Positions 1 to 64,000 of a stretch of 64,000 nt of DNA are shown here, one piece after another. The notes beneath the pieces were generated by a model. That model saw only the letters and a program-made list of their open reading frames with translations, made no database searches and was not told the origin of the DNA. This DNA is from Natrinema saccharevitans (GTDB lineage: Archaea; Halobacteriota; Halobacteria; Halobacteriales; Natrialbaceae). The position numbers were made by a program, and so were the translations under genes. Each line of letters starts with the position of its first letter. Position 1 is the first letter of the stretch. The stretch spans positions 558,001 to 622,000 of the forward strand of contig NZ_LWLN01000001.1 in the NCBI RefSeq assembly GCF_001953745.1, read 5' to 3'.

Positions 1-102
1 GGTGCGGTCCGGCAGTCGCTCGCGCAGTCGGTCGGCGTACGATTCCATCGACAGCCCTTCCGTTCCTTCTCGGAGAACGACGACGTCCGGCTCCGGACTC
101 AT
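1..102 (-). CDS. Putative D-2-hydroxyacid dehydrogenase, N-terminal fragment (runs off the window)
   Basis: The ATG lies at 102 on the minus strand and the frame stays open to base 1, giving 34 residues that begin MSPEPDVVVLREGTEGLS. This opening resembles haloarchaeal NAD(P)-dependent D-2-hydroxyacid dehydrogenases as I remember them. No catalytic or Rossmann motif is inside the window, so the call rests on the N-terminus only. It is divergent from the M20 amidohydrolase gene; the 98 bases between them carry promoters for both. Confidence 0.5.
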   Translation of the reverse strand, partial: MSPEPDVVVLREGTEGLSMESYADRLRERLPDRT

Positions 103-163
103 TGTCCGACGATCGTCACCGACTCCCTTATCCTTTTTGTGTAGTCGTCGTAAACACTCATTG

Positions 164-174
164 TGTATAATTAA
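164..174 (+). promoter_or_regulatory. TATA box of the amidohydrolase-ilvA operon
   Basis: The sequence TGTATAATTAA is centred about 30 bases before the ATG at 201, the usual archaeal spacing. The transcript would start at or just before the start codon, so the gene is probably leaderless. Confidence 0.6.
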
Positions 175-200
175 GTCGCTGGGGCGCGTCACCCCCTCGC

Positions 201-1541
201 ATGACCGAGCCGATTCAGGACCGTCTCGTCAGCCTCCGTCGCAGTTTCCACCGCCACCCCGAGCCCGCGTGGCGCGAGTTCACCACCACGGCCCGTCTCG
301 TCGAGGAGATCAGGGGTATCGGCGTCGACGAACTGGCCGTCGGCCCCGACGCCTACGATCCCGCCGACCGGATGGCCGTCCCCGACGCCGACCTCGAGCC
401 GTGGATCGAACGCGCCCGCGAGCGCGGTGCGGACGAGTCACTCTTGGAGCGGATGACCGGCGGGAACACGGGCGCAGTGGCGATCCTCGAGCGCGGCGAC
501 GGGCCGTCGATCGGCCTGCGCGTCGACATCGACGGGCTGTTCATCGAGGAGTCGACCGATCCGGATCACGATCCGGTCGACGAGGGCTTTCGCTCGGAGA
601 TCGACGGGACGATGCACGCCTGCGGCCACGACGTCCACATGACCTGGGGGCTGGCCGTCCTCGAGTCCATCGCCGAGAGCGACTTTGCGGGCCGACTGGT
701 GGTCTTCTTCCAGCCCGCCGAGGAGACCGGCGGCGGGGGGTGCCCAATGGCCAGGAGCGACTTCGCGAGCGGACTGGACTACCTGCTGGCGGTCCACGTC
801 GGTCTCGATCACCCCACGGGCGAGGTGATCGCTGGGATCGAGAAGCCGCTGGCGATGTGCCACGTCGACGTGACGATCGAGGGGACCTCCGCGCACGCGG
901 GCAAGGCCCCGAACGAGGGGGCAAACGCCATGCACGCCATGGGTTCCGGGATCGTCAACGCCTACGGTATCCCCCGTCACAGCGACGGGATGACCCGAGT
1001 CAACGTCGGCAGGGCCGAGGCCGGAACCGCGAGCAACGTCATCGCCGAACGCGCCCACATGGAGTGCGAGGCCCGCGGCGAGACGACCGCGCTGATGGAG
1101 TACACGAAACGCCGCCTCGAGCGAACGATGCGGTCCGCCGCGAAGATGCACGGCTGCCGGGCCGACGTCGAGGTCGTCAGCGAGTCGCCCCGGGCCGACA
1201 GCGACCCCGAACTGCAGGCGCTGGTGAGCGAGGTCGCCGGCGGCGTCGCGGGCGTCGATCGCGTGGTGCCGGCCGCCGACTTCGGCGCGAGCGAGGACGC
1301 CACCTTCCTGATGGAACGGGTCCAGGAAGACGGCGGGCTGGCGACGTACATGATCGTCGGCACCGACCATCCCACCAGCCACCACACCCCGACCTTCGAC
1401 GTCGACGAACGGAGCCTCCAGCACGGCGTCGACGTCCTGGTCGGAACGATTCGGGAACTCGAGGCCCGGCATCCGGTTCCGCAGGCCGACGCGGGGGACG
1501 CGACGCCGGCCGACGACGCGAGCGCGGAGGTCGGTGAATGA
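201..1541 (+). CDS. M20D family amidohydrolase (AbgA/aminoacylase-like metallopeptidase)
   Basis: A 446-residue cytoplasmic zinc hydrolase. MHACGHD (138-144) and QPAEET (171-176) are metal-ligand and catalytic motifs of M20 peptidases, and a lid domain with conserved His and Gly follows (SAHAGKAP, about 235-242). The length and the insert before the first motif resemble aminobenzoyl-glutamate utilisation protein A more than short hippurate hydrolases, but the substrate cannot be read from sequence. The stop overlaps the start of the threonine ammonia-lyase gene by four bases (ATGA), so the two are co-translated. That pairing suggests deacylation or deamination of amino acids. The start is supported by the TATA box 30 bases upstream. 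Confidence 0.85.
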   Translation: MTEPIQDRLVSLRRSFHRHPEPAWREFTTTARLVEEIRGIGVDELAVGPDAYDPADRMAVPDADLEPWIERARERGADESLLERMTGGNTGAVAILERGDGPSIGLRVDIDGLFIEESTDPDHDPVDEGFRSEIDGTMHACGHDVHMTWGLAVLESIAESDFAGRLVVFFQPAEETGGGGCPMARSDFASGLDYLLAVHVGLDHPTGEVIAGIEKPLAMCHVDVTIEGTSAHAGKAPNEGANAMHAMGSGIVNAYGIPRHSDGMTRVNVGRAEAGTASNVIAERAHMECEARGETTALMEYTKRRLERTMRSAAKMHGCRADVEVVSESPRADSDPELQALVSEVAGGVAGVDRVVPAADFGASEDATFLMERVQEDGGLATYMIVGTDHPTSHHTPTFDVDERSLQHGVDVLVGTIRELEARHPVPQADAGDATPADDASAEVGE

Positions 1542-2797
1542 GCGGGAGCGACGAGGCGAGCGGTGCGGACGACCCCCCGGTTACGCTCGCGGACGTCGAG
1601 GCCGCCCGCGAGCGCATCTCCGACGTCGTCCACCGGACGCCGCTGGACACCTCCCGGACCTTCGCTGAGATGAGCGGGGCGGCCGCAGTCGGACTCAAAC
1701 TCGAGACCGTCCAGCGGACCGGCTCGTTCAAGATCCGCGGTGCCTACAACAGGATGGCCCAACTCTCGACCGCGGAGCGAGAAGCGGGCGTCATCACCGC
1801 GAGCGCGGGCAACCACGCCCAGGGCGTGGCGCTGGCGGGCGACCTGCTCGGGATCGAGACGACGATCGTCGTCCCCGAGATCACTCCCGCCGCGAAGATC
1901 GAGGCCACCCGCGGCTACGGGGCCGCAGTCGTCGTCGAGGGCGAACTCTACGAGCGCTCCTACGAGTACGCCCTCGAGCGGGCCGAAGAGACGGGCGCGA
2001 CGTTCGTCCACCCCTTCGACGACGCGGCCGTCGTCGCCGGACAGGGGACGATCGGCCTCGAACTGCGCGAGCAGTTCCCCGGGATCGACACCGTCCTCGT
2101 GTCGATCGGCGGGGGCGGGCTCGTCGGCGGCATCGGAACGGTGCTGAAAGCGGCCGACCCCGAGACGCGGGTGATCGGCGTCCAGCCCGAGGGGGCCGCC
2201 CACGCCAAACCGTCGCTCGAGGCGGGCGAGATCCGCCAGCTCGAGACGGTCGACACCGTCGCGGAGGGGATCGCCGACGCGCGCATGCTCGAGACGACCT
2301 TCGCGATCGCCCGCGAGGTGGTCGACGACGTCGTCAGCGTGAGCGACCGCGAGATCGCCGCCGCCGTGACCCTGCTCGCCGAACGGGCCAAGACCGTCGC
2401 CGAGGCCGCCGGGGCCGCGCCGCTCGCGGCCGCGCTCTCGGCCGCCCTCGACCTCGAGGGTGAGCGCGTCGCGGTCGTCGTCTCGGGCGGCAACGTCGAC
2501 CTCACCGACCACGCGGAACTGACCCGGACCGGCCTCCACGAACTCGGACGCTACGCCGAGGCCAGACTCGCGCTCGCCGGCTGGCCGGCGACCGTCGGCG
2601 ACGTGGTCGAGACGGTCGAGTCCGCGGGAGCCGAACTCGACGTCCTCGAGCGCGCCCGCCGGACCGCCGTCGACGACCCCAATCAGACCCCCGTGACGAT
2701 CGGCCTCGCGGGCAGCGGTCCCGATCATCTGGAGGGCGTGTTCGCGGAGCTGGCGGCGCTCGAGGGCGTCTCAGTCGTCGAGCGATCGATCGACTGA
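1538..2797 (+). CDS. ilvA: Threonine ammonia-lyase (threonine dehydratase)
   Basis: A 419-residue PLP enzyme of fold type II that converts threonine to 2-oxobutanoate and ammonia, the first step to isoleucine or a catabolic step. The PLP lysine is K65 in TGSFKIRGAY; the asparagine loop SAGNHAQG and the glycine-rich phosphate loop GGGGLVGG follow. From about residue 335 the C-terminus looks like one ACT domain (an ELGRYAEARLALAG-like start and a GLAGSG segment), as in catabolic or single-ACT forms. It starts inside the stop codon of the amidohydrolase gene (ATGA). Serine could also be a substrate. Confidence 0.92.
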   Translation: MSGSDEASGADDPPVTLADVEAARERISDVVHRTPLDTSRTFAEMSGAAAVGLKLETVQRTGSFKIRGAYNRMAQLSTAEREAGVITASAGNHAQGVALAGDLLGIETTIVVPEITPAAKIEATRGYGAAVVVEGELYERSYEYALERAEETGATFVHPFDDAAVVAGQGTIGLELREQFPGIDTVLVSIGGGGLVGGIGTVLKAADPETRVIGVQPEGAAHAKPSLEAGEIRQLETVDTVAEGIADARMLETTFAIAREVVDDVVSVSDREIAAAVTLLAERAKTVAEAAGAAPLAAALSAALDLEGERVAVVVSGGNVDLTDHAELTRTGLHELGRYAEARLALAGWPATVGDVVETVESAGAELDVLERARRTAVDDPNQTPVTIGLAGSGPDHLEGVFAELAALEGVSVVERSID

Positions 2798-2851
2798 CGT
2801 CGTTCGGGGCCGACTCGAGCGAGCGGCGGCGAAAACAAGTGTTGCGGCCGC

Positions 2852-3811
2852 TTACTCCAGTGCTGCCTGCAGATCCGCGACGGCATCCTCGTAGGCCTCG
2901 TGGGCCCGATCGAGGTCGACGGGATCGGAGATCATGTTGAAGAAGCCGTGGATCACGTCGTCGTAGTGGTGGTGCGCGACGTCGATACCCTCGGCCTCGA
3001 GGCGTTCGACGAGATTCGCCCCGTCGTCGCGTAGCGGGTCGAAGCCGGCGGTGACGACCGTCGCGGGCGGCAGCCCCGAGAGGTCCGCCGCGAGCTGGGG
3101 CATCGCGTAGACGTTCCCCTGATCGATGTCGCTCTCGAAGCGCTGCTCGCGGAACCACTCCATGTCGTCTCTCGTGAGGAAGTAGCCCTCGCCGTTCTGC
3201 TCGTAGGCCTCGGTCTCGGTCACCTTCCCCGTGCTGGGGTAGATCAGCAGTTGGTAGGCGATATCGGGACCCCCGCGGTCGCGGGCCAGCAGCGACACCG
3301 CCGTCGCGAGGTTGCCGCCGGCGCTGTCGCCCCCCACGACGAGCTTGTTCGGGTCCGCGCCGAGGTCGGCGGCCGCGTCGGCCGCCCACTCGAGGGCCGC
3401 ATAACAGTCCTGCAGGCCCTCGGGGAAGGGATGTTCGGGCGCGAGTCCGTAGTCGACGCTGACGACCGGATACCCCGAGTCAGCGGCCAGCTTCCGGCAG
3501 GTACCGTCGTGAGTGTCGATACTTCCGATGACCCAGCCGCCGCCGTGGAAGTACACAAGGAGCGGCCGGTCGTCGCCCTCGGTGCCGGGCTCGTAGCATC
3601 GGATCGGCAGGTCGCCGCGTGGCCCGTCGATCGTCCGGTCCTCGACGGACTCGAGTTCGATGTCCGGCTCCTCGGTGACCCGCATCTCGTCGAACATCGC
3701 GCGAGCCTCCACTGGCGAAATCTCGCTGAACTCGGGCGTGTCGAGCGACTCGTAGAGTTCCAGAAACGCCTGCACGTCCGGATGCGGCTCGTCGGCGCTG
3801 GACGGTGTCAT
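2852..3811 (-). CDS. Alpha/beta hydrolase, HSL-type esterase/lipase
   Basis: A 319-residue cytoplasmic carboxylesterase of the hormone-sensitive-lipase family. The oxyanion-hole motif HGGGW is at 89-93, the nucleophile S163 sits in GDSAGG, and an Asp (TAGFDPLRDDG) and His (VIHGF) near the C-terminus complete the triad. I chose the ATG at 3811 (MTPSSADEPH) because the frame upstream of it has non-coding composition. It is divergently transcribed from pyrE. The natural substrate is unknown; short-chain acyl esters are typical for the family. Confidence 0.88.
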   Translation of the reverse strand: MTPSSADEPHPDVQAFLELYESLDTPEFSEISPVEARAMFDEMRVTEEPDIELESVEDRTIDGPRGDLPIRCYEPGTEGDDRPLLVYFHGGGWVIGSIDTHDGTCRKLAADSGYPVVSVDYGLAPEHPFPEGLQDCYAALEWAADAAADLGADPNKLVVGGDSAGGNLATAVSLLARDRGGPDIAYQLLIYPSTGKVTETEAYEQNGEGYFLTRDDMEWFREQRFESDIDQGNVYAMPQLAADLSGLPPATVVTAGFDPLRDDGANLVERLEAEGIDVAHHHYDDVIHGFFNMISDPVDLDRAHEAYEDAVADLQAALE

Positions 3812-3934
3812 CGTGGGACACACTTCGCTGCTGGAACAAAAAGCTACCTGCAGCGCCAGACCGGAATCCGCTGCTGACCGGTGATCTCGGGCCTCGATTC
3901 GGCTCGAGCGTACCCGACAATTCCGTTCCACACC

Positions 3935-3942
3935 GCTTATTT
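3935..3942 (+). promoter_or_regulatory. TATA box of pyrE
   Basis: GCTTATTT is centred 27 bases upstream of the pyrE ATG at 3966, the spacing expected for a leaderless archaeal transcript. Confidence 0.6.
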
Positions 3943-3965
3943 CGGTCCGGTGCGCCCTCTCGAGC

Positions 3966-4502
3966 ATGACGAATCAGGACCTCATCGACGCCCTCCGCGC
4001 GGCGGAGGCCGTGCAGTTCGGCGAGTTCGAACTCTCCCACGGCGGCACCAGCGAGTACTACGTCGACAAGTACCTCTTCGAGACCGAGCCGGACTGTCTC
4101 GAGGCCATCGCCGACGCCTTCGCCGAGCGACTCGATCCGGACGACAAACTCGGCGGCGTCGCCCTCGGCGGGGTCCCCCTCGCCGCGGCGACCAGCGTCG
4201 CGGCCGGCGTCCCCTACGTCATCGCGCGCAAGCAGCGCAAAGAGTACGGGACGGCTAATCTCGTCGAGGGCCGCCTCGAGGATGGCGAGGAGGTCGTCGT
4301 CGTCGAGGACATCGTGACGACGGGGACGAGCCTCGTCGAGGCCGTCGAGGCGCTGCGGGAAGCGGGCGCGACCGTCGAGCGCGCGCTGGTCGTCGTCGAC
4401 CGCGAGGAAGGCGGCCGCGAGAACGTCGAGGACGCCGGCGTCGAGATGGAGGCGCTGGTGACCGCGAGCGAACTGCTCGCGGATCGGGACGCCGACGAGT
4501 AG
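3966..4502 (+). CDS. pyrE: Orotate phosphoribosyltransferase
   Basis: A 178-residue enzyme of de novo pyrimidine synthesis that joins orotate and PRPP to give OMP. The PRPP-binding loop [13 protein letters not shown] is at about 110-122, and the catalytic-lysine region is [10 protein letters not shown] (87-96). The length is normal for archaeal PyrE. It is a single gene, divergent from the esterase and convergent with the aldolase gene. The ATG is fixed by the TATA box 27 bases upstream. It is distinct from the HTH-bearing PRTase-like regulator at 8363. Confidence 0.95.
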
Positions 4503-4532
4503 CGGCTCCGCACGGGCGTCGAACCCTGCCGG

Positions 4533-5171
4533 TCACTGCCCGTAGGACGCGAACTGCTCGAGGACCGTCTCGAGTTGGGCCTCCGAGAGCGTCCGCGGCT
4601 CGAGGCCGGCCGCGCGAGTCTGGAGGTACAGGCGCGCGAGGCTCTCGACGTGATGCGTGTTTTCGAGTGCGGTCTCTATGTCCGACGCCGTGACGACGAG
4701 GCCGTGGTTTTCGACGAGCGTCGCGGTCGCCTCGGCCTCGTCCATCGCCCGGACGATATTCGCTGCGAGTTCGTCGGTGCCGTAGGGCGCGTACTCGGCG
4801 ACGGGGACGCGCTTGCCGACCGCGACGATCATGTAGTGGATCGGCGGCAGCGGCTCGCTGGCGACGGCCAGCGTCGTCGCCCACGGCGAGTGAGTGTGGA
4901 CGATCGCGCCGACGTCCTCGCGGCGGTAGATCGCGGCGTGCATCGGGACCTCGCTGCTCGGGGCCATCCGCCCGTCGCGGACCTCGCCGTCGGTCGCGAC
5001 GACCGGCACGTCCTCGACGCCAAAGCCGTCGTAGGGGACGCCGGTCGGCGTGACCGCGAAGGCGTCGCCGCGCTCGCCGTCGCGAACGCTCAAATTACCC
5101 GTTCGCCCGGGCGTCAGTTCCGCGAGTTCCGGTGCGGACTCGACCACCGCCCGGCGTTCGGATTCGAGCAT
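4533..5171 (-). CDS. Class II aldolase/adducin family protein (fuculose-1-phosphate aldolase-like)
   Basis: A 212-residue zinc-dependent aldolase fold. SSEVPMH around residues 72-78, the HTH zinc ligands (H92, H94) in VHTHSPWAT and the third ligand H156 in ENHGLV are all present. The family includes fuculose- and rhamnulose-phosphate aldolases and ribulose-phosphate epimerases; substrate specificity cannot be assigned. The start at 5171 overlaps the stop of the upstream HAD gene by one base (TGATG), so the two form a translationally coupled pair. A sugar-phosphate role together with a HAD phosphatase is plausible. Confidence 0.85.
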
Positions 5172-5881
5172 CACAGGATCACCTTCAGTAGGTCGTCGAA
5201 CGCGCCGATCCGGTGGTCCGGCTCCCGGTGGCCCTCGAGCGGCCCGTCGGGGTCGTCGCCGTCGGCGCTGAACAGCACCGTCTCGAGTCCCACCGCGTTG
5301 GCCCCGACGATATCGGCTTCGACGTTGTCGCCGACCATCACCGCCTCGGACGGGCGACGGTCGAGGCGCGACAGCGCCAGTGTGAACATGACCGAGCCGG
5401 GTTTCTCGCGGCCCGTCTCCTCGGAGGTCAACAGCAGGTCGATATCGTCCGCGAGCCCGACCGCCTCGAGTTTCTCGAGTTGGGTTCGCGCCGTGAAGTT
5501 CGTGACGATCCCGACGTCGATCCCCCGGTCTCGCACCGCCTCGAGGGTCGCTTCGACGCCCGGAACGAGTTTCATCGCGTCGATGTACGCCGTCCAGTAC
5601 GCCTCGCCGAGCGCGAGCGCCTCGGTCGGCTTCGGTCGACCGGTGTGGCACTCGAGCGCGCGTTTGAAATAGAGGAATCGATCGTGGGACGCCGCCGTGC
5701 CGGACACGTCACGCTTTATCGCCCGCCGCCCCGTCTGATAGAACGCCTCGAACGCCTCGCGATCGAAGTCGTAGCCCAGTCCCCGCGCGGCCTCTCGAGC
5801 GGCGTCTTTCCCTGCTCGATTACACGGCGCGTAGGGATAGAACGTGTTGTCGAAGTCGAAAAGGACGGCCTTGGCGCGCAT
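5171..5881 (-). CDS. HAD superfamily hydrolase (YjjG-like phosphatase)
   Basis: A 236-residue protein with HAD motif I FDFDNT (8-13, nucleophile D9), motif II VTNFT, a motif III lysine in GREKPGS and the motif IV acidic pair in [10 protein letters not shown]. The large cap domain (about 15-95) resembles nucleotidase- or haloacid-dehalogenase-type enzymes. It is the first gene of a two-gene operon with the class II aldolase. The substrate is probably a small phosphate ester; no narrower call is possible. Confidence 0.85.
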
Positions 5882-6083
5882 ATCCCATCGTCAATGGGAA
5901 GGGAAAAACGAGTACCGGTACCTGTAGATATAGTCAGTAGCAGCGCCCGGCCGGTTACGAGTACAGCGTGCGGACTCGTTGCCCGCTCCGTAACCTGTAT
6001 CTCACCGCGGTCCGGTTTCGAATCCGAACGGCCCCATCGCACACCATCACAACGCTTTTACCCCACTCGAGACTACGCGTAGC

Positions 6084-6255
6084 CACGATGGTAGGTGTCC
6101 GTTTTACACGCCGGGCTCATGCCCGCTTCTAACTCACACCTACCGTTTGTTGTGTCGGCCGTGATCGACCGACAGACGGTGGGATCGGCTCGCCCGTCGA
6201 CGGACACGCCACCGGCGTTTTCCACGCAGTTACAACACCCACACCAGCTACACCC
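6084..6255 (+). promoter_or_regulatory. Structured 5' leader of thrS (candidate RNA regulator)
   Basis: A CTTTTA box at 6055-6060 would start transcription near 6084, giving a leader of about 170 bases. GGTAGGTGT (6090-6098) pairs perfectly with ACACCTACC (6136-6144), enclosing a second hairpin CGGGC/GCCCG (6112-6116 with 6121-6125, loop TCAT). The outer 5' arm can instead pair as GTGTCCG (6095-6101) with CGGACAC (6201-6207), so two structures exclude each other. The rest of the gap from 5882 holds only the HAD promoter; no gene was seen. A regulatory role is inference. Confidence 0.45.
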
Positions 6256-8208
6256 ATGTCAGAATCAGATTCCCAGTCGCAGGAACGGATAACGGTCGTA
6301 CTGCCCGACGGCTCCGAACTCGAGGTCGACGCCGACGCCACCGTCGAGGACTGCGCCTACGAGATCGGCCCCGGCCTCGGCAGCGACACCGTCGCCGGCA
6401 AACTCGACGGCGACCTCGTCGCCAAGGAGGAACCGGTCTACGACGGCGCCGAACTCGAGATCGTCACCGACGGCAGCGACGAGTACCTCGAGGTCATGCG
6501 CCACTCCGCGGCCCACTGTCTCGCGCAGGCGGTCGAGCGCCTGTACGACGACGAGGCGGTCAAGCTCGCGATCGGCCCGCCGACCGACGAGGGCTTCTAC
6601 TACGACTTCGACAACCTCGAGATCGACGAGGAGGACCTCGCCGACCTCGAGGACGAGATCGAGGCGATCATCGCCGAAGACTACGAGATCGAGCGCGAGG
6701 AGGTCCCGATCGAGGAGGCCGAGCAGCGCCTCGAAGGCGAACCCTACAAGCTCGAACTGCTCTCCGAGTTCGCCGACGAGAACGACACCGTGAGCTTCTA
6801 CCGGCAGGGCGAGTGGGAGGACCTCTGTGCCGGCCCCCACGTCGACTCGACCGGCGAGATCGGCGTCGTCGAACTGCTCGAGATCGCCGGGGCCTACTGG
6901 CGCGGCGACGAGGACAACACGATGCAGACCCGCATCTACGGGACCGCCTTCGAGGACGAGAGCGATCTCGAGGCCTTCCTCGAGCGCAAGCGCGAGGCCG
7001 AGAAGCGGGACCACCGCCGCATCGGCAACGAGATGGACCTGTTCTCGATCCAGGACGTGACCGGCCCCGGACTGCCGCTGTATCACCCCGCCGGGAAGAC
7101 CGTCCTCTCGGAACTCGAGGACTTCGTGCGTGAGTTGAACGAGGACGCGGGCTACGACTACGTCGAGACGCCCCACGTCTTCAAAACGGATCTGTGGCAC
7201 CGGTCGGGCCACTACGAGAACTACCAGGACGACATGTTCATCTTCGACGTCGGCGACGACGAGTTCGGCCTGAAGCCGATGAACTGTCCCGGCCACGCCG
7301 CCATCTTCCAGGACCACTCCTGGAGCTATCGGGATCTTCCGATCCGCTACGCGGAAAACGGGAAAGTCTACCGCAAGGAACAACGCGGCGAACTGTCGGG
7401 GCTCTCGCGGGTCTGGGCCTTCACCATCGACGACGGCCACCTGTTCATCCGGCCCGACCAGATCAGACAGGAGGTCGAGGAGATCATGGACATGATCACG
7501 GACGTCCTCGAGACGTTCGACCTCGACTACGAGATGGCGCTTGCGACCCGTCCCGAGAAGTCCGTCGGGAGCGACGAGATCTGGGACCGCGCCGAGGAGC
7601 AACTCGAGAACGTCCTCGAGAACCGCGCTCACGACTACGAGATCGAAGAAGGCGACGGCGCGTTCTACGGGCCGAAGATCGACTTCGCGTTCGAGGACGC
7701 CATCGGCCGCTCGTGGGACGGCCCGACGGTCCAACTGGACTTCAACATGCCCGAGCGGTTCGACCTGAACTACGTCGGTGAGGACAACGAGGAACACCGC
7801 CCCGTCATGATCCACCGCGCGCTCTACGGCAGTTACGAGCGGTTCTTCATGATGCTCATCGAGCACTACGAGGGTCGGTTCCCGCTCTGGCTCGCGCCCG
7901 AACAGGTCCGCGTGCTGCCGATCTCCGACGACAACCTCGGCTACGCTCACCGCGTGGCGAACGAGTTCGACGACTTCCGCGTCGAGGTCGACGACCGCGA
8001 CTCGACGCTCGAGCGAAAGATCCGCGCGGCCCACGACGATCGGGTTCCGTACCAGATCATCGTCGGGGACAACGAGGAAGAAGACGGCACCATCTCCGTT
8101 CGGGATCGCTTCGAGGACCAGGAGTACGACGTCGAGATCGAGGAGTTCCGTACTCACCTCGAGGCCGAACGCGACGAGCAGCGGACGGAACCGGACTTCC
8201 TGCAGTAG
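6256..8208 (+). CDS. thrS: Threonyl-tRNA synthetase
   Basis: A 650-residue class II aminoacyl-tRNA synthetase of bacterial type that charges tRNA-Thr. In order: TGS domain (about 11-72), editing domain with HxxxH (H83, H87) and the Cys of CAGPH, catalytic core with the zinc ligand in MNCPGH, motif 2 ([17 protein letters not shown]), the ligand His in DDGHLF, motif 3 around [13 protein letters not shown], and a C-terminal anticodon-binding domain starting near [14 protein letters not shown]. The editing site keeps the residues needed to clear Ser-tRNA-Thr. The gene stands alone behind a structured leader that may regulate it. Confidence 0.96.
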
Positions 8209-8362
8209 CGGCCTCGACGATCGCATCGGGACGGACCGTCGGTTTTCCAGTCGATAGACTCGGCGGTTGTCCGCCACAGGCGCGGGTCACTTCCACGTTC
8301 GTGACGTTTCGCGCGTCGAAGCCGATCGCAATACCCATAGTTGCGGAATCGTGCATATCTGT

Positions 8363-9103
8363 ATGAACAGAGCCGAGAAAGCAGCCCTCCAGCTGCGGGC
8401 CGTCGACGTGTTGCGGATGTTGAAAGAGACCCGGACCTACGACGAACTCGCCGAGACGACCGGGCTTCCGGCGGGCGATCTCAACCGCTACGTCAACGGG
8501 CACGTCCTCCCGGGGACCGACCGCGCGCGCGAGGTCGTCGAGGAACTCGGCCGGGAGGCGCTGGCGGCGGAACTCGAGGCGCGAATCCGCGTCGACGACG
8601 AGGGGTACGTCGACAACAGCGCCACCGTCTTCGACCAGCCCTTCCTCGATTTGGCCGCGCCGGTCGTGGCGAACGGGTTCGACTTCGATCGACCGGACGT
8701 GGTTCTCACCGCCGCGACCGACGGGATCACGCTCGCGGCCGCGCTCGCGAGTTACTACGGCGTCCGCTGTGCCTACGCGAAAAAGAGCAAGGAGACCGCC
8801 GTCGAGGAGTTCATCGAGGCCCGCCAGCGCCTGCAGTCGGGGATCGAACTCACCTACTACCTGCCCGCCTCGGCCATCGATCCCGGCGAGTCGGTGCTGG
8901 TCGTCGACGACCTCATCCGCTCTGGCGAGACGCAGGAACTCCTGTTGGACATCGCCCACACCGCCGAAGCCGACGTCGCCGGCGTCTTCGCGCTCATCGC
9001 CGCCGGCGAGGACGGCATCGAACGCGCCCGCGATCGGACCGACGCGCCGGTCGGTGCGCTCACGAGCGTCGCCCCGACGACGGACCGAGTAACGGGCGAC
9101 TGA
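8363..9103 (+). CDS. gfcR: PyrE-like transcriptional regulator GfcR
   Basis: A 246-residue protein with an N-terminal helix-turn-helix (about 15-47, with YDELAETTGLPAGDLNRYV) followed by a phosphoribosyltransferase fold whose PRPP-type loop is SVLVVDDLIRSGET (177-190). In Haloferax volcanii the protein of this architecture, GfcR, activates the genes for glucose, fructose and galactose breakdown. I infer the same role here. The ATG at 8363 begins the HTH domain; a longer upstream reading is not needed. It is a single gene between thrS and glmS. Confidence 0.82.
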   Translation: MNRAEKAALQLRAVDVLRMLKETRTYDELAETTGLPAGDLNRYVNGHVLPGTDRAREVVEELGREALAAELEARIRVDDEGYVDNSATVFDQPFLDLAAPVVANGFDFDRPDVVLTAATDGITLAAALASYYGVRCAYAKKSKETAVEEFIEARQRLQSGIELTYYLPASAIDPGESVLVVDDLIRSGETQELLLDIAHTAEADVAGVFALIAAGEDGIERARDRTDAPVGALTSVAPTTDRVTGD

Positions 9104-9296
9104 CCGCCCGCACTGCGTTTCGTCCGTCGAGGGAACGAACGCGCAGCGTTCCGGAACGGAAACGAGGAACCGTTGCTTTCGACGCCGCGTTCGCCAAAAC
9201 TCCTCGAGGAATCGCCCGAGGGGAACCGTGTGAACGATTGGCACATTATTAATCATTAGGTTTATGGTGGTCCCCCCAGTTTGTGGTGGTACGCAC

Positions 9297-9743
9297 ATGA
9301 CCGAGACAGTCATCCTCGGCGTGATCGGTTCCGACGCTCACGTCGTCGGGATCACCATCCTGGAACAGGCGCTGGAGGCAGCCGGATTCGACGTCGTCAA
9401 CCTGGGGGTCCAGAGTTCCCAGGAGGAGTTCGTCGACGCCGCGTCCGCCAACGATGCCGAGGCTGTACTCGTCTCGTCGCTCTACGGCCACGCCAAACAG
9501 GACTGCGAGGGCTTCCACCAGCGAATCGAGGAGGCCGACCTCGACGTCACGACCTACATCGGCGGCAACCTCGCCGTCGGACAGGACGACTTCGAGGAGA
9601 CCCGCAAGTTCTTCCGCGAGATGGGGTTCGATCGGGTCTTCGATTCCGAGACCGACCCCGAGGAGGCCATCGACGCGCTGATGGCCGATCTGGATATGCG
9701 CTCGACCGAGAGCGAACAGGAAAGTCAGACCATCTCGGCGTAA
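9297..9743 (+). CDS. glmS: Methylaspartate mutase, S (B12-binding) subunit
   Basis: A 148-residue cobalamin-binding protein. The base-off B12 motif DxHxxG is D13-A-H15-V-V-G18, followed by SSLYG and GGNL, which line the nucleotide-tail pocket. With the large E subunit it interconverts glutamate and 3-methylaspartate, a step of the haloarchaeal methylaspartate cycle for acetyl-CoA assimilation. The ATG at 9297 follows a TTTATGG TATA-like box by about 33 bases. Unusually, no mutE/mamB gene follows: the next gene is a convergent uspA. Confidence 0.88.
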   Translation: MTETVILGVIGSDAHVVGITILEQALEAAGFDVVNLGVQSSQEEFVDAASANDAEAVLVSSLYGHAKQDCEGFHQRIEEADLDVTTYIGGNLAVGQDDFEETRKFFREMGFDRVFDSETDPEEAIDALMADLDMRSTESEQESQTISA

Positions 9744-9836
9744 GCCGACCGATCACGTCTTCTTCGCCGCCGTTCTCGCACCCGCCGAGCCGCTGCTATC
9801 GTTCGATCGGTCGTCTCGAGCGAGCATCGACCGCGA

Positions 9837-10271
9837 TCAGCGGACGATCGTCACCGGAACCGGCGACCGCCGGGCGATCGTCTCGGCGACGCTCCCGAGT
9901 AAGATGCGGCTCGCACCGGTCCGCCCGTGGCTCCCGACCACGATGTGATCCATGTCGTGTTCGGCCGCGTAATCTACGATCGACCGCGAGATGCCGCCGA
10001 CGACGTGGTCCGTCTCGATTTCGAGTCCGTGGTCGGCAGCCTGCTCTCGCGCCGTCTCGAGGATCTCCTCGGCCCGCTCCTCGTGGTGGTCCTGAATCTC
10101 GTCGTAGTTGGCCATCGCGGTCCCCTCCACGCCGGTCACGGCGTAGAAATCGCCCGGATCGAGGACGTGAAGCGCGGTGATCGTCGCCTCGGGATACTCG
10201 CGACAGGCGAACTCGAGGGCTTCCGTCGATTGATTCGAGTCGTCGACCGCCACGAGGACGTTGTCCGTCAT
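9837..10271 (-). CDS. Universal stress protein, UspA family
   Basis: A 144-residue Rossmann-like protein of the Usp family. The ATP-binding signature is near the C-terminus (GSHGRTGASRILLGSVAE), and N-terminal VAVDDSNQS contacts the adenine. It is one domain and cytoplasmic. The ATG at 10271 (MTDNVLVAVD) has an ACTTATTCC TATA-like box about 28 bases upstream at 10297-10305. It is monocistronic and convergent with glmS. The family helps cells survive stress; the exact job is unknown. Confidence 0.9.
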   Translation of the reverse strand: MTDNVLVAVDDSNQSTEALEFACREYPEATITALHVLDPGDFYAVTGVEGTAMANYDEIQDHHEERAEEILETAREQAADHGLEIETDHVVGGISRSIVDYAAEHDMDHIVVGSHGRTGASRILLGSVAETIARRSPVPVTIVR

Positions 10272-10477
10272 GCGCGTTGGTACATCGGCCTGCGGAATAA
10301 GTCCACTCCTGAGTCCGGCAGGACGGGAGTTGCCGCCGCCGGCACCCGTTCGGTCACCGCTTGCCTGTACGCGGTCGAGTCTCGGTTCGTCTCGTGGTGA
10401 GCGCGGACACGGCGGCGTGGCTGCTGTCGATATCAGTCGCGAAAGAAGTGCTGTGAATCGGCCGTCGTGACTGCGCG

Positions 10478-11068
10478 TTACTTCGCGCGTCCCTGACCGC
10501 CGGTGTTGGAGGGACGGACCTTCTCCGCGCCCTTGCCGCGGTTGTTCAGACCGCGGTTGGCCTTGCCGGCGTTGGTGAGGCCGCGGAACGCGCGGTTGGT
10601 GTGGTCGTCGTCGCAGATCCAGTTGAGGTCGTCGTCGTTCTCGATCGCGGGGTGGTTCGGGTCCACGAGGATCGCTTCGAACCACTTCTGCGAGCCGTCT
10701 TCGCCGACCCAGTAGCTGTTGAGCACGCGCAAGTTGGGGTACTTCCGGGAGACGCGTTCCTCGCCGATGCGCTGGATGTTCTTGCGCCGCCCGATGCGGT
10801 TGACACCCTGGCGCTTCGAGCGCCGACCGGCCGTGAACCGTTCCTTCCGGGCGGTCCCTTTGCGGACCGAGACCCGGACCACGACGATGCCCTGCTTGGC
10901 CTTGTAGCCGAGTTCGCGTGCTTTGTCCAGTCGCGTCGGGCGCTCGATGCGCTCGATAGCGCCCTGGTCGCGCCACTCCTGTTTGCGCTGCCACTGCAGC
11001 TCCCCGAGCTTGCCGTCGTCGGGGTCCTTCCATGCGTCCTTGATGTGGGAATAGAAGCTTTCTGCCAT
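10478..11068 (-). CDS. rpl15e: 50S ribosomal protein L15e
   Basis: A 196-residue basic ribosomal protein of the large subunit (archaeal/eukaryotic L15e). It begins MAESFYSHIKDAWK and ends with a Gly/Asn/Lys-rich tail (NRGLNNRGKGAEKV), both typical. The ATG at 11068 is preferred over one three codons upstream because family members start at MAESFY. It is transcribed alone, from a promoter near 11215, with a structured leader of about 120 bases. Confidence 0.96.
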   Translation of the reverse strand: MAESFYSHIKDAWKDPDDGKLGELQWQRKQEWRDQGAIERIERPTRLDKARELGYKAKQGIVVVRVSVRKGTARKERFTAGRRSKRQGVNRIGRRKNIQRIGEERVSRKYPNLRVLNSYWVGEDGSQKWFEAILVDPNHPAIENDDDLNWICDDDHTNRAFRGLTNAGKANRGLNNRGKGAEKVRPSNTGGQGRAK

Positions 11069-11220
11069 TGTATTCACCCGCGGGCGTTTGCTGGTTCAAT
11101 CCCGACCGGGGCCGAGCCCCGCGGATCACATCCCGACCTGTGACGCGGCGTCGTGCAGGTGCCCGCTGATGCCCGCGAACCAGCGAGTCTACCCACCCTT
11201 CCCGGCTCTCGAGTATAAGC
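11069..11220 (-). promoter_or_regulatory. Promoter and structured leader of rpl15e
   Basis: Reading on the minus strand, CTTATACT (about 11211-11219) is a good TATA box and would start transcription near 11188. The leader of about 120 bases then contains GCTGGTTC/GAACCAGC (arms at 11177-11184 and 11090-11097), a GGGGC-tcg-GCCCC hairpin (11108-11120) and a competing CGCGGGC/GCCCGCG pairing. Such structure before a ribosomal-protein gene could mediate feedback control; this is inference. Confidence 0.45.
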
Positions 11221-11239
11221 GCTTCGAACTCCGGGAACG

Positions 11240-11670
11240 CGGCGTCGAAACGGAAATTATCGCTCGAGCGAGGGTGGCCTCGCGCCGTCGACCGATCGCG
11301 TGGTGTGTCCGTCGACGAGAAAGCCAATTTTGTATATCGTAATTTGGTTCATCCGGGCGCAGGCTCGAGACGAATCGCCGGCAGCACCGGATCTGACGGG
11401 GTACGACGACGGGGCTCGCGACCCGTTCGGTGGCACTCGTGGCTGGTCCGAACGTCGGGTCCGTCGATCTTCGGCCTCGCGAGGCCGTCGCTTTCGGGCG
11501 TTCTCCCGCTGCCGGCCGGTACCGAGCTATCTATCCGAGGCGACCCAATGGACTGCGCTCGAGACGACGACGGCGAAAACGACACCGAACCGGTCGACGG
11601 ACCGATCGAAACGGGCGATCGAGTCGGCGTGAACGGCGTTTTGGGGGCCGTAGTCCGCCGGTATCGGCGG
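11240..11670. other. Intergenic stretch without a recognisable gene
   Basis: The open frames here lack third-position GC preference and give Arg/Ser-rich translations unlike haloarchaeal proteins. A TATA-like GTATATCG is near 11330 inside an AT-rich, roughly palindromic patch and may be an extra promoter for rpl15e. I see nothing else. Confidence 0.5.
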
Positions 11671-12579
11671 CTACGCGTCGATCTCGAGCCCGTCGAACTC
11701 GCCGGCCTCGATCTCGCGGGCGAGGTCGTCGGGCTCGAGATCGTCGGGGACGTGCTGGGGGTACTTCCGGCGGAAGTAGCCCACGATGTTGGTCAGATCG
11801 CGCCGGAGGAACTCGCCGGCGTTCTCGTGATCGGTCGGGACCGCCTGGGGCCAGTCGAAGATCGTCACGCCGCCCTCGTCGACGAAGACGTTGTACTCGC
11901 TCATGTCGGCATGGACGTATCCGTTCGCGTATGCGCGTGACATTTCGGTTACCAACAGCCCCAGCACACCGAGGACCTGCTCGTCCTCGAGGCGGGTCCG
12001 CGAGAGTTCGACGCCGTCCATCTTCTCCATGACGATGGCGTGGCGGTTCTGGCCGATCGGCTGGGGAACCGCCACGTCGGGGTAGAGCTCCTCGAGGATG
12101 TCGTACTCGCGCTCGGCTGCCTTCCGGGCGGTGTACATCCACGAGACGTGGTCGTTGTCCGAGGTATAGTCGCGTTCCTTGTGGACCTCCCGGAAGTTCG
12201 TGTACCCCTCGCGGTGGTACTTCAGGGCCAGGGGCTTGTACGAGCGGACCTCGTAGACGTCGCTTTCCTTGCCGACGCCGAGCGGCGAGCCGAACTCCGA
12301 GATCGTGTCCTGTTCGACCAACGCGCGCAAGGCGAGGGTGTCGTAGCCCTCGAACTGGAGGGTATAGCCCTCGTACTGGATCGTCTTTCGCTCGACCAGC
12401 CCGCGTTTGAGACAGCGCTCGAGGCGGTACTCGACCTCCTCGTCGGGCAGGTCGGCGAACTTCGGGAGCTTCTCCCGCTGGACCCACTCGGAGAAGCGCA
12501 TCCCCTGCTCGACCCCCGAGAGGAGATAGAAGTCCTCGTCCTCGAGTTCCGGGAGCAACCCGGCGACGTTGCGCACCAT
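11671..12579 (-). CDS. rio2: RIO2-type serine/threonine protein kinase/ATPase
   Basis: A 302-residue atypical protein kinase that acts in maturation of the small ribosomal subunit. An N-terminal winged helix (1-90) is followed by the P-loop GVGKESDVY (101-109), the catalytic loop HADMSEYN (223-230, catalytic D225) and the metal-binding FDWPQ (D242). The winged helix and the GxGKESDVY loop distinguish Rio2 from Rio1. I chose MVRNVAGLLP at 12579; a start two codons earlier is possible. The gap upstream (12580-12834) holds AT-rich promoter sequence and no gene. Confidence 0.93.
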   Translation of the reverse strand: MVRNVAGLLPELEDEDFYLLSGVEQGMRFSEWVQREKLPKFADLPDEEVEYRLERCLKRGLVERKTIQYEGYTLQFEGYDTLALRALVEQDTISEFGSPLGVGKESDVYEVRSYKPLALKYHREGYTNFREVHKERDYTSDNDHVSWMYTARKAAEREYDILEELYPDVAVPQPIGQNRHAIVMEKMDGVELSRTRLEDEQVLGVLGLLVTEMSRAYANGYVHADMSEYNVFVDEGGVTIFDWPQAVPTDHENAGEFLRRDLTNIVGYFRRKYPQHVPDDLEPDDLAREIEAGEFDGLEIDA

Positions 12580-12834
12580 AAGCATCGGTAGCCGGCGTGT
12601 ACGTAAAAACGGCGTGACGCACGCTCGAGTGTTACAGCCGGCGAGGGAGGCGCGCTCGTCGGCCGGGCTACTGACACGTATAGGTAAATCACATATCGGT
12701 ATACTAAATTGACTATCCCTGCTGTACTACTCCTCCGGACGGCAGCCCTTCACCGTGGTGGTCGTGTCGAACGTCGTCCTCTCGACGACGGGGTCGCGCG
12801 TCGGTTCGACGGATCTCGTTGCTCGCGGCGATCG

Positions 12835-13584
12835 TCAGTTCCGCTTTTCTCGCTTCCGAGCGAGTTCGACGGCCCTCTCGGTGTGGCCGTGCCACGGCTC
12901 GCCGTGGCCCGGCAAGAGGAGGACCTCGCCGATCGACTCGAGTCGGGACAGCGACTCGTACGCGCGGTCGTGATCCGGGTTGAACCAGTCGGCGAGCAGT
13001 TGTGGCCGGTGGCCGCGACCGGCGACGAAATCGGTCGTGACGAGTTCGTCGCCGCAGAAGAGGACCTCCTGCTCCGGGAAGTGGTACGCGACGTGTCCCT
13101 CGCTGTGGCCGGGGGTGTGAACGACTCGGGGCGAGCCGGGTACGTCGAGCGTCTCGCCGTCCGCGACCGTCCGAAAGGATGTCAGCGGCGGGACGGAGAG
13201 GCCACCCGAGCGAACGAACTCGACCGCATACCGGGCGATCTCCGGCCGCCAGAGGCGAACGAGTCCCTTGGTGAGGGGCATCTCGCCGTCTCCGCGAGCG
13301 TGTGCCGCGTCGGCTTCGTGGAGCCACACCGGGACCCCGGCTTCCCTGCGGAGTCGCTCGGCGAACCCCGCGTGATCGGGATGAGCGTGTGTCAGTATGC
13401 AGGCGTCGACGTCCGTCACGCCGTAGCCCATCGCCTCGAGTTGAGCGGCGAACTGGTCCCAGTGTGCCGGAAAGCCGGTATCGACGACCGTGATGCCGTC
13501 GGCCGTCTCCACGAGGTACCAGCTCACTCGCTCGCTCCCGCACCGGTAGACGCCGTCCGCAACGCGTTCCGAGATCATTGCCAT
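12835..13584 (-). CDS. MBL-fold metallo-hydrolase
   Basis: A 249-residue cytoplasmic hydrolase with the metallo-beta-lactamase motif THAHPDHAG and further metal ligands in HTPGHSEGHV, CGDELV and LLPGHGEPWHG. It resembles glyoxalase II-like and uncharacterised MBL hydrolases; the substrate is unknown. Three starts are possible (GTG 13605, ATG 13584, ATG 13578); I used 13584. It is divergent from lplA. Confidence 0.85.
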   Translation of the reverse strand: MAMISERVADGVYRCGSERVSWYLVETADGITVVDTGFPAHWDQFAAQLEAMGYGVTDVDACILTHAHPDHAGFAERLRREAGVPVWLHEADAAHARGDGEMPLTKGLVRLWRPEIARYAVEFVRSGGLSVPPLTSFRTVADGETLDVPGSPRVVHTPGHSEGHVAYHFPEQEVLFCGDELVTTDFVAGRGHRPQLLADWFNPDHDRAYESLSRLESIGEVLLLPGHGEPWHGHTERAVELARKREKRN

Positions 13585-13747
13585 CGATACGCCGACCGAG
13601 TTCACGACAGTGAATAAACACCTCGAGCCGTTCTTGGGTACTGAGAATCGAACGCGCGGGAGGCTCGTTCGCGGACGGCCCCGTTCCGACTCGGGTCACG
13701 GTCGTCCGAACACTACCTCTAACCCCCTCGAGTTCGACTGGGGGGAT

Positions 13748-14611
13748 ATGAGCGACGCCACGGACCGTTCGACCGATACGGACCTCGCTGATCGGAACTG
13801 GCGGCTGATCCGGGACGAGCCCCGCGACGGGGCGACGCAGATGGCACTCGAGGAGATCGCCGCGCGGACGGCCCTCGAGGACGGCCTACGAACGGTCCGG
13901 ACCTACTCGTGGGCACCGAGTACGCTCTCGCTGGGGTACCGACAGGCCGCCGACACCGTCGACTGGGACTTCTGCGACCGCGAGGGGATCGACGTCACCC
14001 GCCGACAGACCGGCGGCGGCGGGATCTACCACGACCGTTTCGCGGATATTTCGTACACGATCGTCGCCCCCGCCGACGAGGTCCCGGGGGATCTGATGGA
14101 CTGTTACGAACTGTTTTGCGAACCGATCCTCGCGGCCTTCGATCGGCTGGGCGTCGACGCCGACTTCGCCTCGAGCGAGCAGGACGCGATCTACCAGCCC
14201 TCCTGCTATCTGCGCGATATCAACCCGGCTCACGACATCGTCACCCCCGCCGGTGCCGGGACGGAGGCGAAGAAGATCAGCGGCAACGCCCAGTACCGCC
14301 AGCGCGACGTGGTCATCCAGCACGGCTCGATCAGCTACGCCCTCGCGCCCCGGTCCCACGTCGGCGTCTTCGATACCGATCTCGAGGAATCGACGTTCGC
14401 CGACCGGGTAACGAGCATCCGTGACGAGGCGGGGGTCGACCGCGAGGCGGCCGTCGACACGATCGCGGCCGCGCTGGGCGACTGGTGCGATGCCGACGAA
14501 TCGACCTGGCGCGAAGGTGAACTCGAGGCCGCCCGCGACCTCGCCGCCCGGAAGTTCGGGAGCGACGCGTGGGTCCGCGATCGGGAGGTCCTCGAGGCAA
14601 GCGACCAGTGA
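13748..14611 (+). CDS. lplA: Lipoate-protein ligase A family protein
   Basis: A 287-residue biotin/lipoate ligase-fold enzyme. RRQTGGGG (85-92) is the lipoate-binding RRxxGGG motif, and KISGNAQYR (176-184) carries the lysine that contacts lipoyl-AMP. It attaches lipoate, or an octanoyl precursor, to E2 or GcvH proteins. Some archaeal LplA proteins need a separate accessory domain (LplB); this gene has its own C-terminal region of about 80 residues, so it may be self-sufficient. The ATG at 13748 (MSDATDRS) is chosen because the frame before it is non-coding. Confidence 0.9.
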   Translation: MSDATDRSTDTDLADRNWRLIRDEPRDGATQMALEEIAARTALEDGLRTVRTYSWAPSTLSLGYRQAADTVDWDFCDREGIDVTRRQTGGGGIYHDRFADISYTIVAPADEVPGDLMDCYELFCEPILAAFDRLGVDADFASSEQDAIYQPSCYLRDINPAHDIVTPAGAGTEAKKISGNAQYRQRDVVIQHGSISYALAPRSHVGVFDTDLEESTFADRVTSIRDEAGVDREAAVDTIAAALGDWCDADESTWREGELEAARDLAARKFGSDAWVRDREVLEASDQ

Positions 14612-14722
14612 GACGAAGTAGTATCACCGGTTCCTGATGTCCCCGCAGGACGGACATCCGGCACAGCACACGCCACGGCTGACCGGTGGCCGACCGGAGG
14701 AGACCGGTCGAATGGGGCGGTT

Positions 14723-14731
14723 CGTTATACC
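14723..14731 (+). promoter_or_regulatory. TATA box of nfo
   Basis: CGTTATACC is centred about 33 bases before the ATG at 14760 and 39 before the alternative ATG at 14766. It supports an independent, near-leaderless transcript for the endonuclease IV gene. Confidence 0.5.
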
Positions 14732-14759
14732 TATCACGGCCCGGTACTGACCGGTAAGC

Positions 14760-15638
14760 ATGACGATGAAGGTCGGCGCACACGTCTCGATCTCCGGTTC
14801 GCGCGTCTCTTCCGACGACGAAACGCCCCCCTACGACGACGTCCGAAACGCGGTCCACCGCCAGACCGCCTTCGGCGGCAACTGCGGACAGATCTTCACC
14901 ACCTCGCCGCAGGTCTGGGCCCAGCCCGAGATCAGCGACGAGGCCGCCGACGGCTTCCGCGAGGAGTCCGACGAGCGACTCGAGGGCCCGTGGGTGATCC
15001 ACTCCTCGTATCTCGTGAACCTCTGTACGCCCAAAGACGACCTCCGCCGGAAGTCAAAAGAGAGCATGCAAGCGGAACTCGACGCCGCCCAGCGGCTGGG
15101 AATCCCCTACGTCAACGTCCACCTCGGAGCGCATACGGGCGCGGGCGTCGAGGGCGGCCTCGACAATGCCGCAAGCGTCATCGACAATCTCGACGTCCCA
15201 GGGGGCGTCCAGATTCTCATCGAGTCCGACGCCGGCAGCGGCACGAAACTCGGCGGCGAGTTCGAACACCTCGCGGGGATCATCGATCGTACCGAGACGG
15301 ACATCGGGATCTGTATCGACACGGCCCACACGCTCGTCGCGGGCAACGACCTCACGACCCCCGAGGCGGTCGACGAGACGGTCGGCCGCTTCGACGACGA
15401 GGTCGGCCTCGAGTACCTCGAGTACATCCACCTCAACGACTCGAAACACGACGTGGGTACTCACAAGGACGAACACGCCCACATCGGCGAGGGCTACATC
15501 GGCGAGGACGGAATGCGCGCGATCGTCAACCACCCCGAGCTGCGGGACCTGCCCTTCGCCCTCGAGACGCCGACCGAGGACGGCCGCGGGTTCGCGTGGA
15601 ACATCGAGAAAGTCAGGGGACTGCGAGACGACGAGTAG
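14760..15638 (+). CDS. nfo: Endonuclease IV (AP endonuclease)
   Basis: A 292-residue TIM-barrel enzyme that cuts DNA 5' of abasic sites in base-excision repair. Zinc-ligand motifs are all present: [10 protein letters not shown] (His), [10 protein letters not shown] (Glu/Asp), [11 protein letters not shown] (Asp/His), [20 protein letters not shown] (His/Asp) and LETPTEDG (Glu). The length is normal. It starts [10 protein letters not shown]; the second Met at 14766 is also possible and matches the usual MKVGAH opening. A methyltransferase gene follows 54 bases downstream with its own TATA-like box. Confidence 0.95.
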
Positions 15639-15692
15639 CCGATTCGTCGCCGAACCGACCCGTTTTTACTCGCACCGGCGGTACCGTGGCCC

Positions 15693-16502
15693 GTGCGCGA
15701 GTTCTCAGAATCCTACCTCAGCCGAACCCGCGAGGGAATGTGGGCCGATTCCCGGGAGGCCCTCGAGCCGCTGGCCCTCGAGACCCGCGAACGGATCCTC
15801 GACGTGGGCTGTGGCACCGGCGAACTGAGCCGCGTCCTCGCGGCCGAGTCGCCGGGCGAGGTGATCGGCTGCGACGCCGACCCGGATCTGCTTTCGGCGG
15901 CCGGCGACCACGTTCCGGTCGTCGCCGGGGACGCCCTCCGGCTGCCGTTTCCGGACGACACGTTCGACCTCATGGTTTGTCAGGCGCTGCTGATCAACCT
16001 GCCCGATCCCGCGGCCGCAGTCGCCGAGTTCGCCCGCGTCTCGACGGACCTCGTCGCGGCCGTCGAACCCGACAACGCAGCGGTCGAGATCGACTCGAGC
16101 GTCGACGCCGAGGACGACCTCGAGCGACGGGCACGCGGGGCCTACATCGACGGCGTGCCGACGGACGTCGCGCTCGGGGCCGACGCCCGCGAGGCGTTCG
16201 AGGCGGCGGGGCTCGCAGTCCTCGAAACGCGCCGGTACGAGCACGTCCGGACGGTCGAACCACCGTACAGCGACGGGGCGTTGCGGGACGCCCGTCGGAA
16301 GGCGACCGGAGCGGGTCTGGCCGACGACCGGGAGACGATGCTCTCGGGGCCGTTGACCGAGGCGGAGTACGACGACCTCCGCGGCTCGTGGCGGGAGATG
16401 GGCCGGACCGTCATCGAGCAGATGGAGGCGGGGGAGTATCGCCGGACGGAGGCGGTGCCATTTTTCGTTACCGTGGGCAGAGTCCCCGATCGTCGTCACT
16501 GA
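15693..16502 (+). CDS. Class I SAM-dependent methyltransferase
   Basis: A 269-residue cytoplasmic protein. Motif I is LDVGCGTGEL (36-45), an acidic residue binds the SAM ribose (GCDADPDLL), and motif II/III follow as DTFDLMVCQALLINLPDP. It has the fold of UbiE/Methyltransf_11 proteins; the substrate is unknown. The GTG start at 15693 is supported by a TTTTTACT box about 27 bases upstream, giving a leaderless transcript. The C-terminal half (about 150-265) is outside the conserved core and may bind substrate. Confidence 0.85.
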   Translation: MREFSESYLSRTREGMWADSREALEPLALETRERILDVGCGTGELSRVLAAESPGEVIGCDADPDLLSAAGDHVPVVAGDALRLPFPDDTFDLMVCQALLINLPDPAAAVAEFARVSTDLVAAVEPDNAAVEIDSSVDAEDDLERRARGAYIDGVPTDVALGADAREAFEAAGLAVLETRRYEHVRTVEPPYSDGALRDARRKATGAGLADDRETMLSGPLTEAEYDDLRGSWREMGRTVIEQMEAGEYRRTEAVPFFVTVGRVPDRRH

Positions 16503-16614
16503 TCGTATCGCAGACCGAGTCGCACGACCGCGTTGCGAGCGGTCGTGAATCGGTTCGCTGACCCGTCTCGAGGTCGGGCCGCGTTTCCCGAGCCGACGCC
16601 CCAGGACCGACTCG

Positions 16615-17075
16615 TCACCACGGAGAGAGCGCCCGCAGTCCGCTGCCGACCAGCCCGCCGACGAGTCCGTCGATGGCGGCCAGCAGCGAGAAGGCGGCGG
16701 CCAGCAGGACGACGCTCGGAAGCCCGAGCCCGGAGAGCCCCGGACTGATCGGCCCGATCGAGGAGAGGACGAACAGCGGCGGTTCGGTTACAGCCCTGTG
16801 AGAGCGCCGAGAAACGCCATGAAAAATCCCGCGAGGCCGCCGACGAGCGCGCCCGCGACCACCGCGTACGCGAGACCGGTCACGACCCGTCCGGCGGCGT
16901 AGGCGGCGATAAACCCGGCGACGATGCCACCGCCGACCCGGGTCAAGACAGGGACCAGAAGGGAGGTGAATGAAACGAATACCCCGACGGCGGCGGCCCC
17001 GAGGACGAGTCGCGAGTCGATCGTCGCCAGCGACGGCGCGTACTCCTCGTCGTCGTTCGTCTCGCGGTCGCTCAT
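16615..17075 (-). pseudogene. DUF5518-like four-helix membrane protein, frameshifted
   Basis: The frame from 17075 codes 95 residues with three hydrophobic segments and stops at TAA 16788-16790. Shifting frame at the stop continues the protein for 58 residues from 16791 to TGA at 16615, adding a fourth helix and the Gly-rich end LVGGLVGSGLR typical of these proteins. No start codon lies before the second part, so one lost base in GGGCTGTAACC explains it best. The start overlaps the stop of the secreted protein gene by ATGA. DUF5518 is assigned by pattern and memory. A sequencing error is possible. Confidence 0.65.
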
Positions 17076-17833
17076 GGATCGATCACCCGCTCGTCACTGT
17101 CGCTGCCGTCCGTCGATCGGCCTCGCGGCCGCGCTGGCGTCTCCGCGTCGTCATCGTCGACCGCAGTGGTGGTCGCGGTCGCCGTCTGATCACCGCCGGT
17201 CCGACTCCCGCTATCGGACTCGTTCGACGGTTGATCCCCGACCGAATCGCTCGTGGTGTCGTCGCTTTCGTTGCCCGAGCCGTCGTTTTCGTCGGCCAGG
17301 TCATCGGTCTCGTTACTTCGACTACCGGTTTCGCTGCTCCGGTCGTCACCGTCGCCCTGTCCGTCGGTTTCCTGCGGTGGGTCGAACGGAATCGGTTCGG
17401 GGACGTCGCGTTTCGGGCCGACATCGACGGTGTATCCGGCGACGGAGAAGTTACGCAACTCGACCGAGCGGGCGTCGACGACGACGTCGGTTCGCTGCGC
17501 CGTGAAACACTCCTCGGCCGCCGCGAGGTCGTTGAGCGTCGCGTTTCGTCGGTCCGTTCGTAACACGATCTCCCCCTCGGCGGACCGCGTCTCCCCGAGT
17601 TCGACGCGTCTGGTCTCGTCGAGGTGGATCGTGACGTTCCCGTCCTCGTTTCGAACGACGATTCGGTTGGTGTCCGACGTGAGTCGCTCGACGCAGACGG
17701 TCGCGCCCTCGGCCGTACCGAGATCGCCCGTAATGGTTTGCCCGTCGGCCTGACCGGCCACGTGGGACGGCCCGACCAAGGCACCACCGGGGGCGACTGC
17801 GACCACGACGGCGAGCGTACCGGCCCGTATCAT
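17072..17833 (-). CDS. Secreted acidic protein with Ser/Asp/Glu-rich tail (unknown)
   Basis: A 253-residue protein that I do not recognise. It has an N-terminal signal peptide (about 1-28, hydrophobic stretch AGTLAVVVAVAPGGALV), a beta-rich domain (about 30-155) with two Cys and repeated short VRNEDGNVTIHL/IVLRTDRRNATL-type strands, then a low-complexity tail of about 95 residues rich in Ser, Asp, Glu, Asn and Gly. The tail looks like a cell-wall spacer but there is no C-terminal membrane helix or PGF sorting motif. It lies 37 bases after the DUF6114-like gene and overlaps the DUF5518-like gene by four bases, so it is the third gene of a four-gene envelope operon. Confidence 0.7.
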   Translation of the reverse strand: MIRAGTLAVVVAVAPGGALVGPSHVAGQADGQTITGDLGTAEGATVCVERLTSDTNRIVVRNEDGNVTIHLDETRRVELGETRSAEGEIVLRTDRRNATLNDLAAAEECFTAQRTDVVVDARSVELRNFSVAGYTVDVGPKRDVPEPIPFDPPQETDGQGDGDDRSSETGSRSNETDDLADENDGSGNESDDTTSDSVGDQPSNESDSGSRTGGDQTATATTTAVDDDDAETPARPRGRSTDGSDSDERVIDP

Positions 17834-17870
17834 GCGTCGCGGCGGTCCCTCGGTCGACGTCGTCTCGTCG

Positions 17871-18467
17871 TCACTCGTCGGTCTCCCGCCGTTTGATGCG
17901 TTCGATGCCCGCACGACAGCGCAGGAGGATCGCTCCGACGACGCGAGCGAACCCCGCGTCGATCCGGGCCGCGATTTTGTCGACGACGCTCGGGTCCGAG
18001 ACGGCGTCGTCGACGGCCTCGTCGCGTGGCTTCCAGACGAGACAGAGGTTACCGCCCAAGATGCCAAGCAGCATGCCGACCAGCAACCCGCCGAGGGATC
18101 CGAACAGCGAGAGTATCGACAGGACGGTCCCGACGACGCCGGCCACGTCGGCACGCGCAGGCGTGACAAGCACGCAGACCCCCGTCAGGAAGACGAACAC
18201 GCCGAACAGGGCACCGATCGCGAGAAAACCCGCCATCTGTCCGCCGATGAAGGCGAGATCCGGCAGGATCTGCATCGGTACCCAGGTGAGCAGGATTCCG
18301 GCCAGACACAGCAGGAGCCCACCGAGGAACGGACGTCCGGCCCGCCAGGCGTTGAACCGCCCCTATCGGGATCCAAGCCACTGACTGACTCCGCCCAACC
18401 GGCTCCTGACCCGCGCGAGACGTGTGTCGGACTCGCCTGACCGTTTTCGGGCGACATGGGAGATCAC
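17871..18467 (-). pseudogene. DUF6114-like membrane protein with in-frame amber codon
   Basis: A GTG at 18467 overlaps the DUF6230-like stop as GTGA. The frame reads a basic N-terminus ending SQWLGSR, then TAG (18363-18365, codon 35), then GRFNAWRAGRPFLGG and about 150 residues with four hydrophobic segments ending at 17871. RFxAWRxGRPFxGG is the DUF6114 opening as I know it from actinobacteria. The downstream part has only a late ATG (18275), which would delete the first helix. TAG is a normal stop elsewhere in this window (pyrE, thrS, nfo), so read-through is unlikely. Nonsense mutation or sequence error are the alternatives. Confidence 0.7.
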
Positions 18468-19075
18468 CCGTCGGGGTGGTACTCCACGTCGACGTCGAGA
18501 CCGGGGAGTGAGATCTCGTTCGAGGCGGGATACACCGCTTCCAGCTCGACGTCTTCCTGTACCATTCCGGGACGCTCCCCGGAGATGTTCGTGAGGTAGC
18601 CGTCCTCGGGCTCGGCGTTTCCGCCGGCCGTCTGCTGGAACTGCTGTTCCGGATTGTCGGTCGCCTGAGCGTTGACGACCTGTCCGTTGAACGTAGCCTC
18701 TTCCGCTTTCAAGTCGGTGAGTTTGATGTACTGCTCGTCCGCTTTGACCGTCCCGTCGGCGGCGAAGGAGATTTCCATCGAGCCGTCGATCATGGGTATC
18801 GACTTCTCGCCGCTCAGTACCATACCGTCGATCTCGACGCCGCGCTGTTCGACGACGGCGACCGGCGTCGTCCCCTCGGTATTCTCCCCGATGCTGGGAT
18901 AGAGGAGGAAGTCGTCCGATCTGATCTCGTCGGCCGTGACGGTAAAGCCGCTGCCACTGGCAGTGGCCATCGCCGTCGCGTAGGCCGTCCCCGACGAGAG
19001 GACGACGAGACCGACGAGGGCGACGACCAGAAACGACACGCCGGTCCCGGTCGCGAGTCGCTTTCGGCGATACAT
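18464..19075 (-). CDS. DUF6230-like exported protein
   Basis: A 203-residue protein with a basic N-terminus (MYRRKRLATGTG) and one signal/anchor helix (about 13-35), followed by a beta-rich ectodomain. The pattern FTVTADEIRSDDFLLYP, a later TPVAVVEQRGVEIDGMVL, and EQYIKLTDLKAEEATF matches actinobacterial DUF6230 proteins (FxVxADxL...F..Y, ...PVAV...I..M, LYIDVDDLxADATF) as I recall them. It is the first gene of an operon with the DUF6114-like gene (GTGA overlap), a pairing also seen in actinobacteria. Function is unknown; an envelope-exposed protein anchored or handled by DUF6114 is the natural guess. Confidence 0.72.
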   Translation of the reverse strand: MYRRKRLATGTGVSFLVVALVGLVVLSSGTAYATAMATASGSGFTVTADEIRSDDFLLYPSIGENTEGTTPVAVVEQRGVEIDGMVLSGEKSIPMIDGSMEISFAADGTVKADEQYIKLTDLKAEEATFNGQVVNAQATDNPEQQFQQTAGGNAEPEDGYLTNISGERPGMVQEDVELEAVYPASNEISLPGLDVDVEYHPDG

Positions 19076-19635
19076 ACTAGACCCACCCCGAACGATCGGT
19101 TCGGCGACCTTCGTTCTATTCGCTGCGCTCACACCGTGTCCGCTCCGATATCGCGGCCTCATTTCGAACGCCACAAGTCCACACCCAACACGACCCCCAA
19201 TTATTTTTCCTCTTTGTATACAGGAATATTTATAACTATCAGGCAGGGAATATTATGGCTACGATGGATGTCTGTAAATCGGGAAAGGACGCCGTCCGTT
19301 CGTGGAGAGTCGAACTATCGTTATTCTGTGCGGTCATAAATGGCCGTGGAAACGCGGGAAAACGCCTATCGGACCGAATCGCTCGTATCGGACCATGCGA
19401 ACGGACCGAACTGGAATCGACGGTCACATCGGTTCTCGTTCCAAGTTCGAGTCGAGTTCTCGAGGCTCGCGAGACGATGCCGACTGTCGCGGCGACACCA
19501 CCGACGAATCGACCGCCGGCGCGGCAACGGGAGCGCGACGGTCGCGTCGGCGCGCGGTTCGATAGCGATCCGGCGATATTCTATCCAAACAACCGATACT
19601 GAAAAATACCTGTTCGATGTCGTGACTGTCGAACG
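19076..19635. other. Intergenic region with promoters, no convincing gene
   Basis: The minus strand near 19075-19110 is the promoter side of the DUF6230-like operon and contains a CCGAAC/GTTCGG hairpin (19089-19105). On the plus strand TATTTATAACT (about 19227-19237) is followed by an ATG at 19255 that opens 115 codons. The product is basic, Arg/Pro-rich and poor in Asp/Glu, so I doubt it is a protein. Confidence 0.4.
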
Positions 19636-20234
19636 ATGATATACGCGAAATGTGTTCTCATTCCTGATGCCGAGGGATTGCACCCGCTCGATCGACGGAT
19701 CGCCGAACACCCGAACGTCACGCGTGAACTCATCTACAACGTCAACCTCTCGCCGACGAGTCGATCCTGTCGTCGTCGATGACCAACCAGTACCAACTCT
19801 CGAGCGCCGACGGCGAACACCACGCCTACATTCACCTCGAGGCCGGCGACCGGCTCGTCGGGCTGTTGAGCATGCTCAGGGAGTTCGAGTTCATTTACGA
19901 TACGCCCCTCGAGTTCACGCGCCGCGGCGGCCTCCGGGTCACGATGATCGGTGACGTACAAAGCTTTCAGAAGGCCGTTCCGGACGTTCCCGACGGGATC
20001 AGGCTCAAACTCCTCAAGACGGGCCGGTACGAACCGAACACGGACCGGCTGTTCTCCCAGTTGACCGGTCGCCAACAGGAGATCCTCCGGACCGCCGTCG
20101 AGATGGGATACTACGACGTTCCGCGGGCGGTGACACACGGGGACATCGGCGAGGCGCTGGGCTGTACCGGAGGGACAGTCGGCGGCCACCTGCGACGGAT
20201 CGGGGCGACGCTGCTTACCCAGATCGTTCCCTGA
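19636..20234 (+). pseudogene. Bat-type HTH (HTH_10) regulator, frameshifted
   Basis: ATG at 19636 opens MIYAKCVLIPDAEG...YNVNL, the usual start of bacterio-opsin-activator-like regulators, but the frame stops at TGA 19780-19782. One base shift near 19749 (CTCTCGCC, expected CTCCTCGCC) restores ADESILSSS and runs into the frame that ends at 20234. The rest carries the sensor-like region and a C-terminal HTH_10 domain with LTGRQQEILRTAVEMGYYDVPR and LGCTGGTVGGHLRR. The full protein would be about 199 residues. It precedes an ABC-2 exporter that it may have controlled. A start at 19779 would remove the N-terminus. Confidence 0.75.
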
Positions 20235-20255
20235 TTCGATTGCGAACGATCCGAA

Positions 20256-20341
20256 CTATAGTAGCTCTTGAAACGATTTACACACCGATCACGACGCTTT
20301 CCTGCGATCGAGTGTGCATTGACTTTCAAGAGCTACTATAG
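20256..20341. repeat. Palindromic MITE-like element 1
   Basis: An 86-base element bounded by a perfect 18-base inverted repeat, CTATAGTAGCTCTTGAAA (20256-20273) and its complement (20324-20341). The 50-base interior is itself partly self-complementary (CACACCGATC against GATCGAGTGTG), so the whole can fold into one long hairpin. It has no coding capacity. It lies between the broken HTH gene and the ABC gene. No target-site duplication is obvious. Confidence 0.75.
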
Positions 20342-20398
20342 AGGATATCCCTCGTGGTCGACACGGGTCGGGCCGGATGTCGACGGGTACGGCTGCCA

Positions 20399-20408
20399 TG
20401 GTATATAC
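20399..20408 (+). promoter_or_regulatory. TATA box of the ABC-2 exporter operon
   Basis: GGTATATACG is centred about 28 bases before the ATG at 20432. It supports that start and a leaderless transcript. Confidence 0.65.
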
Positions 20409-20431
20409 GGGTGGCTGCCGAGGGTGCCGGT

Positions 20432-21397
20432 ATGGCAGCGATCGAACTCGAGGGGCTCACGAAAGATTACGGCGAGGTACTCGCCAACGACGACGTCACG
20501 TTCGCCGTCGAAGAGGGGGAAATTTTCGGGTATCTCGGCCCCAACGGCGCGGGGAAAACGACGACGATCCGGACGCTGCTCGGGTTTCTCTCGCCGACCG
20601 CGGGAACGGCTCGGTTACTCGGTAACGACGTGACCGACGAGTCCCAACTGCTCGCGGCCAAACGCCGGCTCGGCTACCTCCCAGACGATCCGGGGTTCGA
20701 CGAAACGGCGACCGGCCGGGCGGTCCTCGACCTCCACGCATCGCTCAAGGGCGACGAGCGAAGCGCGGAGTTGCTCGAGCTGTTCGATCCGCCGCTCGAT
20801 CGCGAAATCAGGGAGTACTCGCGCGGCAACGTCGAGAAGCTGGGACTGGTGACGACGTTCATGCACGATCCCGATCTGGTGATTCTAGACGAGCCGACCA
20901 GCGGGCTCGATCCTCTCCTCCAACAGCGGTTCAACGAGTTCGTCCGGACCGAACGGGAGCGCGGGCTGACGGTGTTTTTCTCCTCGCACATCCTGAGCGA
21001 GGTGCGAAAGCTGTGCGACCGCGTCGGCATCATCCGTGACGGCCGGCTCGTCACGGTCGAGCCGGTGGAATCGCTACTGGACAGGAGCGGCAAGTTCGTC
21101 CGGTTACACGCCGCGGAAGCGATCCCGGTCGACGCCCTCGAGATCGACGGGGTCCACGGCATCGAGTCCGATACGGGGCCGAGCGACGGGACCGAATACG
21201 CGTTCACGTTCACCGGCGACGTCAACGCCCTGCTCGCGGCCCTCCGGGAGTACCGATTGCACGACCTGTCGATCGAGGAAGCGCCGCTCGAGGAGGTCTT
21301 CATGCGGTTCTACGACGATTCCGGCGGAAGTGAACGGAATGGGGCTGGTCTGGCCGCGGGGACCGGCACGGCGGATGCGGGTGAGAGCGATGTTTGA
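20432..21397 (+). CDS. ABC transporter ATP-binding protein (ABC-2 exporter type)
   Basis: A 321-residue ATPase subunit. Walker A GPNGAGKT is at 36-43, the signature motif is YSRGNVEKL (129-137) in place of LSGGQ as in many CcmA/NatA-type exporters, Walker B LVILDEP is at 149-155, and the H-loop lies in SSHIL. A C-terminal regulatory region of about 90 residues ends in a family-typical APLEEVFMRFY motif. It overlaps the permease gene by eight bases. The cargo is unknown. The ATG at 20432 is fixed by the TATA box. Confidence 0.92.
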   Translation: MAAIELEGLTKDYGEVLANDDVTFAVEEGEIFGYLGPNGAGKTTTIRTLLGFLSPTAGTARLLGNDVTDESQLLAAKRRLGYLPDDPGFDETATGRAVLDLHASLKGDERSAELLELFDPPLDREIREYSRGNVEKLGLVTTFMHDPDLVILDEPTSGLDPLLQQRFNEFVRTERERGLTVFFSSHILSEVRKLCDRVGIIRDGRLVTVEPVESLLDRSGKFVRLHAAEAIPVDALEIDGVHGIESDTGPSDGTEYAFTFTGDVNALLAALREYRLHDLSIEEAPLEEVFMRFYDDSGGSERNGAGLAAGTGTADAGESDV

Positions 21398-22175
21398 ACT
21401 GATCGCGTACGACGGCCGCCGCCGGCTCCGGGGCAGCCTGTCTCTTTCGATCGGGCTCTCCGTACTCGCCGCGATGGTCGTCTGGGTCTATCCCTCCTTC
21501 GAGGCCGAAATCGACCTCGAGGGGCTGCTGGCGGCCTATCCCGAGCCGATCCTCCAGGTGATGGGGGTCCAGACGATGACGAGTCTGGCGGGCTTTCTCT
21601 CGTTCGAACTCTACACCTTCGGCTGGATCATCATGCTGGGGCTGTATCTGGCCTACAGCACTGCGGGGACGATCGCCGACGACGTCGACCGCGGGCGGAT
21701 GGACGTGTTGCTGGCGATGCCGATCTCCCGAGGGAGACTGGTCGCCGAGCGGTTCGGGGCGATGGCCGTGCCGATCGTCGGTGCTAACCTCCTCCCGCCG
21801 CTGGTCGTCTACGTCGGCGCGCACCTGATCGACCACCCGATCCCCGCCGTCGACGTCCTCGCGGTCCACCTGCTCTCGATTCCCTACCTGTTCGCCTGCG
21901 CCGGGATCGGCCTGCTCGCGTCCGTGATCGTCGATCGGGCGACGACCGCCCAGCGGGTGGCCCTGGGCGTGACCTTCGCGCTCTTTCTCTCCGAATCGCT
22001 GCTGTCGGGGACCGACGCCGAGGTCGTCGGCGCGATCGCACCGATGCGGTACTACGATCCCAACGCCATTTTGCTCGAGGGGAACTACGACCTTCTCGGC
22101 GCGGGGATCCTGGTGGCGATGACCGTCGCGTTGCTGGTCGGGAGTCAGGTCTGGTTCCGCCGGCGCGACGTCTGA
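21390..22175 (+). CDS. ABC-2 type transporter permease
   Basis: A 261-residue integral membrane protein with six predicted helices, starting near residues 20, 65, 100, 140, 170 and 230. The first cytoplasmic segment FELIAYDGRRRLRG and the STAGTIADDVDRGRMDVLLAMPISRGRL loop are typical of ABC-2 permeases that pair with NatA-like ATPases. It overlaps the ATPase gene by eight bases, so both subunits are made together. Cargo is unknown; drugs, lipids or metal-linked peptides are all possible. Confidence 0.9.
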   Translation: MFELIAYDGRRRLRGSLSLSIGLSVLAAMVVWVYPSFEAEIDLEGLLAAYPEPILQVMGVQTMTSLAGFLSFELYTFGWIIMLGLYLAYSTAGTIADDVDRGRMDVLLAMPISRGRLVAERFGAMAVPIVGANLLPPLVVYVGAHLIDHPIPAVDVLAVHLLSIPYLFACAGIGLLASVIVDRATTAQRVALGVTFALFLSESLLSGTDAEVVGAIAPMRYYDPNAILLEGNYDLLGAGILVAMTVALLVGSQVWFRRRDV

Positions 22176-22275
22176 GAGTCGGTCGTCGCGGTCCGAGTCC
22201 GCCCTGAGACGCCGCGCGCCGACGATCCCGTCGCTACCATATCGAGTTCGGGGCCCAAACGAGCGTCCGATATCA

Positions 22276-22980
22276 CAGGAGCGGCTGCAGCGCCACCAGA
22301 TCGCCGTCTACGCGGTCGCGATCGCACGGGATCGGGGCTGGGACGACCGTCTGCAGCGTCGATCTTCCAGCGACTCATCACGCCCGTGCTGGCGGTGTTG
22401 CTGTCCGCGGCCTTCGTCCGGTTTCGCGCCGCGATCACCAACAGCCGGTTCATAGACGGCGCGCTCGTGCTGACCTTCCTCGTCGTCCCCGTCGTCTACG
22501 GGCTCACTCGATTCCTCCCGAACGAGCCCGTCGTTCTGGTCGGCGCGTCCATGGTGTTGTTGACGCCGCGTATCGACTACGTGATCGCGTTCACCGACCT
22601 CGCCGGCGGCGACGCCGGCCTGCTGCTCCTGCAACTGCTGTTTCTGCCCGTGTATCTCTGGCTGTTCAGGGCCGAGAGGGATCGCGACCGCCGTCGAACC
22701 CGGCCCCTTCCTCGAGGCATTTCTCCTGTTGATCGCCGTGCCGCTGGCGCCGGCGTGGCTCACCGAGATCGGAGCGACCGGCTCGCCGACCGCCCGCTGC
22801 TGGCAGTCGGCGATGGGGTGGCTTCCGGTTCCGATGATGGTGCGACCCTGCTGGTCGTGATCGCCTCGCAGCTCCCGCGGGTTCGGGGCTCGATCGAGGG
22901 GGATCGCGGCCGTCGTCCCCGTTCACGTCGCCTTTCCGGTCGTCATTTTCCACGAGGGGCGCGCGGAGCTATTTCCTCAT
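22276..22980 (+). pseudogene. ACR3-family arsenite efflux transporter, degraded remnant
   Basis: Pieces in three frames read in order as an ACR3/bile-acid-symporter-like protein: QRHQIAVYAVAI (22285-), LITPVLAVLLSAAF, RFIDGALVLTFLVVPVVYGL, VLLTPRIDYVIAFTDLAGGDA, VEPGPFLEAFLLLIAVPLA, SAMGWLPVPMM and LLVVIASQLPR. At least three frameshifts or short deletions separate them, and the last third of the gene is missing. The essential Cys of the TPCIDYV motif has become Arg (CGT near 22570). It cannot make a working pump. It follows the ABC-2 exporter genes on the same strand. Confidence 0.8.
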
Positions 22981-23017
22981 GCTACAGGGGGTTTCGATCG
23001 ATAGCTAGCGGGCCGTC

Positions 23018-23704
23018 TCAGACCACGTCGCCGCGAACCGTCACGCCGTCCTGTTGCTCTCGCCACGCGTGGAGTTCCCGCGCCGCGGTTTTGGCCTCGT
23101 CGTCGTCCAGTCCGAGCATCTCGAGAGCCGCCGACAGCGTCGGCAGGGCAAGTTCGCCCTTCCGGAGCTTTCGGAACGCCTCGTCGCTTCGAGCCCCCTC
23201 GGCCCAGAGACAGACCCCGCGGGGATCGAGCAACTGCGAGTAGTCCTCGCGCAGTCGCGCCCCGCGCAGTCGCTGGGTCACGTTGTCCTCGAAGGAGGCG
23301 TTACAGACCTCGAGGTGGATCGGTTCGTCGTCTCCGAGGAGGTGGGCGGCCAGACACTGCTCGGGCGCGGCGTGGCCGTTCGCGTTGGCGCGAAGGTATT
23401 CGGGATACTCGCGCGCCCAGTCCGCGCGAACCGACTTGCCGACGCCCGCGACGCCGTGGGAGTCGCGGAACGCTGCGTCGGGGTCCAACTCGTGGTCGTC
23501 CGCGCCAGCGGTCGGGCTGCTGTCGTCGCGCACGAGAACGTCCTTCGTCACGTAGACGTCCAGGCGTTCGACGGGATCGAGTCCCAGCGCGACGTCGCCG
23601 AATGTCCACACCTCCCTGACCGGCACCGGCATGCGCTCGTCCGCGACGGTCTCCACGAGGTCCTCGAGGCGGTCGACCGCCACTTTCCGATCGAATCCAC
23701 TCAT
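23018..23704 (-). CDS. Conserved haloarchaeal protein of unknown function (DUF7095-like)
   Basis: A 228-residue soluble acidic protein. I recognise it only as a conserved haloarchaeal family. It opens MSGFDRKVAVDRLEDLVETV and contains VWTFGDVALGLDPVERLDVYVTKDV, a segment resembling nucleotide- or RNA-processing accessory proteins but with no catalytic motif I can name. The start at 23704 is chosen over an upstream in-frame start on composition. It is convergent with the remnant arsenite pump and divergent from the hydrolase gene. Confidence 0.75.
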   Translation of the reverse strand: MSGFDRKVAVDRLEDLVETVADERMPVPVREVWTFGDVALGLDPVERLDVYVTKDVLVRDDSSPTAGADDHELDPDAAFRDSHGVAGVGKSVRADWAREYPEYLRANANGHAAPEQCLAAHLLGDDEPIHLEVCNASFEDNVTQRLRGARLREDYSQLLDPRGVCLWAEGARSDEAFRKLRKGELALPTLSAALEMLGLDDDEAKTAARELHAWREQQDGVTVRGDVV

Positions 23705-23857
23705 CGATCGCCGTTGGTGCCGGACGCGCAAAGTCGTTTCTCAGTCGCGACCGCGTGCGATCGTTCGGACCGCCGACCTGCGGTCAGCGGCCACGACCGT
23801 CACGAGCGATGGCTCGAGAGATCAGGTTTTTTACCGATTCGCGGCGAACGCAAACCC

Positions 23858-24577
23858 ATGCGACACCGGATCTTCAACGAGGACGGCGACGCGGACCTCG
23901 TCTTCGTCATGGGCTGGGGCAACCGCTGGACCCACGAGAACGTCAGCTGGCTCATCGGACGGCTAACCGAGGCCGGCTATCGGGTCCACGCGTTCGAACT
24001 CCCGACGAACATCGGGGACTTCAAAGCCGACTGGCTCGAGCCCGTCGCCGAGTACGTCCGCGATCTCGAGGGGTATCAGTTGCTCGGCCACAGCGCCGGC
24101 TCGCTGGTGGCACAGGCCCTCGACGGCGCGGACAACCACGTCTATCTGAGCCCGTGGTGGGGGTACGGCGAGGGGTTCCCGGAACCGGTGTTAGATGCCG
24201 TCTCGAGGCTCCCGACGACGTTTCCCTGTCTCCCGACCGGCGGCTTCGACCGCGAGGACCTCGGTCGGGAGGCGACCGACCACCAGCTCGAGACGACTCC
24301 GTCGTGGGTGTCGCCGGCCTTCGTCCGCGAGACCCGCCGCGCACAGCAGGAGTTGCTGACGATCGATCACGACGCCGTCGTCTTCTGCTCGCTGCGTGAC
24401 CCCGTCATCAACCTGCGACCGATCGGCGAGCGGGTGCCCGCCGACCACGTCGTCCTCTACGACGGCGGCCACGAACTGTTCTCCTCGCCGGGTCGCGAAC
24501 GGTACGTCGATCCCCTGCTTGCCGCCCTCGAGGACGGCGCTGACGCCCTCGAGCGTCGCGAACGAATCCCGGCCTGA
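23858..24577 (+). CDS. Alpha/beta hydrolase
   Basis: A 239-residue soluble hydrolase. The oxyanion region is FVMGWGNRWTHEN, the nucleophile lies in GHSAGS (about residue 82), an acidic residue is in CSLRDPVI and the histidine in YDGGHELF. GTTTTTTACC at 23825-23834 is a TATA box 27 bases upstream of the ATG, so the transcript is leaderless and this start is firm. Substrate unknown. The 153 bases before it hold only promoters. Confidence 0.87.
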   Translation: MRHRIFNEDGDADLVFVMGWGNRWTHENVSWLIGRLTEAGYRVHAFELPTNIGDFKADWLEPVAEYVRDLEGYQLLGHSAGSLVAQALDGADNHVYLSPWWGYGEGFPEPVLDAVSRLPTTFPCLPTGGFDREDLGREATDHQLETTPSWVSPAFVRETRRAQQELLTIDHDAVVFCSLRDPVINLRPIGERVPADHVVLYDGGHELFSSPGRERYVDPLLAALEDGADALERRERIPA

Positions 24578-24662
24578 ACGCTCGGACGCCGTGTAACTCG
24601 CGACGCCACTGGTACTCCCGGAGACGAAACCGTGATTGGCGGCGACCGACAACGGCCCGCTA

Positions 24663-25622
24663 ATGGACTGTACCCGATGCGACGAGGAAGCGGTCATGCA
24701 CGCCGCCTACTCCGGCTCCCATCTCTGTGCGGATCACTTCCGCGAGTCGGTCGAAAAGCGGGTCCGACGGCGCGTCCGACGGGACGATCTCGTCCCCCAC
24801 GACGCGACGCCCGAGGACCCGCAGACGTGGGTGATCGGGCTCTCCGGCGGGAAAGACAGCGTCGTCCTCACGCAGATCCTCCACGACACCTTCGCCGAGG
24901 ACCCCCGCATCGAACTCGTCGGGCTGACTATCCACGAGGGCATCGAGGGCTATCGCGACGAGTCCGTCGAGGCTTGCGTCGAACTCAGCGAGGAGTTGGG
25001 CATCCGCCACGAACTCGTCAGCTACGCCGAGGAGTTCGGCGTCCGCATGGACGAGGTCGTCGAGGACGACCCCGAGAACATGGCCGCCTGCGCCTACTGC
25101 GGCGTCTTCCGGCGAGATCTCCTCGAGAAGTACGCCGAGGAACTCGAGGCCGACCTGCTGCTGACCGGCCACAATCTCGACGACGAGGCCCAGACTGCCC
25201 TGATGAACTTCCTCGAGGGCGACGTCGAACAGATCGCGAAACACTTCGACGCCAGCCTCGGTCCCCTCTCGGAACGGGGCGAACAGGACGAGTTCGTCCC
25301 CCGCGCCAAGCCGCTGCGTGACGTTCCCGAGAAGGAGGTCGCCCTCTACGCCCACCTCGACGACCTGCCGGCCCACATCGCCGAGTGTCCCCACGCCAGC
25401 GAGGCCTACCGGGGCGAGATCCAGCAGTTGCTCTACGATCTCGAGGAGAACCACCCCGGTACCCGACACTCGATCCTGGCTGGCTACGAGGATCTCGCGT
25501 CGATCGCCGCCGACGAGTACGGCGGCGACGACGGTGCCGACCTGCAGGAGTGTGCCGAGTGCGGGTCGACGACGACCCGCGAGGTCTGTCGGAAGTGTTC
25601 GCTGCTCGAGTCGCTGGCCTGA
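24663..25622 (+). CDS. ncsA: tRNA 2-thiolation protein NcsA (Ncs6/TtuA family)
   Basis: A 319-residue adenylating sulfurtransferase. Its N-terminal zinc finger begins MDCTRCDE with a further Cys/His pair (LCADH), the PP-loop SGGKDS is at 61-66, CAYCG holds active-site cysteines, and a C-terminal CAEC/CRKC zinc finger ends the protein. The family uses a SAMP/Urm1-like sulfur carrier to thiolate the wobble uridine of tRNAs. In Haloferax volcanii ncsA sits beside ftsZ2, and the same order is seen here, with ftsZ2 convergent downstream. Confidence 0.93.
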   Translation: MDCTRCDEEAVMHAAYSGSHLCADHFRESVEKRVRRRVRRDDLVPHDATPEDPQTWVIGLSGGKDSVVLTQILHDTFAEDPRIELVGLTIHEGIEGYRDESVEACVELSEELGIRHELVSYAEEFGVRMDEVVEDDPENMAACAYCGVFRRDLLEKYAEELEADLLLTGHNLDDEAQTALMNFLEGDVEQIAKHFDASLGPLSERGEQDEFVPRAKPLRDVPEKEVALYAHLDDLPAHIAECPHASEAYRGEIQQLLYDLEENHPGTRHSILAGYEDLASIAADEYGGDDGADLQECAECGSTTTREVCRKCSLLESLA

Positions 25623-25787
25623 CTCGAGGCGGGCTCTATTTCGACGTTTCAGCTTCGTATACGCTCGTAAACAGCAATATCCGTCCCAGTTCGTCGAAGG
25701 AGACGCTCGCTCACGGTGAGAACCGAGCGAAAAAGCGGCTACGGACGGAACCGATCGCAGGTGGTGTGTCGATCGTGGTCGCGTCGG

Positions 25788-26975
25788 TTACCGGATGACG
25801 TCGACGCCGTTCTGGCGGTCGACTTTCTCGCGGCCGCCGTCGCTTTGCGCGCCGAAGCCGGAGCCGCCGGCCTCGACGTTGTTGCTCGCGTCGAAGTCGG
25901 CCTCGTTGATGCCCTCGATGCTCGCGCGGGACTTGTCGGCCTGTTTCTGTGTGGTCGGGCCGAGGACCTGCGCGCTCTGGACGCCGGTCATGATCGCCAT
26001 GACCCGGACCTTCCCCTTGTAGGACTCCTGAATGCGCGCGCCCCAGATGACGTTCGCGCTGGCCTCGAGGCGCTCGGTGATGTTGTCGGCGATGCCCTCG
26101 GCCTCTTTGAGCGTGAGGTCGGGGCCGCCGGTGATGTGGACGAGTCCGCCGCTCGCGCCGCGGTAGTCGACGTCAAGCAGCGGATGGTTCATCGCGTCCT
26201 TGACGACCTCGTCGGTCTTGTTCTTGTCCTGGGTCTCGCCGACCAGCATCACCGCGACGCCGCCCTGGTTCATGATCGTGGACATGTCCGCGTAGTCCAG
26301 GTTGATCAGAGACGGTTGGGTGATCGTCTCCGAGATGCCCTTGACGGTCTCGGCGATGATCTGGTCCATCACCGAGAACGCCTTCCCGATCGGGAGGTTC
26401 GGGACGTAATCGAGCAACCGGTTGTTGTCCAGCACGATGATCGAGTCGGCCTGCTCGCGCAGCTTCTCGAGGCCTTCCTCGGCTTTGACCGTGCGGGCAC
26501 GTTCGACGTTGAACGGCGTCGAGACCATGCCGACGACGATCGCACCCTGCTCTTTGGCGATCTCCGAGACGACGGGGGCGGCACCCGTGCCGGTGCCACC
26601 GCCCATCCCGGCGGTCACGAACACGAGGTCCGCATCGCCGAGGACGTCCTTGATCGTCCCCTGGGCCATCTCGGTGGCGCGTTCGCCCATCGACGGGTCG
26701 CCACCGGCACCGAGCCCGTTGGTGAGGGATTTGCCGACGAGGATCTTCGTGTCGGCCTCGATCATCTTGAGGTGCTGTTTGTCCGTGTTGATCGCGATCG
26801 TGTCGGCACCGTCGACGCCGATGTTGTACAGGCGGTTGATGGTGTTGTTGCCGGCACCGCCACAGCCGACGATGACGATCCGCGGATCGCCGAACTCATC
26901 GTCGTCCATCGAGACGTCCATCTCCCGGGCCTCTTCCTCCGCGTTCTCTAAGGCGTCCTGAACGATATCCTGCAT
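25788..26975 (-). CDS. ftsZ2: Cell division GTPase FtsZ2
   Basis: A 395-residue tubulin-like GTPase that forms the division ring and drives constriction in haloarchaea, acting with FtsZ1. The GTP-binding segment [10 protein letters not shown] is at 37-46 and the tubulin signature GGGTGTG is at 125-131; the catalytic T7 loop region is [12 protein letters not shown]- and C-terminal acidic tails are present. It is assigned FtsZ2 rather than FtsZ1 or CetZ because it is preceded by cdrS (two bases apart) and lies next to ncsA, the order known in Haloferax. It is co-transcribed with cdrS. Confidence 0.93.
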
Positions 26976-26977
26976 CG

Positions 26978-27157
26978 TTACACCTTGGCCCAGTTGCGTT
27001 TTCCGGACTGCTCCTTGGGAGCCTCCCGCTGTTCGTTGATCATCTCGCGGACGGCCGACCGGATCGCCTCGCTCCGGTTCGGGAACTCGCCCGCGTCGAC
27101 CAGTTGCTCTACCTCATCGATCTGCTGTTTCGGGATTCGCAGTGTCACACGCTCCAT
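26978..27157 (-). CDS. cdrS: Ribbon-helix-helix cell-division regulator CdrS
   Basis: A 59-residue protein, too short for usual ORF cut-offs. It reads [20 protein letters not shown], then a helix-turn-helix with [14 protein letters not shown], then a basic tail ending NWAKV. This is a ribbon-helix-helix fold. In Haloferax and Halobacterium the equivalent cdrS is cotranscribed with ftsZ2 and coordinates division genes. The stop TAA is two bases from the ftsZ2 ATG. The leader upstream contains repeated GTAAGAC sites. Confidence 0.9.
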
Positions 27158-27354
27158 GGTTGTATTCCCCGTTGGGGGTAAGACGGTGGCGCGCCCCTGT
27201 CAGACGCGGCGTGTCTTACGCCGAAACCGCCCGAAGTCGGGAGGTTTCCCGTCTTGCCGACGGGTGTAAGACAATCCGTCTTACGCGACTAAGTCGATGT
27301 TTGGCACAGATAATAAAACTTTCCCCGAGACTGACTTTCAGTGTCTTACACCAG
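27158..27354 (-). promoter_or_regulatory. cdrS-ftsZ2 control region with five GTAAGAC/GTCTTAC sites
   Basis: Read on the minus strand, TTTTATTATC (about 27310-27320) is the TATA box, placing transcription start near 27290 and a 5' UTR of about 130 bases. GTAAGAC or its complement occurs at 27178-27184, 27213-27219, 27266-27272, 27278-27284 and 27343-27349. The middle pair forms the palindrome GTAAGAC-AATCC-GTCTTAC right at the predicted start site. These are likely operators for CdrL and/or CdrS. A CCCGA-ct-TCGGG hairpin (27231-27242) lies in the leader. Confidence 0.6.
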
Positions 27355-27939
27355 TCAGCGCTGGCGAGTGTCCGCCTCGAGGACGTCCGCCGCCGGCGTC
27401 CGACGACCACAGCCCGGACAGAACGACCAGTCCGAGCGGACCTCGTCGCCACAGTCACAGAACAGTCGCCGGGTGGACTTTTCGCCGCAGTTGGGACAGT
27501 AGACGTGATCGCCCTCGAGCGCCTCTCCGCACTGGCTACAGGCGGTATTCGTCTCCTCGCGCGGCTCCAGTTGCCCGTGATCGGGGCCGTCAGTTACCGG
27601 TTCGCGCGGGCGCTCGTTCTCGAGTCGGACGTCGTCGATCGCCCCGTCTCGAGCGCCGGTCAGCGAGATGGAGATCGTCACGTCCCGCGGCTCGTCGGAC
27701 ACACGCGAGCCCGCGGCCTCGAGTCCTAGCTCTCGCAGTCGGATATCGAGTCGTTCGTCCACGCGTGCGCGGACCAGGTCGTCGATCGCCGTCTCCCCGT
27801 CACGTTCCGACGCCGACTCGCCGTGACCGCCCTCGAGGTACTCCCGGAGCGCCTCGCGCATCGCCTCGCTCTTGGAGACGTCGAGGGCCTCGAGCTGATC
27901 GACGAGATCGTCGTCGGCGCGGAACGTGATCTTGCTCAT
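27355..27939 (-). CDS. cdrL: Ribbon-helix-helix zinc-ribbon regulator CdrL
   Basis: A 194-residue protein with an N-terminal ribbon-helix-helix domain (MSKITFRADDDLVDQLEAL, then SKSEAMREALREYL, to about 36), a variable acidic middle, and C-terminal double zinc ribbon with Cys pairs at 134/137, 148/151, 161/163 and 174/177. In Haloferax, CdrL sits just upstream of cdrS-ftsZ2 and binds that promoter. The order here (cdrL, cdrS, ftsZ2, all minus strand) is the same. The separate promoter at 27290-27320 shows cdrS-ftsZ2 can be transcribed independently of cdrL. Confidence 0.88.
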   Translation of the reverse strand: MSKITFRADDDLVDQLEALDVSKSEAMREALREYLEGGHGESASERDGETAIDDLVRARVDERLDIRLRELGLEAAGSRVSDEPRDVTISISLTGARDGAIDDVRLENERPREPVTDGPDHGQLEPREETNTACSQCGEALEGDHVYCPNCGEKSTRRLFCDCGDEVRSDWSFCPGCGRRTPAADVLEADTRQR

Positions 27940-28030
27940 GATCGAACTACCTCCCCTCTTGCCACGCCTCCCATATCAATCATGCTGCCGTTCACGCCTC
28001 GTGACACGTCGTGATCGCCTCGAATAATAA

Positions 28031-28040
28031 CCCTTATGTG
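28031..28040 (+). promoter_or_regulatory. TATA box of tRNA-Tyr
   Basis: CCCTTATGTG is centred about 30 bases before the mature tRNA 5' end at 28066 and is preceded by an AT-rich stretch (AATAATAA). A short 5' leader is expected before RNase P cleavage. Confidence 0.5.
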
Positions 28041-28065
28041 GGCAAGGGCGGCTACGTTGGAGTGC

Positions 28066-28139
28066 CCGCCCTTAGCTCAGACTGGTAGAGCAGTCGACTG
28101 TAGATCGACTTGTCCCCCGTTCAAATCGGGGAGGGCGGA
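28066..28139 (+). tRNA. tRNA-Tyr (anticodon GTA)
   Basis: A 74-base cloverleaf: acceptor CCGCCCT (28066-28072) pairs AGGGCGG (28132-28138) with discriminator A28139; D arm GCTC...GAGC; anticodon stem GTCGA/TCGAC around loop CTGTAGA with anticodon GTA; T arm CCCCG-TTCAAAT-CGGGG. The C1-G72 pair is the archaeal identity element for TyrRS. No intron and no encoded CCA. A T-rich run (TCTCTTTCCC) follows directly. Confidence 0.97.
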
Positions 28140-28290
28140 CTCTCTTTCCCGTCGAAGTGCAGCAGACACCGAATAGCTTGCCGTCTTGCGATTTTACCCC
28201 TCTCGAGGCGGCCGCAAATTCCGAGTGGAACAAGGATCTTGTTGGGGGTCCGCGCCGTCTGGCGAATCCCATAGCTGAGAGGTGGGTCGC

Positions 28291-28434
28291 GTGAGCCGGT
28301 ACTGTCCGCACTGCGGTGGCCGTATGACAACTGAGTCACGGCCGGCGGCCTCCCCCGTCGCGTTTGTGAGAGTGGCCCACACCATCTGCAGGCGGTGTCT
28401 CGAGGTCGATCAGTCCTTTCCGGAAATCCACTGA
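28291..28434 (+). CDS. Small CPxCG-type zinc-finger protein (possible)
   Basis: A 47-residue reading frame from GTG 28291 to TGA 28434. It contains CPHCGG near the N-terminus and CRRC near the C-terminus, a four-cysteine pattern seen in the many tiny zinc-finger proteins of haloarchaea. Codon third positions are fairly GC-rich. No promoter is close to the start, and the 150 bases before it hold only the tRNA trailer. Real but unassigned is my best guess; function unknown. Confidence 0.45.
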   Translation: MSRYCPHCGGRMTTESRPAASPVAFVRVAHTICRRCLEVDQSFPEIH

Positions 28435-28984
28435 CGGGGAGCCGATCGAATCGCGCCCGTAGTCAGTCAGTTCGGCCGGACCACCGTGACCGCCGCGTTC
28501 GGAGCGCCCCGTTGCGGCCTCGAGCGTCGCCGTCTCGAGGACGTGGTCGGTGCGTCCGAGGAGGACGGTCTCGAATCGGCGATCGGCATCGATACGGAGA
28601 CGATCCTCGTATTGGCGACGGGACCCGGTAGCGGATCGCACTTTCGGTCGGTGCGTACTGTGGTCTCGGCCCTCGAGTCTCGAGCGGTAACCGAGTCGAT
28701 CGTCCCGACTCGAGGATCGCGAGAACGTTCGTCTTCATTGACCTGTACGACACCGTTTCGGCGGCTCCGTCCACGCAATCTCTCCCTACAGGTCGTCGAC
28801 GTCGGTCGACTCGAGTCGGCCCCGGATCCGGAGCCAGCGGCTCGGACAGTTCTCGAGCGCGGACTCCCGTGCGATCTCGCGACCCGCTCGTATCGGCGAA
28901 CGTGCCTGTAACACGTGTCTGACTCGGGTAGACGGGTCGAAACAATGAGCCGGGACGGCGTCGCTGTCGGTGAGATCGCCGAGG
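28435..28984. other. Intergenic region, possible gene remnant
   Basis: No convincing gene. On the minus strand about 28640-28440 a stretch reads with GC-rich third positions (RQYEDRLRIDADRRFETV, then DYGRDSIGSPSVDF) but has no plausible start, stop or partner and runs antisense into the small zinc-finger frame. It may be a decayed gene end. The last bases hold the promoter of the ABC exporter operon. Confidence 0.3.
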
Positions 28985-29746
28985 ATGTCAAACCAGTCAG
29001 TACGCGGTTCGCGATCGTCGGTGAGGGATCGGACGGACGACCGCGAATCGGCGACGGCCGTTCGCCTCGCGGACGTGACACACGAGTACGGGGGAACGGG
29101 GGGACGGCTCCGCTCGGGCGGGGACCGGACGGTGACCGCGCTCCGGGGAGTTACCTTCGACGTGCCCCGGGGGGCGATCGTCGGCCTCGAGGGGCCGAGC
29201 GGAAGCGGGAAGTCGACGATCTTACACGCGGTCGCGGGCCTTCTGGTCCCGACAGAGGGCCGGGTCGAGGTCGCGGGCACCGACCTGACGGTGCTGTCGG
29301 ACGCGGAGCGGACCCGACTGCGGCGTCGCCACATCGGGATCGTCTTCCAGCGATTCTACCTCTTGCCGTCGCTGTCGGCCCGCGCGAACGTCGCCCTGCC
29401 GCTCGTGCAGGCAGGGGTTCCCCGCGCCGATCGCCGGGATCGAGCGGAGTCGCTGCTCGAGGCGGTCGGGCTCGGCGACCGGGCGACGCACCTTCCCGGA
29501 GAACTCAGCGGCGGCGAACGCCAGCGTGTGGCGATCGCGCGGGCGCTGTCGACCGATCCCGACGTGATCGTGGCCGACGAACCGACCGGCGAACTCGATA
29601 CGGCCACCGGCCGGACCGTTCTCGAGCTGTTGACCGACGTCGGGCGCGATCGGGCGGTAATCGTCGCCTCCCACGACGAGGCCACGCTGTCGGTCGCGGA
29701 CCGGATCGTCGCGCTGCGCGACGGACGGGTGGACGATGTCCGGTGA
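28985..29746 (+). CDS. ABC transporter ATP-binding protein (MacB/LolD type)
   Basis: A 253-residue ATPase. Walker A GPSGSGKS is at 70-77, signature LSGGERQ at 174-180, Walker B VIVADEP at 194-200, with TGELD and the H-loop (ASHDEA) after it. The sequence is typical of ATPases that drive FtsX-like permeases of MacB or Lol systems. Its end overlaps the first permease gene by 11 bases; three genes form one operon. The first 25 residues are poorly conserved and the GTG at 28970 is an alternative start. The cargo is unknown. Confidence 0.9.
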   Translation: MSNQSVRGSRSSVRDRTDDRESATAVRLADVTHEYGGTGGRLRSGGDRTVTALRGVTFDVPRGAIVGLEGPSGSGKSTILHAVAGLLVPTEGRVEVAGTDLTVLSDAERTRLRRRHIGIVFQRFYLLPSLSARANVALPLVQAGVPRADRRDRAESLLEAVGLGDRATHLPGELSGGERQRVAIARALSTDPDVIVADEPTGELDTATGRTVLELLTDVGRDRAVIVASHDEATLSVADRIVALRDGRVDDVR

Positions 29747-31013
29747 GGGCGACGACGCGACGCCGGACGGATCGTGCCGCCGGACGCGCTGGCGCGGGCT
29801 CGTCGGCCTGACGGTCACCCGGTGGTGGCAGCGGGCGACCCGGACGACGGGCGGTCGGATCGCGTCGACGATCGCGACCGTCGCGCTGACGGTCGCGTTC
29901 CTGCTCGTCGTGACGGGAGTCGCGCTGGCGCTGGCCGACGGCGGGACGGCGAGCGACGACGACGCGGCCGTGCAGATAACCGCCGAGGACGGCAGTACGC
30001 TCTCTACAGTCGACGGCGTCGAAGGGCCGCGACTCGGAGCGAGCAACGACCGCGCCCGCGAGCTTCGATCGGCGTCGGGCGTCGACCACGCCTCGCCCGT
30101 GCTGGTCGAGACGGTCCGCCTCGAGTCCGACGCGGGCGAGCCCCGGCCCGTTCGAGTGGTCGGCGTCGTCCCCGACGGGGAGTCCAGGACCGTCGCCGGT
30201 CTGCCGACGGCACCCCTCGAGGCGGGCGATCCCCATTACGCCGATGGCTCTTACGACGGTCCCCGAGCGGGCGGGATCGTTCTCTCGCCGACCGCGGCCG
30301 ACCGCCTCGAGGCCTCGGAGGGCGACGAGGTGGCGGTGTCGATGCCCGGCCGGGATCAGGCGAACGCGTCCGGGGCCGTGCCGACAGTGACCGTGGCGGC
30401 CGTCGCCGACGGGGGCGACGGCGGTGCGCCGGTCGCGATCGTCCACCTGAGCGAACTCCAGTCGCTGTCGGGGGCCGACGACGGCCAACTCGCCGATCGG
30501 GTCCTCGTCTGGGGCGAGCCCGCGGCGGCGTCGGCCGCCGGGGACGCCTACCCGGACGCGTCGGTGACGGTGGCCGGAAGCGCGGACCCGGCCGCGCTGT
30601 TCGACGACGGGCTGGCGTTCGCGGCGAGCGCCGTCGCACTACTCGTCGGGCTGACGATCTGTGCCTCCTTCGTCGCGACGACCGCGGGGATGGCCGTCGA
30701 CGAGGACCGACGGACGCTGGCGGTCCTCGAGTCGGTCGGAGTTCCCGTCGGTGGCCGCCTGGCCGTCGTCGCCGTCTCGACGGGACTCACCACGCTCGTC
30801 GGGGCACTCGCGGGCGTCGCGTTCGGCGCGGCGGGAATCGCCGGCGTCAACGCCGTCGCCGGTGCGACCGTCGCGCCGGGCGCGGTCGCGCAGTTTCATC
30901 CCCTGTTCGTTCCCTACGGGATCGCCGTGGCCCTCCTGGCGGGGCTGGTCGCGGTGCCGTACCCGCTCGCCGTGGCCGCGCGAACGTCGGTCCTCGAGGA
31001 GGTGGGGCGATGA
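29736..31013 (+). CDS. FtsX-like ABC permease, subunit 1
   Basis: A 425-residue membrane protein: one N-terminal helix (about 43-67), a large extracellular domain (about 70-290) and three C-terminal helices (about 293-315, 340-370, 393-415). This is the MacB/FtsX layout with one helix, periplasm-like domain, then three helices. The first residues (SGEGDDATPDGS) are acidic and cytoplasmic. It overlaps the ATPase before it (11 bases) and the second permease after it (ATGA), so it forms a heterodimeric exporter or mechanotransmission complex. Confidence 0.85.
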   Translation: MSGEGDDATPDGSCRRTRWRGLVGLTVTRWWQRATRTTGGRIASTIATVALTVAFLLVVTGVALALADGGTASDDDAAVQITAEDGSTLSTVDGVEGPRLGASNDRARELRSASGVDHASPVLVETVRLESDAGEPRPVRVVGVVPDGESRTVAGLPTAPLEAGDPHYADGSYDGPRAGGIVLSPTAADRLEASEGDEVAVSMPGRDQANASGAVPTVTVAAVADGGDGGAPVAIVHLSELQSLSGADDGQLADRVLVWGEPAAASAAGDAYPDASVTVAGSADPAALFDDGLAFAASAVALLVGLTICASFVATTAGMAVDEDRRTLAVLESVGVPVGGRLAVVAVSTGLTTLVGALAGVAFGAAGIAGVNAVAGATVAPGAVAQFHPLFVPYGIAVALLAGLVAVPYPLAVAARTSVLEEVGR

Positions 31014-32242
31014 GCGTTCGCGGGGCCGTCGTCCGGCTACGAGCCGTCGCGGGACTGGCGCTCGCACAACTCCGGCGCGCGCCCGGCCGGACGACGCTGA
31101 CCGTCATCGCGGTCACGCTCGCGGTGCTGTCGGTGACGGTCCTGGCCAGTCTGGGCGTCGGCGTCGTCGACAAAGGGGAGCAGGGGCTTGACAACGCCGG
31201 GCGGGACATCTGGATCTCGCGGGAACCGGTCGATCCGTCGGCGAGCGGGACGGCGAACCCGATCCCGGGGGCACACGCGAGGGCGGCCGAACTCTCGGCC
31301 CGGGAGGACGTCAACGCCGCGTCGCCGATCGCGATGTACGACGTCTACGTCGGGACCGAGCCCTCGAACCTACAGCGCCACCCCGCGGTCGGGGTCCAGG
31401 AGACCCACGGCGGCTTCGACTTCGAGGCCGGCAGCGGGTTCGAGGTCGACCGGGAGACGGCGGCCGCGCCGCCGCCCGACGACCCCCAGCGCGAGGAGAT
31501 CGTGATCGATCCGCGGGTCGCCGACGACCTCGGCGTCTCGGTCGGCGACACGATCCACGTCGGCACCAGCCGGGAGACGGCGGCGACCCACGAGTTCACG
31601 GTGATCGGGATCTCGGGCTACTACTCGCAGTACCTTGGCTCGCCGGCCGTGACGGTCCCGCTCGGTGATCTCCAGGCCGTCGCCGGCACCGAGGGGACCG
31701 ATCGCGCGACGTTCATCACCGCCGACGTGGCGGACGACGCAGACCGAGAGACCGTGGCCGCCGACCTCGACGCCGAGTATCCGGCGTACGACGTTCGGAC
31801 CAGCGACGACCAGATCCGGTCGGTCCTCGAGGAGCGATCGATCGTCCTCGCCAGCGGGATCACGCTGGTCGGGCTGGCCGTCCTCGGCGGGGTGGTCCTG
31901 ACGGCCAACCTGTTCGCGCTGGTCGCCCACCAGCAGCGCGAGCAGCTCGCGGCGCTGCGGGCGATCGGGCTCTCCCGCGGGCTGCTCGCCGGGGTGATCG
32001 GCATGCAAGGGCTGTTGATCGGGCTGTTCGGCGGCCTCCTCGGACTCGCGGCGACGCCGCCGGCCGTGATCGGGCTGAACCGCCTCTCGGCGTCGGTGCT
32101 GGGCTTCGACGAACTGCTCCGGACGCCGCCCGCGGTCTACGCCGGCGGCTTCGCGCTCGCGCTGGCCGTCGGGACGGTTGTCGCGCTGGTCGCCGGCTGG
32201 CGGGCCGGCCGCTACGCCCGCATCGAACACCTCGAGGCCTGA
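31010..32242 (+). CDS. FtsX-like ABC permease, subunit 2
   Basis: A 410-residue membrane protein with an N-terminal helix (about 28-52, VIAVTLAVLSVTVLASLGV), a MacB-type extracellular domain (about 55-280), and a C-terminal FtsX domain with three helices containing QQREQLAALRAIGLSRGLL. It begins at the ATG inside the stop of subunit 1 (ATGA overlap). The pair with the LolD-like ATPase resembles MacB-like exporters. The cargo could be a lipoprotein, peptide or siderophore; the sequence does not say. Confidence 0.88.
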   Translation: MSVRGAVVRLRAVAGLALAQLRRAPGRTTLTVIAVTLAVLSVTVLASLGVGVVDKGEQGLDNAGRDIWISREPVDPSASGTANPIPGAHARAAELSAREDVNAASPIAMYDVYVGTEPSNLQRHPAVGVQETHGGFDFEAGSGFEVDRETAAAPPPDDPQREEIVIDPRVADDLGVSVGDTIHVGTSRETAATHEFTVIGISGYYSQYLGSPAVTVPLGDLQAVAGTEGTDRATFITADVADDADRETVAADLDAEYPAYDVRTSDDQIRSVLEERSIVLASGITLVGLAVLGGVVLTANLFALVAHQQREQLAALRAIGLSRGLLAGVIGMQGLLIGLFGGLLGLAATPPAVIGLNRLSASVLGFDELLRTPPAVYAGGFALALAVGTVVALVAGWRAGRYARIEHLEA

Positions 32243-32347
32243 GCACCGACTCGAGTGCTTGAGATCCCGATCGACACCCCACGGCGACGACCTCCGCCGG
32301 CGTATCCACGCGGAAGCCACTTGCAGCCCGGGGCCGTACGGATCGCG

Positions 32348-32851
32348 ATGCGAGTTCGAACACCCGATCGCGAGCGACAGCGGACGGCCGGCGCGGGACC
32401 GACGACCGCGTCACGCCTGCGAGGGCTCGCCCGACATCTCCTGACCGCAATCGGCCTGCTCACCGTTACGTACGCCGTGTTGCGACTGCTCGGGCCGCGA
32501 GACGACGTTCCCATCCAATCGGTCGACGAGGCACGGGACGAAATGAACGAGATACTCCCCGAGGGGGTCACGGACCGCGCCGCCGACGCCGTCCCCGACG
32601 ACTCGTCGATCGACTCGATACGGAACCGCCTCGAGGCCGGCGACGACGACATCACGCGGACGACGATCGACGGGCCCTGGAGCGAGGCCTCTGAATTCGA
32701 CCCCGGCGTCGCGCCGTCCGACGGAGAACGGGGCGGCGACGAGGCCGACGTGACCGGACTCGAGGAGGGTGGCGAAGCCGAGTCCGACGACCTCGAGACG
32801 GACGCGAGCGGCGACGCCTCCGACGAGGCGGTCGACGAGTCCGAAGAGTGA
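32348..32851 (+). CDS. Single-helix acidic membrane protein, unknown
   Basis: A 167-residue haloarchaeal protein. A basic N-terminus with one membrane helix (HLLTAIGLLTVTYAVLRLL, about 36-54) is followed by an acidic tail rich in Asp, Glu and Ser. The ATG at 32348 is preferred because the frame before it has weak coding bias. It sits between the MacB-like operon and the Lhr helicase gene without overlap. I do not recognise the family and suggest no function. Confidence 0.65.
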   Translation: MRVRTPDRERQRTAGAGPTTASRLRGLARHLLTAIGLLTVTYAVLRLLGPRDDVPIQSVDEARDEMNEILPEGVTDRAADAVPDDSSIDSIRNRLEAGDDDITRTTIDGPWSEASEFDPGVAPSDGERGGDEADVTGLEEGGEAESDDLETDASGDASDEAVDESEE

Positions 32852-32890
32852 GCCGGTCCGCGAACCGATCGAAGTCCACCGGAAACGTGG

Positions 32891-32900
32891 TGCTTATCCG
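32891..32900 (+). promoter_or_regulatory. TATA box of lhr
   Basis: TGCTTATCCG is centred about 28 bases before the ATG at 32924, so the helicase transcript is leaderless and the start is well supported. Confidence 0.6.
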
Positions 32901-32923
32901 CCGGTCATCCCTACCGTATTCCG

Positions 32924-35764
32924 ATGACTGACGGGGACGTCGCGGCGTTTACGCACCTCGGAGCGACGGTCCGCGGGGCGCTCTCCGAACGGGGTTTTTC
33001 GCGGCCGACGGCACCGCAGCGACTGGCGATCCCGCCGCTCGCCGCCGGCGAGAACACGCTGGTGATCGCGCCCACCGGGAGCGGCAAGACCGAGACGGCG
33101 ATGCTGCCCGTCTTCGATCACCTGGTCACCGGAGACGGTCCCCCGGAAGGGTTCGGCGCGCTCTACATCACCCCGCTGCGGGCGCTCAATCGCGACATGC
33201 GCGAGCGCCTCGAGTGGTGGGGCGAGTACCTGGACCTCGCGGTCGACGTCCGCCACGGCGACACCACCGACTACCAGCGGAGCAAGCAGGCCGAGGACCC
33301 CCCGGACGTGCTGATCACGACGCCGGAGACGGTCCAGGCGATGCTCACCGGCAAGCGCCTGCGCGAGGCGCTTTCCGACGTCTCCCACGTCGTGATCGAC
33401 GAGGTCCACGAACTCGCCGCCTCCAAGCGGGGCGCGCAGTTGGCGATCGGCCTCGAGCGACTGCGCGACCTCGCCGGCCCCGTCCAGCGGGTCGGGCTCT
33501 CGGCGACGGTCGGCGACCCCGGCGAAGTGGGGCAGTTCCTGACGGGGGGCCGACCCTGCGAGATCCGGGAGATCGACGTGGGGAGCAACGTCGACGTGAC
33601 GGTCCGCGAACCCGTGATCACCGAGGAAGACGAGCGGCTGGCCGGCGAACTGATGACCGAAGCCGATACCGCCAGCCACGTCCGGCTGATCCGCGATCTG
33701 GTCGCCGACCACGAGTCGACGCTGATCTTCGTCAATACGCGCCAGACCGCCGAGGCGCTTGGCTCGCGGTTCAAGGAACTCGACCTGCAGATCGGGGTCC
33801 ACCACGGCTCGCTCTCGAAGGAGGCCCGGATCGACGTCGAGGACCGGTTCAAAGCCGGCGAGATCGGCGGGCTGCTCTGTACGTCGTCGATGGAACTCGG
33901 CATCGACGTCGGACAGGTCGACCACGTGATCCAGTACAAGAGTCCCAGACAGGTCACCCGACTGCTCCAGCGGATCGGCCGGGCGGGGCATCGACAGGAC
34001 GAGGTCTCGAGCGGGACGATCGTCACGACGCGGCCCGACGACACCTTCGAAGCGCTGTCGATCGCCCGCCGGGCCCGCGACGGCGAGGTCGAACCGGCGG
34101 CGATCCACGAGGGGAGTCTCGACGTGGTCGCCAACCAGTTGCCGGCGATCGTCCAGAGCCGCGGCGACACGTCCCTCGACGAGGCGATCGAGACGATCAC
34201 TCGCTCCTATCCGTTCCGAAACGTGCCCGAGGCGACGATCCGCGAGATCGTGGGGGAACTGGACCGCAACCGAATTCTCTGGTTCGACGAGGGCGAGGAC
34301 CGCATCGAGACCACCGGCGGCACCTGGCAGTACGTCTACGCGAATCTCTCGATGATCCCCGACGAGGAGACCTACGAGGTCCACGACATCGCCTCGGGGG
34401 GCCGGATCGGGACCCTGGACGAACGGTTCGTCGTCAACTTCGCCCAGCCCGGCGAGGTGTTCATCCAACGGGGCGAGATGTGGCGGATCGCCGAGATCGA
34501 CGACGAGGAGGGCCTCGTCAAGGTCAGCCCGATCGAAGATCCCGCCGGCGAAGTCCCCTCCTGGATCGGCCAGGAGATCCCCGTCCCCGCCGCAGTCGCG
34601 GAGGAAGTCGGCGAGATCCGCGCCGTCGCCGAACCCCAGTTCGCGGCCGGGGCCGACGCCGCGGCGGTCGGCCGGGAACTCGCCGGCCGGTATCCGGCCG
34701 ACGAGTACACGCTGACCGAGGCCTGCACCCAACTCGAGGCCCAGGTCGACGGCGACGCGCCGATGCCGACCGCCGACCGGCTGGTCCTCGAGCGGCAGGG
34801 ACGAACGATCGTCCTCAACGCGCCGTTCGGCCACACGGTCAACGAGACGCTCGGCCGGGTGCTGTCGGCGCTGTTGGGTCAGCGGGCCGGCTCCTCGGTC
34901 GGCCTCGAGACCGATCCCTACCGGATCGAACTCGAGGTGCCGAACTCGATCGCGACCAGCGAGGTACTCGAGGTCATAGAGGAGACCGACCCCGACCACG
35001 TCGAGGCGATCGTCGAACTCGGTCTGAAAAACTCCGACGCCCTGGCGTTCCGGCTGGCGCAGGTCTCGGCGAAGTTCGGCGCGTTAAAACGCTGGCAGGG
35101 GCAGGGCTCGGGCCGGCTCTCGAACGATCGCCTGCTGGCGGCGCTCGAGGACACGCCGATGTACGAGGAGGCGGTCCGCGAGGTGTTCCACGAGGACCTC
35201 GATATCGAACGCGCGAGTGCGATCCTCGAGCGGCTCCAGTCGGGCGACCTCGAGCTGGTGACCCATCGCGGTCGCACGCCGGTCGGGCAGGGCGGCCGAT
35301 CGTCGGGCGGCAAGGAGCTGCTCGCGCCCGAAAACGCCGACGCGAGCGTCATCGAGACGGTTCGGGAGCGACTGCAGAACGACCGGGTCATCCTGCTGTG
35401 TACCCACTGCAAGGAGTGGAAAGTGAAGACGAAAGTCAAGCGGGTGGCCGACCGGCCCGAGTGCCCGGAGTGCGGTTCGACCCGGATCGCCTCGCTGAAC
35501 CCGTGGGCCGACGAGGTCGTCCGGGCGGTCCGAGCCCAGGAAAAGGACGAGGAACAGCAACGAGTGACCGAGCGCGCATTCCGGGCCGCGAGCCTCGTTC
35601 AGAGCCACGGCAAGCGGGCCGTGATCGCGATGGCCGCCCGCGGGGTCGGCCCGCACAACGCCGCCCAAATAATCAACAAACTCCGCGAGGACGAGGCCGA
35701 GTTCTACCGCGACATCCTGTCGAAAGAACGGGAGTACGCCCGGACCCAGTCGTTCTGGGACTGA
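32924..35764 (+). CDS. lhr: Lhr-family DEAD/DEAH-box helicase
   Basis: A 946-residue SF2 helicase. Walker A APTGSGKTET (50-58, K55), the DEVH box (VVIDEVHELA), SAT motif (LSATVG), and motifs IV-VI (TLIFVNTRQTAE, ELGIDVGQVDHVI, RIGRAGHR) are present. A winged-helix and Lhr-core region follows, and the C-terminus has a zinc ribbon CTHCKEW...CPECG. Archaeal Lhr proteins unwind DNA and DNA:RNA hybrids in repair. The protein is longer than Lhr core enzymes because of the zinc-ribbon and tail. Confidence 0.93.
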   Translation: MTDGDVAAFTHLGATVRGALSERGFSRPTAPQRLAIPPLAAGENTLVIAPTGSGKTETAMLPVFDHLVTGDGPPEGFGALYITPLRALNRDMRERLEWWGEYLDLAVDVRHGDTTDYQRSKQAEDPPDVLITTPETVQAMLTGKRLREALSDVSHVVIDEVHELAASKRGAQLAIGLERLRDLAGPVQRVGLSATVGDPGEVGQFLTGGRPCEIREIDVGSNVDVTVREPVITEEDERLAGELMTEADTASHVRLIRDLVADHESTLIFVNTRQTAEALGSRFKELDLQIGVHHGSLSKEARIDVEDRFKAGEIGGLLCTSSMELGIDVGQVDHVIQYKSPRQVTRLLQRIGRAGHRQDEVSSGTIVTTRPDDTFEALSIARRARDGEVEPAAIHEGSLDVVANQLPAIVQSRGDTSLDEAIETITRSYPFRNVPEATIREIVGELDRNRILWFDEGEDRIETTGGTWQYVYANLSMIPDEETYEVHDIASGGRIGTLDERFVVNFAQPGEVFIQRGEMWRIAEIDDEEGLVKVSPIEDPAGEVPSWIGQEIPVPAAVAEEVGEIRAVAEPQFAAGADAAAVGRELAGRYPADEYTLTEACTQLEAQVDGDAPMPTADRLVLERQGRTIVLNAPFGHTVNETLGRVLSALLGQRAGSSVGLETDPYRIELEVPNSIATSEVLEVIEETDPDHVEAIVELGLKNSDALAFRLAQVSAKFGALKRWQGQGSGRLSNDRLLAALEDTPMYEEAVREVFHEDLDIERASAILERLQSGDLELVTHRGRTPVGQGGRSSGGKELLAPENADASVIETVRERLQNDRVILLCTHCKEWKVKTKVKRVADRPECPECGSTRIASLNPWADEVVRAVRAQEKDEEQQRVTERAFRAASLVQSHGKRAVIAMAARGVGPHNAAQIINKLREDEAEFYRDILSKEREYARTQSFWD

Positions 35765-35839
35765 AAGCCCCTCGTCTACACCCGCTGCCCGACTCGTCCC
35801 ATCCGTAACGGCCATACGGTTCGGTCGCTCACTTCCCCT

Positions 35840-36586
35840 ATGAACCTCGCGCCGGGGGCCTGGAAGTACGCCATCGTTCCGCTACTCGCCGCCCCGTTCG
35901 CACTCGTCATCAGCGTCACCGCGAGCCTCGTCGCGCTCGCGGTCGGCGCCGGTACCCTCGCCTTTTTCCGCGATCCCGACCGCACCCCGCCGCCGACCGG
36001 CGTCGTCGCGCCGGCCGACGGGAACGTCTCGGTCCTCCGGGAGGAGGGCGACCGGGTCCGGCTGGGGATCTTCATGAACGTCTGGCACGTCCACGTCGTC
36101 CGCGCCCCCTTCGCCGGTCGCGTCACCGACGTCGAACACGTCTCCGGTGCCAACCGCCCCGCGTTCTCGAAGGAGTCCGACCGCAACGAACGCGTCCACG
36201 TCCGTCTCGAGACCGATTCGCCGAACCTGCCGTCCACCGAAGACGCCGACGCGGTCGCAACCGACGGATCGACGCCCCACCCCGACGAGCCCGACTCCGA
36301 CGCCGAGGTGACCCTGATCGCCGGCGCGTTCGCCCGCCGGATCCACCCCTACGCCGAGCGCGGCGACGCCCTCGAGCGCGGCGATCGCGTCGGCCACATC
36401 GCCTTCGGCAGCCGCGTCGATCTGCTCTTTCCGCCGACCGTCGACGTCGCGGACGTCGCCGTCGATATCGGCGACTCGATGACCGCCGGCGAAACCGTCG
36501 TCCTCGAGTCGAATCCCGGCGACCTCGGCGGCGGATTCGACCTCGAGACCGGTTCGGACTCCGGCCCCGACGACCGGGACGAATAA
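35840..36586 (+). CDS. asd: Archaetidylserine/phosphatidylserine decarboxylase
   Basis: A 248-residue membrane-associated pyruvoyl enzyme that decarboxylates the serine headgroup to give archaetidylethanolamine. Two hydrophobic helices lie at about 8-42, then FFRDPDR and PADG motifs, MNVWHVHVVRAP catalytic region, and the self-cleavage site G190-S191 in GHIAFGSRVD. The short form (no long N-terminal extension) is typical. A stretch at about 125-152 is a haloarchaeal acidic insertion. Ends with an acidic tail. Confidence 0.92.
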   Translation: MNLAPGAWKYAIVPLLAAPFALVISVTASLVALAVGAGTLAFFRDPDRTPPPTGVVAPADGNVSVLREEGDRVRLGIFMNVWHVHVVRAPFAGRVTDVEHVSGANRPAFSKESDRNERVHVRLETDSPNLPSTEDADAVATDGSTPHPDEPDSDAEVTLIAGAFARRIHPYAERGDALERGDRVGHIAFGSRVDLLFPPTVDVADVAVDIGDSMTAGETVVLESNPGDLGGGFDLETGSDSGPDDRDE

Positions 36587-36639
36587 CGACTTCGCGGCCG
36601 CGCCTCGACCGGTCCCGTTCGGCCGTGACCGGGAGCGTA

Positions 36640-36647
36640 CCTTTATC
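36640..36647 (+). promoter_or_regulatory. TATA box of the DUF7857-like/minD operon
   Basis: CCTTTATC is centred 28 bases before the GTG at 36672, supporting that non-ATG start. Confidence 0.5.
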
Positions 36648-36671
36648 TGACAGCGAGCGGCCAACGCGGCC

Positions 36672-37034
36672 GTGATCGATCTCGACTGGGAGACCGACCG
36701 CATCGACGGCGTGACGCTCGTGTCGGCGACGATCGAAATCGCCGCGACGACCCCCCAGCGGGTCCGACTCGAGAGCCGACTCGAGGGCCCGGTCTGGCCC
36801 CCGACGGACGGCGACCGGCCCGCGGCGTGGACCGACGCCGCCTGGGAAGGCGTGATCGACCCCGATCGCCGCCACGGAATCGGCTTCGCGAGCCCGGCAT
36901 CACCGGTCGAGCCGCCGCTCGCCGTAACCGATCACCGACGGGTCTCGAGCGACCGCTCTCCGCGGCCGGCGGCCGTCCTCGCCTCGCTGACCGGGTGGAA
37001 ACCGACGTCGACCGTCGTCGGACGGGAGCGATGA
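36672..37034 (+). CDS. Conserved haloarchaeal protein, unknown
   Basis: A 120-residue protein with GTG start at 36672, supported by the upstream TATA box. It reads IDLDWETDRIDGVTLVSATI, a beta-sandwich-like pattern with alternating hydrophobic residues. I recall haloarchaeal DUF7857-like proteins of this shape but cannot assign function. It overlaps the following MinD-like gene by four bases (ATGA), so the two are translated together and may interact. Confidence 0.65.
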   Translation: MIDLDWETDRIDGVTLVSATIEIAATTPQRVRLESRLEGPVWPPTDGDRPAAWTDAAWEGVIDPDRRHGIGFASPASPVEPPLAVTDHRRVSSDRSPRPAAVLASLTGWKPTSTVVGRER

Positions 37035-37732
37035 TCGTCGCGATCACCGGCGGGAAAGGAGGCGTCGGCAAGTCGACGGTCGCACTGAATCTCGCGCACG
37101 AACTGGACGGGGTCGTCGTCGACGGCGACCTCACGACCGCGGACCTCCCTCGAGGCGGCGGCCCCGATCTCCACGACGTGCTGGCCGACCGCGCCGACCC
37201 GCTCGAGGCGGTCGACAGACACGGCCCGGTTCGGCTGCTTCCCTGCGGGCGAACGCTTTCCGGTGCCCGCGCGGCCGATCTGTCGGCGTTTCCGATGGTC
37301 GTTCGGCGACTCGAGCGCGAGTACGGCCGCGTCGTGATCGACTGTCCCGCCGGGCTGGCACGCGATGTCGGCCGGCAACTCGCGAGCGCCCACGTGGCCG
37401 TTCTCGTCGCGACGCCGACCGAACCCGCGCTCGCCGACGCCGTGCGAACGCGACGGGTCGCGCTCGACCTCGAGACGCCGGTCGCCGCCGTCGCCCTCAA
37501 CAGGACGGCCGGAGCGGTCACCGACGGCGTCGCCGACCGCATCGAACGGACCGTCAGCGCCCCGGTACTTTCCCTCGAGGAGCGGTCGGTGATCGCCGAC
37601 GCACAGCGGCAGGGGCGACCGATCGCGGCCGTCGCACCCGATTGCCCGGCGGTCGACGCCGTTTGCACCCTCGCTCGGCGGCTCGAGCGCTGTACGACAC
37701 ACCGGGACGACCGGATCGACGCTCACGACTGA
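37031..37732 (+). CDS. MinD/ParA-family P-loop ATPase
   Basis: A 233-residue deviant Walker A ATPase. The motif GGKGGVGKST is at 7-16, a conserved acidic residue in DGDLTTAD and IDCPAG (motif of the MinD family) follow. It lacks the extended C-terminal membrane helix seen in bacterial MinD. It starts in the stop of the preceding gene (ATGA). Convergent downstream is a second MinD-like gene. Positioning of surface or regulatory complexes is a typical role, but target is unknown. Confidence 0.82.
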   Translation: MIVAITGGKGGVGKSTVALNLAHELDGVVVDGDLTTADLPRGGGPDLHDVLADRADPLEAVDRHGPVRLLPCGRTLSGARAADLSAFPMVVRRLEREYGRVVIDCPAGLARDVGRQLASAHVAVLVATPTEPALADAVRTRRVALDLETPVAAVALNRTAGAVTDGVADRIERTVSAPVLSLEERSVIADAQRQGRPIAAVAPDCPAVDAVCTLARRLERCTTHRDDRIDAHD

Positions 37733-37797
37733 TCGTCCGCCGCGCTGGAGCGAAATAACCCGAGAACGGTCGTCCGGCCGATACCTGGGTCCGGATC

Positions 37798-39087
37798 TCA
37801 GGATCGGCTGCCGGTCGCCTCGATCGACGCCGGCGACCGGCCATCGAACGCGAGACGGATCCGTTCGGAATCGGCGTTGTCACCTCTGAACTTCGAGATT
37901 GACAGGATGTGGTCGGTCCCGTCCCCCGCCGGCCTCGACTCGAGTTCGAAGACCGCGTCGGCGGCGTGAAGCGTCGCCGTCCGATTCGCCGGCACCGCCG
38001 GCCCCTCGAGGCAGTGCAACAGGCCGACGCTCTCCGTCGCGACCAGCCGTTCCACGAGTCCGTCGAGAAAGGAGACGTACGTCGCCCGGTCCGCGGTCTC
38101 CATCGCGTTCGCCGAATCGACGATGAGCGTCGACGACGCCGGCAACGTCTCGACCAACGCCGCCGCGTCGTCGAGCCCCGTCTCGCCACCGAGGCGACGC
38201 ACTGTCGGGGTCCCGGTCTCGAGCGTAGCGGCCTCGAGCGCCCGCGAGACGCTCGCCGTCGACCGTTCGGTCGACAGATAGAGCGTCCCGCGGACGGCGG
38301 TCGTCCCGTAGAGCAACTGCTCCGACTGACTGGCTGGCTCCGCGACCACCGCGACGAGCGATCCCGGAGCCAGTCCACCGCCGAGCGTCCGATCGAGCGC
38401 GTCGATTCCCGTCGGCAACAGATCTTCGTCGTACGCCACTGGCGTCCGATCCGGTGCCAATCGCCGCTCTATCGTCCGCGCGATCTGCTCGTAGGCATCC
38501 CGCGTCGCCTCGTCGGTCAGCGGTGTCGACGCCTCGGGGACCCGCCCCAGAACCGGGACCCGCGTCCACGAGTCGACCGCCTCCGGCACGCGGTCACACT
38601 TGTTCAGCACCGCGCCGAGTATCGGCACCTCGAGCCGGCGCGCCATCTCGATCGTCGTCTCGGCGGCCGAGAGACTGCGCTCCGTCTCCGTCGTAACCAC
38701 GATCACCCCGTCGGCGGCCGACAGCGGCTCGACGACGTCGGGGCCCGCACCCGACGGACAGTCCACGAACGTTCGCTCGACCGCCCCCTCGAGTCGATCG
38801 AACGCCGCCTCGAAGTCGACCCGGTCGGACGGCTCCGGTGCCGCGACCAGCCCCGCGCCGTCCGCCCGCGGACTCGACTGGACGACCGTCTCGGCGACGG
38901 CCGACTCGGACTCGAGCGCCGCGAGCGTCGGCTCTCGATCGACGCCACCGGCCACGTGGAGGTTCGGCAGTTGACGATCGGCGTCGACCGCGACCGCCGT
39001 CGCCGTCTCTCGGCCGACCGCCTCCGCGAGCCCGATCGTCGTCACCGTCTTTCCGCAACCGCCTTTCGCTCCTGCGATAGCGATCAT
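37798..39087 (-). CDS. MinD-like ATPase fused to a KaiC/RecA-like domain (DUF7125-like)
   Basis: A 429-residue two-domain protein. The first about 200 residues are a MinD-type ATPase with AGAKGGCGKTVTT (6-18), the DADRQLP segment and FVDCPSGAGPD. From about 218, LPTGIDALDRTLGGGLAPGSLVAVVAE begins a KaiC/RecA-like fold (LPTGIDALDxxLGGG is the KaiC opening), but the expected P-loop is replaced by AEPASQSEQ, so this half should not bind ATP normally. It keeps TLIVDSANAM (Walker B-like). It probably acts as a scaffold or sensor for the MinD half. Confidence 0.8.
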   Translation of the reverse strand: MIAIAGAKGGCGKTVTTIGLAEAVGRETATAVAVDADRQLPNLHVAGGVDREPTLAALESESAVAETVVQSSPRADGAGLVAAPEPSDRVDFEAAFDRLEGAVERTFVDCPSGAGPDVVEPLSAADGVIVVTTETERSLSAAETTIEMARRLEVPILGAVLNKCDRVPEAVDSWTRVPVLGRVPEASTPLTDEATRDAYEQIARTIERRLAPDRTPVAYDEDLLPTGIDALDRTLGGGLAPGSLVAVVAEPASQSEQLLYGTTAVRGTLYLSTERSTASVSRALEAATLETGTPTVRRLGGETGLDDAAALVETLPASSTLIVDSANAMETADRATYVSFLDGLVERLVATESVGLLHCLEGPAVPANRTATLHAADAVFELESRPAGDGTDHILSISKFRGDNADSERIRLAFDGRSPASIEATGSRS

Positions 39088-39238
39088 AGCGACAGTCTTG
39101 CGGCTTCCTTTTTGAACGTCCGCCCGGCAGCCTCGTCGGTGCTGGCTCGTCTTCAGTTACCCTCTCGGTGAATTCGGTACTTCGTCTCGCCTGTTGGTTA
39201 GCATAGGACCGTCTCGTGAAACAGTCCCTACACTAGAT

Positions 39239-39252
39239 AAAATATTTATATA
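39239..39252 (+). promoter_or_regulatory. TATA box of the PQQ-repeat lipoprotein gene
   Basis: AAATATTTATATAC lies in an AT-rich patch, centred about 32 bases before the ATG at 39278. The 190 bases before this gene hold no other feature. Confidence 0.6.
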
Positions 39253-39277
39253 CTGAATTTAATTTTGTAGCTATAAT

Positions 39278-40486
39278 ATGGGTTGGAGAACGAATCGAAC
39301 TCGCCGGACGTGGCTGGCGAGTTGTGCCAGTACTGCTGCCGGTATTTCGATCCTCGCTGGCTGTACGAGCGATAGTTCCGAACCGGCCGATGACGAGTCC
39401 GAGGACGACGCGCTTGCAGCCGACACGTGGCCCATGTACGGCGTCGATCCGCAAAATACGGGCTATCATCCGACGGCGACCGGGCCGACTAGTGAGGACG
39501 TACAAGTGCGGAAACTATTCGACGGGGAGGGCTCTATCAGTAACAGTCCCGTCATCGTCGACGGCACGCTCTATGTCATCGCGACCACTCGCTTGCACGC
39601 GATCGATTTAGAAACGGGAGAACTCGAGTGGCAGAAAGAAGTCAACGCGTCTCCCGCTGCCCACCCAGCCGCTGACAATGAACGAGTGTTCGCCGGGACG
39701 AGAGATGGAATCGTTGCAGCTGATCTCGAGGACGGCGAAGTCCAATGGCGAAACGATATCGGAATCAGTAGCGTCAATCCCGTGCCGGTGAATGATGGCG
39801 TCATCGGCATACAAAACCTATTCCTCCACTATTTTGATCTAAAGAATGGTAATGAAAGTACCCTCCATGACATGCGTGACCATCAAGGAGGATATCCATA
39901 TACATATGTTCCTGCCGTTAATAACGGAAATGTGTATTTTGTTAGCGAAAATACCATTTATGCAGTAGATATTGAGGATGAGAATATTCAATGGCAATTT
40001 GAAAGTTCTACAGAAGAACCATTAGGCGAAAGTGATCCAACTATCTTCAATGAGACAGTCTATGTCGGTGGAGAGGACCAACACCTGTATGCAATCAAAG
40101 ATGGTTCTGAGAGATGGAAACTAGAAATTGATGAACCAATAACGTGCAGTCCATCAGTAGCACCGGAAACAGTCTATTTCGGCGGCGGTGGAGCAGGGGC
40201 ACAGAAATTCTTTGCTGTAGATATTAATGAAAAAATTTACGAATGGGATCCAAAAGACCTCCGTTATAGTGTGAGTGCAAAACCAGTAATAACCGATGAT
40301 ATAGTGTATGTGTCTAGCTATTATGATTTACTTGCATTTGATACAGAAGATGGAAGTGTGACGTGGGAAATTAAAGAGTTTGGGCAAGAGGGCGGTGAAT
40401 CAATTAGGGCCCCACCTGCTATTTCTGATGAAACACTCTACGTTCCTACAGCAGAGGGGAACGTCTATGCTATAGAAGACGCCTAA
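39278..40486 (+). CDS. PQQ-repeat beta-propeller lipoprotein
   Basis: A 402-residue exported protein. N-terminal RTRRTWLASC is a Tat-like twin-arginine signal and ILAGC is the lipobox, so Cys is the lipidated residue (about 29). An acidic linker follows, then about seven PQQ-type blades, each with a GTLYV/VYV...AIDxxTGxxxW pattern (for example at residues 101-123, 223-240, 330-350). It is cell-surface anchored and probably binds proteins or ligands. From about 39830 the coding sequence becomes AT-rich (near 40% GC) unlike its start. The stop overlaps the stop of the pilin-like gene by four bases. Confidence 0.85.
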   Translation: MGWRTNRTRRTWLASCASTAAGISILAGCTSDSSEPADDESEDDALAADTWPMYGVDPQNTGYHPTATGPTSEDVQVRKLFDGEGSISNSPVIVDGTLYVIATTRLHAIDLETGELEWQKEVNASPAAHPAADNERVFAGTRDGIVAADLEDGEVQWRNDIGISSVNPVPVNDGVIGIQNLFLHYFDLKNGNESTLHDMRDHQGGYPYTYVPAVNNGNVYFVSENTIYAVDIEDENIQWQFESSTEEPLGESDPTIFNETVYVGGEDQHLYAIKDGSERWKLEIDEPITCSPSVAPETVYFGGGGAGAQKFFAVDINEKIYEWDPKDLRYSVSAKPVITDDIVYVSSYYDLLAFDTEDGSVTWEIKEFGQEGGESIRAPPAISDETLYVPTAEGNVYAIEDA

Positions 40487-43400
40487 CTATTCACTGGAAG
40501 GTCCCCACTCGAGATACAACCGCTACTGTTCTCGAAGCCAGCACCGACCTCGTTCCAGCCTCTCGAACAATTCTTTTGTGGCGAATTTGATGATTTATAC
40601 CTCCATGGATCGCCGACGCCAGGGGAGCCTTTTGTCAGTAGTTGTGGGCTCGGAACGATGATCGGAACTACAAGTTCATTCTCGAACGAAATCGGTTCGA
40701 CAGAACCGACTGCAAGTTCGTCCTGATCCGCCCGCGAGGGCACGTCGATTGTCGTCTCGGTGTCCTGTCGGACGTACGTCAGTCCGGTAGCACTCGTCGG
40801 CTCACCATCGGTAGCTCGTAGTTCGAAGCGAGCGTATTCGCCCTGTATTTCGAGATAATACGCATCGAGCTGAAGATAGAATAACGATGGCCAGGGCATC
40901 AGAGGAAATCCGGGATGACCGATTCCATCGAGATACCCTGCCCCCATAGGTGCGTGTTCCGTCCTATTAACATCGTCAATCGAAAGCGTTTCACCGCCAT
41001 TCGGGCGGACCGCCGGAACGTCGGTCCGATTGACCGTTTCCAAAGAGAGATAGGTCGGCGATGCCTCGACTTGATAGTTCACGTTCTCCATCAGCGACGA
41101 ATCCTTGAGCGAACCCTGCGTATCCTCGGGTCGCGTTTCGGGATCCATCATTCTGTCGACAAAATTTATCGGTCCGCCGAGCAGGTCGTTGCTCGTGTCG
41201 AGCAGTCCACCGAGAAGATCGTTGAGTATAGCACTGCTCTCACCGAGCGTCGTGTCGTGCCACTCGCTCACTTTGTCGATGTTATCGTATGTATTTTCGA
41301 AGTACCGTTTACGGACTTCCGCTCGAAGGAGGTCCGCAGTGTTGGCGTACGGTTCGGACGCGTTCTGATACACTGACTCGCGTTCGACATCTCTTACATT
41401 GCTCTCGACGTTCCCGAGCGGACTCGGTCGCTCGACCATGTTCCAGAGATCCGTCCGATGTGGCTCGACACTCGTGAGGACTTCGTAGTGGGTATGGTTG
41501 AGTTCCGAAAGCGCCCACTCGTAGAGTTCGTCCTCGTTTCGTGGACTGACATCGATATCGGGATCAGCTGAGTAGGGAATCTCCGCCTCGAAATCACGCT
41601 CCATGATTATCGAGCTACTTGAATCTTCGAGCGCTCGCTCGAGTTCACGTTCTTGGGAACGGACAGTGGTTGAGTCGAGGTCGAAGATTTCCCTGACTGC
41701 TTTCGTCCTGATGGTTTCGAAGTTATCAACAGATCTATACTCTTCGTCCCATGAGTCAGTCTGGAACGGTGATTCAATCCCACGACTTCCCCGTTCCACA
41801 CTGATGTCATCGGAAACGAGATCACCACTGATCGTATAGTTCGCGCTGTATGTGATATCATCCTCCCAATTCCAATGTGTATGTGGAGATCGATTTTCAT
41901 CTTCGTGTTTCCAATCAGCACTGACTCCGATGGTGTTCTCGTATCTAATATCTGTTTCAGCAAAATCTCGATCATCAAAGCTGGTGCCATTACTCTCTGT
42001 AGGTATCTTAATCGACACATCAGCATCTGCCTGTGAAGAACTAGCGTGATAGGTCACATTGAAGGGACCTGTCCAATTCCCCGGATTTTGTGCCCAGTCT
42101 TCTGGTGATAATGGATCTGGTAATCGATTATACCTGACCAAATCTCGTTCTCTTGTTTCTACACCTACCTGATATATATCGTTTATAACTCCCTGTATCT
42201 CTGAGTTACGCGGATATTCCCTCGAAAATGTGTCTTCGAACTCAGATAGAGTGCCGTCACCTTCTTGTCGAAAATCACCAATTCTACCAGCTATTTCTTG
42301 ATTTCCCAATTTGTCAGAGAAGTAGCTATTAAGGTAAAAGTCGTTAAATTTACTATTCTGTTTGAGTGAGTGGTTAAACTCCGCTTCGATCTGCTCCATC
42401 TTCATCCCAGCCGCCATCTGCATATACCCCAAATCGGCGAACGGATGAGCCTGAATCTCGACGTCGGTTTCGACGTTGTCCTCGAGCATCGTCAGTGCAA
42501 TCTCCTGAACGGTGGGTGGGTCGGGTAGCTCACCGTCCTGATCGAGCAGATCGGCGTTACAGAGGTCGGATTCGTTGGCGAGGGAACTCCCGTTCGAGAG
42601 GAAGTCTTCGGTCTCGATGTCGCCCGCGCTCGAGGCGAGATCGCCGGCCATACACAGCGTCGGCTGGAGCATGGCGCGGTCCTTGTACGGGTCGGTCGTG
42701 CCGAAGGTGCGCTCCTGCAAGCCGAAGATGGCGTCGTTGACCATGACCTCGGTGTGGTCGTTGGGCGTCAGGTTATCGAACGCCGGCTGGCTGCTCGAGA
42801 GGCGGTCGTAGTAGGCCTTGCCCCAGGTGTAGGGAAACAGCCGGGCAGCCGTATATCGACCGAGGCCGTCGTACTCGTCGGTTTCGAAAAAGCCGGTATT
42901 GAGCTGGCGCTGGAATTCGTCGGTTCGGTCCTTGAGCTGGTAGAGCGGGGTCGCGACCGAGACGGTCAGATCGCGGCGTTCGGTGATCGGCTCGCCGTCG
43001 ATCTCGTTTCCGGTGAGTTCGACGTCCGCGACCTCGACGGTGAGGACGCCGGTCTCGGGTCGCTCGAGCGAGACGCGGTCGATCGCGGCCGAGAGGTCGT
43101 CGCTGTCGTTCCAGTCGATGCGATCCATAGCGGCCCCGGCGGTGGTGTCGTGGCCGACCTGCTGGGACGTGGTCGCGAACGACTCGGCGACCTCCCGGTA
43201 GACGAGGAGTTTGAGATACTGGTCGAAGACGGGTTCGTCGTCGTCGAATGCGGCCTCGACGGTTTGACTCGCACCGTCGGTCGACGTGACGGGCGCGCTG
43301 GCGGCCGTCTCGGTCGCCCGGAGGACGGACCGTCGCAACTCCGAGACGGCGACCGATTCGGCGCGGTCGATGGCCACTGCCCGTTCGGCGTCGACCTCGG

Positions 43401-43530
43401 GCGCGTCTCTGGAGTCGAGGACGCCGACGATGGCGATGCTACTGATCAACAGGAGAACTGCGATCAGAGCGAACGGAATCCGGGCGCGGTCGTCTGCTGC
43501 GATCGAAACTGTGTGTGGGCGGTCGGTCAT
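40483..43530 (-). CDS. Giant pilin-like membrane-anchored protein (DUF7286-like)
   Basis: A 1015-residue protein. A charged N-terminus (AADDRARIPF, then ALIAVLLLISSIAIVG) gives one helix at about 20-40 of class III/pilin-like type, followed by about 970 residues predicted outside the membrane. The ectodomain has many Asn-X-Ser/Thr sequons and a central AT-rich part (about 41830-42430). It starts one base from the stop of the preceding gene and ends a cluster with TadA/TadC genes. Haloarchaeal proteins of this type are the last gene of pilus-like clusters (DUF7286, from memory). It is the likely major surface part. Ends with TAG. Confidence 0.72.
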   Translation of the reverse strand: MTDRPHTVSIAADDRARIPFALIAVLLLISSIAIVGVLDSRDAPEVDAERAVAIDRAESVAVSELRRSVLRATETAASAPVTSTDGASQTVEAAFDDDEPVFDQYLKLLVYREVAESFATTSQQVGHDTTAGAAMDRIDWNDSDDLSAAIDRVSLERPETGVLTVEVADVELTGNEIDGEPITERRDLTVSVATPLYQLKDRTDEFQRQLNTGFFETDEYDGLGRYTAARLFPYTWGKAYYDRLSSSQPAFDNLTPNDHTEVMVNDAIFGLQERTFGTTDPYKDRAMLQPTLCMAGDLASSAGDIETEDFLSNGSSLANESDLCNADLLDQDGELPDPPTVQEIALTMLEDNVETDVEIQAHPFADLGYMQMAAGMKMEQIEAEFNHSLKQNSKFNDFYLNSYFSDKLGNQEIAGRIGDFRQEGDGTLSEFEDTFSREYPRNSEIQGVINDIYQVGVETRERDLVRYNRLPDPLSPEDWAQNPGNWTGPFNVTYHASSSQADADVSIKIPTESNGTSFDDRDFAETDIRYENTIGVSADWKHEDENRSPHTHWNWEDDITYSANYTISGDLVSDDISVERGSRGIESPFQTDSWDEEYRSVDNFETIRTKAVREIFDLDSTTVRSQERELERALEDSSSSIIMERDFEAEIPYSADPDIDVSPRNEDELYEWALSELNHTHYEVLTSVEPHRTDLWNMVERPSPLGNVESNVRDVERESVYQNASEPYANTADLLRAEVRKRYFENTYDNIDKVSEWHDTTLGESSAILNDLLGGLLDTSNDLLGGPINFVDRMMDPETRPEDTQGSLKDSSLMENVNYQVEASPTYLSLETVNRTDVPAVRPNGGETLSIDDVNRTEHAPMGAGYLDGIGHPGFPLMPWPSLFYLQLDAYYLEIQGEYARFELRATDGEPTSATGLTYVRQDTETTIDVPSRADQDELAVGSVEPISFENELVVPIIVPSPQLLTKGSPGVGDPWRYKSSNSPQKNCSRGWNEVGAGFENSSGCISSGDLPVNS

Positions 43531-43531
43531 G

Positions 43532-44581
43532 TTACCAGGTCTGAATCGTGATGGTTACGTCGGCGGTCGATGTTTCGTCGGCGAGCAGCGCCGCGATCCG
43601 CTCGTCGCGGGCAACGCCGCTGTACTCGTCGTCGATCGTCGCGGTCTCCTCGGCGAAGGCGTCCTGCAGGTCCTCGGCGAGCCACTCTCCGAGCCCCTCC
43701 CGGCCGAATCGGTCGGCGTCGGCGATCCCGCGGCAAACGTGCGCGTTCGCCTCGAGGGCGTCCGCTTCTTCGCGTTTGAGCGGACCGTGATGGTCGGGGT
43801 TCGTCGTCCCGGTGAACTCGTACTCGAGCGGCGCGACCATACGCTCGTACTGGAAGACGGCGAGTTCGTGGGACAGCCCCTGGCTCTCGAGGGCCAGTTG
43901 CGTCTCCTCGGGCGGGAAGTAGCCGCGGAGGATCGCGTCTCCGAGGACCATTCCCGCGGCCTCGAAGCGGGCCGAGTCGGAGTCCGCGACGAGGTCGGTT
44001 CGGCCCTCAAGTCGATCGTACCAGTCCGTTCCGCCCTCGAGGTACGCGCGTTCGATCGCGTCGTCGTCGACGGCCGGCAGGCCGCTCGAGGCGGAGAGGG
44101 TCACGCTCGAGACGTCCGCGGTCGGCGGCGGTCGTTCGCCGGCGGTCGCCGTCCCGCTGATCGACGCGTTCTCGTAGGGTTCCCACTCGGCGACGGCGTA
44201 GAACTCGCGATCGGAGCCGATCAGTGCGCTCCCGATAGAGGCGGCGACGGCGGCTTCGAACTCGTCGCCCGTAGGACGGATCGGCGTCCCGTCGATGCGG
44301 GCGTTCGCGACGGCCGCGTCCGCGAGCAGGCCGGTCGCGGACCCGTACTCGGTCCGGTGGTACTCGCCGGGTCGTTCGGCGACCGGGTCGGCGTCGGCGA
44401 GGCTGTACTGGACGCTGATGGTCGTCGCACCGAGTACCGCGGCCGTGTGGTCGGCCCGGTCGCCGTCGGGGTCGGGTGCGGCTCCGTACAGGTGCGTACC
44501 GAGCAACAGGACGCTCGCGCTGACGAGCAACAGTGCCATCGCGACGTCCATGACCGTACTCACCGCTCGGTCCGATCTCAT
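43532..44581 (-). CDS. Pilin-like anchored protein (DUF7284-like)
   Basis: A 349-residue protein. MRSDRAVSTVMDVAMALLLV has the RAVSxV pilin-like start and one helix (about 8-28), with the rest outside. It contains a run of Asp/Glu/Ala-rich helices without cysteine signatures. The ATG at 44581 overlaps the stop of the preceding gene (ATGA); a GTG nine bases earlier is possible. It is the second-to-last gene of the TadA/TadC-type cluster. The family assignment (DUF7284) is from memory. Confidence 0.72.
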   Translation of the reverse strand: MRSDRAVSTVMDVAMALLLVSASVLLLGTHLYGAAPDPDGDRADHTAAVLGATTISVQYSLADADPVAERPGEYHRTEYGSATGLLADAAVANARIDGTPIRPTGDEFEAAVAASIGSALIGSDREFYAVAEWEPYENASISGTATAGERPPPTADVSSVTLSASSGLPAVDDDAIERAYLEGGTDWYDRLEGRTDLVADSDSARFEAAGMVLGDAILRGYFPPEETQLALESQGLSHELAVFQYERMVAPLEYEFTGTTNPDHHGPLKREEADALEANAHVCRGIADADRFGREGLGEWLAEDLQDAFAEETATIDDEYSGVARDERIAALLADETSTADVTITIQTW

Positions 44582-45039
44582 CCGTTCCACACCCCCACGA
44601 GCAGCGTCCCGCGGCGCACGTCGCCGGGAGCCGTCGCCACGGCGACGGAGCGCTCGGCCACGCCGGCCTCCTCGGGCGGACCGTCGAGTTCCTCCTCATC
44701 GATCGCGGTCGGATTCGACGTTCCGTCGGTTCCGAACACGGCGGTACCGACGACGGTTTCGTGACCGTCGGCGACGATCGTGAGCCGGACGTAGACGTTC
44801 CGGCCGTGTGGCAAGGATCCGGTCTCGACTCCGTCCGCGAGGTCACCGTCGTGAGCGCGAACGACGCCGTCGCTCTCGAGGTCGTCGGCGATCCGATCGA
44901 GCGCCGTCGTTTCGGTGGTTCGATCGGTCGTGCCGGGAAGCGTGTCGGAGAGATAGAGCCCGTAGAGACCGATCCCGGCGACGAGCGCCGAGACGGCGAC
45001 GAGTGCGGCGAGGGGGTCGGTTTGTCCTCGGTCAGACAT
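44578..45039 (-). CDS. Small pilin-like protein (DUF7285-like)
   Basis: A 153-residue protein beginning MSDRGQTDPLAALVAVSALV. The RGQTDP motif before one helix (about 8-30) resembles haloarchaeal type IV pilin and class III signal peptides. The ATG at 45039 is preferred; an upstream in-frame ATG at 45054 exists. It overlaps the preceding gene by eight bases and the next by four. Part of the same pilus-like cluster. Confidence 0.7.
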   Translation of the reverse strand: MSDRGQTDPLAALVAVSALVAGIGLYGLYLSDTLPGTTDRTTETTALDRIADDLESDGVVRAHDGDLADGVETGSLPHGRNVYVRLTIVADGHETVVGTAVFGTDGTSNPTAIDEEELDGPPEEAGVAERSVAVATAPGDVRRGTLLVGVWNG

Positions 45040-45925
45040 CGACGAGCGTGACATAGAACGAATCGGCCTCCGTATCGCGACTCACGTAGCCTCGATCGTC
45101 GACGCCGGTCGTCTCGAGCGTCTGTCCGCCGGACGGACAGATCGCGACCGTCTCGTCGCCCCGTTCGGCGCGAACGGTTTCGGTACACAGTTCGGTGCCG
45201 CCGGCTTCGACCCGCACGTCGATCGGAAACGACATCGAGGAGGTCCGCTCGAACTCGTCGTGGGTGATCGTCTCGGCCTGCCTCGTCGCGGTTGCCCGGA
45301 CGGTTTCGTCGATGCGTCCTCGATCGCCACTCCCGTCTGCCCGCAGCCGTATCCCGGTTTCCGCGGTCGATTCGTACTCGAGGGTGACCTCGTGGGTCTG
45401 GTCGCCGGGAACGCGTTCGATATCGAGGGCGGCACTGACGGTCGGCAGCGGTCTCGTAGCGACGGTTCGGGTGCGTAACGGTCCGTTCGCCGTCCGCCAC
45501 TCGTCCGTGTTCGTCTCGTATGCCGATTCGACATCCGCGAGAAAGGCGTCGACCGCGCTCCGGTCCGGGTTCTCGATCGCCGCCGCGTACTCCGCTTCGA
45601 TGGCGCGGCCGGCCGAGACGTTCTCGAGTCGCTCGTTCCCCATGACGGGGACCACGTGACCGTAGGTGAGCGTCGCTCGCGTCGTGCCGTGTTCGTTTCG
45701 CATCGCGACGGTTCGGCCGGTGAACTCGATCGCAGTCGCGTCGTGGTCGTAGGTCGAACTCGCCTCGTAGGGACTGCCGGCCGTCTCTTCGATGGCGTTC
45801 GCCGCTCGGTTCGCGTCCGGTGGCGGGCCGGTCGGTAGACCGAGCGCGACGGTACCGACGGCGGCGCTGACGATGGAGACGGCGAGCCAGACGTACCAGC
45901 CGTCGATCGGTGCTTCCAGGTGCAT
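45032..45925 (-). CDS. Membrane-anchored protein of pilus cluster (DUF7283-like)
   Basis: A 297-residue protein with one N-terminal helix (WYVWLAVSIVSAAVGTVALGL, about 10-30) and a 260-residue ectodomain with a run of beta strands and one CPSGGQ segment. It has no pilin-like motif. It follows the TadC-type gene by about 90 bases and overlaps the small pilin-like gene. It may be a structural or assembly component. Family call from memory. Confidence 0.68.
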   Translation of the reverse strand: MHLEAPIDGWYVWLAVSIVSAAVGTVALGLPTGPPPDANRAANAIEETAGSPYEASSTYDHDATAIEFTGRTVAMRNEHGTTRATLTYGHVVPVMGNERLENVSAGRAIEAEYAAAIENPDRSAVDAFLADVESAYETNTDEWRTANGPLRTRTVATRPLPTVSAALDIERVPGDQTHEVTLEYESTAETGIRLRADGSGDRGRIDETVRATATRQAETITHDEFERTSSMSFPIDVRVEAGGTELCTETVRAERGDETVAICPSGGQTLETTGVDDRGYVSRDTEADSFYVTLVDV

Positions 45926-46015
45926 GCCCTCGCTGGCCGCGTGTTCGTATTTAAACCTCAGTCGGTCGCGGGTCGCATCCTCGAGACTGAGCCGAAAGGA
46001 GGCGAGACCGGCCGA

Positions 46016-47728
46016 TCAGAGGACGGCACCGATGGCGGTCACCGTCACGACGTACAGTACCATCGCGGAGACGAGCGTCCGACCGACGTGATAGCCGACG
46101 AGGGCTCGATCGATGCCGTGACGCAGTGCGATCGACAGCGGCGTGATGATGACACACAGCAGTATCAGGTAGACGCCGATGACGATTCCGAGCGACTCCG
46201 TCGGAAAAGTAGCCGCGTCGATCTCGCCCGACGCGACGAGCGCGTCGCTGGCCATCATGTCGGCCATGCCGACGGTGGCACCGGCCACGAGCGGCGCGAA
46301 GTACGCCGCGGTGTTGTCGAGGGTCCCGGTCACCTGCTCTAAGTTCCGCTTGGTTTCGGCCTCGACGGCCTCGAGTTCCTCGAGGTGGTCGGCCATGGAG
46401 ACGATAGCGCGGCCCGCGGGTTTCCCCTCGTCGGCCGCGATCGCGAGCAACGCGGCGGTCCCGTGAGCGCGCGAGCTGGGAACGTGTCGGAGCGCGCCGT
46501 ACTCGCCGAGGAAGGCCTCCCGGACGCCGGTCTGAAGCCGCCGCTGGAGGCCGGCCGCGCGCTCGAAGACGGCACCGGTTTCGCCGGGGATCCGGTCGCC
46601 GGCGAGTTCGACGGCGGACTCGACGGACTCCCCCTCGGCAACCTGTTGACCGACGACGTACAGCGCGTCGGTGAGGTGTGCCTCGATGTCGCGGACGTGG
46701 TGTCTGACTCCGAGGATCGGCCGGTAGGTCACGAGGAGTGCGACTCCGAGTCCGATACCGACGGCGGCGATGGGCGCGAGGTGTGCGGGGCCGACCGCAA
46801 CGAGGACGGGATAGCTTCCGCCGCCGGCGACGACGCCCCAGAGCGGTCGTAGCCGGAGCCGATCGGGGAGGTCGGGATGGTCGTGACCGATCGTCGGCGG
46901 CGGAAAAGCGACCGGGCGGCGGACGAGCAGCCAGAGGCTGGCCACGACGAGCGCACCGGGTAACACGATGTTGTACACGAGAACGACGAGCCAGACGTTG
47001 ACGGCGTAGCCGACCATCGGCACCGTCGGAACGAGCGAGACTAGCGCGAGCGGGAGCATGATCCCGAAGGCGAACAGGCCGGTCGCCGGCGCACGAATGG
47101 CCGACGTAAACTCGGCCATCTGGCTGTGCGTCCCGTCGAGGACGGCCGACAGCGCGCGATCGAGGGTCCGCAACCGTTCGGCTTCCGGGGCGTCCTGGGC
47201 GGTCGCGAGCAGGTGTGCTGACCGCCGTAACGCCGGGAACCACTCGGCCCACTCCTCGGCGAAAGCGAGCAGACCGGTCCCGGGGGTCCCCATCGCGCGA
47301 TCGATGTGCGCGTCGAGACTCCGCGATAGCGGCCCCGAGCCGGTGTCGGCCGCGAACCGGACCGCGCTCTCGAGGGCGGGCTGGACCTGCATGCGCAACA
47401 CCGCCCGGCCGATCAGGTTCGGGGTGTCACCGAGGGCCTCGGTCCGGCGAAACGCCGCCCGCAGATGGGGGATCGAGTGAACCGCGTGGATCGCCGTGAT
47501 CGGCGCCACGAGGACGAAAAACGCGACGAACGAGAGCGGGGCCGGCGTCAGTAACAGCCCCAGCGGAAAGATGGCGGCGAGGATTCCGGTCCCGTAGCCC
47601 GCTCTGACGACCGTCTCGGGATCGTGGGGCGAGCCGGTAAACGACAGCGACTCCGTGAGGCCGTCGCTGGCGTCGACCTCGGCCGGATACAGCGCCGCCA
47701 GCGCGCGCACGACGGGCACGAACGTCAT
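46016..47728 (-). CDS. Type II/IV secretion-system membrane protein (TadC/PilC-like)
   Basis: A 570-residue integral membrane protein with two GspF-type modules. Hydrophobic segments cluster at about 45-85, 220-285, 320-350 and near the C-terminus (about 480-570). Soluble helical parts (residues 90-215 and 370-480) contain typical F-domain patterns such as EEWAEWFPALRRSAHLLATAQ. It is the platform for pilus or secretion assembly. The ATG at 47728 is seven bases from the ATPase stop, so both are cotranscribed. Confidence 0.85.
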   Translation of the reverse strand: MTFVPVVRALAALYPAEVDASDGLTESLSFTGSPHDPETVVRAGYGTGILAAIFPLGLLLTPAPLSFVAFFVLVAPITAIHAVHSIPHLRAAFRRTEALGDTPNLIGRAVLRMQVQPALESAVRFAADTGSGPLSRSLDAHIDRAMGTPGTGLLAFAEEWAEWFPALRRSAHLLATAQDAPEAERLRTLDRALSAVLDGTHSQMAEFTSAIRAPATGLFAFGIMLPLALVSLVPTVPMVGYAVNVWLVVLVYNIVLPGALVVASLWLLVRRPVAFPPPTIGHDHPDLPDRLRLRPLWGVVAGGGSYPVLVAVGPAHLAPIAAVGIGLGVALLVTYRPILGVRHHVRDIEAHLTDALYVVGQQVAEGESVESAVELAGDRIPGETGAVFERAAGLQRRLQTGVREAFLGEYGALRHVPSSRAHGTAALLAIAADEGKPAGRAIVSMADHLEELEAVEAETKRNLEQVTGTLDNTAAYFAPLVAGATVGMADMMASDALVASGEIDAATFPTESLGIVIGVYLILLCVIITPLSIALRHGIDRALVGYHVGRTLVSAMVLYVVTVTAIGAVL

Positions 47729-47735
47729 CTCGAGA

Positions 47736-49679
47736 TCACCCGCCGGTCCGGTCGGCGTAGGCCCGCGTGACCGCGCGGGGACTCGTTCGGCCCTCGACGG
47801 CGAGCCGCGAGAGCAGGTCCGTCCGGGACGTGAGCGCTCGGCGCACGTCGGCATACGCCTCGGTCGGTCCGGCGAGCCGATTTATCAGTCGGCTCTCACC
47901 GCGGTCGATCCGGCCGGTCGCGACCGCACGCTCGCCCTCGAGTTCGTACAGCGATTCGAACCGAGGGGTGTCGCCGTCGTCGATCACCTCCTCGATGGCG
48001 GCGAGGCGGCGGCTTCGGCCGTCGGGAGTCCGGTGGGTCTGAACGGTCACGATCAGATCCGTCGCGGCGAACGAGGAGTGTTCGACGCCGAGATCGGCGA
48101 CGACCCGCTCGGCGACGTCGGCGGCCCCGTCGCCGTGGATCGTACCGAGGACGGCGTTGGCATTGGCCCCGACGCGCATCGCCTCGTAGAGAACCCCTGC
48201 TTCTTCCCCGCGGATCTCGCCGACGACGAGCGCGCCGTCGCCCAGCCGGAGGGCGGTCCTGAGCGCCTCTGCAGGGTCGATTTCGGGGCCGTCGCCGGTT
48301 CCGGTCCGGAGCGCCTGCACGTCGCGGCCAACCGACTGTAACGTCTCGACCGGCAGTTCCGGCGTGTCCTCTATCAGGACCGTCCGCGTTGCTGGCGGGA
48401 GTTCGTACAGCAGCGTTCCGAGCAGCGTCGTCTTCCCGGACCCTCTCGTCCCGGCGATCAGGGCGGCGGCGTTTCGCTCGACGACCACCGAGAGCAGCGC
48501 CGCGGCCGCCGCCGGCATCGTTCCGTTCGCGACCAGCGCGGGCAGGGTGAACCGCTCGTCCGGCCGCTCCCGGAACGCGAACGCGATCCCGTCGGCAACC
48601 GGTTCGGTGACGCCGGCGACCCGGATCCCGGTCCCGTTCTCGAGCGCGGCCGTCGCGTCGACGGTCGGGCTCGCCCGGGAGAAGGCCCGACCGCTGGTGC
48701 GCCGAACCCGGGAGGCAAGCGCCTGTACCCCCGCCCGAGTGAGCGAGACGTTCGTCGGCATCGATTCCCCGTCGACGACGACGCGGATCGGGTTCGCCGA
48801 GACCGGCGAGGTCACGAAGACGTCGGTCACGCGCGGGTCCGCGAACAGGTCCTCGAGGATCCCGTAGCCGGCCGTATGCTTCGTGAGAACGTTCGCAAGC
48901 TTGGTGTTGGCCGGCTCCCCGTTCGCGTGTTCGATGGCCCGCGACCCCGCCCGGTCCCCCTCGACGACTCCCTCGGCGATCGCCTCGTACCCCGCGAGGA
49001 GGAGCCGCCTATCGCTATTCGAGAGGGTCGTATCGACGACCTCGAGAGCGTACCGCGGCGTCTCGTCGGGTCGGTCGTAGATCCGCGCCTCACTGCCGGT
49101 CGGCAGCGAGCGCGCGTCGACGAGCCGTGCCCCCTCGTCGATCGACCGATCGACGAAGTACTGCCCGATCGTGAGTCCGACGGTCGCGGTCAGGGTCGAC
49201 TCGTAGCTCTCGGCGCGCTCGGCGGCCGCCACGAGGCCCGATTCGACGCCGATATCGGCGATCGGTCCGACTCGGGTCCGCAACTCCTCGCCGACGGCGA
49301 GCGGGTCCCGAGCGGCGGCCGACGCCAGCCGATCGGCGCGATCGCCCAGCAGCGCGACGAACCGGCCGGCCGAGCCCAGCAGGGCCACGCCGCGGTCGTC
49401 GTACCGCCGCTCGAGGCCGTTCGATCGCACGACGATCGCGTTCGCTTCGCTATCGGTGAGCGCCTCGATTGCGGTCCGGCGACAGGGGACGGCGGACTCG
49501 AGGCGGCCGTGACAGTCGCTCGCGTCGATCCGGAGCGTCTCCCCTTCGCTGGCCGTCCGACACGTACACTGGGCGGCCGGCTCGTCGCCCCAGCTATCGA
49601 AGCGGCCCCCGAGGTCGAGCAGTGTGCCGTCGACGCGATCGACGACCGAGCGGAGCCGTCCGGGTGGGTTCTGCAACAT
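47736..49679 (-). CDS. Type II/IV secretion-system ATPase (TadA/PilB/GspE-like)
   Basis: A 647-residue motor ATPase. Walker A GTRGSGKT is at 410-417 and Walker B-like ALVVGEIRGEEA is at 483-494, with the Asp box VLIEDTPELP (435-444) and a His box GTIHGDGAADV. A long N-terminal region (1-250) has a cysteine cluster C38, C40, C56, C66 that may bind zinc, unusual for the family. It powers assembly with the TadC-like gene just downstream. The start at 49679 is the first in-frame ATG after the preceding gene's end. Confidence 0.88.
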   Translation of the reverse strand: MLQNPPGRLRSVVDRVDGTLLDLGGRFDSWGDEPAAQCTCRTASEGETLRIDASDCHGRLESAVPCRRTAIEALTDSEANAIVVRSNGLERRYDDRGVALLGSAGRFVALLGDRADRLASAAARDPLAVGEELRTRVGPIADIGVESGLVAAAERAESYESTLTATVGLTIGQYFVDRSIDEGARLVDARSLPTGSEARIYDRPDETPRYALEVVDTTLSNSDRRLLLAGYEAIAEGVVEGDRAGSRAIEHANGEPANTKLANVLTKHTAGYGILEDLFADPRVTDVFVTSPVSANPIRVVVDGESMPTNVSLTRAGVQALASRVRRTSGRAFSRASPTVDATAALENGTGIRVAGVTEPVADGIAFAFRERPDERFTLPALVANGTMPAAAAALLSVVVERNAAALIAGTRGSGKTTLLGTLLYELPPATRTVLIEDTPELPVETLQSVGRDVQALRTGTGDGPEIDPAEALRTALRLGDGALVVGEIRGEEAGVLYEAMRVGANANAVLGTIHGDGAADVAERVVADLGVEHSSFAATDLIVTVQTHRTPDGRSRRLAAIEEVIDDGDTPRFESLYELEGERAVATGRIDRGESRLINRLAGPTEAYADVRRALTSRTDLLSRLAVEGRTSPRAVTRAYADRTGG

Positions 49680-49710
49680 ACCGACGCTGGCTGCGGCATC
49701 CGATTTAAAC

Positions 49711-50175
49711 TCACAGCCGGCTCGCGACGACGACCGGGTCGCCGTCCGCGTCGGTTCGAAGCGTCAACGCGACCCTGATCTCGCCACGGCCACGGACCTC
49801 GAGCGGGGCGGTGCCGTCGGGATCGTTCCCGACGATCCGTTCGTCGATCACCGTTTCACGGGTCCGTCCATCCGCGAGTGCATATCGAACGACGGTGGCG
49901 CGTTGGTCGGCCCGCGGGACGATCCGAACGTGGTCGACGGAGACGGTCGTAAGCGAGTCACGCTGGAGCGGCAACTCGACGACGCGCCGGGGATTCGGGT
50001 GACCGTCGGGCGAGGGCTCCTCGGTTTCGACGAGATCGGTCGCGGCGTCGTCGATCGACGCGATTCCCGTCTCGACCTGCCGGTGCGTGTTCAGCGTCGC
50101 ACCCCGATCGATCGCCGGCGCGGCGAGCACGGCGAGCGCGACCGTCAGGACGGCGGCGACGACGTAACGGTTCAC
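49711..50175 (-). CDS. Exported protein of pilus cluster (DUF7311-like)
   Basis: A 154-residue protein with an N-terminal signal/anchor helix (YVVAAVLTVALAVLAAP, about 4-20) and a beta-rich C-terminal part. GTG start at 50175 overlaps the stop of the coiled-coil gene (GTGA). It is followed 31 bases later by the ATPase gene. The function is unknown; it belongs to the pilus-like cluster by synteny and is named DUF7311-like from memory. Confidence 0.68.
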   Translation of the reverse strand: MNRYVVAAVLTVALAVLAAPAIDRGATLNTHRQVETGIASIDDAATDLVETEEPSPDGHPNPRRVVELPLQRDSLTTVSVDHVRIVPRADQRATVVRYALADGRTRETVIDERIVGNDPDGTAPLEVRGRGEIRVALTLRTDADGDPVVVASRL

Positions 50176-50879
50176 GGGAGTCTGTCCCGGATCGAGCCGA
50201 GGAGGCCGCCCCCCTCGTCGGCCCCGTCCGCGGCCGCTGTGCCGTCCGCCTCGTCGTCCGACGGCGAGCCGTCGCTCGAGCGGTCGTCCGTCACCGGTTC
50301 CGATGATGACCGATCGTCGGCGTCCGAACCGGACCCGACCGGGGTCGCTCGAGCCCCGTCGTCGGCCGGCGACACGATCGCCTCGACGGTCCGTTCGACG
50401 TCGTGACGCTCACCGCTTTCCCCGGCCGCGTCCGTGGACGCGGCGGACGATCTCCCCTCGCCCGCATCACGTTCGGCCCGCTCCTCGACCGTTTCCGTCG
50501 CCACCGCTCGTTCGCGCGTCCCCTCGTCTCCCGGCTCGACGCCGGGGCGTGGATCTGTCCGATCGCGGGTCCCCTCGAGAGTTTGTTCGAGGCCATCGAT
50601 GCGATACTCGAGCCGGTCGACCGCCGCCACGGCCGCGTTGGCCCGCCGTTCGACCGCCACGTCTGCCGCGTCGCCGCCGCCGACGGCTCCCTCGAGCGCG
50701 TCGACCCGTCCCTCGAGGTCGGCGAGCCGACGGTCGTGTGCCTCGAGGCGTTCGACGGCCGTTTCGAGATCCGCGGCGATCGACGCGCGGTCCTCGAGCG
50801 CCGGTACCTCGGGGTCACCGTCGACGACCGCGCGCTCGAGGGCCGACAGCCGCCGTTCGATCCGTTCGATGTCGCTCAT
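50172..50879 (-). CDS. Coiled-coil protein of pilus cluster (DUF7310-like)
   Basis: A 235-residue soluble protein. Residues about 2-110 are heptad-rich coiled coil with repeated ALERAV/LEAHDRRLADLEGRVDALEG patterns; the rest is low-complexity acidic Ser/Asp/Glu/Ala, ending GGLLGSIRDRLP. It is the first gene of the pilus-like operon; its stop overlaps the DUF7311-like GTG. The ATG at 50879 is chosen because upstream codons have non-coding bias. It may be an assembly or cytoskeletal element. Confidence 0.7.
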   Translation of the reverse strand: MSDIERIERRLSALERAVVDGDPEVPALEDRASIAADLETAVERLEAHDRRLADLEGRVDALEGAVGGGDAADVAVERRANAAVAAVDRLEYRIDGLEQTLEGTRDRTDPRPGVEPGDEGTRERAVATETVEERAERDAGEGRSSAASTDAAGESGERHDVERTVEAIVSPADDGARATPVGSGSDADDRSSSEPVTDDRSSDGSPSDDEADGTAAADGADEGGGLLGSIRDRLP

Positions 50880-51075
50880 GGCGAGCGTTGCCCCGCGATC
50901 ACGGATAAACCCCCGACCGAGTTCGTTCGGTACCGCCCAGCGAGTCGATGAACGAGTCGTTTCTGCCGGTAAACGTGACGTTCCGTCGGGTGAGTTCAGC
51001 TGAATCCGGGGTAACCGACGAAACGGTCGACCCGGTATATCATCTGTGGCGGGCAACGATCGATCGACGAGTTCG

Positions 51076-51351
51076 ATGGCGAGTCCCCCCTCCCTCGACG
51101 ATCGACGATCCGCGGGCTCGAACGTTTCGGACGACCGTCCCGACGAGGATCACGGCGTCCTCGAGCGCGCCGTCCCGAGACTGGCGACGCCGATCCGCGC
51201 CGTCGGGTTCTGGGCGGCGATCGTTCTCCCCGCAGCCTACCTCCCCTTGCTCGCGACCGGTCTCTCCTCGGGGCTCGAGGGCGGACTCTTTCTCGGCCTG
51301 CTCGCCGGCAACCTGCTGGCGCTGTACGTCGGCCACGCGCATCGCCGGTAG
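51076..51351 (+). CDS. Small two-helix membrane protein (DUF7312-like)
   Basis: A 91-residue protein. An acidic N-terminus (about 1-40) is followed by two hydrophobic helices (about 48-66 and 70-86) and ends GHAHRR. The ATG at 51076 has GGTATATCAT (about 51034-51043) about 37 bases upstream. It is divergent from the pilus cluster. Family name from memory; function unknown. Confidence 0.68.
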   Translation: MASPPSLDDRRSAGSNVSDDRPDEDHGVLERAVPRLATPIRAVGFWAAIVLPAAYLPLLATGLSSGLEGGLFLGLLAGNLLALYVGHAHRR

Positions 51352-51358
51352 GGTCTGC

Positions 51359-52282
51359 CTACTCGCCCGCCTCGCGCGACCGGACCTGTCCCAGTTCCCG
51401 GCGGATCGCTCGGCGTTTCACGAGGAGGAAGCCGCCAATGATGATACCGAAGCCGATTAGCGCGGCGGCGTCGACGACCTCGCCGAGGTAGAGCCAGCCG
51501 ACCACGGCCGCGACGATCGGGGCGACGTAGGAGACCATGTTGATCTCGACGGCACCCAGCCGCTCGAGCAGTTCGAAGTAGATGAGAAAGCCGACGGCAC
51601 TGGCACCCACCGAGAGGTACGCGAGCGCACCGATCGCCTCGGGGTGGGCCCAGGCGGTCGGGACGATCGGTTCCCCGAGCGCGAGGCTTACGAGGTGTAA
51701 CAGCGCTGCGCCGCCGAGCATCGACCAGGCCTCCATCGTCTCGATCGGGAGGTCGGCGTCGATCCGGCGGGTGAGGACGCTGCCGAGGGCAAAGGCCAGC
51801 GCGGCACAGAAGACCAGCCCCTTGGCGACGGCGTCCGTCGCGAGCAGGCCGCCCGGATCGGGGCGGACGACGATGGCGACGCCGACGAGTCCGACGACGA
51901 CGCCGACGAGACCGACGGGCGAGAGCGCGTCCGAGGGGACCAGCGCTCGCGCGAACCCAGTACTCAGGACCGGCGAGAGACTCACTACGATGGCGGCCGC
52001 CGCGGCGGTCGTGTGCAACTGGCCGACGAACAGGAAGGCGTGGTAGGCCGCGATCAGGAGTCCGGCACCGACGGCGACCTGCCACCAGCCGGCGCGGTCG
52101 CGCGGGCGCCAGTCGGCGACGACGGCCGCGTATGCGAGCATCAGGACGCCGGCGACGTCGTATCGCAGCGCCGCGAACAGTATCGGCGGGAGATGCGAGA
52201 GGCCGGCGCTGATCGCGACGAACGCCGATCCCCACAACGCTGCAAGCACCAGAAAGAGCGAGAGGGTCCGATAGCGGCTCAC
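51359..52282 (-). CDS. EamA/DMT-superfamily transporter
   Basis: A 307-residue inner membrane protein with ten hydrophobic segments in two EamA repeats (about 5-135 and 150-290). GSAFVAISAGL in the first helix pair and the YVAPIVAAVVGWLYLGE motif of the second repeat are typical. It likely exports metabolites or amino acids. GTG start at 52282. It is convergent with the small membrane protein gene, seven bases apart. Confidence 0.9.
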   Translation of the reverse strand: MSRYRTLSLFLVLAALWGSAFVAISAGLSHLPPILFAALRYDVAGVLMLAYAAVVADWRPRDRAGWWQVAVGAGLLIAAYHAFLFVGQLHTTAAAAAIVVSLSPVLSTGFARALVPSDALSPVGLVGVVVGLVGVAIVVRPDPGGLLATDAVAKGLVFCAALAFALGSVLTRRIDADLPIETMEAWSMLGGAALLHLVSLALGEPIVPTAWAHPEAIGALAYLSVGASAVGFLIYFELLERLGAVEINMVSYVAPIVAAVVGWLYLGEVVDAAALIGFGIIIGGFLLVKRRAIRRELGQVRSREAGE

Positions 52283-52376
52283 GGTGGCTCTCCCGTGAGA
52301 AAGGACCTATGAATTTCGGTTCGGGTCGACGCCGGCGGCGAGCGCTCGGTCGACCGGACGCCACCGGGCCGCAGTC

Positions 52377-52742
52377 TCAAAGCGACGGCAGTTCGCGGAT
52401 CTCGACTTTCTCCTCGGTCTGTTTGAACTGCTCGAGCAGGGGTTTGACGTCGTCGAACCCCTCGTCGAGGACGACGTCGCCGCTACGGAGTTCGTAGTCG
52501 ACGATGTCGTAGTCGGCGAGCCGCGGGAGGTGGTTGTGGACCAGCGAGACGTAGATCCGCTGTCGCTGCTCCTTCTCGATCGTCGCGGGCCGGGCGTCGA
52601 GTTCCCAGGCGGCGACCTGTGTGACGACGTCCTCGAGGTTCGCAGTCGCGTCCTCGGCCAGCTGATAGAGGAGATACCGGCGTTCGGACTCGGCGAGGAG
52701 GGAACAGGCCGCTTCCATTCGGCTCGCGTTCGTCTGGTTCAT
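52377..52742 (-). CDS. DUF7344-type winged-helix regulator
   Basis: A 121-residue haloarchaeal DNA-binding-like protein. It opens MNQTNASRMEAACSLLAESE, has RRYLLYQLAEDATANLEDVV and a winged-helix region ending YDIVDYELRSGDVVLDEG. This is the common haloarchaeal DUF7344 domain. GTGTAATACC (52760-52770) is a TATA box about 25 bases upstream of the ATG, so the transcript is leaderless. Target genes unknown. Confidence 0.82.
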   Translation of the reverse strand: MNQTNASRMEAACSLLAESERRYLLYQLAEDATANLEDVVTQVAAWELDARPATIEKEQRQRIYVSLVHNHLPRLADYDIVDYELRSGDVVLDEGFDDVKPLLEQFKQTEEKVEIRELPSL

Positions 52743-52917
52743 ACGTCGAGCAGGCACCCAGTGGTATTACACCTGCTGCCAATACAGATTGGGTCCGTGT
52801 CCCCGGCGAACGAGCGTCGATTTCGGGACCGGTCGCCAGATACGCTGTACTCGCTCAGTATACCGAATTCGCCGTTTATGTGCCTTCTCGAGACTGTTAC
52901 GTTCGTCGAGATGCTCG

Positions 52918-54234
52918 TCAGTCCAGGGAGTCGGGAGCCGGTGTTCGTTCGATCGCATCGTCGTGGAGGTGACAGGCCACCGGATGCGATCCGTCGCCCA
53001 GTTCGGGGTGATCGCGCTCGCAGACGCTTTCGTACGCCGTCCGAAGTCGGTCCTCGGCCGCGTCCCAGTCCCCGGTCGCCAGTTCGGCGAGGGCGTCTTC
53101 GACGATCGCGTCGTGTCGCTCCGGCAGGTCGACCGCGAGCAATCGGGCTTTCAGCGCCGCGACGAACGCGGGAACGTCCGCCTCCGGAACCCCACCGTCG
53201 TCGATCGTGAACCGGCCGTCCTCGCCGACCGAGTCGAGGGAGATGTCCCGTTGCTCGATCCGCTGGCGGAGCGTCATGAGCGCGCGATAGGTCCCCCGTT
53301 CGATCTCGAGATCGTCGGGCGGAATCACCCTCGGACACCGAGTTCGGAACCGACAGCCGCTCGGCGGATCCCGCGGGGACGGCACGTCGCCGGCGAGCGT
53401 CTCCCGATCGCGCTCCCGTTCGTCGGTCGACGCGCGCGGGACGCTCTCGAGCAGCGCTCGCGTGTAAGGGTGTTCCGGGTCCGCGAACAGGTCCTCGACG
53501 GGACCGATCTCGACGACTTCGCCGAGGTACATCACCGCGACGCGATCGCAGACGTGCCGGATCACGGAAAGGTCGTGGCTGATCAGGAGATACGTGAGAT
53601 CGAACTCGTCTTGCAGGTCGTCGAGCAGGTTCAATACCTGCGCCTGAACGGAGACGTCGAGCGCCGACGTGGGCTCGTCCAGGACGACGAACTCGGGCTC
53701 GAGCGCCAGCGCGCGGGCGATCCCGATCCGCTGGCGCTGGCCGCCGGAAAACTCGTGAGGGTAGCGATCGATCTGGTCGGCCGAGAGGCCGACGCGTTCC
53801 AGCAGGTCCCGGACCCGTTCTCGCCGCTCGGTGTCGGTCCCGACCTCGTGAACGTCGAGGGGCTGTCTGACGATGTCTCCGATCGTCATTCGCGGATCGA
53901 GACTCGAGAAGGGGTCCTGAAAGACGACCTGGGAACGCCGGCGGAAGTCGGTGAGGGCAGCGCCGCTGAGGTCGTAGACGTTCTCGCCGTCGAACTCGAC
54001 GCGCCCCTCGGTGGGATCCTGCAGGCGGAGGAGCGTTTCCCCCGTCGTCGACTTCCCGCAGCCGGACTCGCCGACCAGCCCCAGCGTCTCCCCCTCGTGG
54101 ATGTCGAAGCTGACGCCGTCGACGGCGCGGACAGGGACCGGTTCGTCCCCGAACAGCCGATCGAGAAGCGAGTCGTTCTCCCAGAAGTACTTCCGGAGGT
54201 CGTCGACGCGGACGAGCGGGTCGTCGGCGCTCAC
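52918..54234 (-). CDS. Dipeptide/oligopeptide ABC transporter ATPase (DppF/OppF-like)
   Basis: A 438-residue ATPase. Walker [10 protein letters not shown], signature [20 protein letters not shown] and Walker [13 protein letters not shown] are present. The family's C-terminal oligopeptide/dipeptide domain (Cys...CP...CHLH) is split: [16 protein letters not shown] is separated from VACHLH by about 100 extra residues, an unusual insertion. The stop at 52918 ends the five-gene operon. The start overlaps the DppD-like stop by four bases. Confidence 0.9.
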
Positions 54235-55565
54235 TGGTGTTCACCTCCGGTGGTCTCGGCCGGCGACCGTGACCGCTCCTCGGGGGGTTCGGTCTCGGAC
54301 GCTTCCGCCCCGGCGTGTTTGTCCCTGACCGGCCGTTCCGCCTCGTCGAAGTACCCGTCCGGGAGCGCCGCGTCCTCGTCGTACTCCGCTTGCGCGAGAA
54401 CACAGCGCGCCCGGTGGTGATCGCTCCCACCGGCCGGATGCTCCCGCGGGTGTTCGAGACACGACGCCATCGCTTTCGGACACCGATCGGCGAACTGACA
54501 CCGGTCGTCCATCTCGTGGTCGAGGAGGCTCGGCACGTTCCCCGGGATGGGCTGAAGTCGGTCGGGCGCGTCGTCTCGCGACTCGACCGCTCGACTATCC
54601 GCATCGCGTCGCGCCGTGCCCCCCTCGAGGTCGGGAACCGAGCCGAGCAGTCCCGCCGTGTAGGGGTGGATCTGCTCGTCGAAGACGTCCTCGAGGGTTC
54701 CGCGCTCGACGATCTCGCCCGCGTACATCACGCCGACCCGGTCGCACATGCGGGCGATGACGCCGAGGTTGTGCGTGATCAGCAGGATCGTCATCCCGGT
54801 TTCCCGCTGGAGGTCGTCGAGGAGGTCGAGGATCTGGGCTTGAATCGTCACGTCGAGTGCCGTCGTCGGCTCGTCGGCGATCAGCACGTCCGGTTCGCCG
54901 GCCAGCGCCTGCGCGATCATCGCCCGCTGGAGCATGCCGCCGGAGTACTCGTGGGGGTACTCGTCGGCTCGCTCGACCGGATCCGGAATGCCGACCAGCT
55001 CGAGCAGTTCGATCGCCCGGTCGCGGCTCCCCTCGCTGACGTACCGCCGCGAGGGAAGGACGTTGGAGAGCAACAGCGATCCCAGCGAGTACTCCGCGGC
55101 CTCGGTTCGAGCGCGGGTCGATCGCGGGGTGGCGCTGGCCCGCCGCTGGACCTCGACGGCCTCGGCGAGCTGTTCGCCGACGGTGAGCGTCGGGTTGAAG
55201 CTGCTCTCCGGATCCTGGAAGATCATGCTGAACGACGTCCCTCGCAGCGACCGCCTGACGTCGTCGGGGAGTTCGAGCAGTTTCACGAACTCCCCGTCGA
55301 TCGCGTTCGGGTGGTCGTCGGCGATCGCTTCGACGAGATCCGGGTTCCGATAGCGGATCTCGCCGTCCGTGATCTCGCCCGGCGGCTCGATCAGGTCCAT
55401 GACGGAGCGGGCGGTGACGCTTTTCCCGCTCCCGCTCTCGCCGACGATCCCGAAGACCTCGCCGCGTTCGATCTCGAGGTCGAGCGACGAGACCGCGTTT
55501 ACCTGTCCCTCCTGCGTGAAGTAGCGCGTCGAAAGGTCGGAGACGCGAAGTATTTCCTCTGTCAT
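54231..55565 (-). CDS. Dipeptide/oligopeptide ABC transporter ATPase (DppD/OppD-like)
   Basis: A 444-residue ATPase of the importer. Walker [10 protein letters not shown], signature YSGGMLQRA, Walker [13 protein letters not shown] are present, with a long insert (about 130-175) after the Q-loop. The C-terminal Cys-rich domain ([12 protein letters not shown]...HHRARCVLA) is intact, then an acidic tail. It overlaps both neighbours by four bases. Part of a five-gene peptide importer. Confidence 0.9.
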
Positions 55566-56557
55566 CTGCCTTCACCTTCGATGTTCGGATCCAGTGCATC
55601 GCGGAGCCAGTCGCCGAGCAGGTTGACGCTGATCACCGCCAGGACGATCCCGATTCCCGGCACCATAGCGACCCACGGTCGGGTCCGCAGGACGTCCTGT
55701 CCGCGCTCGATCTCGTAGCCCCACGAGAGCGTCGTCCCGGAGAACCCGAGATACGCCAGCGAGGCCTCGAGCAGGATGATCACCGCGACCTGGATCGTCG
55801 CGAGGACGATGATCGGCGTGAGGCTGTTCGGGAGGACGTGTTTGAGCAGAATCGCCCCGTCGCTCGTCCCGAAACTCCGCGCGGCTTTGACGTACTCCTC
55901 GCTGCGAATCGACAGCGCCTCGCCGCGAGCGACGCGAGCGAACCAGACCCAGGTGACGAGTCCGGCCACGATCGTGACCGTCCCGGGGATCGGAATCCTG
56001 TCGGGCATCCCGTCGACGAGACCGACCGCGACGATCGGGTCGGGGACGTAGATCGGTGACTCCCCGAAGACGCCGATCAGCGCCAGGGCGAGGACGAGCG
56101 CCGGGAACGCGAGCATGGTGTCGGCGATGCGCATCAGTCCGTCGTCGACGCGGCCGCCGTAGTAGCCCGCGGCCAGCCCGATCGGAACGCCGATCACCAC
56201 GGCCAGTGCCGTCCCGAGGAGACCGACGAGCAGCGAGACTCGCGCGCCGTAGAGGAACCGGGAATAGACGTCCTGTCCGACGTTGTTCGTCCCGAGTACG
56301 TGTTCGGTGGTCGGCTCGACCGTCACGTCGGCGATATCGCCGTCGTCCGCGACCGACGTCGTGTATTCGTAGCCGAGCGGCGGATACTCCGCGCCCCGCT
56401 CGTCGTAGTAGCCCGTCCGCGTCGGGTTGTGGGTGGCCAGTACCGGCGCGAACACCGCCATGAAGACGATCGACGCCAGCAGCACCAACCCGAGCTTCGG
56501 GAGCAGGCTCTTCCTGAACGTCTGCCAGAGATTCGATCTGATTCGGTCCGAGATCAT
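55562..56557 (-). CDS. Dipeptide/oligopeptide ABC permease (DppC-like)
   Basis: A 331-residue inner membrane subunit with six helices, the N-terminal extension with HNPTRTGYYDERG, and the EAA-like loop GEALSIRSEEYVKAARSFG. It pairs with the DppB-like permease. The ATG at 56557 overlaps the upstream permease stop (ATGA). Confidence 0.9.
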   Translation of the reverse strand: MISDRIRSNLWQTFRKSLLPKLGLVLLASIVFMAVFAPVLATHNPTRTGYYDERGAEYPPLGYEYTTSVADDGDIADVTVEPTTEHVLGTNNVGQDVYSRFLYGARVSLLVGLLGTALAVVIGVPIGLAAGYYGGRVDDGLMRIADTMLAFPALVLALALIGVFGESPIYVPDPIVAVGLVDGMPDRIPIPGTVTIVAGLVTWVWFARVARGEALSIRSEEYVKAARSFGTSDGAILLKHVLPNSLTPIIVLATIQVAVIILLEASLAYLGFSGTTLSWGYEIERGQDVLRTRPWVAMVPGIGIVLAVISVNLLGDWLRDALDPNIEGEGR

Positions 56558-57621
56558 TGCTCGCTCACCCGCGGATCGAGATAGTTGTAGACGGCGTCGA
56601 CGGCGATGTTGATCGTCACGAACGCGATGGCGATGAACACCACGATTCCCTGCATGAGCGGCCAGTCTCGCGTGCCGAGCGCGTCGATGAGCCGGAGCCC
56701 GAGGCCCGGCCAATTGAACACGGTCTCGGTGATGACTGCACCGCCCATCAGGGTCCCCATCTGGAGTCCGAGGACCGTAATGACCGGGATCATCGTGTTC
56801 CGAAGCACGTGCTTGTAGCGAACGAGTACCGAGGGAAGCCCTTTCGCTTGACTCGCCGTGACGTAGGGCTTCCCGAGCTCGTCGACCATACCGCTCCGGG
56901 TGAGGCGGGTGATGAGCGCCGTGAAGTACGTTCCGAGCGTGAGCGCCGGAAGCGCGATGTGTTTCAGCCAGACCAGCAGGTCGTAGACCGACCCGTACCG
57001 GACGAGCGTTCGCACGGCCTCCCCGAAGCCGACCGGTCGACGTCCGGTCGGGAAATCGTAGAAGCCGACGCTCGGGTAGGGGACGCTGATGCTGGCCAGC
57101 GAGACCCACGACAGGCCGAAGGTCGGGTACGGGATTCCGAACCAGACGCCGAACACGAGGATCAACATGAGCCCGAGCCAGAAGTTCGGCGTCGAGATGC
57201 CGAGCAGCGAGAACATCGTCGCTCCGTAGTCTGCTGGCTCGTTTCGCCGCGTCGCCGAAATCACGCCCAGGGGGATCGCGATGACGAGGGCGACGATCGT
57301 CGCGGCGATCGTCAGTTCGATCGTCGCGGGGATCCGTTCGATGACCATCGCTTCGACCTCCCGGTTCGACTGCCAGGAGTATCCGAAGTCGCCGGTGACC
57401 AGTTCCCGCACGTAGTCCAAGTACTGGACGTAGATCGGCTCGTCCAGTCCTTCCTCTCGCCTGACCTGTTCCACTAACTCCTGTGTCGCCCCTTCGGCGA
57501 GCATCAGGTTCGCCGGATCGCCGGGCGCAACCGCCCGGAGTCCGAACATGATCGTTACGACTCCCCAGATGACGACGATTCCCTGCAGTAATCGCCGTAC
57601 GAGGAACTTAGCCATCGACAT
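56554..57621 (-). CDS. Dipeptide/oligopeptide ABC permease (DppB-like)
   Basis: A 355-residue permease with six helices. N-terminal FLVRRLLQGIVVIWGVVTI, then PGDPANLM (family-specific), and the EAA loop TRLTRSGMVDELGKPYVTAS are typical of DppB. It starts 64 bases after the substrate-binding-protein gene. A start two codons later (57615) is possible. Confidence 0.92.
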   Translation of the reverse strand: MSMAKFLVRRLLQGIVVIWGVVTIMFGLRAVAPGDPANLMLAEGATQELVEQVRREEGLDEPIYVQYLDYVRELVTGDFGYSWQSNREVEAMVIERIPATIELTIAATIVALVIAIPLGVISATRRNEPADYGATMFSLLGISTPNFWLGLMLILVFGVWFGIPYPTFGLSWVSLASISVPYPSVGFYDFPTGRRPVGFGEAVRTLVRYGSVYDLLVWLKHIALPALTLGTYFTALITRLTRSGMVDELGKPYVTASQAKGLPSVLVRYKHVLRNTMIPVITVLGLQMGTLMGGAVITETVFNWPGLGLRLIDALGTRDWPLMQGIVVFIAIAFVTINIAVDAVYNYLDPRVSEQ

Positions 57622-57685
57622 GTGATAGTCTCATTAAATTGGTGGGTAGGGGACCGTCTCTTTCGCTCTCAGGCGTGATCCGTTG

Positions 57686-59281
57686 TTACGTCTCCATGCC
57701 CCAGATGTAGACGGTCTCGTCCTCGCGGGGCTCCCATTGGATGTCCTCTCTCACGCCGTAGATACTCTCTTGGGTGTGAAGGAACACGAACGGCGCCTTC
57801 TCGTGGGCCAGCCGGTTGACTTCCTCGAGTTGCTGTCGGCGCTCGTCGGGGTCCTCGATCTGTTGACTCTCCAGGATTGCGTCGCTGAGTTCCTCGTCGT
57901 CGAACGTCCGGTTCGGGTTGTCCGGGATCGTAAAGAACCCTTGGACGCCGTAGTCGGTGTCGCCGGTAATGGTCCCCCAGCCGATCATGAAGAACGGGAT
58001 CTCGAACTCGTCGGGGTCGACCCCGGCCTGATTCGCGTCCGAGACGATGCCGAAGTCGACGATGTTGGCATCGCAACTGACGTTCTCGAGTTGGTCGATC
58101 TGGTCGGCGACCGTCTCGGCGACGTCGGCGTCGTTGAGGTAACGGCCCTGCGGGGCGGTCAGTTCGATCTCCACGCCGCCGTACCCGCTCTCGTCGACGA
58201 GTCCCTCCGCCATCCCGACGTCCTGTTCGTAGGGTTCGATCTCGTCGTTGAAGCCGTTGATCCCCGGCGCAACGGGCTGGCCGCGCGGTTCTCCGAACCC
58301 GCTGAGGATCGTTTCGACGATCTCCTCGTTGTCGACGGCGTAGTTCATCGCCTGCCGGAACTCCAGGCTGTCGAACGGCGCGACGGTGTTTTTCATCGGA
58401 CAGAAGATGTTTCGGAAGCTCGTTACCTGCCTGATCTCGACGTCGTCGGCGCTCCGAACCGTATCGACGTCCTCCGGGAGAACGTTGATCGTCAAGTCGG
58501 TCTCTCCCGTCTCGAGCGAGTTTACCCGACCGCTGGATTCGCCGTCCGCGTTGAACGTCACGCGCTCGAACGGCGGCTCGTCGCCCCAGTAGTCGTCGAA
58601 TCGCTCGAGGACGATCTCCTCGCCCGACGTGAAGTCGACGACCTCGTAGGGCCCCGTCCCGTTGAAGACCTCGGGATCAGCGCCGGAAATCGCCTCGTTC
58701 TCGGCGTCGTGGTTTTCGATCGCCCACTCCATGTTCATCGCACGGGCGTAGTTCCCGAACTCGAACTCCGCGAGTCCGGGCGCGGCGGAGTACTCGACCG
58801 ACACCGTCGTCTCGTCGACCGCGCTCGCACCTTCGATCGACCCCAGTCCGAAGGTCCCGATCGGACTCGGGACGCCCATCTCCGGATCGACGGTCCGATT
58901 GATCGTCCACGCGACGTCTTCCGCGGTCAGATCGTCCCCGTTGTGGAACACCACGTCGTCCCGGAGGGAGAGTTCGGTCGTCCCGTCGCCCTGGGCCTCC
59001 CAGTCTTCGACGACGCGGGAAAAGATGCCTTCCCCGGGCTCGAAGTCGAACAGCGGCTCGTAGATGTGGTCGTATACGTTGAAGAAGTCCCCCGTGATGT
59101 GATCGAGCGGATCCACCGTATCCGGGAACTGTGAGAGCGTGATCGTGAGTTCGTCGGTGCCGTCGTCGTCGGATGGATCACCGAGACAGCCACTCATCGC
59201 CGCGAGACCCGTCGTCCCCGCGACACCGGTAAGTTTCAGGAGCGTTCGTCGATCGAGTCGCGTCGTGTCTGTGACTCCCAT
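57686..59281 (-). CDS. Peptide ABC transporter substrate-binding lipoprotein
   Basis: A 531-residue exported solute-binding protein (family 5). RLDRRTLLKLTG is a Tat signal, MSGCLG is the lipobox, so Cys about 31 is lipidated. Then the SBP_bac_5 region from DELTITL follows, with LRDDVVFHNGDDLTAEDV and FRQAMNYAVD motifs. ATG at 59281 has the TATA box TATATATAAATAAT at about 27 bases upstream, so the operon transcript is leaderless. It is the first gene of a five-gene importer. Confidence 0.93.
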   Translation of the reverse strand: MGVTDTTRLDRRTLLKLTGVAGTTGLAAMSGCLGDPSDDDGTDELTITLSQFPDTVDPLDHITGDFFNVYDHIYEPLFDFEPGEGIFSRVVEDWEAQGDGTTELSLRDDVVFHNGDDLTAEDVAWTINRTVDPEMGVPSPIGTFGLGSIEGASAVDETTVSVEYSAAPGLAEFEFGNYARAMNMEWAIENHDAENEAISGADPEVFNGTGPYEVVDFTSGEEIVLERFDDYWGDEPPFERVTFNADGESSGRVNSLETGETDLTINVLPEDVDTVRSADDVEIRQVTSFRNIFCPMKNTVAPFDSLEFRQAMNYAVDNEEIVETILSGFGEPRGQPVAPGINGFNDEIEPYEQDVGMAEGLVDESGYGGVEIELTAPQGRYLNDADVAETVADQIDQLENVSCDANIVDFGIVSDANQAGVDPDEFEIPFFMIGWGTITGDTDYGVQGFFTIPDNPNRTFDDEELSDAILESQQIEDPDERRQQLEEVNRLAHEKAPFVFLHTQESIYGVREDIQWEPREDETVYIWGMET

Positions 59282-59300
59282 ACCCACACATTATGATAGC

Positions 59301-59316
59301 ATTATTTATATATACT
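59301..59316 (-). promoter_or_regulatory. TATA box of peptide importer operon
   Basis: On the minus strand, GTATATATAAATAAT lies centred 27 bases before the ATG at 59281, an especially strong archaeal promoter. The 200 bases between it and RNase H (59317-59484) are AT-rich and hold no gene, apart from the rnhA TATA box TAACTTTAAG at 59451-59460. Confidence 0.7.
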
Positions 59317-59484
59317 GGTTATTGAACGCACAGTTGCTGTTTGTGGGCAGCATAGTGCCATTTTGCACAATATAGTACACGTTCTGCCGTTTACCTTGTT
59401 GATTCTCCCGATGCAGTCCGTGGTTCGCTCACAGCGGCCGAGTACTGGCATAACTTTAAGAAACCTACACCGCATACTACGGAT

Positions 59485-60123
59485 ATGGCCGCTCACGGCC
59501 GGCCCGCACTGCGGGACCTGTTCGACGAGTCGCCCACGCCTCATATCGCCCACCCCCCGCGGACCCACCACCGAGACTTCTATGTCGCCACCGACGGGTC
59601 CTTCCGGGAGGCCGGCGGCGGGCTGGGGGCCGTTATCGAGACCCGCGACGGCACCCGCGTCGCGCGGATCGCGACCGCGGACGCGCCGCCGGACAACAAC
59701 GTCGCGGAGTATCGCGCGTTACATCTCGGACTGGACGTTCTGGCCGCGCGAGCGCCGCGGGACGCCGCGGTCGGCGTTCTCATCGATCACGACGCGCTCG
59801 CCAGCAACGTCAACAGTACCATCCTCGCGACGCGCCACCCCGACGGGAAGTCACCTCGCCCCGTCTCCGTCCCGACCGCGACGCAGTATCACTGGCGCGG
59901 GATCCGCGCCCGTCTCAACGGGTTCGACGAAGTGCGGGCCGCCCGTATCGACAGCGATCAGAATCCCGCCCACCCGCTCGCAAACGCACCCGACCAGTAC
60001 CGCCACGTCAACCGCGAGCCCGACCGCTGCGTGCTTCCCGAGACGCCGGAGCCGACCGTCGGCGAGTTCCCGCCGCCGTCCCGGGCCGACCGCAACAGCG
60101 GTGGCGGCCGCGCCTCCGACTGA
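59485..60123 (+). CDS. RNase H family protein (type I-like)
   Basis: A 212-residue RNase H fold. VATDGSFREAGGGLG gives the first catalytic Asp (D37), NNVAEYRALHLGL the Glu (E75), LIDHDAL the third acidic residue (about 101-103), and DSDQNPAHPLAN the fourth. It should cut RNA in RNA:DNA hybrids. Residues 1-30 and the tail after 185 are extra and low in complexity. A TATA box (TAACTTTAAG, 59451-59460) lies 29 bases upstream of the ATG. Confidence 0.87.
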   Translation: MAAHGRPALRDLFDESPTPHIAHPPRTHHRDFYVATDGSFREAGGGLGAVIETRDGTRVARIATADAPPDNNVAEYRALHLGLDVLAARAPRDAAVGVLIDHDALASNVNSTILATRHPDGKSPRPVSVPTATQYHWRGIRARLNGFDEVRAARIDSDQNPAHPLANAPDQYRHVNREPDRCVLPETPEPTVGEFPPPSRADRNSGGGRASD

Positions 60124-60201
60124 TCGCCGGCGACCGCCGCTGCGCGCGATGCGGACCGCCAACCGTCATCGTTTTCTCGCCGCTCGAGCAAGTCGTCGCC
60201 G

Positions 60202-60663
60202 ATGAGTCTCCGCGTCGCGGTCGCGGCCCCGTTCATTCAGCACGGGAGCCGTCGGCTCGAGGAAAACGAGTTCGTCGTCGCGCTCTCGCTCGATCGGGAC
60301 TGGTTCTCCCCCGATCAGGCCAAGCGACTGATCGACATCGCGACGGAGGAGGGGGTACTCGACCGGACCGACGACGGGCTCGCGGTAACCTTCGAGCCGA
60401 GCGAGGTGACGATCCCCGAGGAGTTCGCCCCCGACGAGGACCTCCTGCGGAAACGGTCGGCGTTCGAGCGCGTCCTCGATTCGCTGGTCGCCGAGGGCAT
60501 GGAGAAACACGAGGCAGTCGGGGCGATCAACACCCTCCAGGGCGAACTGGGACTGACCATCGAGGCCGCCGCGGTGGTCTACGCCCGCCGCGAGGGGATC
60601 GACGTCGACGACCTCGCCCCCATCGCCCGCGAGGCCGTCATCGACACCGAAGGGGACTCTTAG
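60202..60663 (+). CDS. DUF2240 family protein
   Basis: A 153-residue archaeal conserved protein. MSLRVAVAAPFIQHGSRRLEE, WFSPDQAKRLIDIATEEGVL (helix-turn-helix-like) and FEPSEVTIPEEF are typical of DUF2240. Function unknown; a nucleic-acid-binding role is a guess. Its TAG stop (60661-60663) falls inside the left inverted repeat of palindromic element 2. Confidence 0.85.
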   Translation: MSLRVAVAAPFIQHGSRRLEENEFVVALSLDRDWFSPDQAKRLIDIATEEGVLDRTDDGLAVTFEPSEVTIPEEFAPDEDLLRKRSAFERVLDSLVAEGMEKHEAVGAINTLQGELGLTIEAAAVVYARREGIDVDDLAPIAREAVIDTEGDS

Positions 60664-60781
60664 TACCGACTGAAAGTTATCGCCCACCTGCTCGCGATAC
60701 GCCGGCTGTGAGCGGCCGAATTCGGCCGCTCAGAGCGACTTCGCGTGCGAGCAGCGTGGAACCCGTTTCAGTTGGTACTAA
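60660..60781. repeat. Palindromic MITE-like element 2
   Basis: A 122-base element with 16-base terminal inverted repeats, TTAGTACCGACTGAAA (60660-60675) and TTTCAGTTGGTACTAA (60766-60781), one mismatch. Inside are CCAC-TGCTCGC/GCGAGCA-GTGG arms (60685-60694 and 60746-60759) and a perfect central palindrome GAGCGGCCGAATTCGGCCGCTC broken as GAGCGGCCGAA/TTCGGCCGCTC (60710-60731). The left end contains the stop of the DUF2240 gene; the right end (GGTACTAAAT) is at TATA distance from the ATG at 60806. Confidence 0.75.
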
Positions 60782-60805
60782 ATCCCACCGCCCCGACCCA
60801 CGGAT

Positions 60806-61210
60806 ATGGTCGAGGACCGGATCACCGACGGCCGCCGCATCGCCGAACTCCTCTCGAGCGAACTCGACGGCCGCGAGGACGGCCTGCTCGAGTACGTCGC
60901 CGTGACCGACGCCGACCGGGACGTCGAGCCGTCGGCCGACGGCGCTCGCGCCTACGACGTCACCTACCGCGACGAGCGGATCGCCCGCGCGTTCGTCCAC
61001 GAGGACCGGGCCCACCTCGAGTTCGAGGCGGGACAGGACCGAGCGGCCGACGCGGCCTCCGATCTCGAACTTCGGGTCCGCCCCAAGGCGACCGAGCCGC
61101 CGAAGACGCTGGTCTTTCTCGAGAGCGGGGCCGCGGTCAAGCGGGCGACCGATGTCGTACAGCGAGTGGGGCGGGCGCTCGAGGAAGCCGACGACAGAAC
61201 CGACGCGTGA
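60806..61210 (+). CDS. Conserved haloarchaeal protein, unknown
   Basis: A 134-residue acidic soluble protein beginning MVEDRITDGRRIAELLSSEL, with YDVTYRDERIARAFV and a beta-alpha pattern, ending in a helical acidic tail. I do not recognise a named family. The likely TATA box is inside the palindromic repeat just upstream (about 26 bases). It is followed by a minus-strand small membrane gene. Confidence 0.68.
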   Translation: MVEDRITDGRRIAELLSSELDGREDGLLEYVAVTDADRDVEPSADGARAYDVTYRDERIARAFVHEDRAHLEFEAGQDRAADAASDLELRVRPKATEPPKTLVFLESGAAVKRATDVVQRVGRALEEADDRTDA

Positions 61211-61242
61211 CGTAACGGACTGCGGCGGTCCTTTCGGGGCGG

Positions 61243-61422
61243 TTACGCCTCCGGAGTGAAGTAGCCGTAGGCGAACAATCCGGCACCGAAAATAGCGGCG
61301 TAAAACGCTATCGCCACGAGACCGCCGTTCATTCCGTCCGTCTAAACGACTTCCATCCCGACCAGCATGAGTACCGCGCCGGCGAAGAGCCGCTTGAACT
61401 GCACTTGAGTCGCGTCGTCCAT
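61243..61422 (-). pseudogene. Small two-helix membrane protein interrupted by TAG
   Basis: From ATG 61422 the frame codes 26 residues (MDDATQVQFKRLFAGAVLML...) and meets TAG at 61342-61344. The same frame continues TDG and an ATG at 61332, then 29 residues with a helix (NGGLVAIAFYAAIFGAGLF) ending at TAA 61243-61245. Read through, this is one 59-residue protein with two helices of usual haloarchaeal type. The alternative is two tiny proteins. TAG is a normal stop in this window, so a nonsense mutation is most likely. Confidence 0.5.
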
Positions 61423-61498
61423 ACTGTTAGGTCGTCTTCCAGTACTACTAATTTCTACTTATATTCGGGGGAAAGCGACCTGTGGTGCCAGCGTCCGA

Positions 61499-62158
61499 TC
61501 ACTCGAGGCCGTCGAGAACCCCCGGTAACGCCGCCGCGAGATCGCCCTGCTCGAGGTGGGCGACGGCCCGCGAGTCCGGTGCCGGCCCGTCCGACAGCAG
61601 CACCTGCACGGCCCGCATCCCGGCCTCGGTTGCGCCCCGGACGTCGGCCTCGACCTCGTCGCCGACGTAGACCGCCTCGCCGGGCGCGACGCCGAGTTCG
61701 TCGGCGATCGCCGCGAAGGCCCGCGGATCGGGCTTGCCGGCCTCGAGTTCGCCGGTCACCAGGGCGGCGTCGAAGGCGTCCTCCCAGCCCAGCGTCTCGA
61801 GTTTGTCCCGCTGGGCGCGGACGGGGCCGTTGGTCAGCAGGCCGACGCGGTAGCTCCCCCGAAGGTCGGCGAGCATGGTCTCGACGCCGGACAGGGGTTC
61901 GAGCGAGTCCGAAATCGTCTCTCGATAGGCGGTCGCGACGGCGGCCGGGTCGGCGTCGCTGTCGGTGCCCGCGAGCAAGTCCGCGAAAATCGGTTCGCGC
62001 GTCTCGCTGGTGAGGTTCCGGCGGTGGGCCTCGAGGTAGGCCTCGCGAGAGAGCGAGGGCGCGCCCGTCGCTGTCGCGGCTTCCTCGAGGATGGTCGTCC
62101 GATCCCGCCGGGGGACGGCGAGCGTGTAGTCGAGGTCGAAGACGACCGCGCGTGGCAT
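61499..62158 (-). CDS. HAD superfamily hydrolase
   Basis: A 219-residue HAD phosphatase with motif I VFDLDYT (6-12, nucleophile D8), motif II LLTNGP, motif III lysine in EAGKPDPRAF and motif IV VYVGDEVEADV. The cap domain at about 18-85 is C1-type. The start at 62158 (MPRAVVFDLD) is standard. Second HAD hydrolase in the window; unlike the first, it is monocistronic. Confidence 0.87.
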   Translation of the reverse strand: MPRAVVFDLDYTLAVPRRDRTTILEEAATATGAPSLSREAYLEAHRRNLTSETREPIFADLLAGTDSDADPAAVATAYRETISDSLEPLSGVETMLADLRGSYRVGLLTNGPVRAQRDKLETLGWEDAFDAALVTGELEAGKPDPRAFAAIADELGVAPGEAVYVGDEVEADVRGATEAGMRAVQVLLSDGPAPDSRAVAHLEQGDLAAALPGVLDGLE

Positions 62159-62164
62159 GGGTAT

Positions 62165-62302
62165 GTGAGGGGGCTCGAGCGGATTGAAGCTATCCCTTCC
62201 GGTCGGCGGTTGTATCGGAGCTTCGGGCCGTGGCTGCTGGGCCGGTTCGCGACCGGGATCGACGAATGGGGTGTGGCCTTCTATCGTGACAACACGGAGT
62301 AG
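62165..62302 (+). CDS. Possible 45-residue protein or gene-end remnant
   Basis: GTG at 62165 to TAG at 62300. The second half (YRSFGPWLLGRFATGIDEWG) has strongly GC-biased third positions, unlike the 5' half, and reads like the C-terminus of a real protein. It has no clear promoter, RBS or family. It may be a remnant. Low confidence. Confidence 0.25.
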   Translation: MRGLERIEAIPSGRRLYRSFGPWLLGRFATGIDEWGVAFYRDNTE

Positions 62303-62408
62303 CCACGCCCTCCCCAACCGATTCGCTCGCACGGTTTCGTCGGCCGTCCTCACTCGTCGTTCGGCCGACCGACAGCGTGCGCCACCGCACAGCGGCCGCG
62401 TTGGTCGC

Positions 62409-63740
62409 TCACTCCTCGGTCGCTCGAGGGGCGATCCTCCGCCCGCGCTCGAGCAGGGCGATCCCGATCGGTTCGAGCCGGCTCGAGTACTGCATGAGCG
62501 AGGTGCCGAGGACGCTCATCACGAGGACGTAGCCGACGGTGAACGCGTACATCGCGTTCGCAGTCGCGGGAGCGAGACCGCCGCCGGCCCCCGAGAGCGC
62601 GAGGCTCGCGATGATCAGCGAGAACTCGCCGCGGGTGGCCATCCCGAAGCCGACACGGAGCGAGCGGCGGTCGTCGAGGCCGTAGATGCGGCCGCCGAGA
62701 TAGCCGCTGACCAGTTTGGTCGGCGTCGTCACGACCACGGCGGCGGCGATCGTTCCGAGGATCGAGAGCGTGAACAGTCCGGGATCGGTGACGAGCCCGA
62801 TCCAGAAGAAAAAGATCGCGGCGAAGGCGTCCCGCAGGGGCTCGAGCAGTCGCTCTAAGTCGTGGACGTGGTCGGTCGAGGAGAAGGCCATCCCGACGAA
62901 GAAGGCGGCGACGGCCTCGCTGACTCCAAGCGCGTACGCGATGCCGGCCACGAGGATCGTCACGCCGAGCGCGCGGACGACGAGGAACTCGTTGCTGTCG
63001 ACCTCGAGGAACCGCTGGAAGAAGCCGGTGCCGTAGGTGACCAGCGCGAGCAGGCCGACGATGACCCCGACCGCGATCGCGATCTGTCCCGCGGCCGCGC
63101 CGATATCGCCGCCGCCGAGTACCAGCGCGGACGCGATCGCCAGATAGACCGCGATGAACAGGTCCTCGTAGACGAGCGTCCCCAGCATCGGCTCGGACTC
63201 GCTGTTGGCGATCCACCCCAGATCGAGCAGCGATTTGGTGATGATCGCGCTCGAGGAGATATAGACGATCCCCGCGGTCAGCAAGGCCGCGAGAGCGTTT
63301 CCGAAGACGAGATAGCCGAAGAGCAGGCCGATACCGAAGTTGACGACCAGATCGACGGTCCCGGCCTTCCCGATCCGGTCCTTGCTCGCGAGCAAGCGAT
63401 CCAGGTTGAACTCGAGGCCGAGGAACAAAAGCAGGAGGACGATCCCGAGTTCCGCGCCGACGACGACGAAGTCGGTCTCGCCGAGCGCGAGGCCGCCGAC
63501 CGCCGCGAGGAGGTCGGTCCCGGCGATGGTTACCTCGGGAACGGTGGCGGTGAGAGGACCGATCCCGACTTCGCTGCCGGCAAGCGCCGGGAGTTCGCCC
63601 AGCACGTTCGAACCGAGTACCATCCCGGCGACGATGTAGAACGGGATCACCGACTGGTCGATCCGATTCGCGAGGACGCCGACGAGCGCGACCGCCGTGA
63701 ACAGCAGTCCGATGTCGACGAGGACCGTCTCAGTCGCCAC
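62409..63740 (-). CDS. CPA2-type cation/proton antiporter (KefB-like)
   Basis: A 443-residue membrane protein with about twelve helices. The family pattern PFYIVAGMVLG, the GLEFNLDRLL loop and VSEAVAAFFVGMAFS are typical of CPA2 Na+(K+)/H+ antiporters; the ISSSAIITKSLLDLG helix holds typical ion-binding residues. It has no C-terminal TrkA-N domain; the next upstream gene gives a separate TrkA-C protein, suggesting a two-part regulated antiporter. Confidence 0.88.
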   Translation of the reverse strand: MATETVLVDIGLLFTAVALVGVLANRIDQSVIPFYIVAGMVLGSNVLGELPALAGSEVGIGPLTATVPEVTIAGTDLLAAVGGLALGETDFVVVGAELGIVLLLLFLGLEFNLDRLLASKDRIGKAGTVDLVVNFGIGLLFGYLVFGNALAALLTAGIVYISSSAIITKSLLDLGWIANSESEPMLGTLVYEDLFIAVYLAIASALVLGGGDIGAAAGQIAIAVGVIVGLLALVTYGTGFFQRFLEVDSNEFLVVRALGVTILVAGIAYALGVSEAVAAFFVGMAFSSTDHVHDLERLLEPLRDAFAAIFFFWIGLVTDPGLFTLSILGTIAAAVVVTTPTKLVSGYLGGRIYGLDDRRSLRVGFGMATRGEFSLIIASLALSGAGGGLAPATANAMYAFTVGYVLVMSVLGTSLMQYSSRLEPIGIALLERGRRIAPRATEE

Positions 63741-63773
63741 TACCGGTCACCTCCGGCAACCGCACGCTCCCGA

Positions 63774-64000
63774 TCACTCCTCGAGTCCGGTACCGAGCAT
63801 GCTCTCGAACTGTGCGCAGTCCTCGCGGTCGCCGATGACGACCAGCGTGTCGCCGACCTCGAGGACGGTCTCCGGCGTCGGCGGCGAAATCAGTTCCTCT
63901 CCGCGCTGGATGGCGACGACCGAGACGCCGGTCCGATCGCGGACGTTCGCCTCCGCGAGGCTCTGGCCGGCGACGTCGGCACCCTCGGCGACCCCGTACC
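63774..64000 (-). CDS. TrkA-C domain protein (partial, runs off the window)
   Basis: The last 75 codons of a minus-strand gene, ending TGA at 63774-63776. They read as a TrkA-C (RCK_C) domain: VAGQSLAEANVRDRTGVSVV, then EELISPPTPETVLEVGDTLVVIGD and a C-terminal LGTGLEE. The domain binds regulatory ligands and gates K+ channels or antiporters. It is 33 bases upstream of the antiporter gene, so the two are probably one operon. The N-terminal domain is beyond the window. Confidence 0.85.
   Translation of the reverse strand, partial: YGVAEGADVAGQSLAEANVRDRTGVSVVAIQRGEELISPPTPETVLEVGDTLVVIGDREDCAQFESMLGTGLEE

Follow-up and report, generated by a model that had tools for sequence, protein, structure and literature searches.

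Gene content of the locus

The window, i.e. the whole stretch of DNA analysed, comprises 64,000 nt of the Natrinema saccharevitans genome (GCF_001953745.1, contig NZ_LWLN01000001.1, positions 558,001–622,000 of the forward strand). It contains a module that in haloarchaea is a unit of five genes, namely genes 1–4 on the reverse strand and a divergent regulator gene on the forward strand. The preliminary description delimited a four-gene unit and overlooked the regulator, which co-occurs with gene 2 (DUF6114) and gene 4 in congeneric genomes.

Gene 1 (18464..19075, reverse strand) is an intact frame of 203 amino acids. In agreement with the earlier recognition of a DUF6230 pattern, Pfam matched residues 40–198 to PF19741 (DUF6230) with 48.7 bits (cut-off 27.5, E = 1.3e-12), the single such match in the genome. 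Hydropathy and the AlphaFold (AF2) model indicate a Sec-type signal or transmembrane helix at residues 7–25, followed by a predicted exported all-beta domain; the model, all-beta behind one helix, has a pLDDT of 76.5 and a pTM of 0.73. Fold searches with the model gave no significant match in the PDB (best E of 0.029 with Foldseek and best Z of 3.8 with VIA), and a PDB sequence search with gene 1 gave no match. The single match obtained in the PDB with the Streptomyces protein was dismissed as chance. The dN/dS values of gene 1 between relatives (0.07–0.11) are like those of the flanking genes and indicate strong constraint. DUF6230 is patchily distributed and present in 20 of the 125 genomes of the family. 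A second, divergent type of DUF6230 locus exists in the same genus (L040–L049); it often includes DUF6114, and genes for an HTH_10-type protein and an exported tail protein lie close by. Larger DUF6230 proteins were read by eye in L104 (10776–12761, 660 amino acids with five PKD-like repeats) and L105 (7188–8852, 553 amino acids with PA14-like inserts); such PKD-like or PA14-like proteins (L104, L105, L087, L106, and L107) lie within arrays of several DUF6230/DUF6114 genes.

Gene 2 (17871..18457, reverse strand) encodes a DUF6114 membrane protein and is broken in the window. Its readable domain (18362–17871, reverse strand) opens with GRFNAWRAGRPF and matches PF19609 (DUF6114) with 81.4 bits (cut-off 27.9, E = 9.2e-23), bearing out for this frame the assignment originally made from the opening RFNAWRAGRPF. 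It is the only DUF6114 match in the genome. The dN/dS among relatives is about 0.25, and the family is patchily distributed within the class (46 of 391 genomes).

Gene 3 (17072..17833, reverse strand; 253 amino acids, intact frame) was characterized by composition, by same-place homologues in 15 loci, and by dN/dS. It had been described as a secreted protein with an acidic Ser-rich tail, and the sequence does begin like a signal peptide and end in a tail rich in Ser, Thr, Asp, and Glu (30% D/E and 27% S/T in the last 103 residues). The small domain carries two conserved cysteines, invariant among relatives. The constraint on gene 3 is the weakest in the module (dN/dS of 0.37–0.65). Homology with DUF6230 was not supported, and the fold matches of a low-confidence model (best E of 0.036, galectin-like) were taken as chance. 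In L036, L085, L091, and L098, the gene 3 tails contain amphipathic-looking repeats (e.g. TVDDTTD or HTEETV) and 12–28 N-x-S/T (N-glycosylation) motifs per protein.

Gene 4 belongs to a four-helix membrane protein family distantly related to DUF5518. Alignment with relatives divides the window copy into an N-terminal part of 95 amino acids ended by a frameshift (16788..17075, reverse strand) and a remainder in another frame with 57 codons and a stop but no start of its own (16615..16788, reverse strand). The earlier label "DUF5518-like" holds through the relatives, 10 of 21 of which match PF17647 (DUF5518) at E ≤ 0.1 (best 8.6e-7), but not for the window copy, which has no Pfam match; its description as a small pore-like protein was not supported. 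The dN/dS of gene 4 is about 0.15.

The gene boundaries were also revised. In intact relatives, gene 2 begins at an ATG a few bases past the gene 1 stop, and 38 nt separate the gene 2 stop from the ATG at which gene 3 begins. The window's GTG at 18467 leads into an in-frame TAG (18365–18363) and the GTG at the gene 2 stop is out of the gene 3 frame. Of the overlaps originally proposed, the ATGA between genes 3 and 4 is real, whereas the GTGA overlaps are not true starts. Likewise, the range 16615–19075, presented as continuous genes, reads through the gene 2 lesions and the gene 4 frameshift.

The regulator (19636..20234, forward strand) contains HVO_0513_N and HTH_10 domains in relatives and, by comparison with them, is broken in the window. 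Its orthologues share 71–100% identity within the genus, and the next best sequences reach about 44% or less. The open-licence literature yielded nothing on HVO_0513. On the 5' side of gene 1, an element of ~60 nt (19170..19234, reverse strand) with a TATA-like box (19234–19228) and two blocks (19221–19200 and 19192–19170) shows nucleotide-level conservation in most of 22 genomes of haloarchaea. The genome of the window holds no other copy, each block half being present once. This uniqueness fits a dedicated regulator site, and the element is likely to be either such a site or a 5' UTR element. A leader peptide was rejected: an indel or stop breaks the block in some species, and the synonymous sites of the core do not vary.

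Decay of the window copy

The preliminary description took the operon to be intact, which did not hold for this genome, where genes 2 and 4 and the regulator are all interrupted. Alignment with five close relatives located two lesions in gene 2: one base is missing near 18436, and the TAG mentioned above lies just before RFNAWRAGRPF. The gene is uninterrupted in L026–L031 and other relatives. In gene 4, the same comparison revealed a one-base deletion leading to a stop at 16788, after which the second half runs on in another frame to 16615. The regulator has lost 49 nt after 19750, its N-terminal domain being cut to positions 54–134, while the C-terminal 151 amino acids are still open from 19779; the two domains are not found in one intact gene.

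When 56 genes of the sister species (G062) were compared with the window, frame breaks were confined to the module with one exception, an in-frame stop very close to the end of a 181-amino-acid gene. No frame break was found in ~46 matched genes outside the module (~41 kb, mostly 87–100% identical). Five G062 genes have no counterpart in the window or a remnant only; a short remnant of a 345-amino-acid G062 gene lies at 22234–22326. Four coding lesions within ~3.1 kb compared with none or one in 41 kb would arise from randomly placed errors with a probability of roughly 1e-4, by our own estimate from these counts.

There are two other accounts of the lesions. Errors of assembly or base-calling, with an operon that is in reality intact, are improbable: single-base changes make up three of the four coding lesions, as that account would have it, but the fourth is a 49-nt deletion, one of the three is a substitution that makes a stop, and the lesions are clustered in an assembly of 3 contigs that is 99.99% complete and leaves the ~41 kb of other compared genes without a frame break. 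Alternatively, genes 2 and 4 might be expressed by recoding, through a programmed frameshift or stop readthrough. Both parts of gene 4 can still be aligned and look constrained relative to the sister species (dN/dS of 0.14–0.18), which is compatible with continued translation; nevertheless, we regard recoding as extremely improbable, given the single uninterrupted frames in all relatives, the two obstacles that translation of gene 2 would have to pass (the frameshift and the stop), and a regulator that is broken as well. The lack of frame breaks in the ~46 other genes indicates that the module itself is decaying, and the constraint on its genes between relatives makes the decay look recent. 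The module thus appears to have been recently inactivated in this species, with the regulator and genes 2 and 4 broken and genes 1 and 3 readable. With its key parts broken, the window copy is a poor object of study.

Distribution in haloarchaea and actinobacteria

The order of genes 1–4 is shared by 15 haloarchaeal genomes (L027–L031, L033–L037, L039, L098, and L100–L102). The presence of genes 3 and 4 near other haloarchaeal copies had been named beforehand as one of the points on which the proposed unit could fail, and both were found there in the same order. The module is mostly flanked by the divergent regulator on one side and, in the genus of the window, by a convergent methyltransferase gene on the other. 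Gene 3 is missing at the otherwise complete operons of L032, L038, L096, L097, and L099, and is therefore not considered essential to the putative complex. Of 29 congener genomes, 18 have the regulator orthologue, DUF6114, and gene 4 together, and the other 11 have none of the three. For two genes, the chance of this co-occurrence is ~3e-8 as independent draws, the true figure being larger through shared descent; the perfect pattern is partly shared ancestry.

DUF6230 lies directly upstream of DUF6114 in 51 of 60 haloarchaeal cases (33 of 42 in loci picked by DUF6114 alone). This neighbour relation is seen in the relatives, and its counterpart in the window is the frame 18362–17871. Haloarchaeal fusions join DUF6114 to a DUF6230-type domain (L083 and L084; profile match of 92% over 152 columns) or to a gene-3-type protein (L080). 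Five loci (L081, L082, L086, L109, and L110) have DUF6114 domains without an adjoining DUF6230, some within proteins of 500–800 amino acids. In other haloarchaeal families, the cluster is situated in the region of the str operon, close to uS7 and EF-2 or between them (L083, L084, L085, L087, L090, L104, and others; genes named by eye).

The statement that the two families are neighbours in actinobacteria proved correct. They do so in Rhodococcus annotation, at 75 of 85 actinobacterial loci, and for all six DUF6114 genes of one Streptomyces genome, each of which directly follows DUF6230. DUF6230 was found in 19 of 296 actinobacterial genomes. A secreted C-terminal domain is fused to DUF6114 in 77 of the 85 loci and is a separate third gene in others: DUF6230 stands beside the fusion in 68, no separate DUF6230 was recovered by the gene caller used in 9, and the remainder consist of three separate genes (3), the pair only (4), and one missed by the BLAST used. 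Contrary to what had been proposed, a secreted third protein is accordingly not a haloarchaeal addition. Homology between gene 3 and the actinobacterial third domain was not supported, and the match of that domain to DUF6230 was weak (33%).

Sequence similarity links the two groups. By BLAST, a deep actinobacterial pair (L245) matched haloarchaea with E values of 2e-27 and 2e-25, and the profile match between Streptomyces and haloarchaeal DUF6230 was 97% over 172 columns. The Streptomyces loci were sought with two approximate sequences as bait, and the conclusions were drawn from the database sequences found. The main locus contains a thioredoxin-TPR protein, DUF6230, DUF6114, and a third secreted protein, followed by pyruvate kinase and acetate kinase genes on the other strand; the third protein shows homology with the fused domain (97%, 129 columns). 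The S. coelicolor genes SCO5419 and SCO5423 are a thioredoxin gene (PMC7244524) and pyk2 (PMC7494193), respectively. Because exactly three genes lie between these two, SCO5420 is assigned to DUF6230 by synteny with five Streptomyces loci. SCO5420 is called a cholesterol esterase and was upregulated 37-fold on Tween (PMC7494193); the name is that of an actinomycete cholesterol-esterase family (PMC4098958). The preliminary description gave no function for any part; by this synteny, DUF6230 corresponds to a gene for which a function has been claimed.

Possible role and comparison with known systems

We consider it an even chance that the module of the intact relatives, judged from its genes and their neighbourhoods, encodes a regulated membrane-anchored surface complex with exported beta domains that bind a hydrophobic ligand or shuttle it. 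Within this proposal, the surface complex is likely and the ligand handling uncertain. DUF6114, a four-helix membrane protein, would serve as the membrane hub, holding DUF6230 and the exported domain of gene 3 at the outer face; the latter would be displayed on its long acidic spacer. In haloarchaea, gene 4 would join the unit as a second small membrane protein, and the divergent HTH_10 regulator would control the operon as its dedicated switch. The strongest support for a physical complex comes from the fusions of the membrane protein to exported domains in both groups. Most speculatively, the beta domains might act at the membrane surface by binding or shuttling a hydrophobic ligand, either external or of the envelope, an idea that derives from the Tween response of SCO5420 and the esterase claim.

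The main alternative to ligand handling is a role in surface structure or adhesion, in which DUF6230 would provide accessory S-layer or adhesin domains held by DUF6114, with no transport or enzymatic role. We rate it as possible though not probable: the haloarchaeal proteins with PKD-like repeats or PA14-like inserts and the long, acidic, sequon-rich gene 3 tails of four relatives are in line with it, but most DUF6230 copies are small and single-domain, and the PKD and PA14 assignments rest on reading by eye. An enzymatic module, in which DUF6230 would cleave lipid or sterol esters (the activity claimed for the actinomycete family) and DUF6114 would be the anchor, draws on the synteny with SCO5420 and on the abundance of S. 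scabiei "cholesterol esterase" proteins outside the cell (PMC5158115), whose link to DUF6230 is the shared name. The actinobacterial DUF6230 set conserves Ser48, His79, Cys95, Cys203, and several Asp, i.e. candidate catalytic residues and a Cys pair. Among 37 haloarchaeal sequences, the exported part has no Ser, His, or Cys that reaches 80% conservation, and the Ser, His, and Cys positions of the actinobacterial set lack a conserved counterpart; gene 1 of the window has a single His (residue 200, near the end) and no Cys. For these reasons, we do not call haloarchaeal DUF6230 an esterase and consider this activity unlikely. To our knowledge, haloarchaea contain no sterol esters as an obvious substrate; this and the poorly conserved polar residues also weigh against the proposed ligand handling. 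That the genes are functionally unrelated and neighbours by chance is very unlikely. In other families the cluster is placed between uS7 and EF-2 and its outer neighbours differ (L085), as such an account would allow, but the order is kept between Bacteria and Archaea, fusions have recurred, and co-inheritance is perfect.

Returning to the surface complex with hydrophobic-ligand handling, we tentatively suggest, with less than even confidence, that it represents an envelope machine conserved between actinobacteria and haloarchaea, in which a DUF6114 hub and two exported beta domains without a recognised fold would handle surface hydrophobics, under an HTH_10 switch of its own in haloarchaea. 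The families and the Streptomyces locus are already known as sequences. The literature on DUF6230/DUF6114 amounted to one passing mention, and neither the haloarchaeal arrangement, which includes gene 4 and a dedicated regulator, nor the three-part cross-domain core was found in the open-licence literature searched. The analysis ties two Pfam families of "unknown function" to a Streptomyces gene that has a name, a claimed activity, and a strong response to Tween, places the same core module in Bacteria and Archaea, and defines the five-gene haloarchaeal unit, regulator included, as one testable unit of which related archaea keep intact copies.

Compared with the Pfam families, gene 1 exceeds the curated cut-off of PF19741 and covers nearly the full profile but has neither the Cys pair nor the His that the actinobacterial set conserves. 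The gene 2 frame matches the full profile of PF19609, although the window copy is a broken gene, and some relatives are fused to exported domains. Relatives of gene 4 match PF17647 over its full span, weakly to moderately, while the window copy and its nearest relative fall below the cut-off. Like other HVO_0513_N/HTH_10 haloarchaeal regulators, the divergent neighbour of the operon has both domains in relatives; it forms a distinct orthologue group and is truncated in the window. The closest known locus, SCO5420-SCO5421-SCO5422 of S. coelicolor, identified by synteny, likewise carries DUF6230 and then DUF6114; its third product is secreted and contains a long spacer of low complexity. It differs from the haloarchaeal unit in that its third domain is not detectably homologous to gene 3, gene 4 is absent, and a TetR gene is located nearby instead of an HTH_10 regulator.
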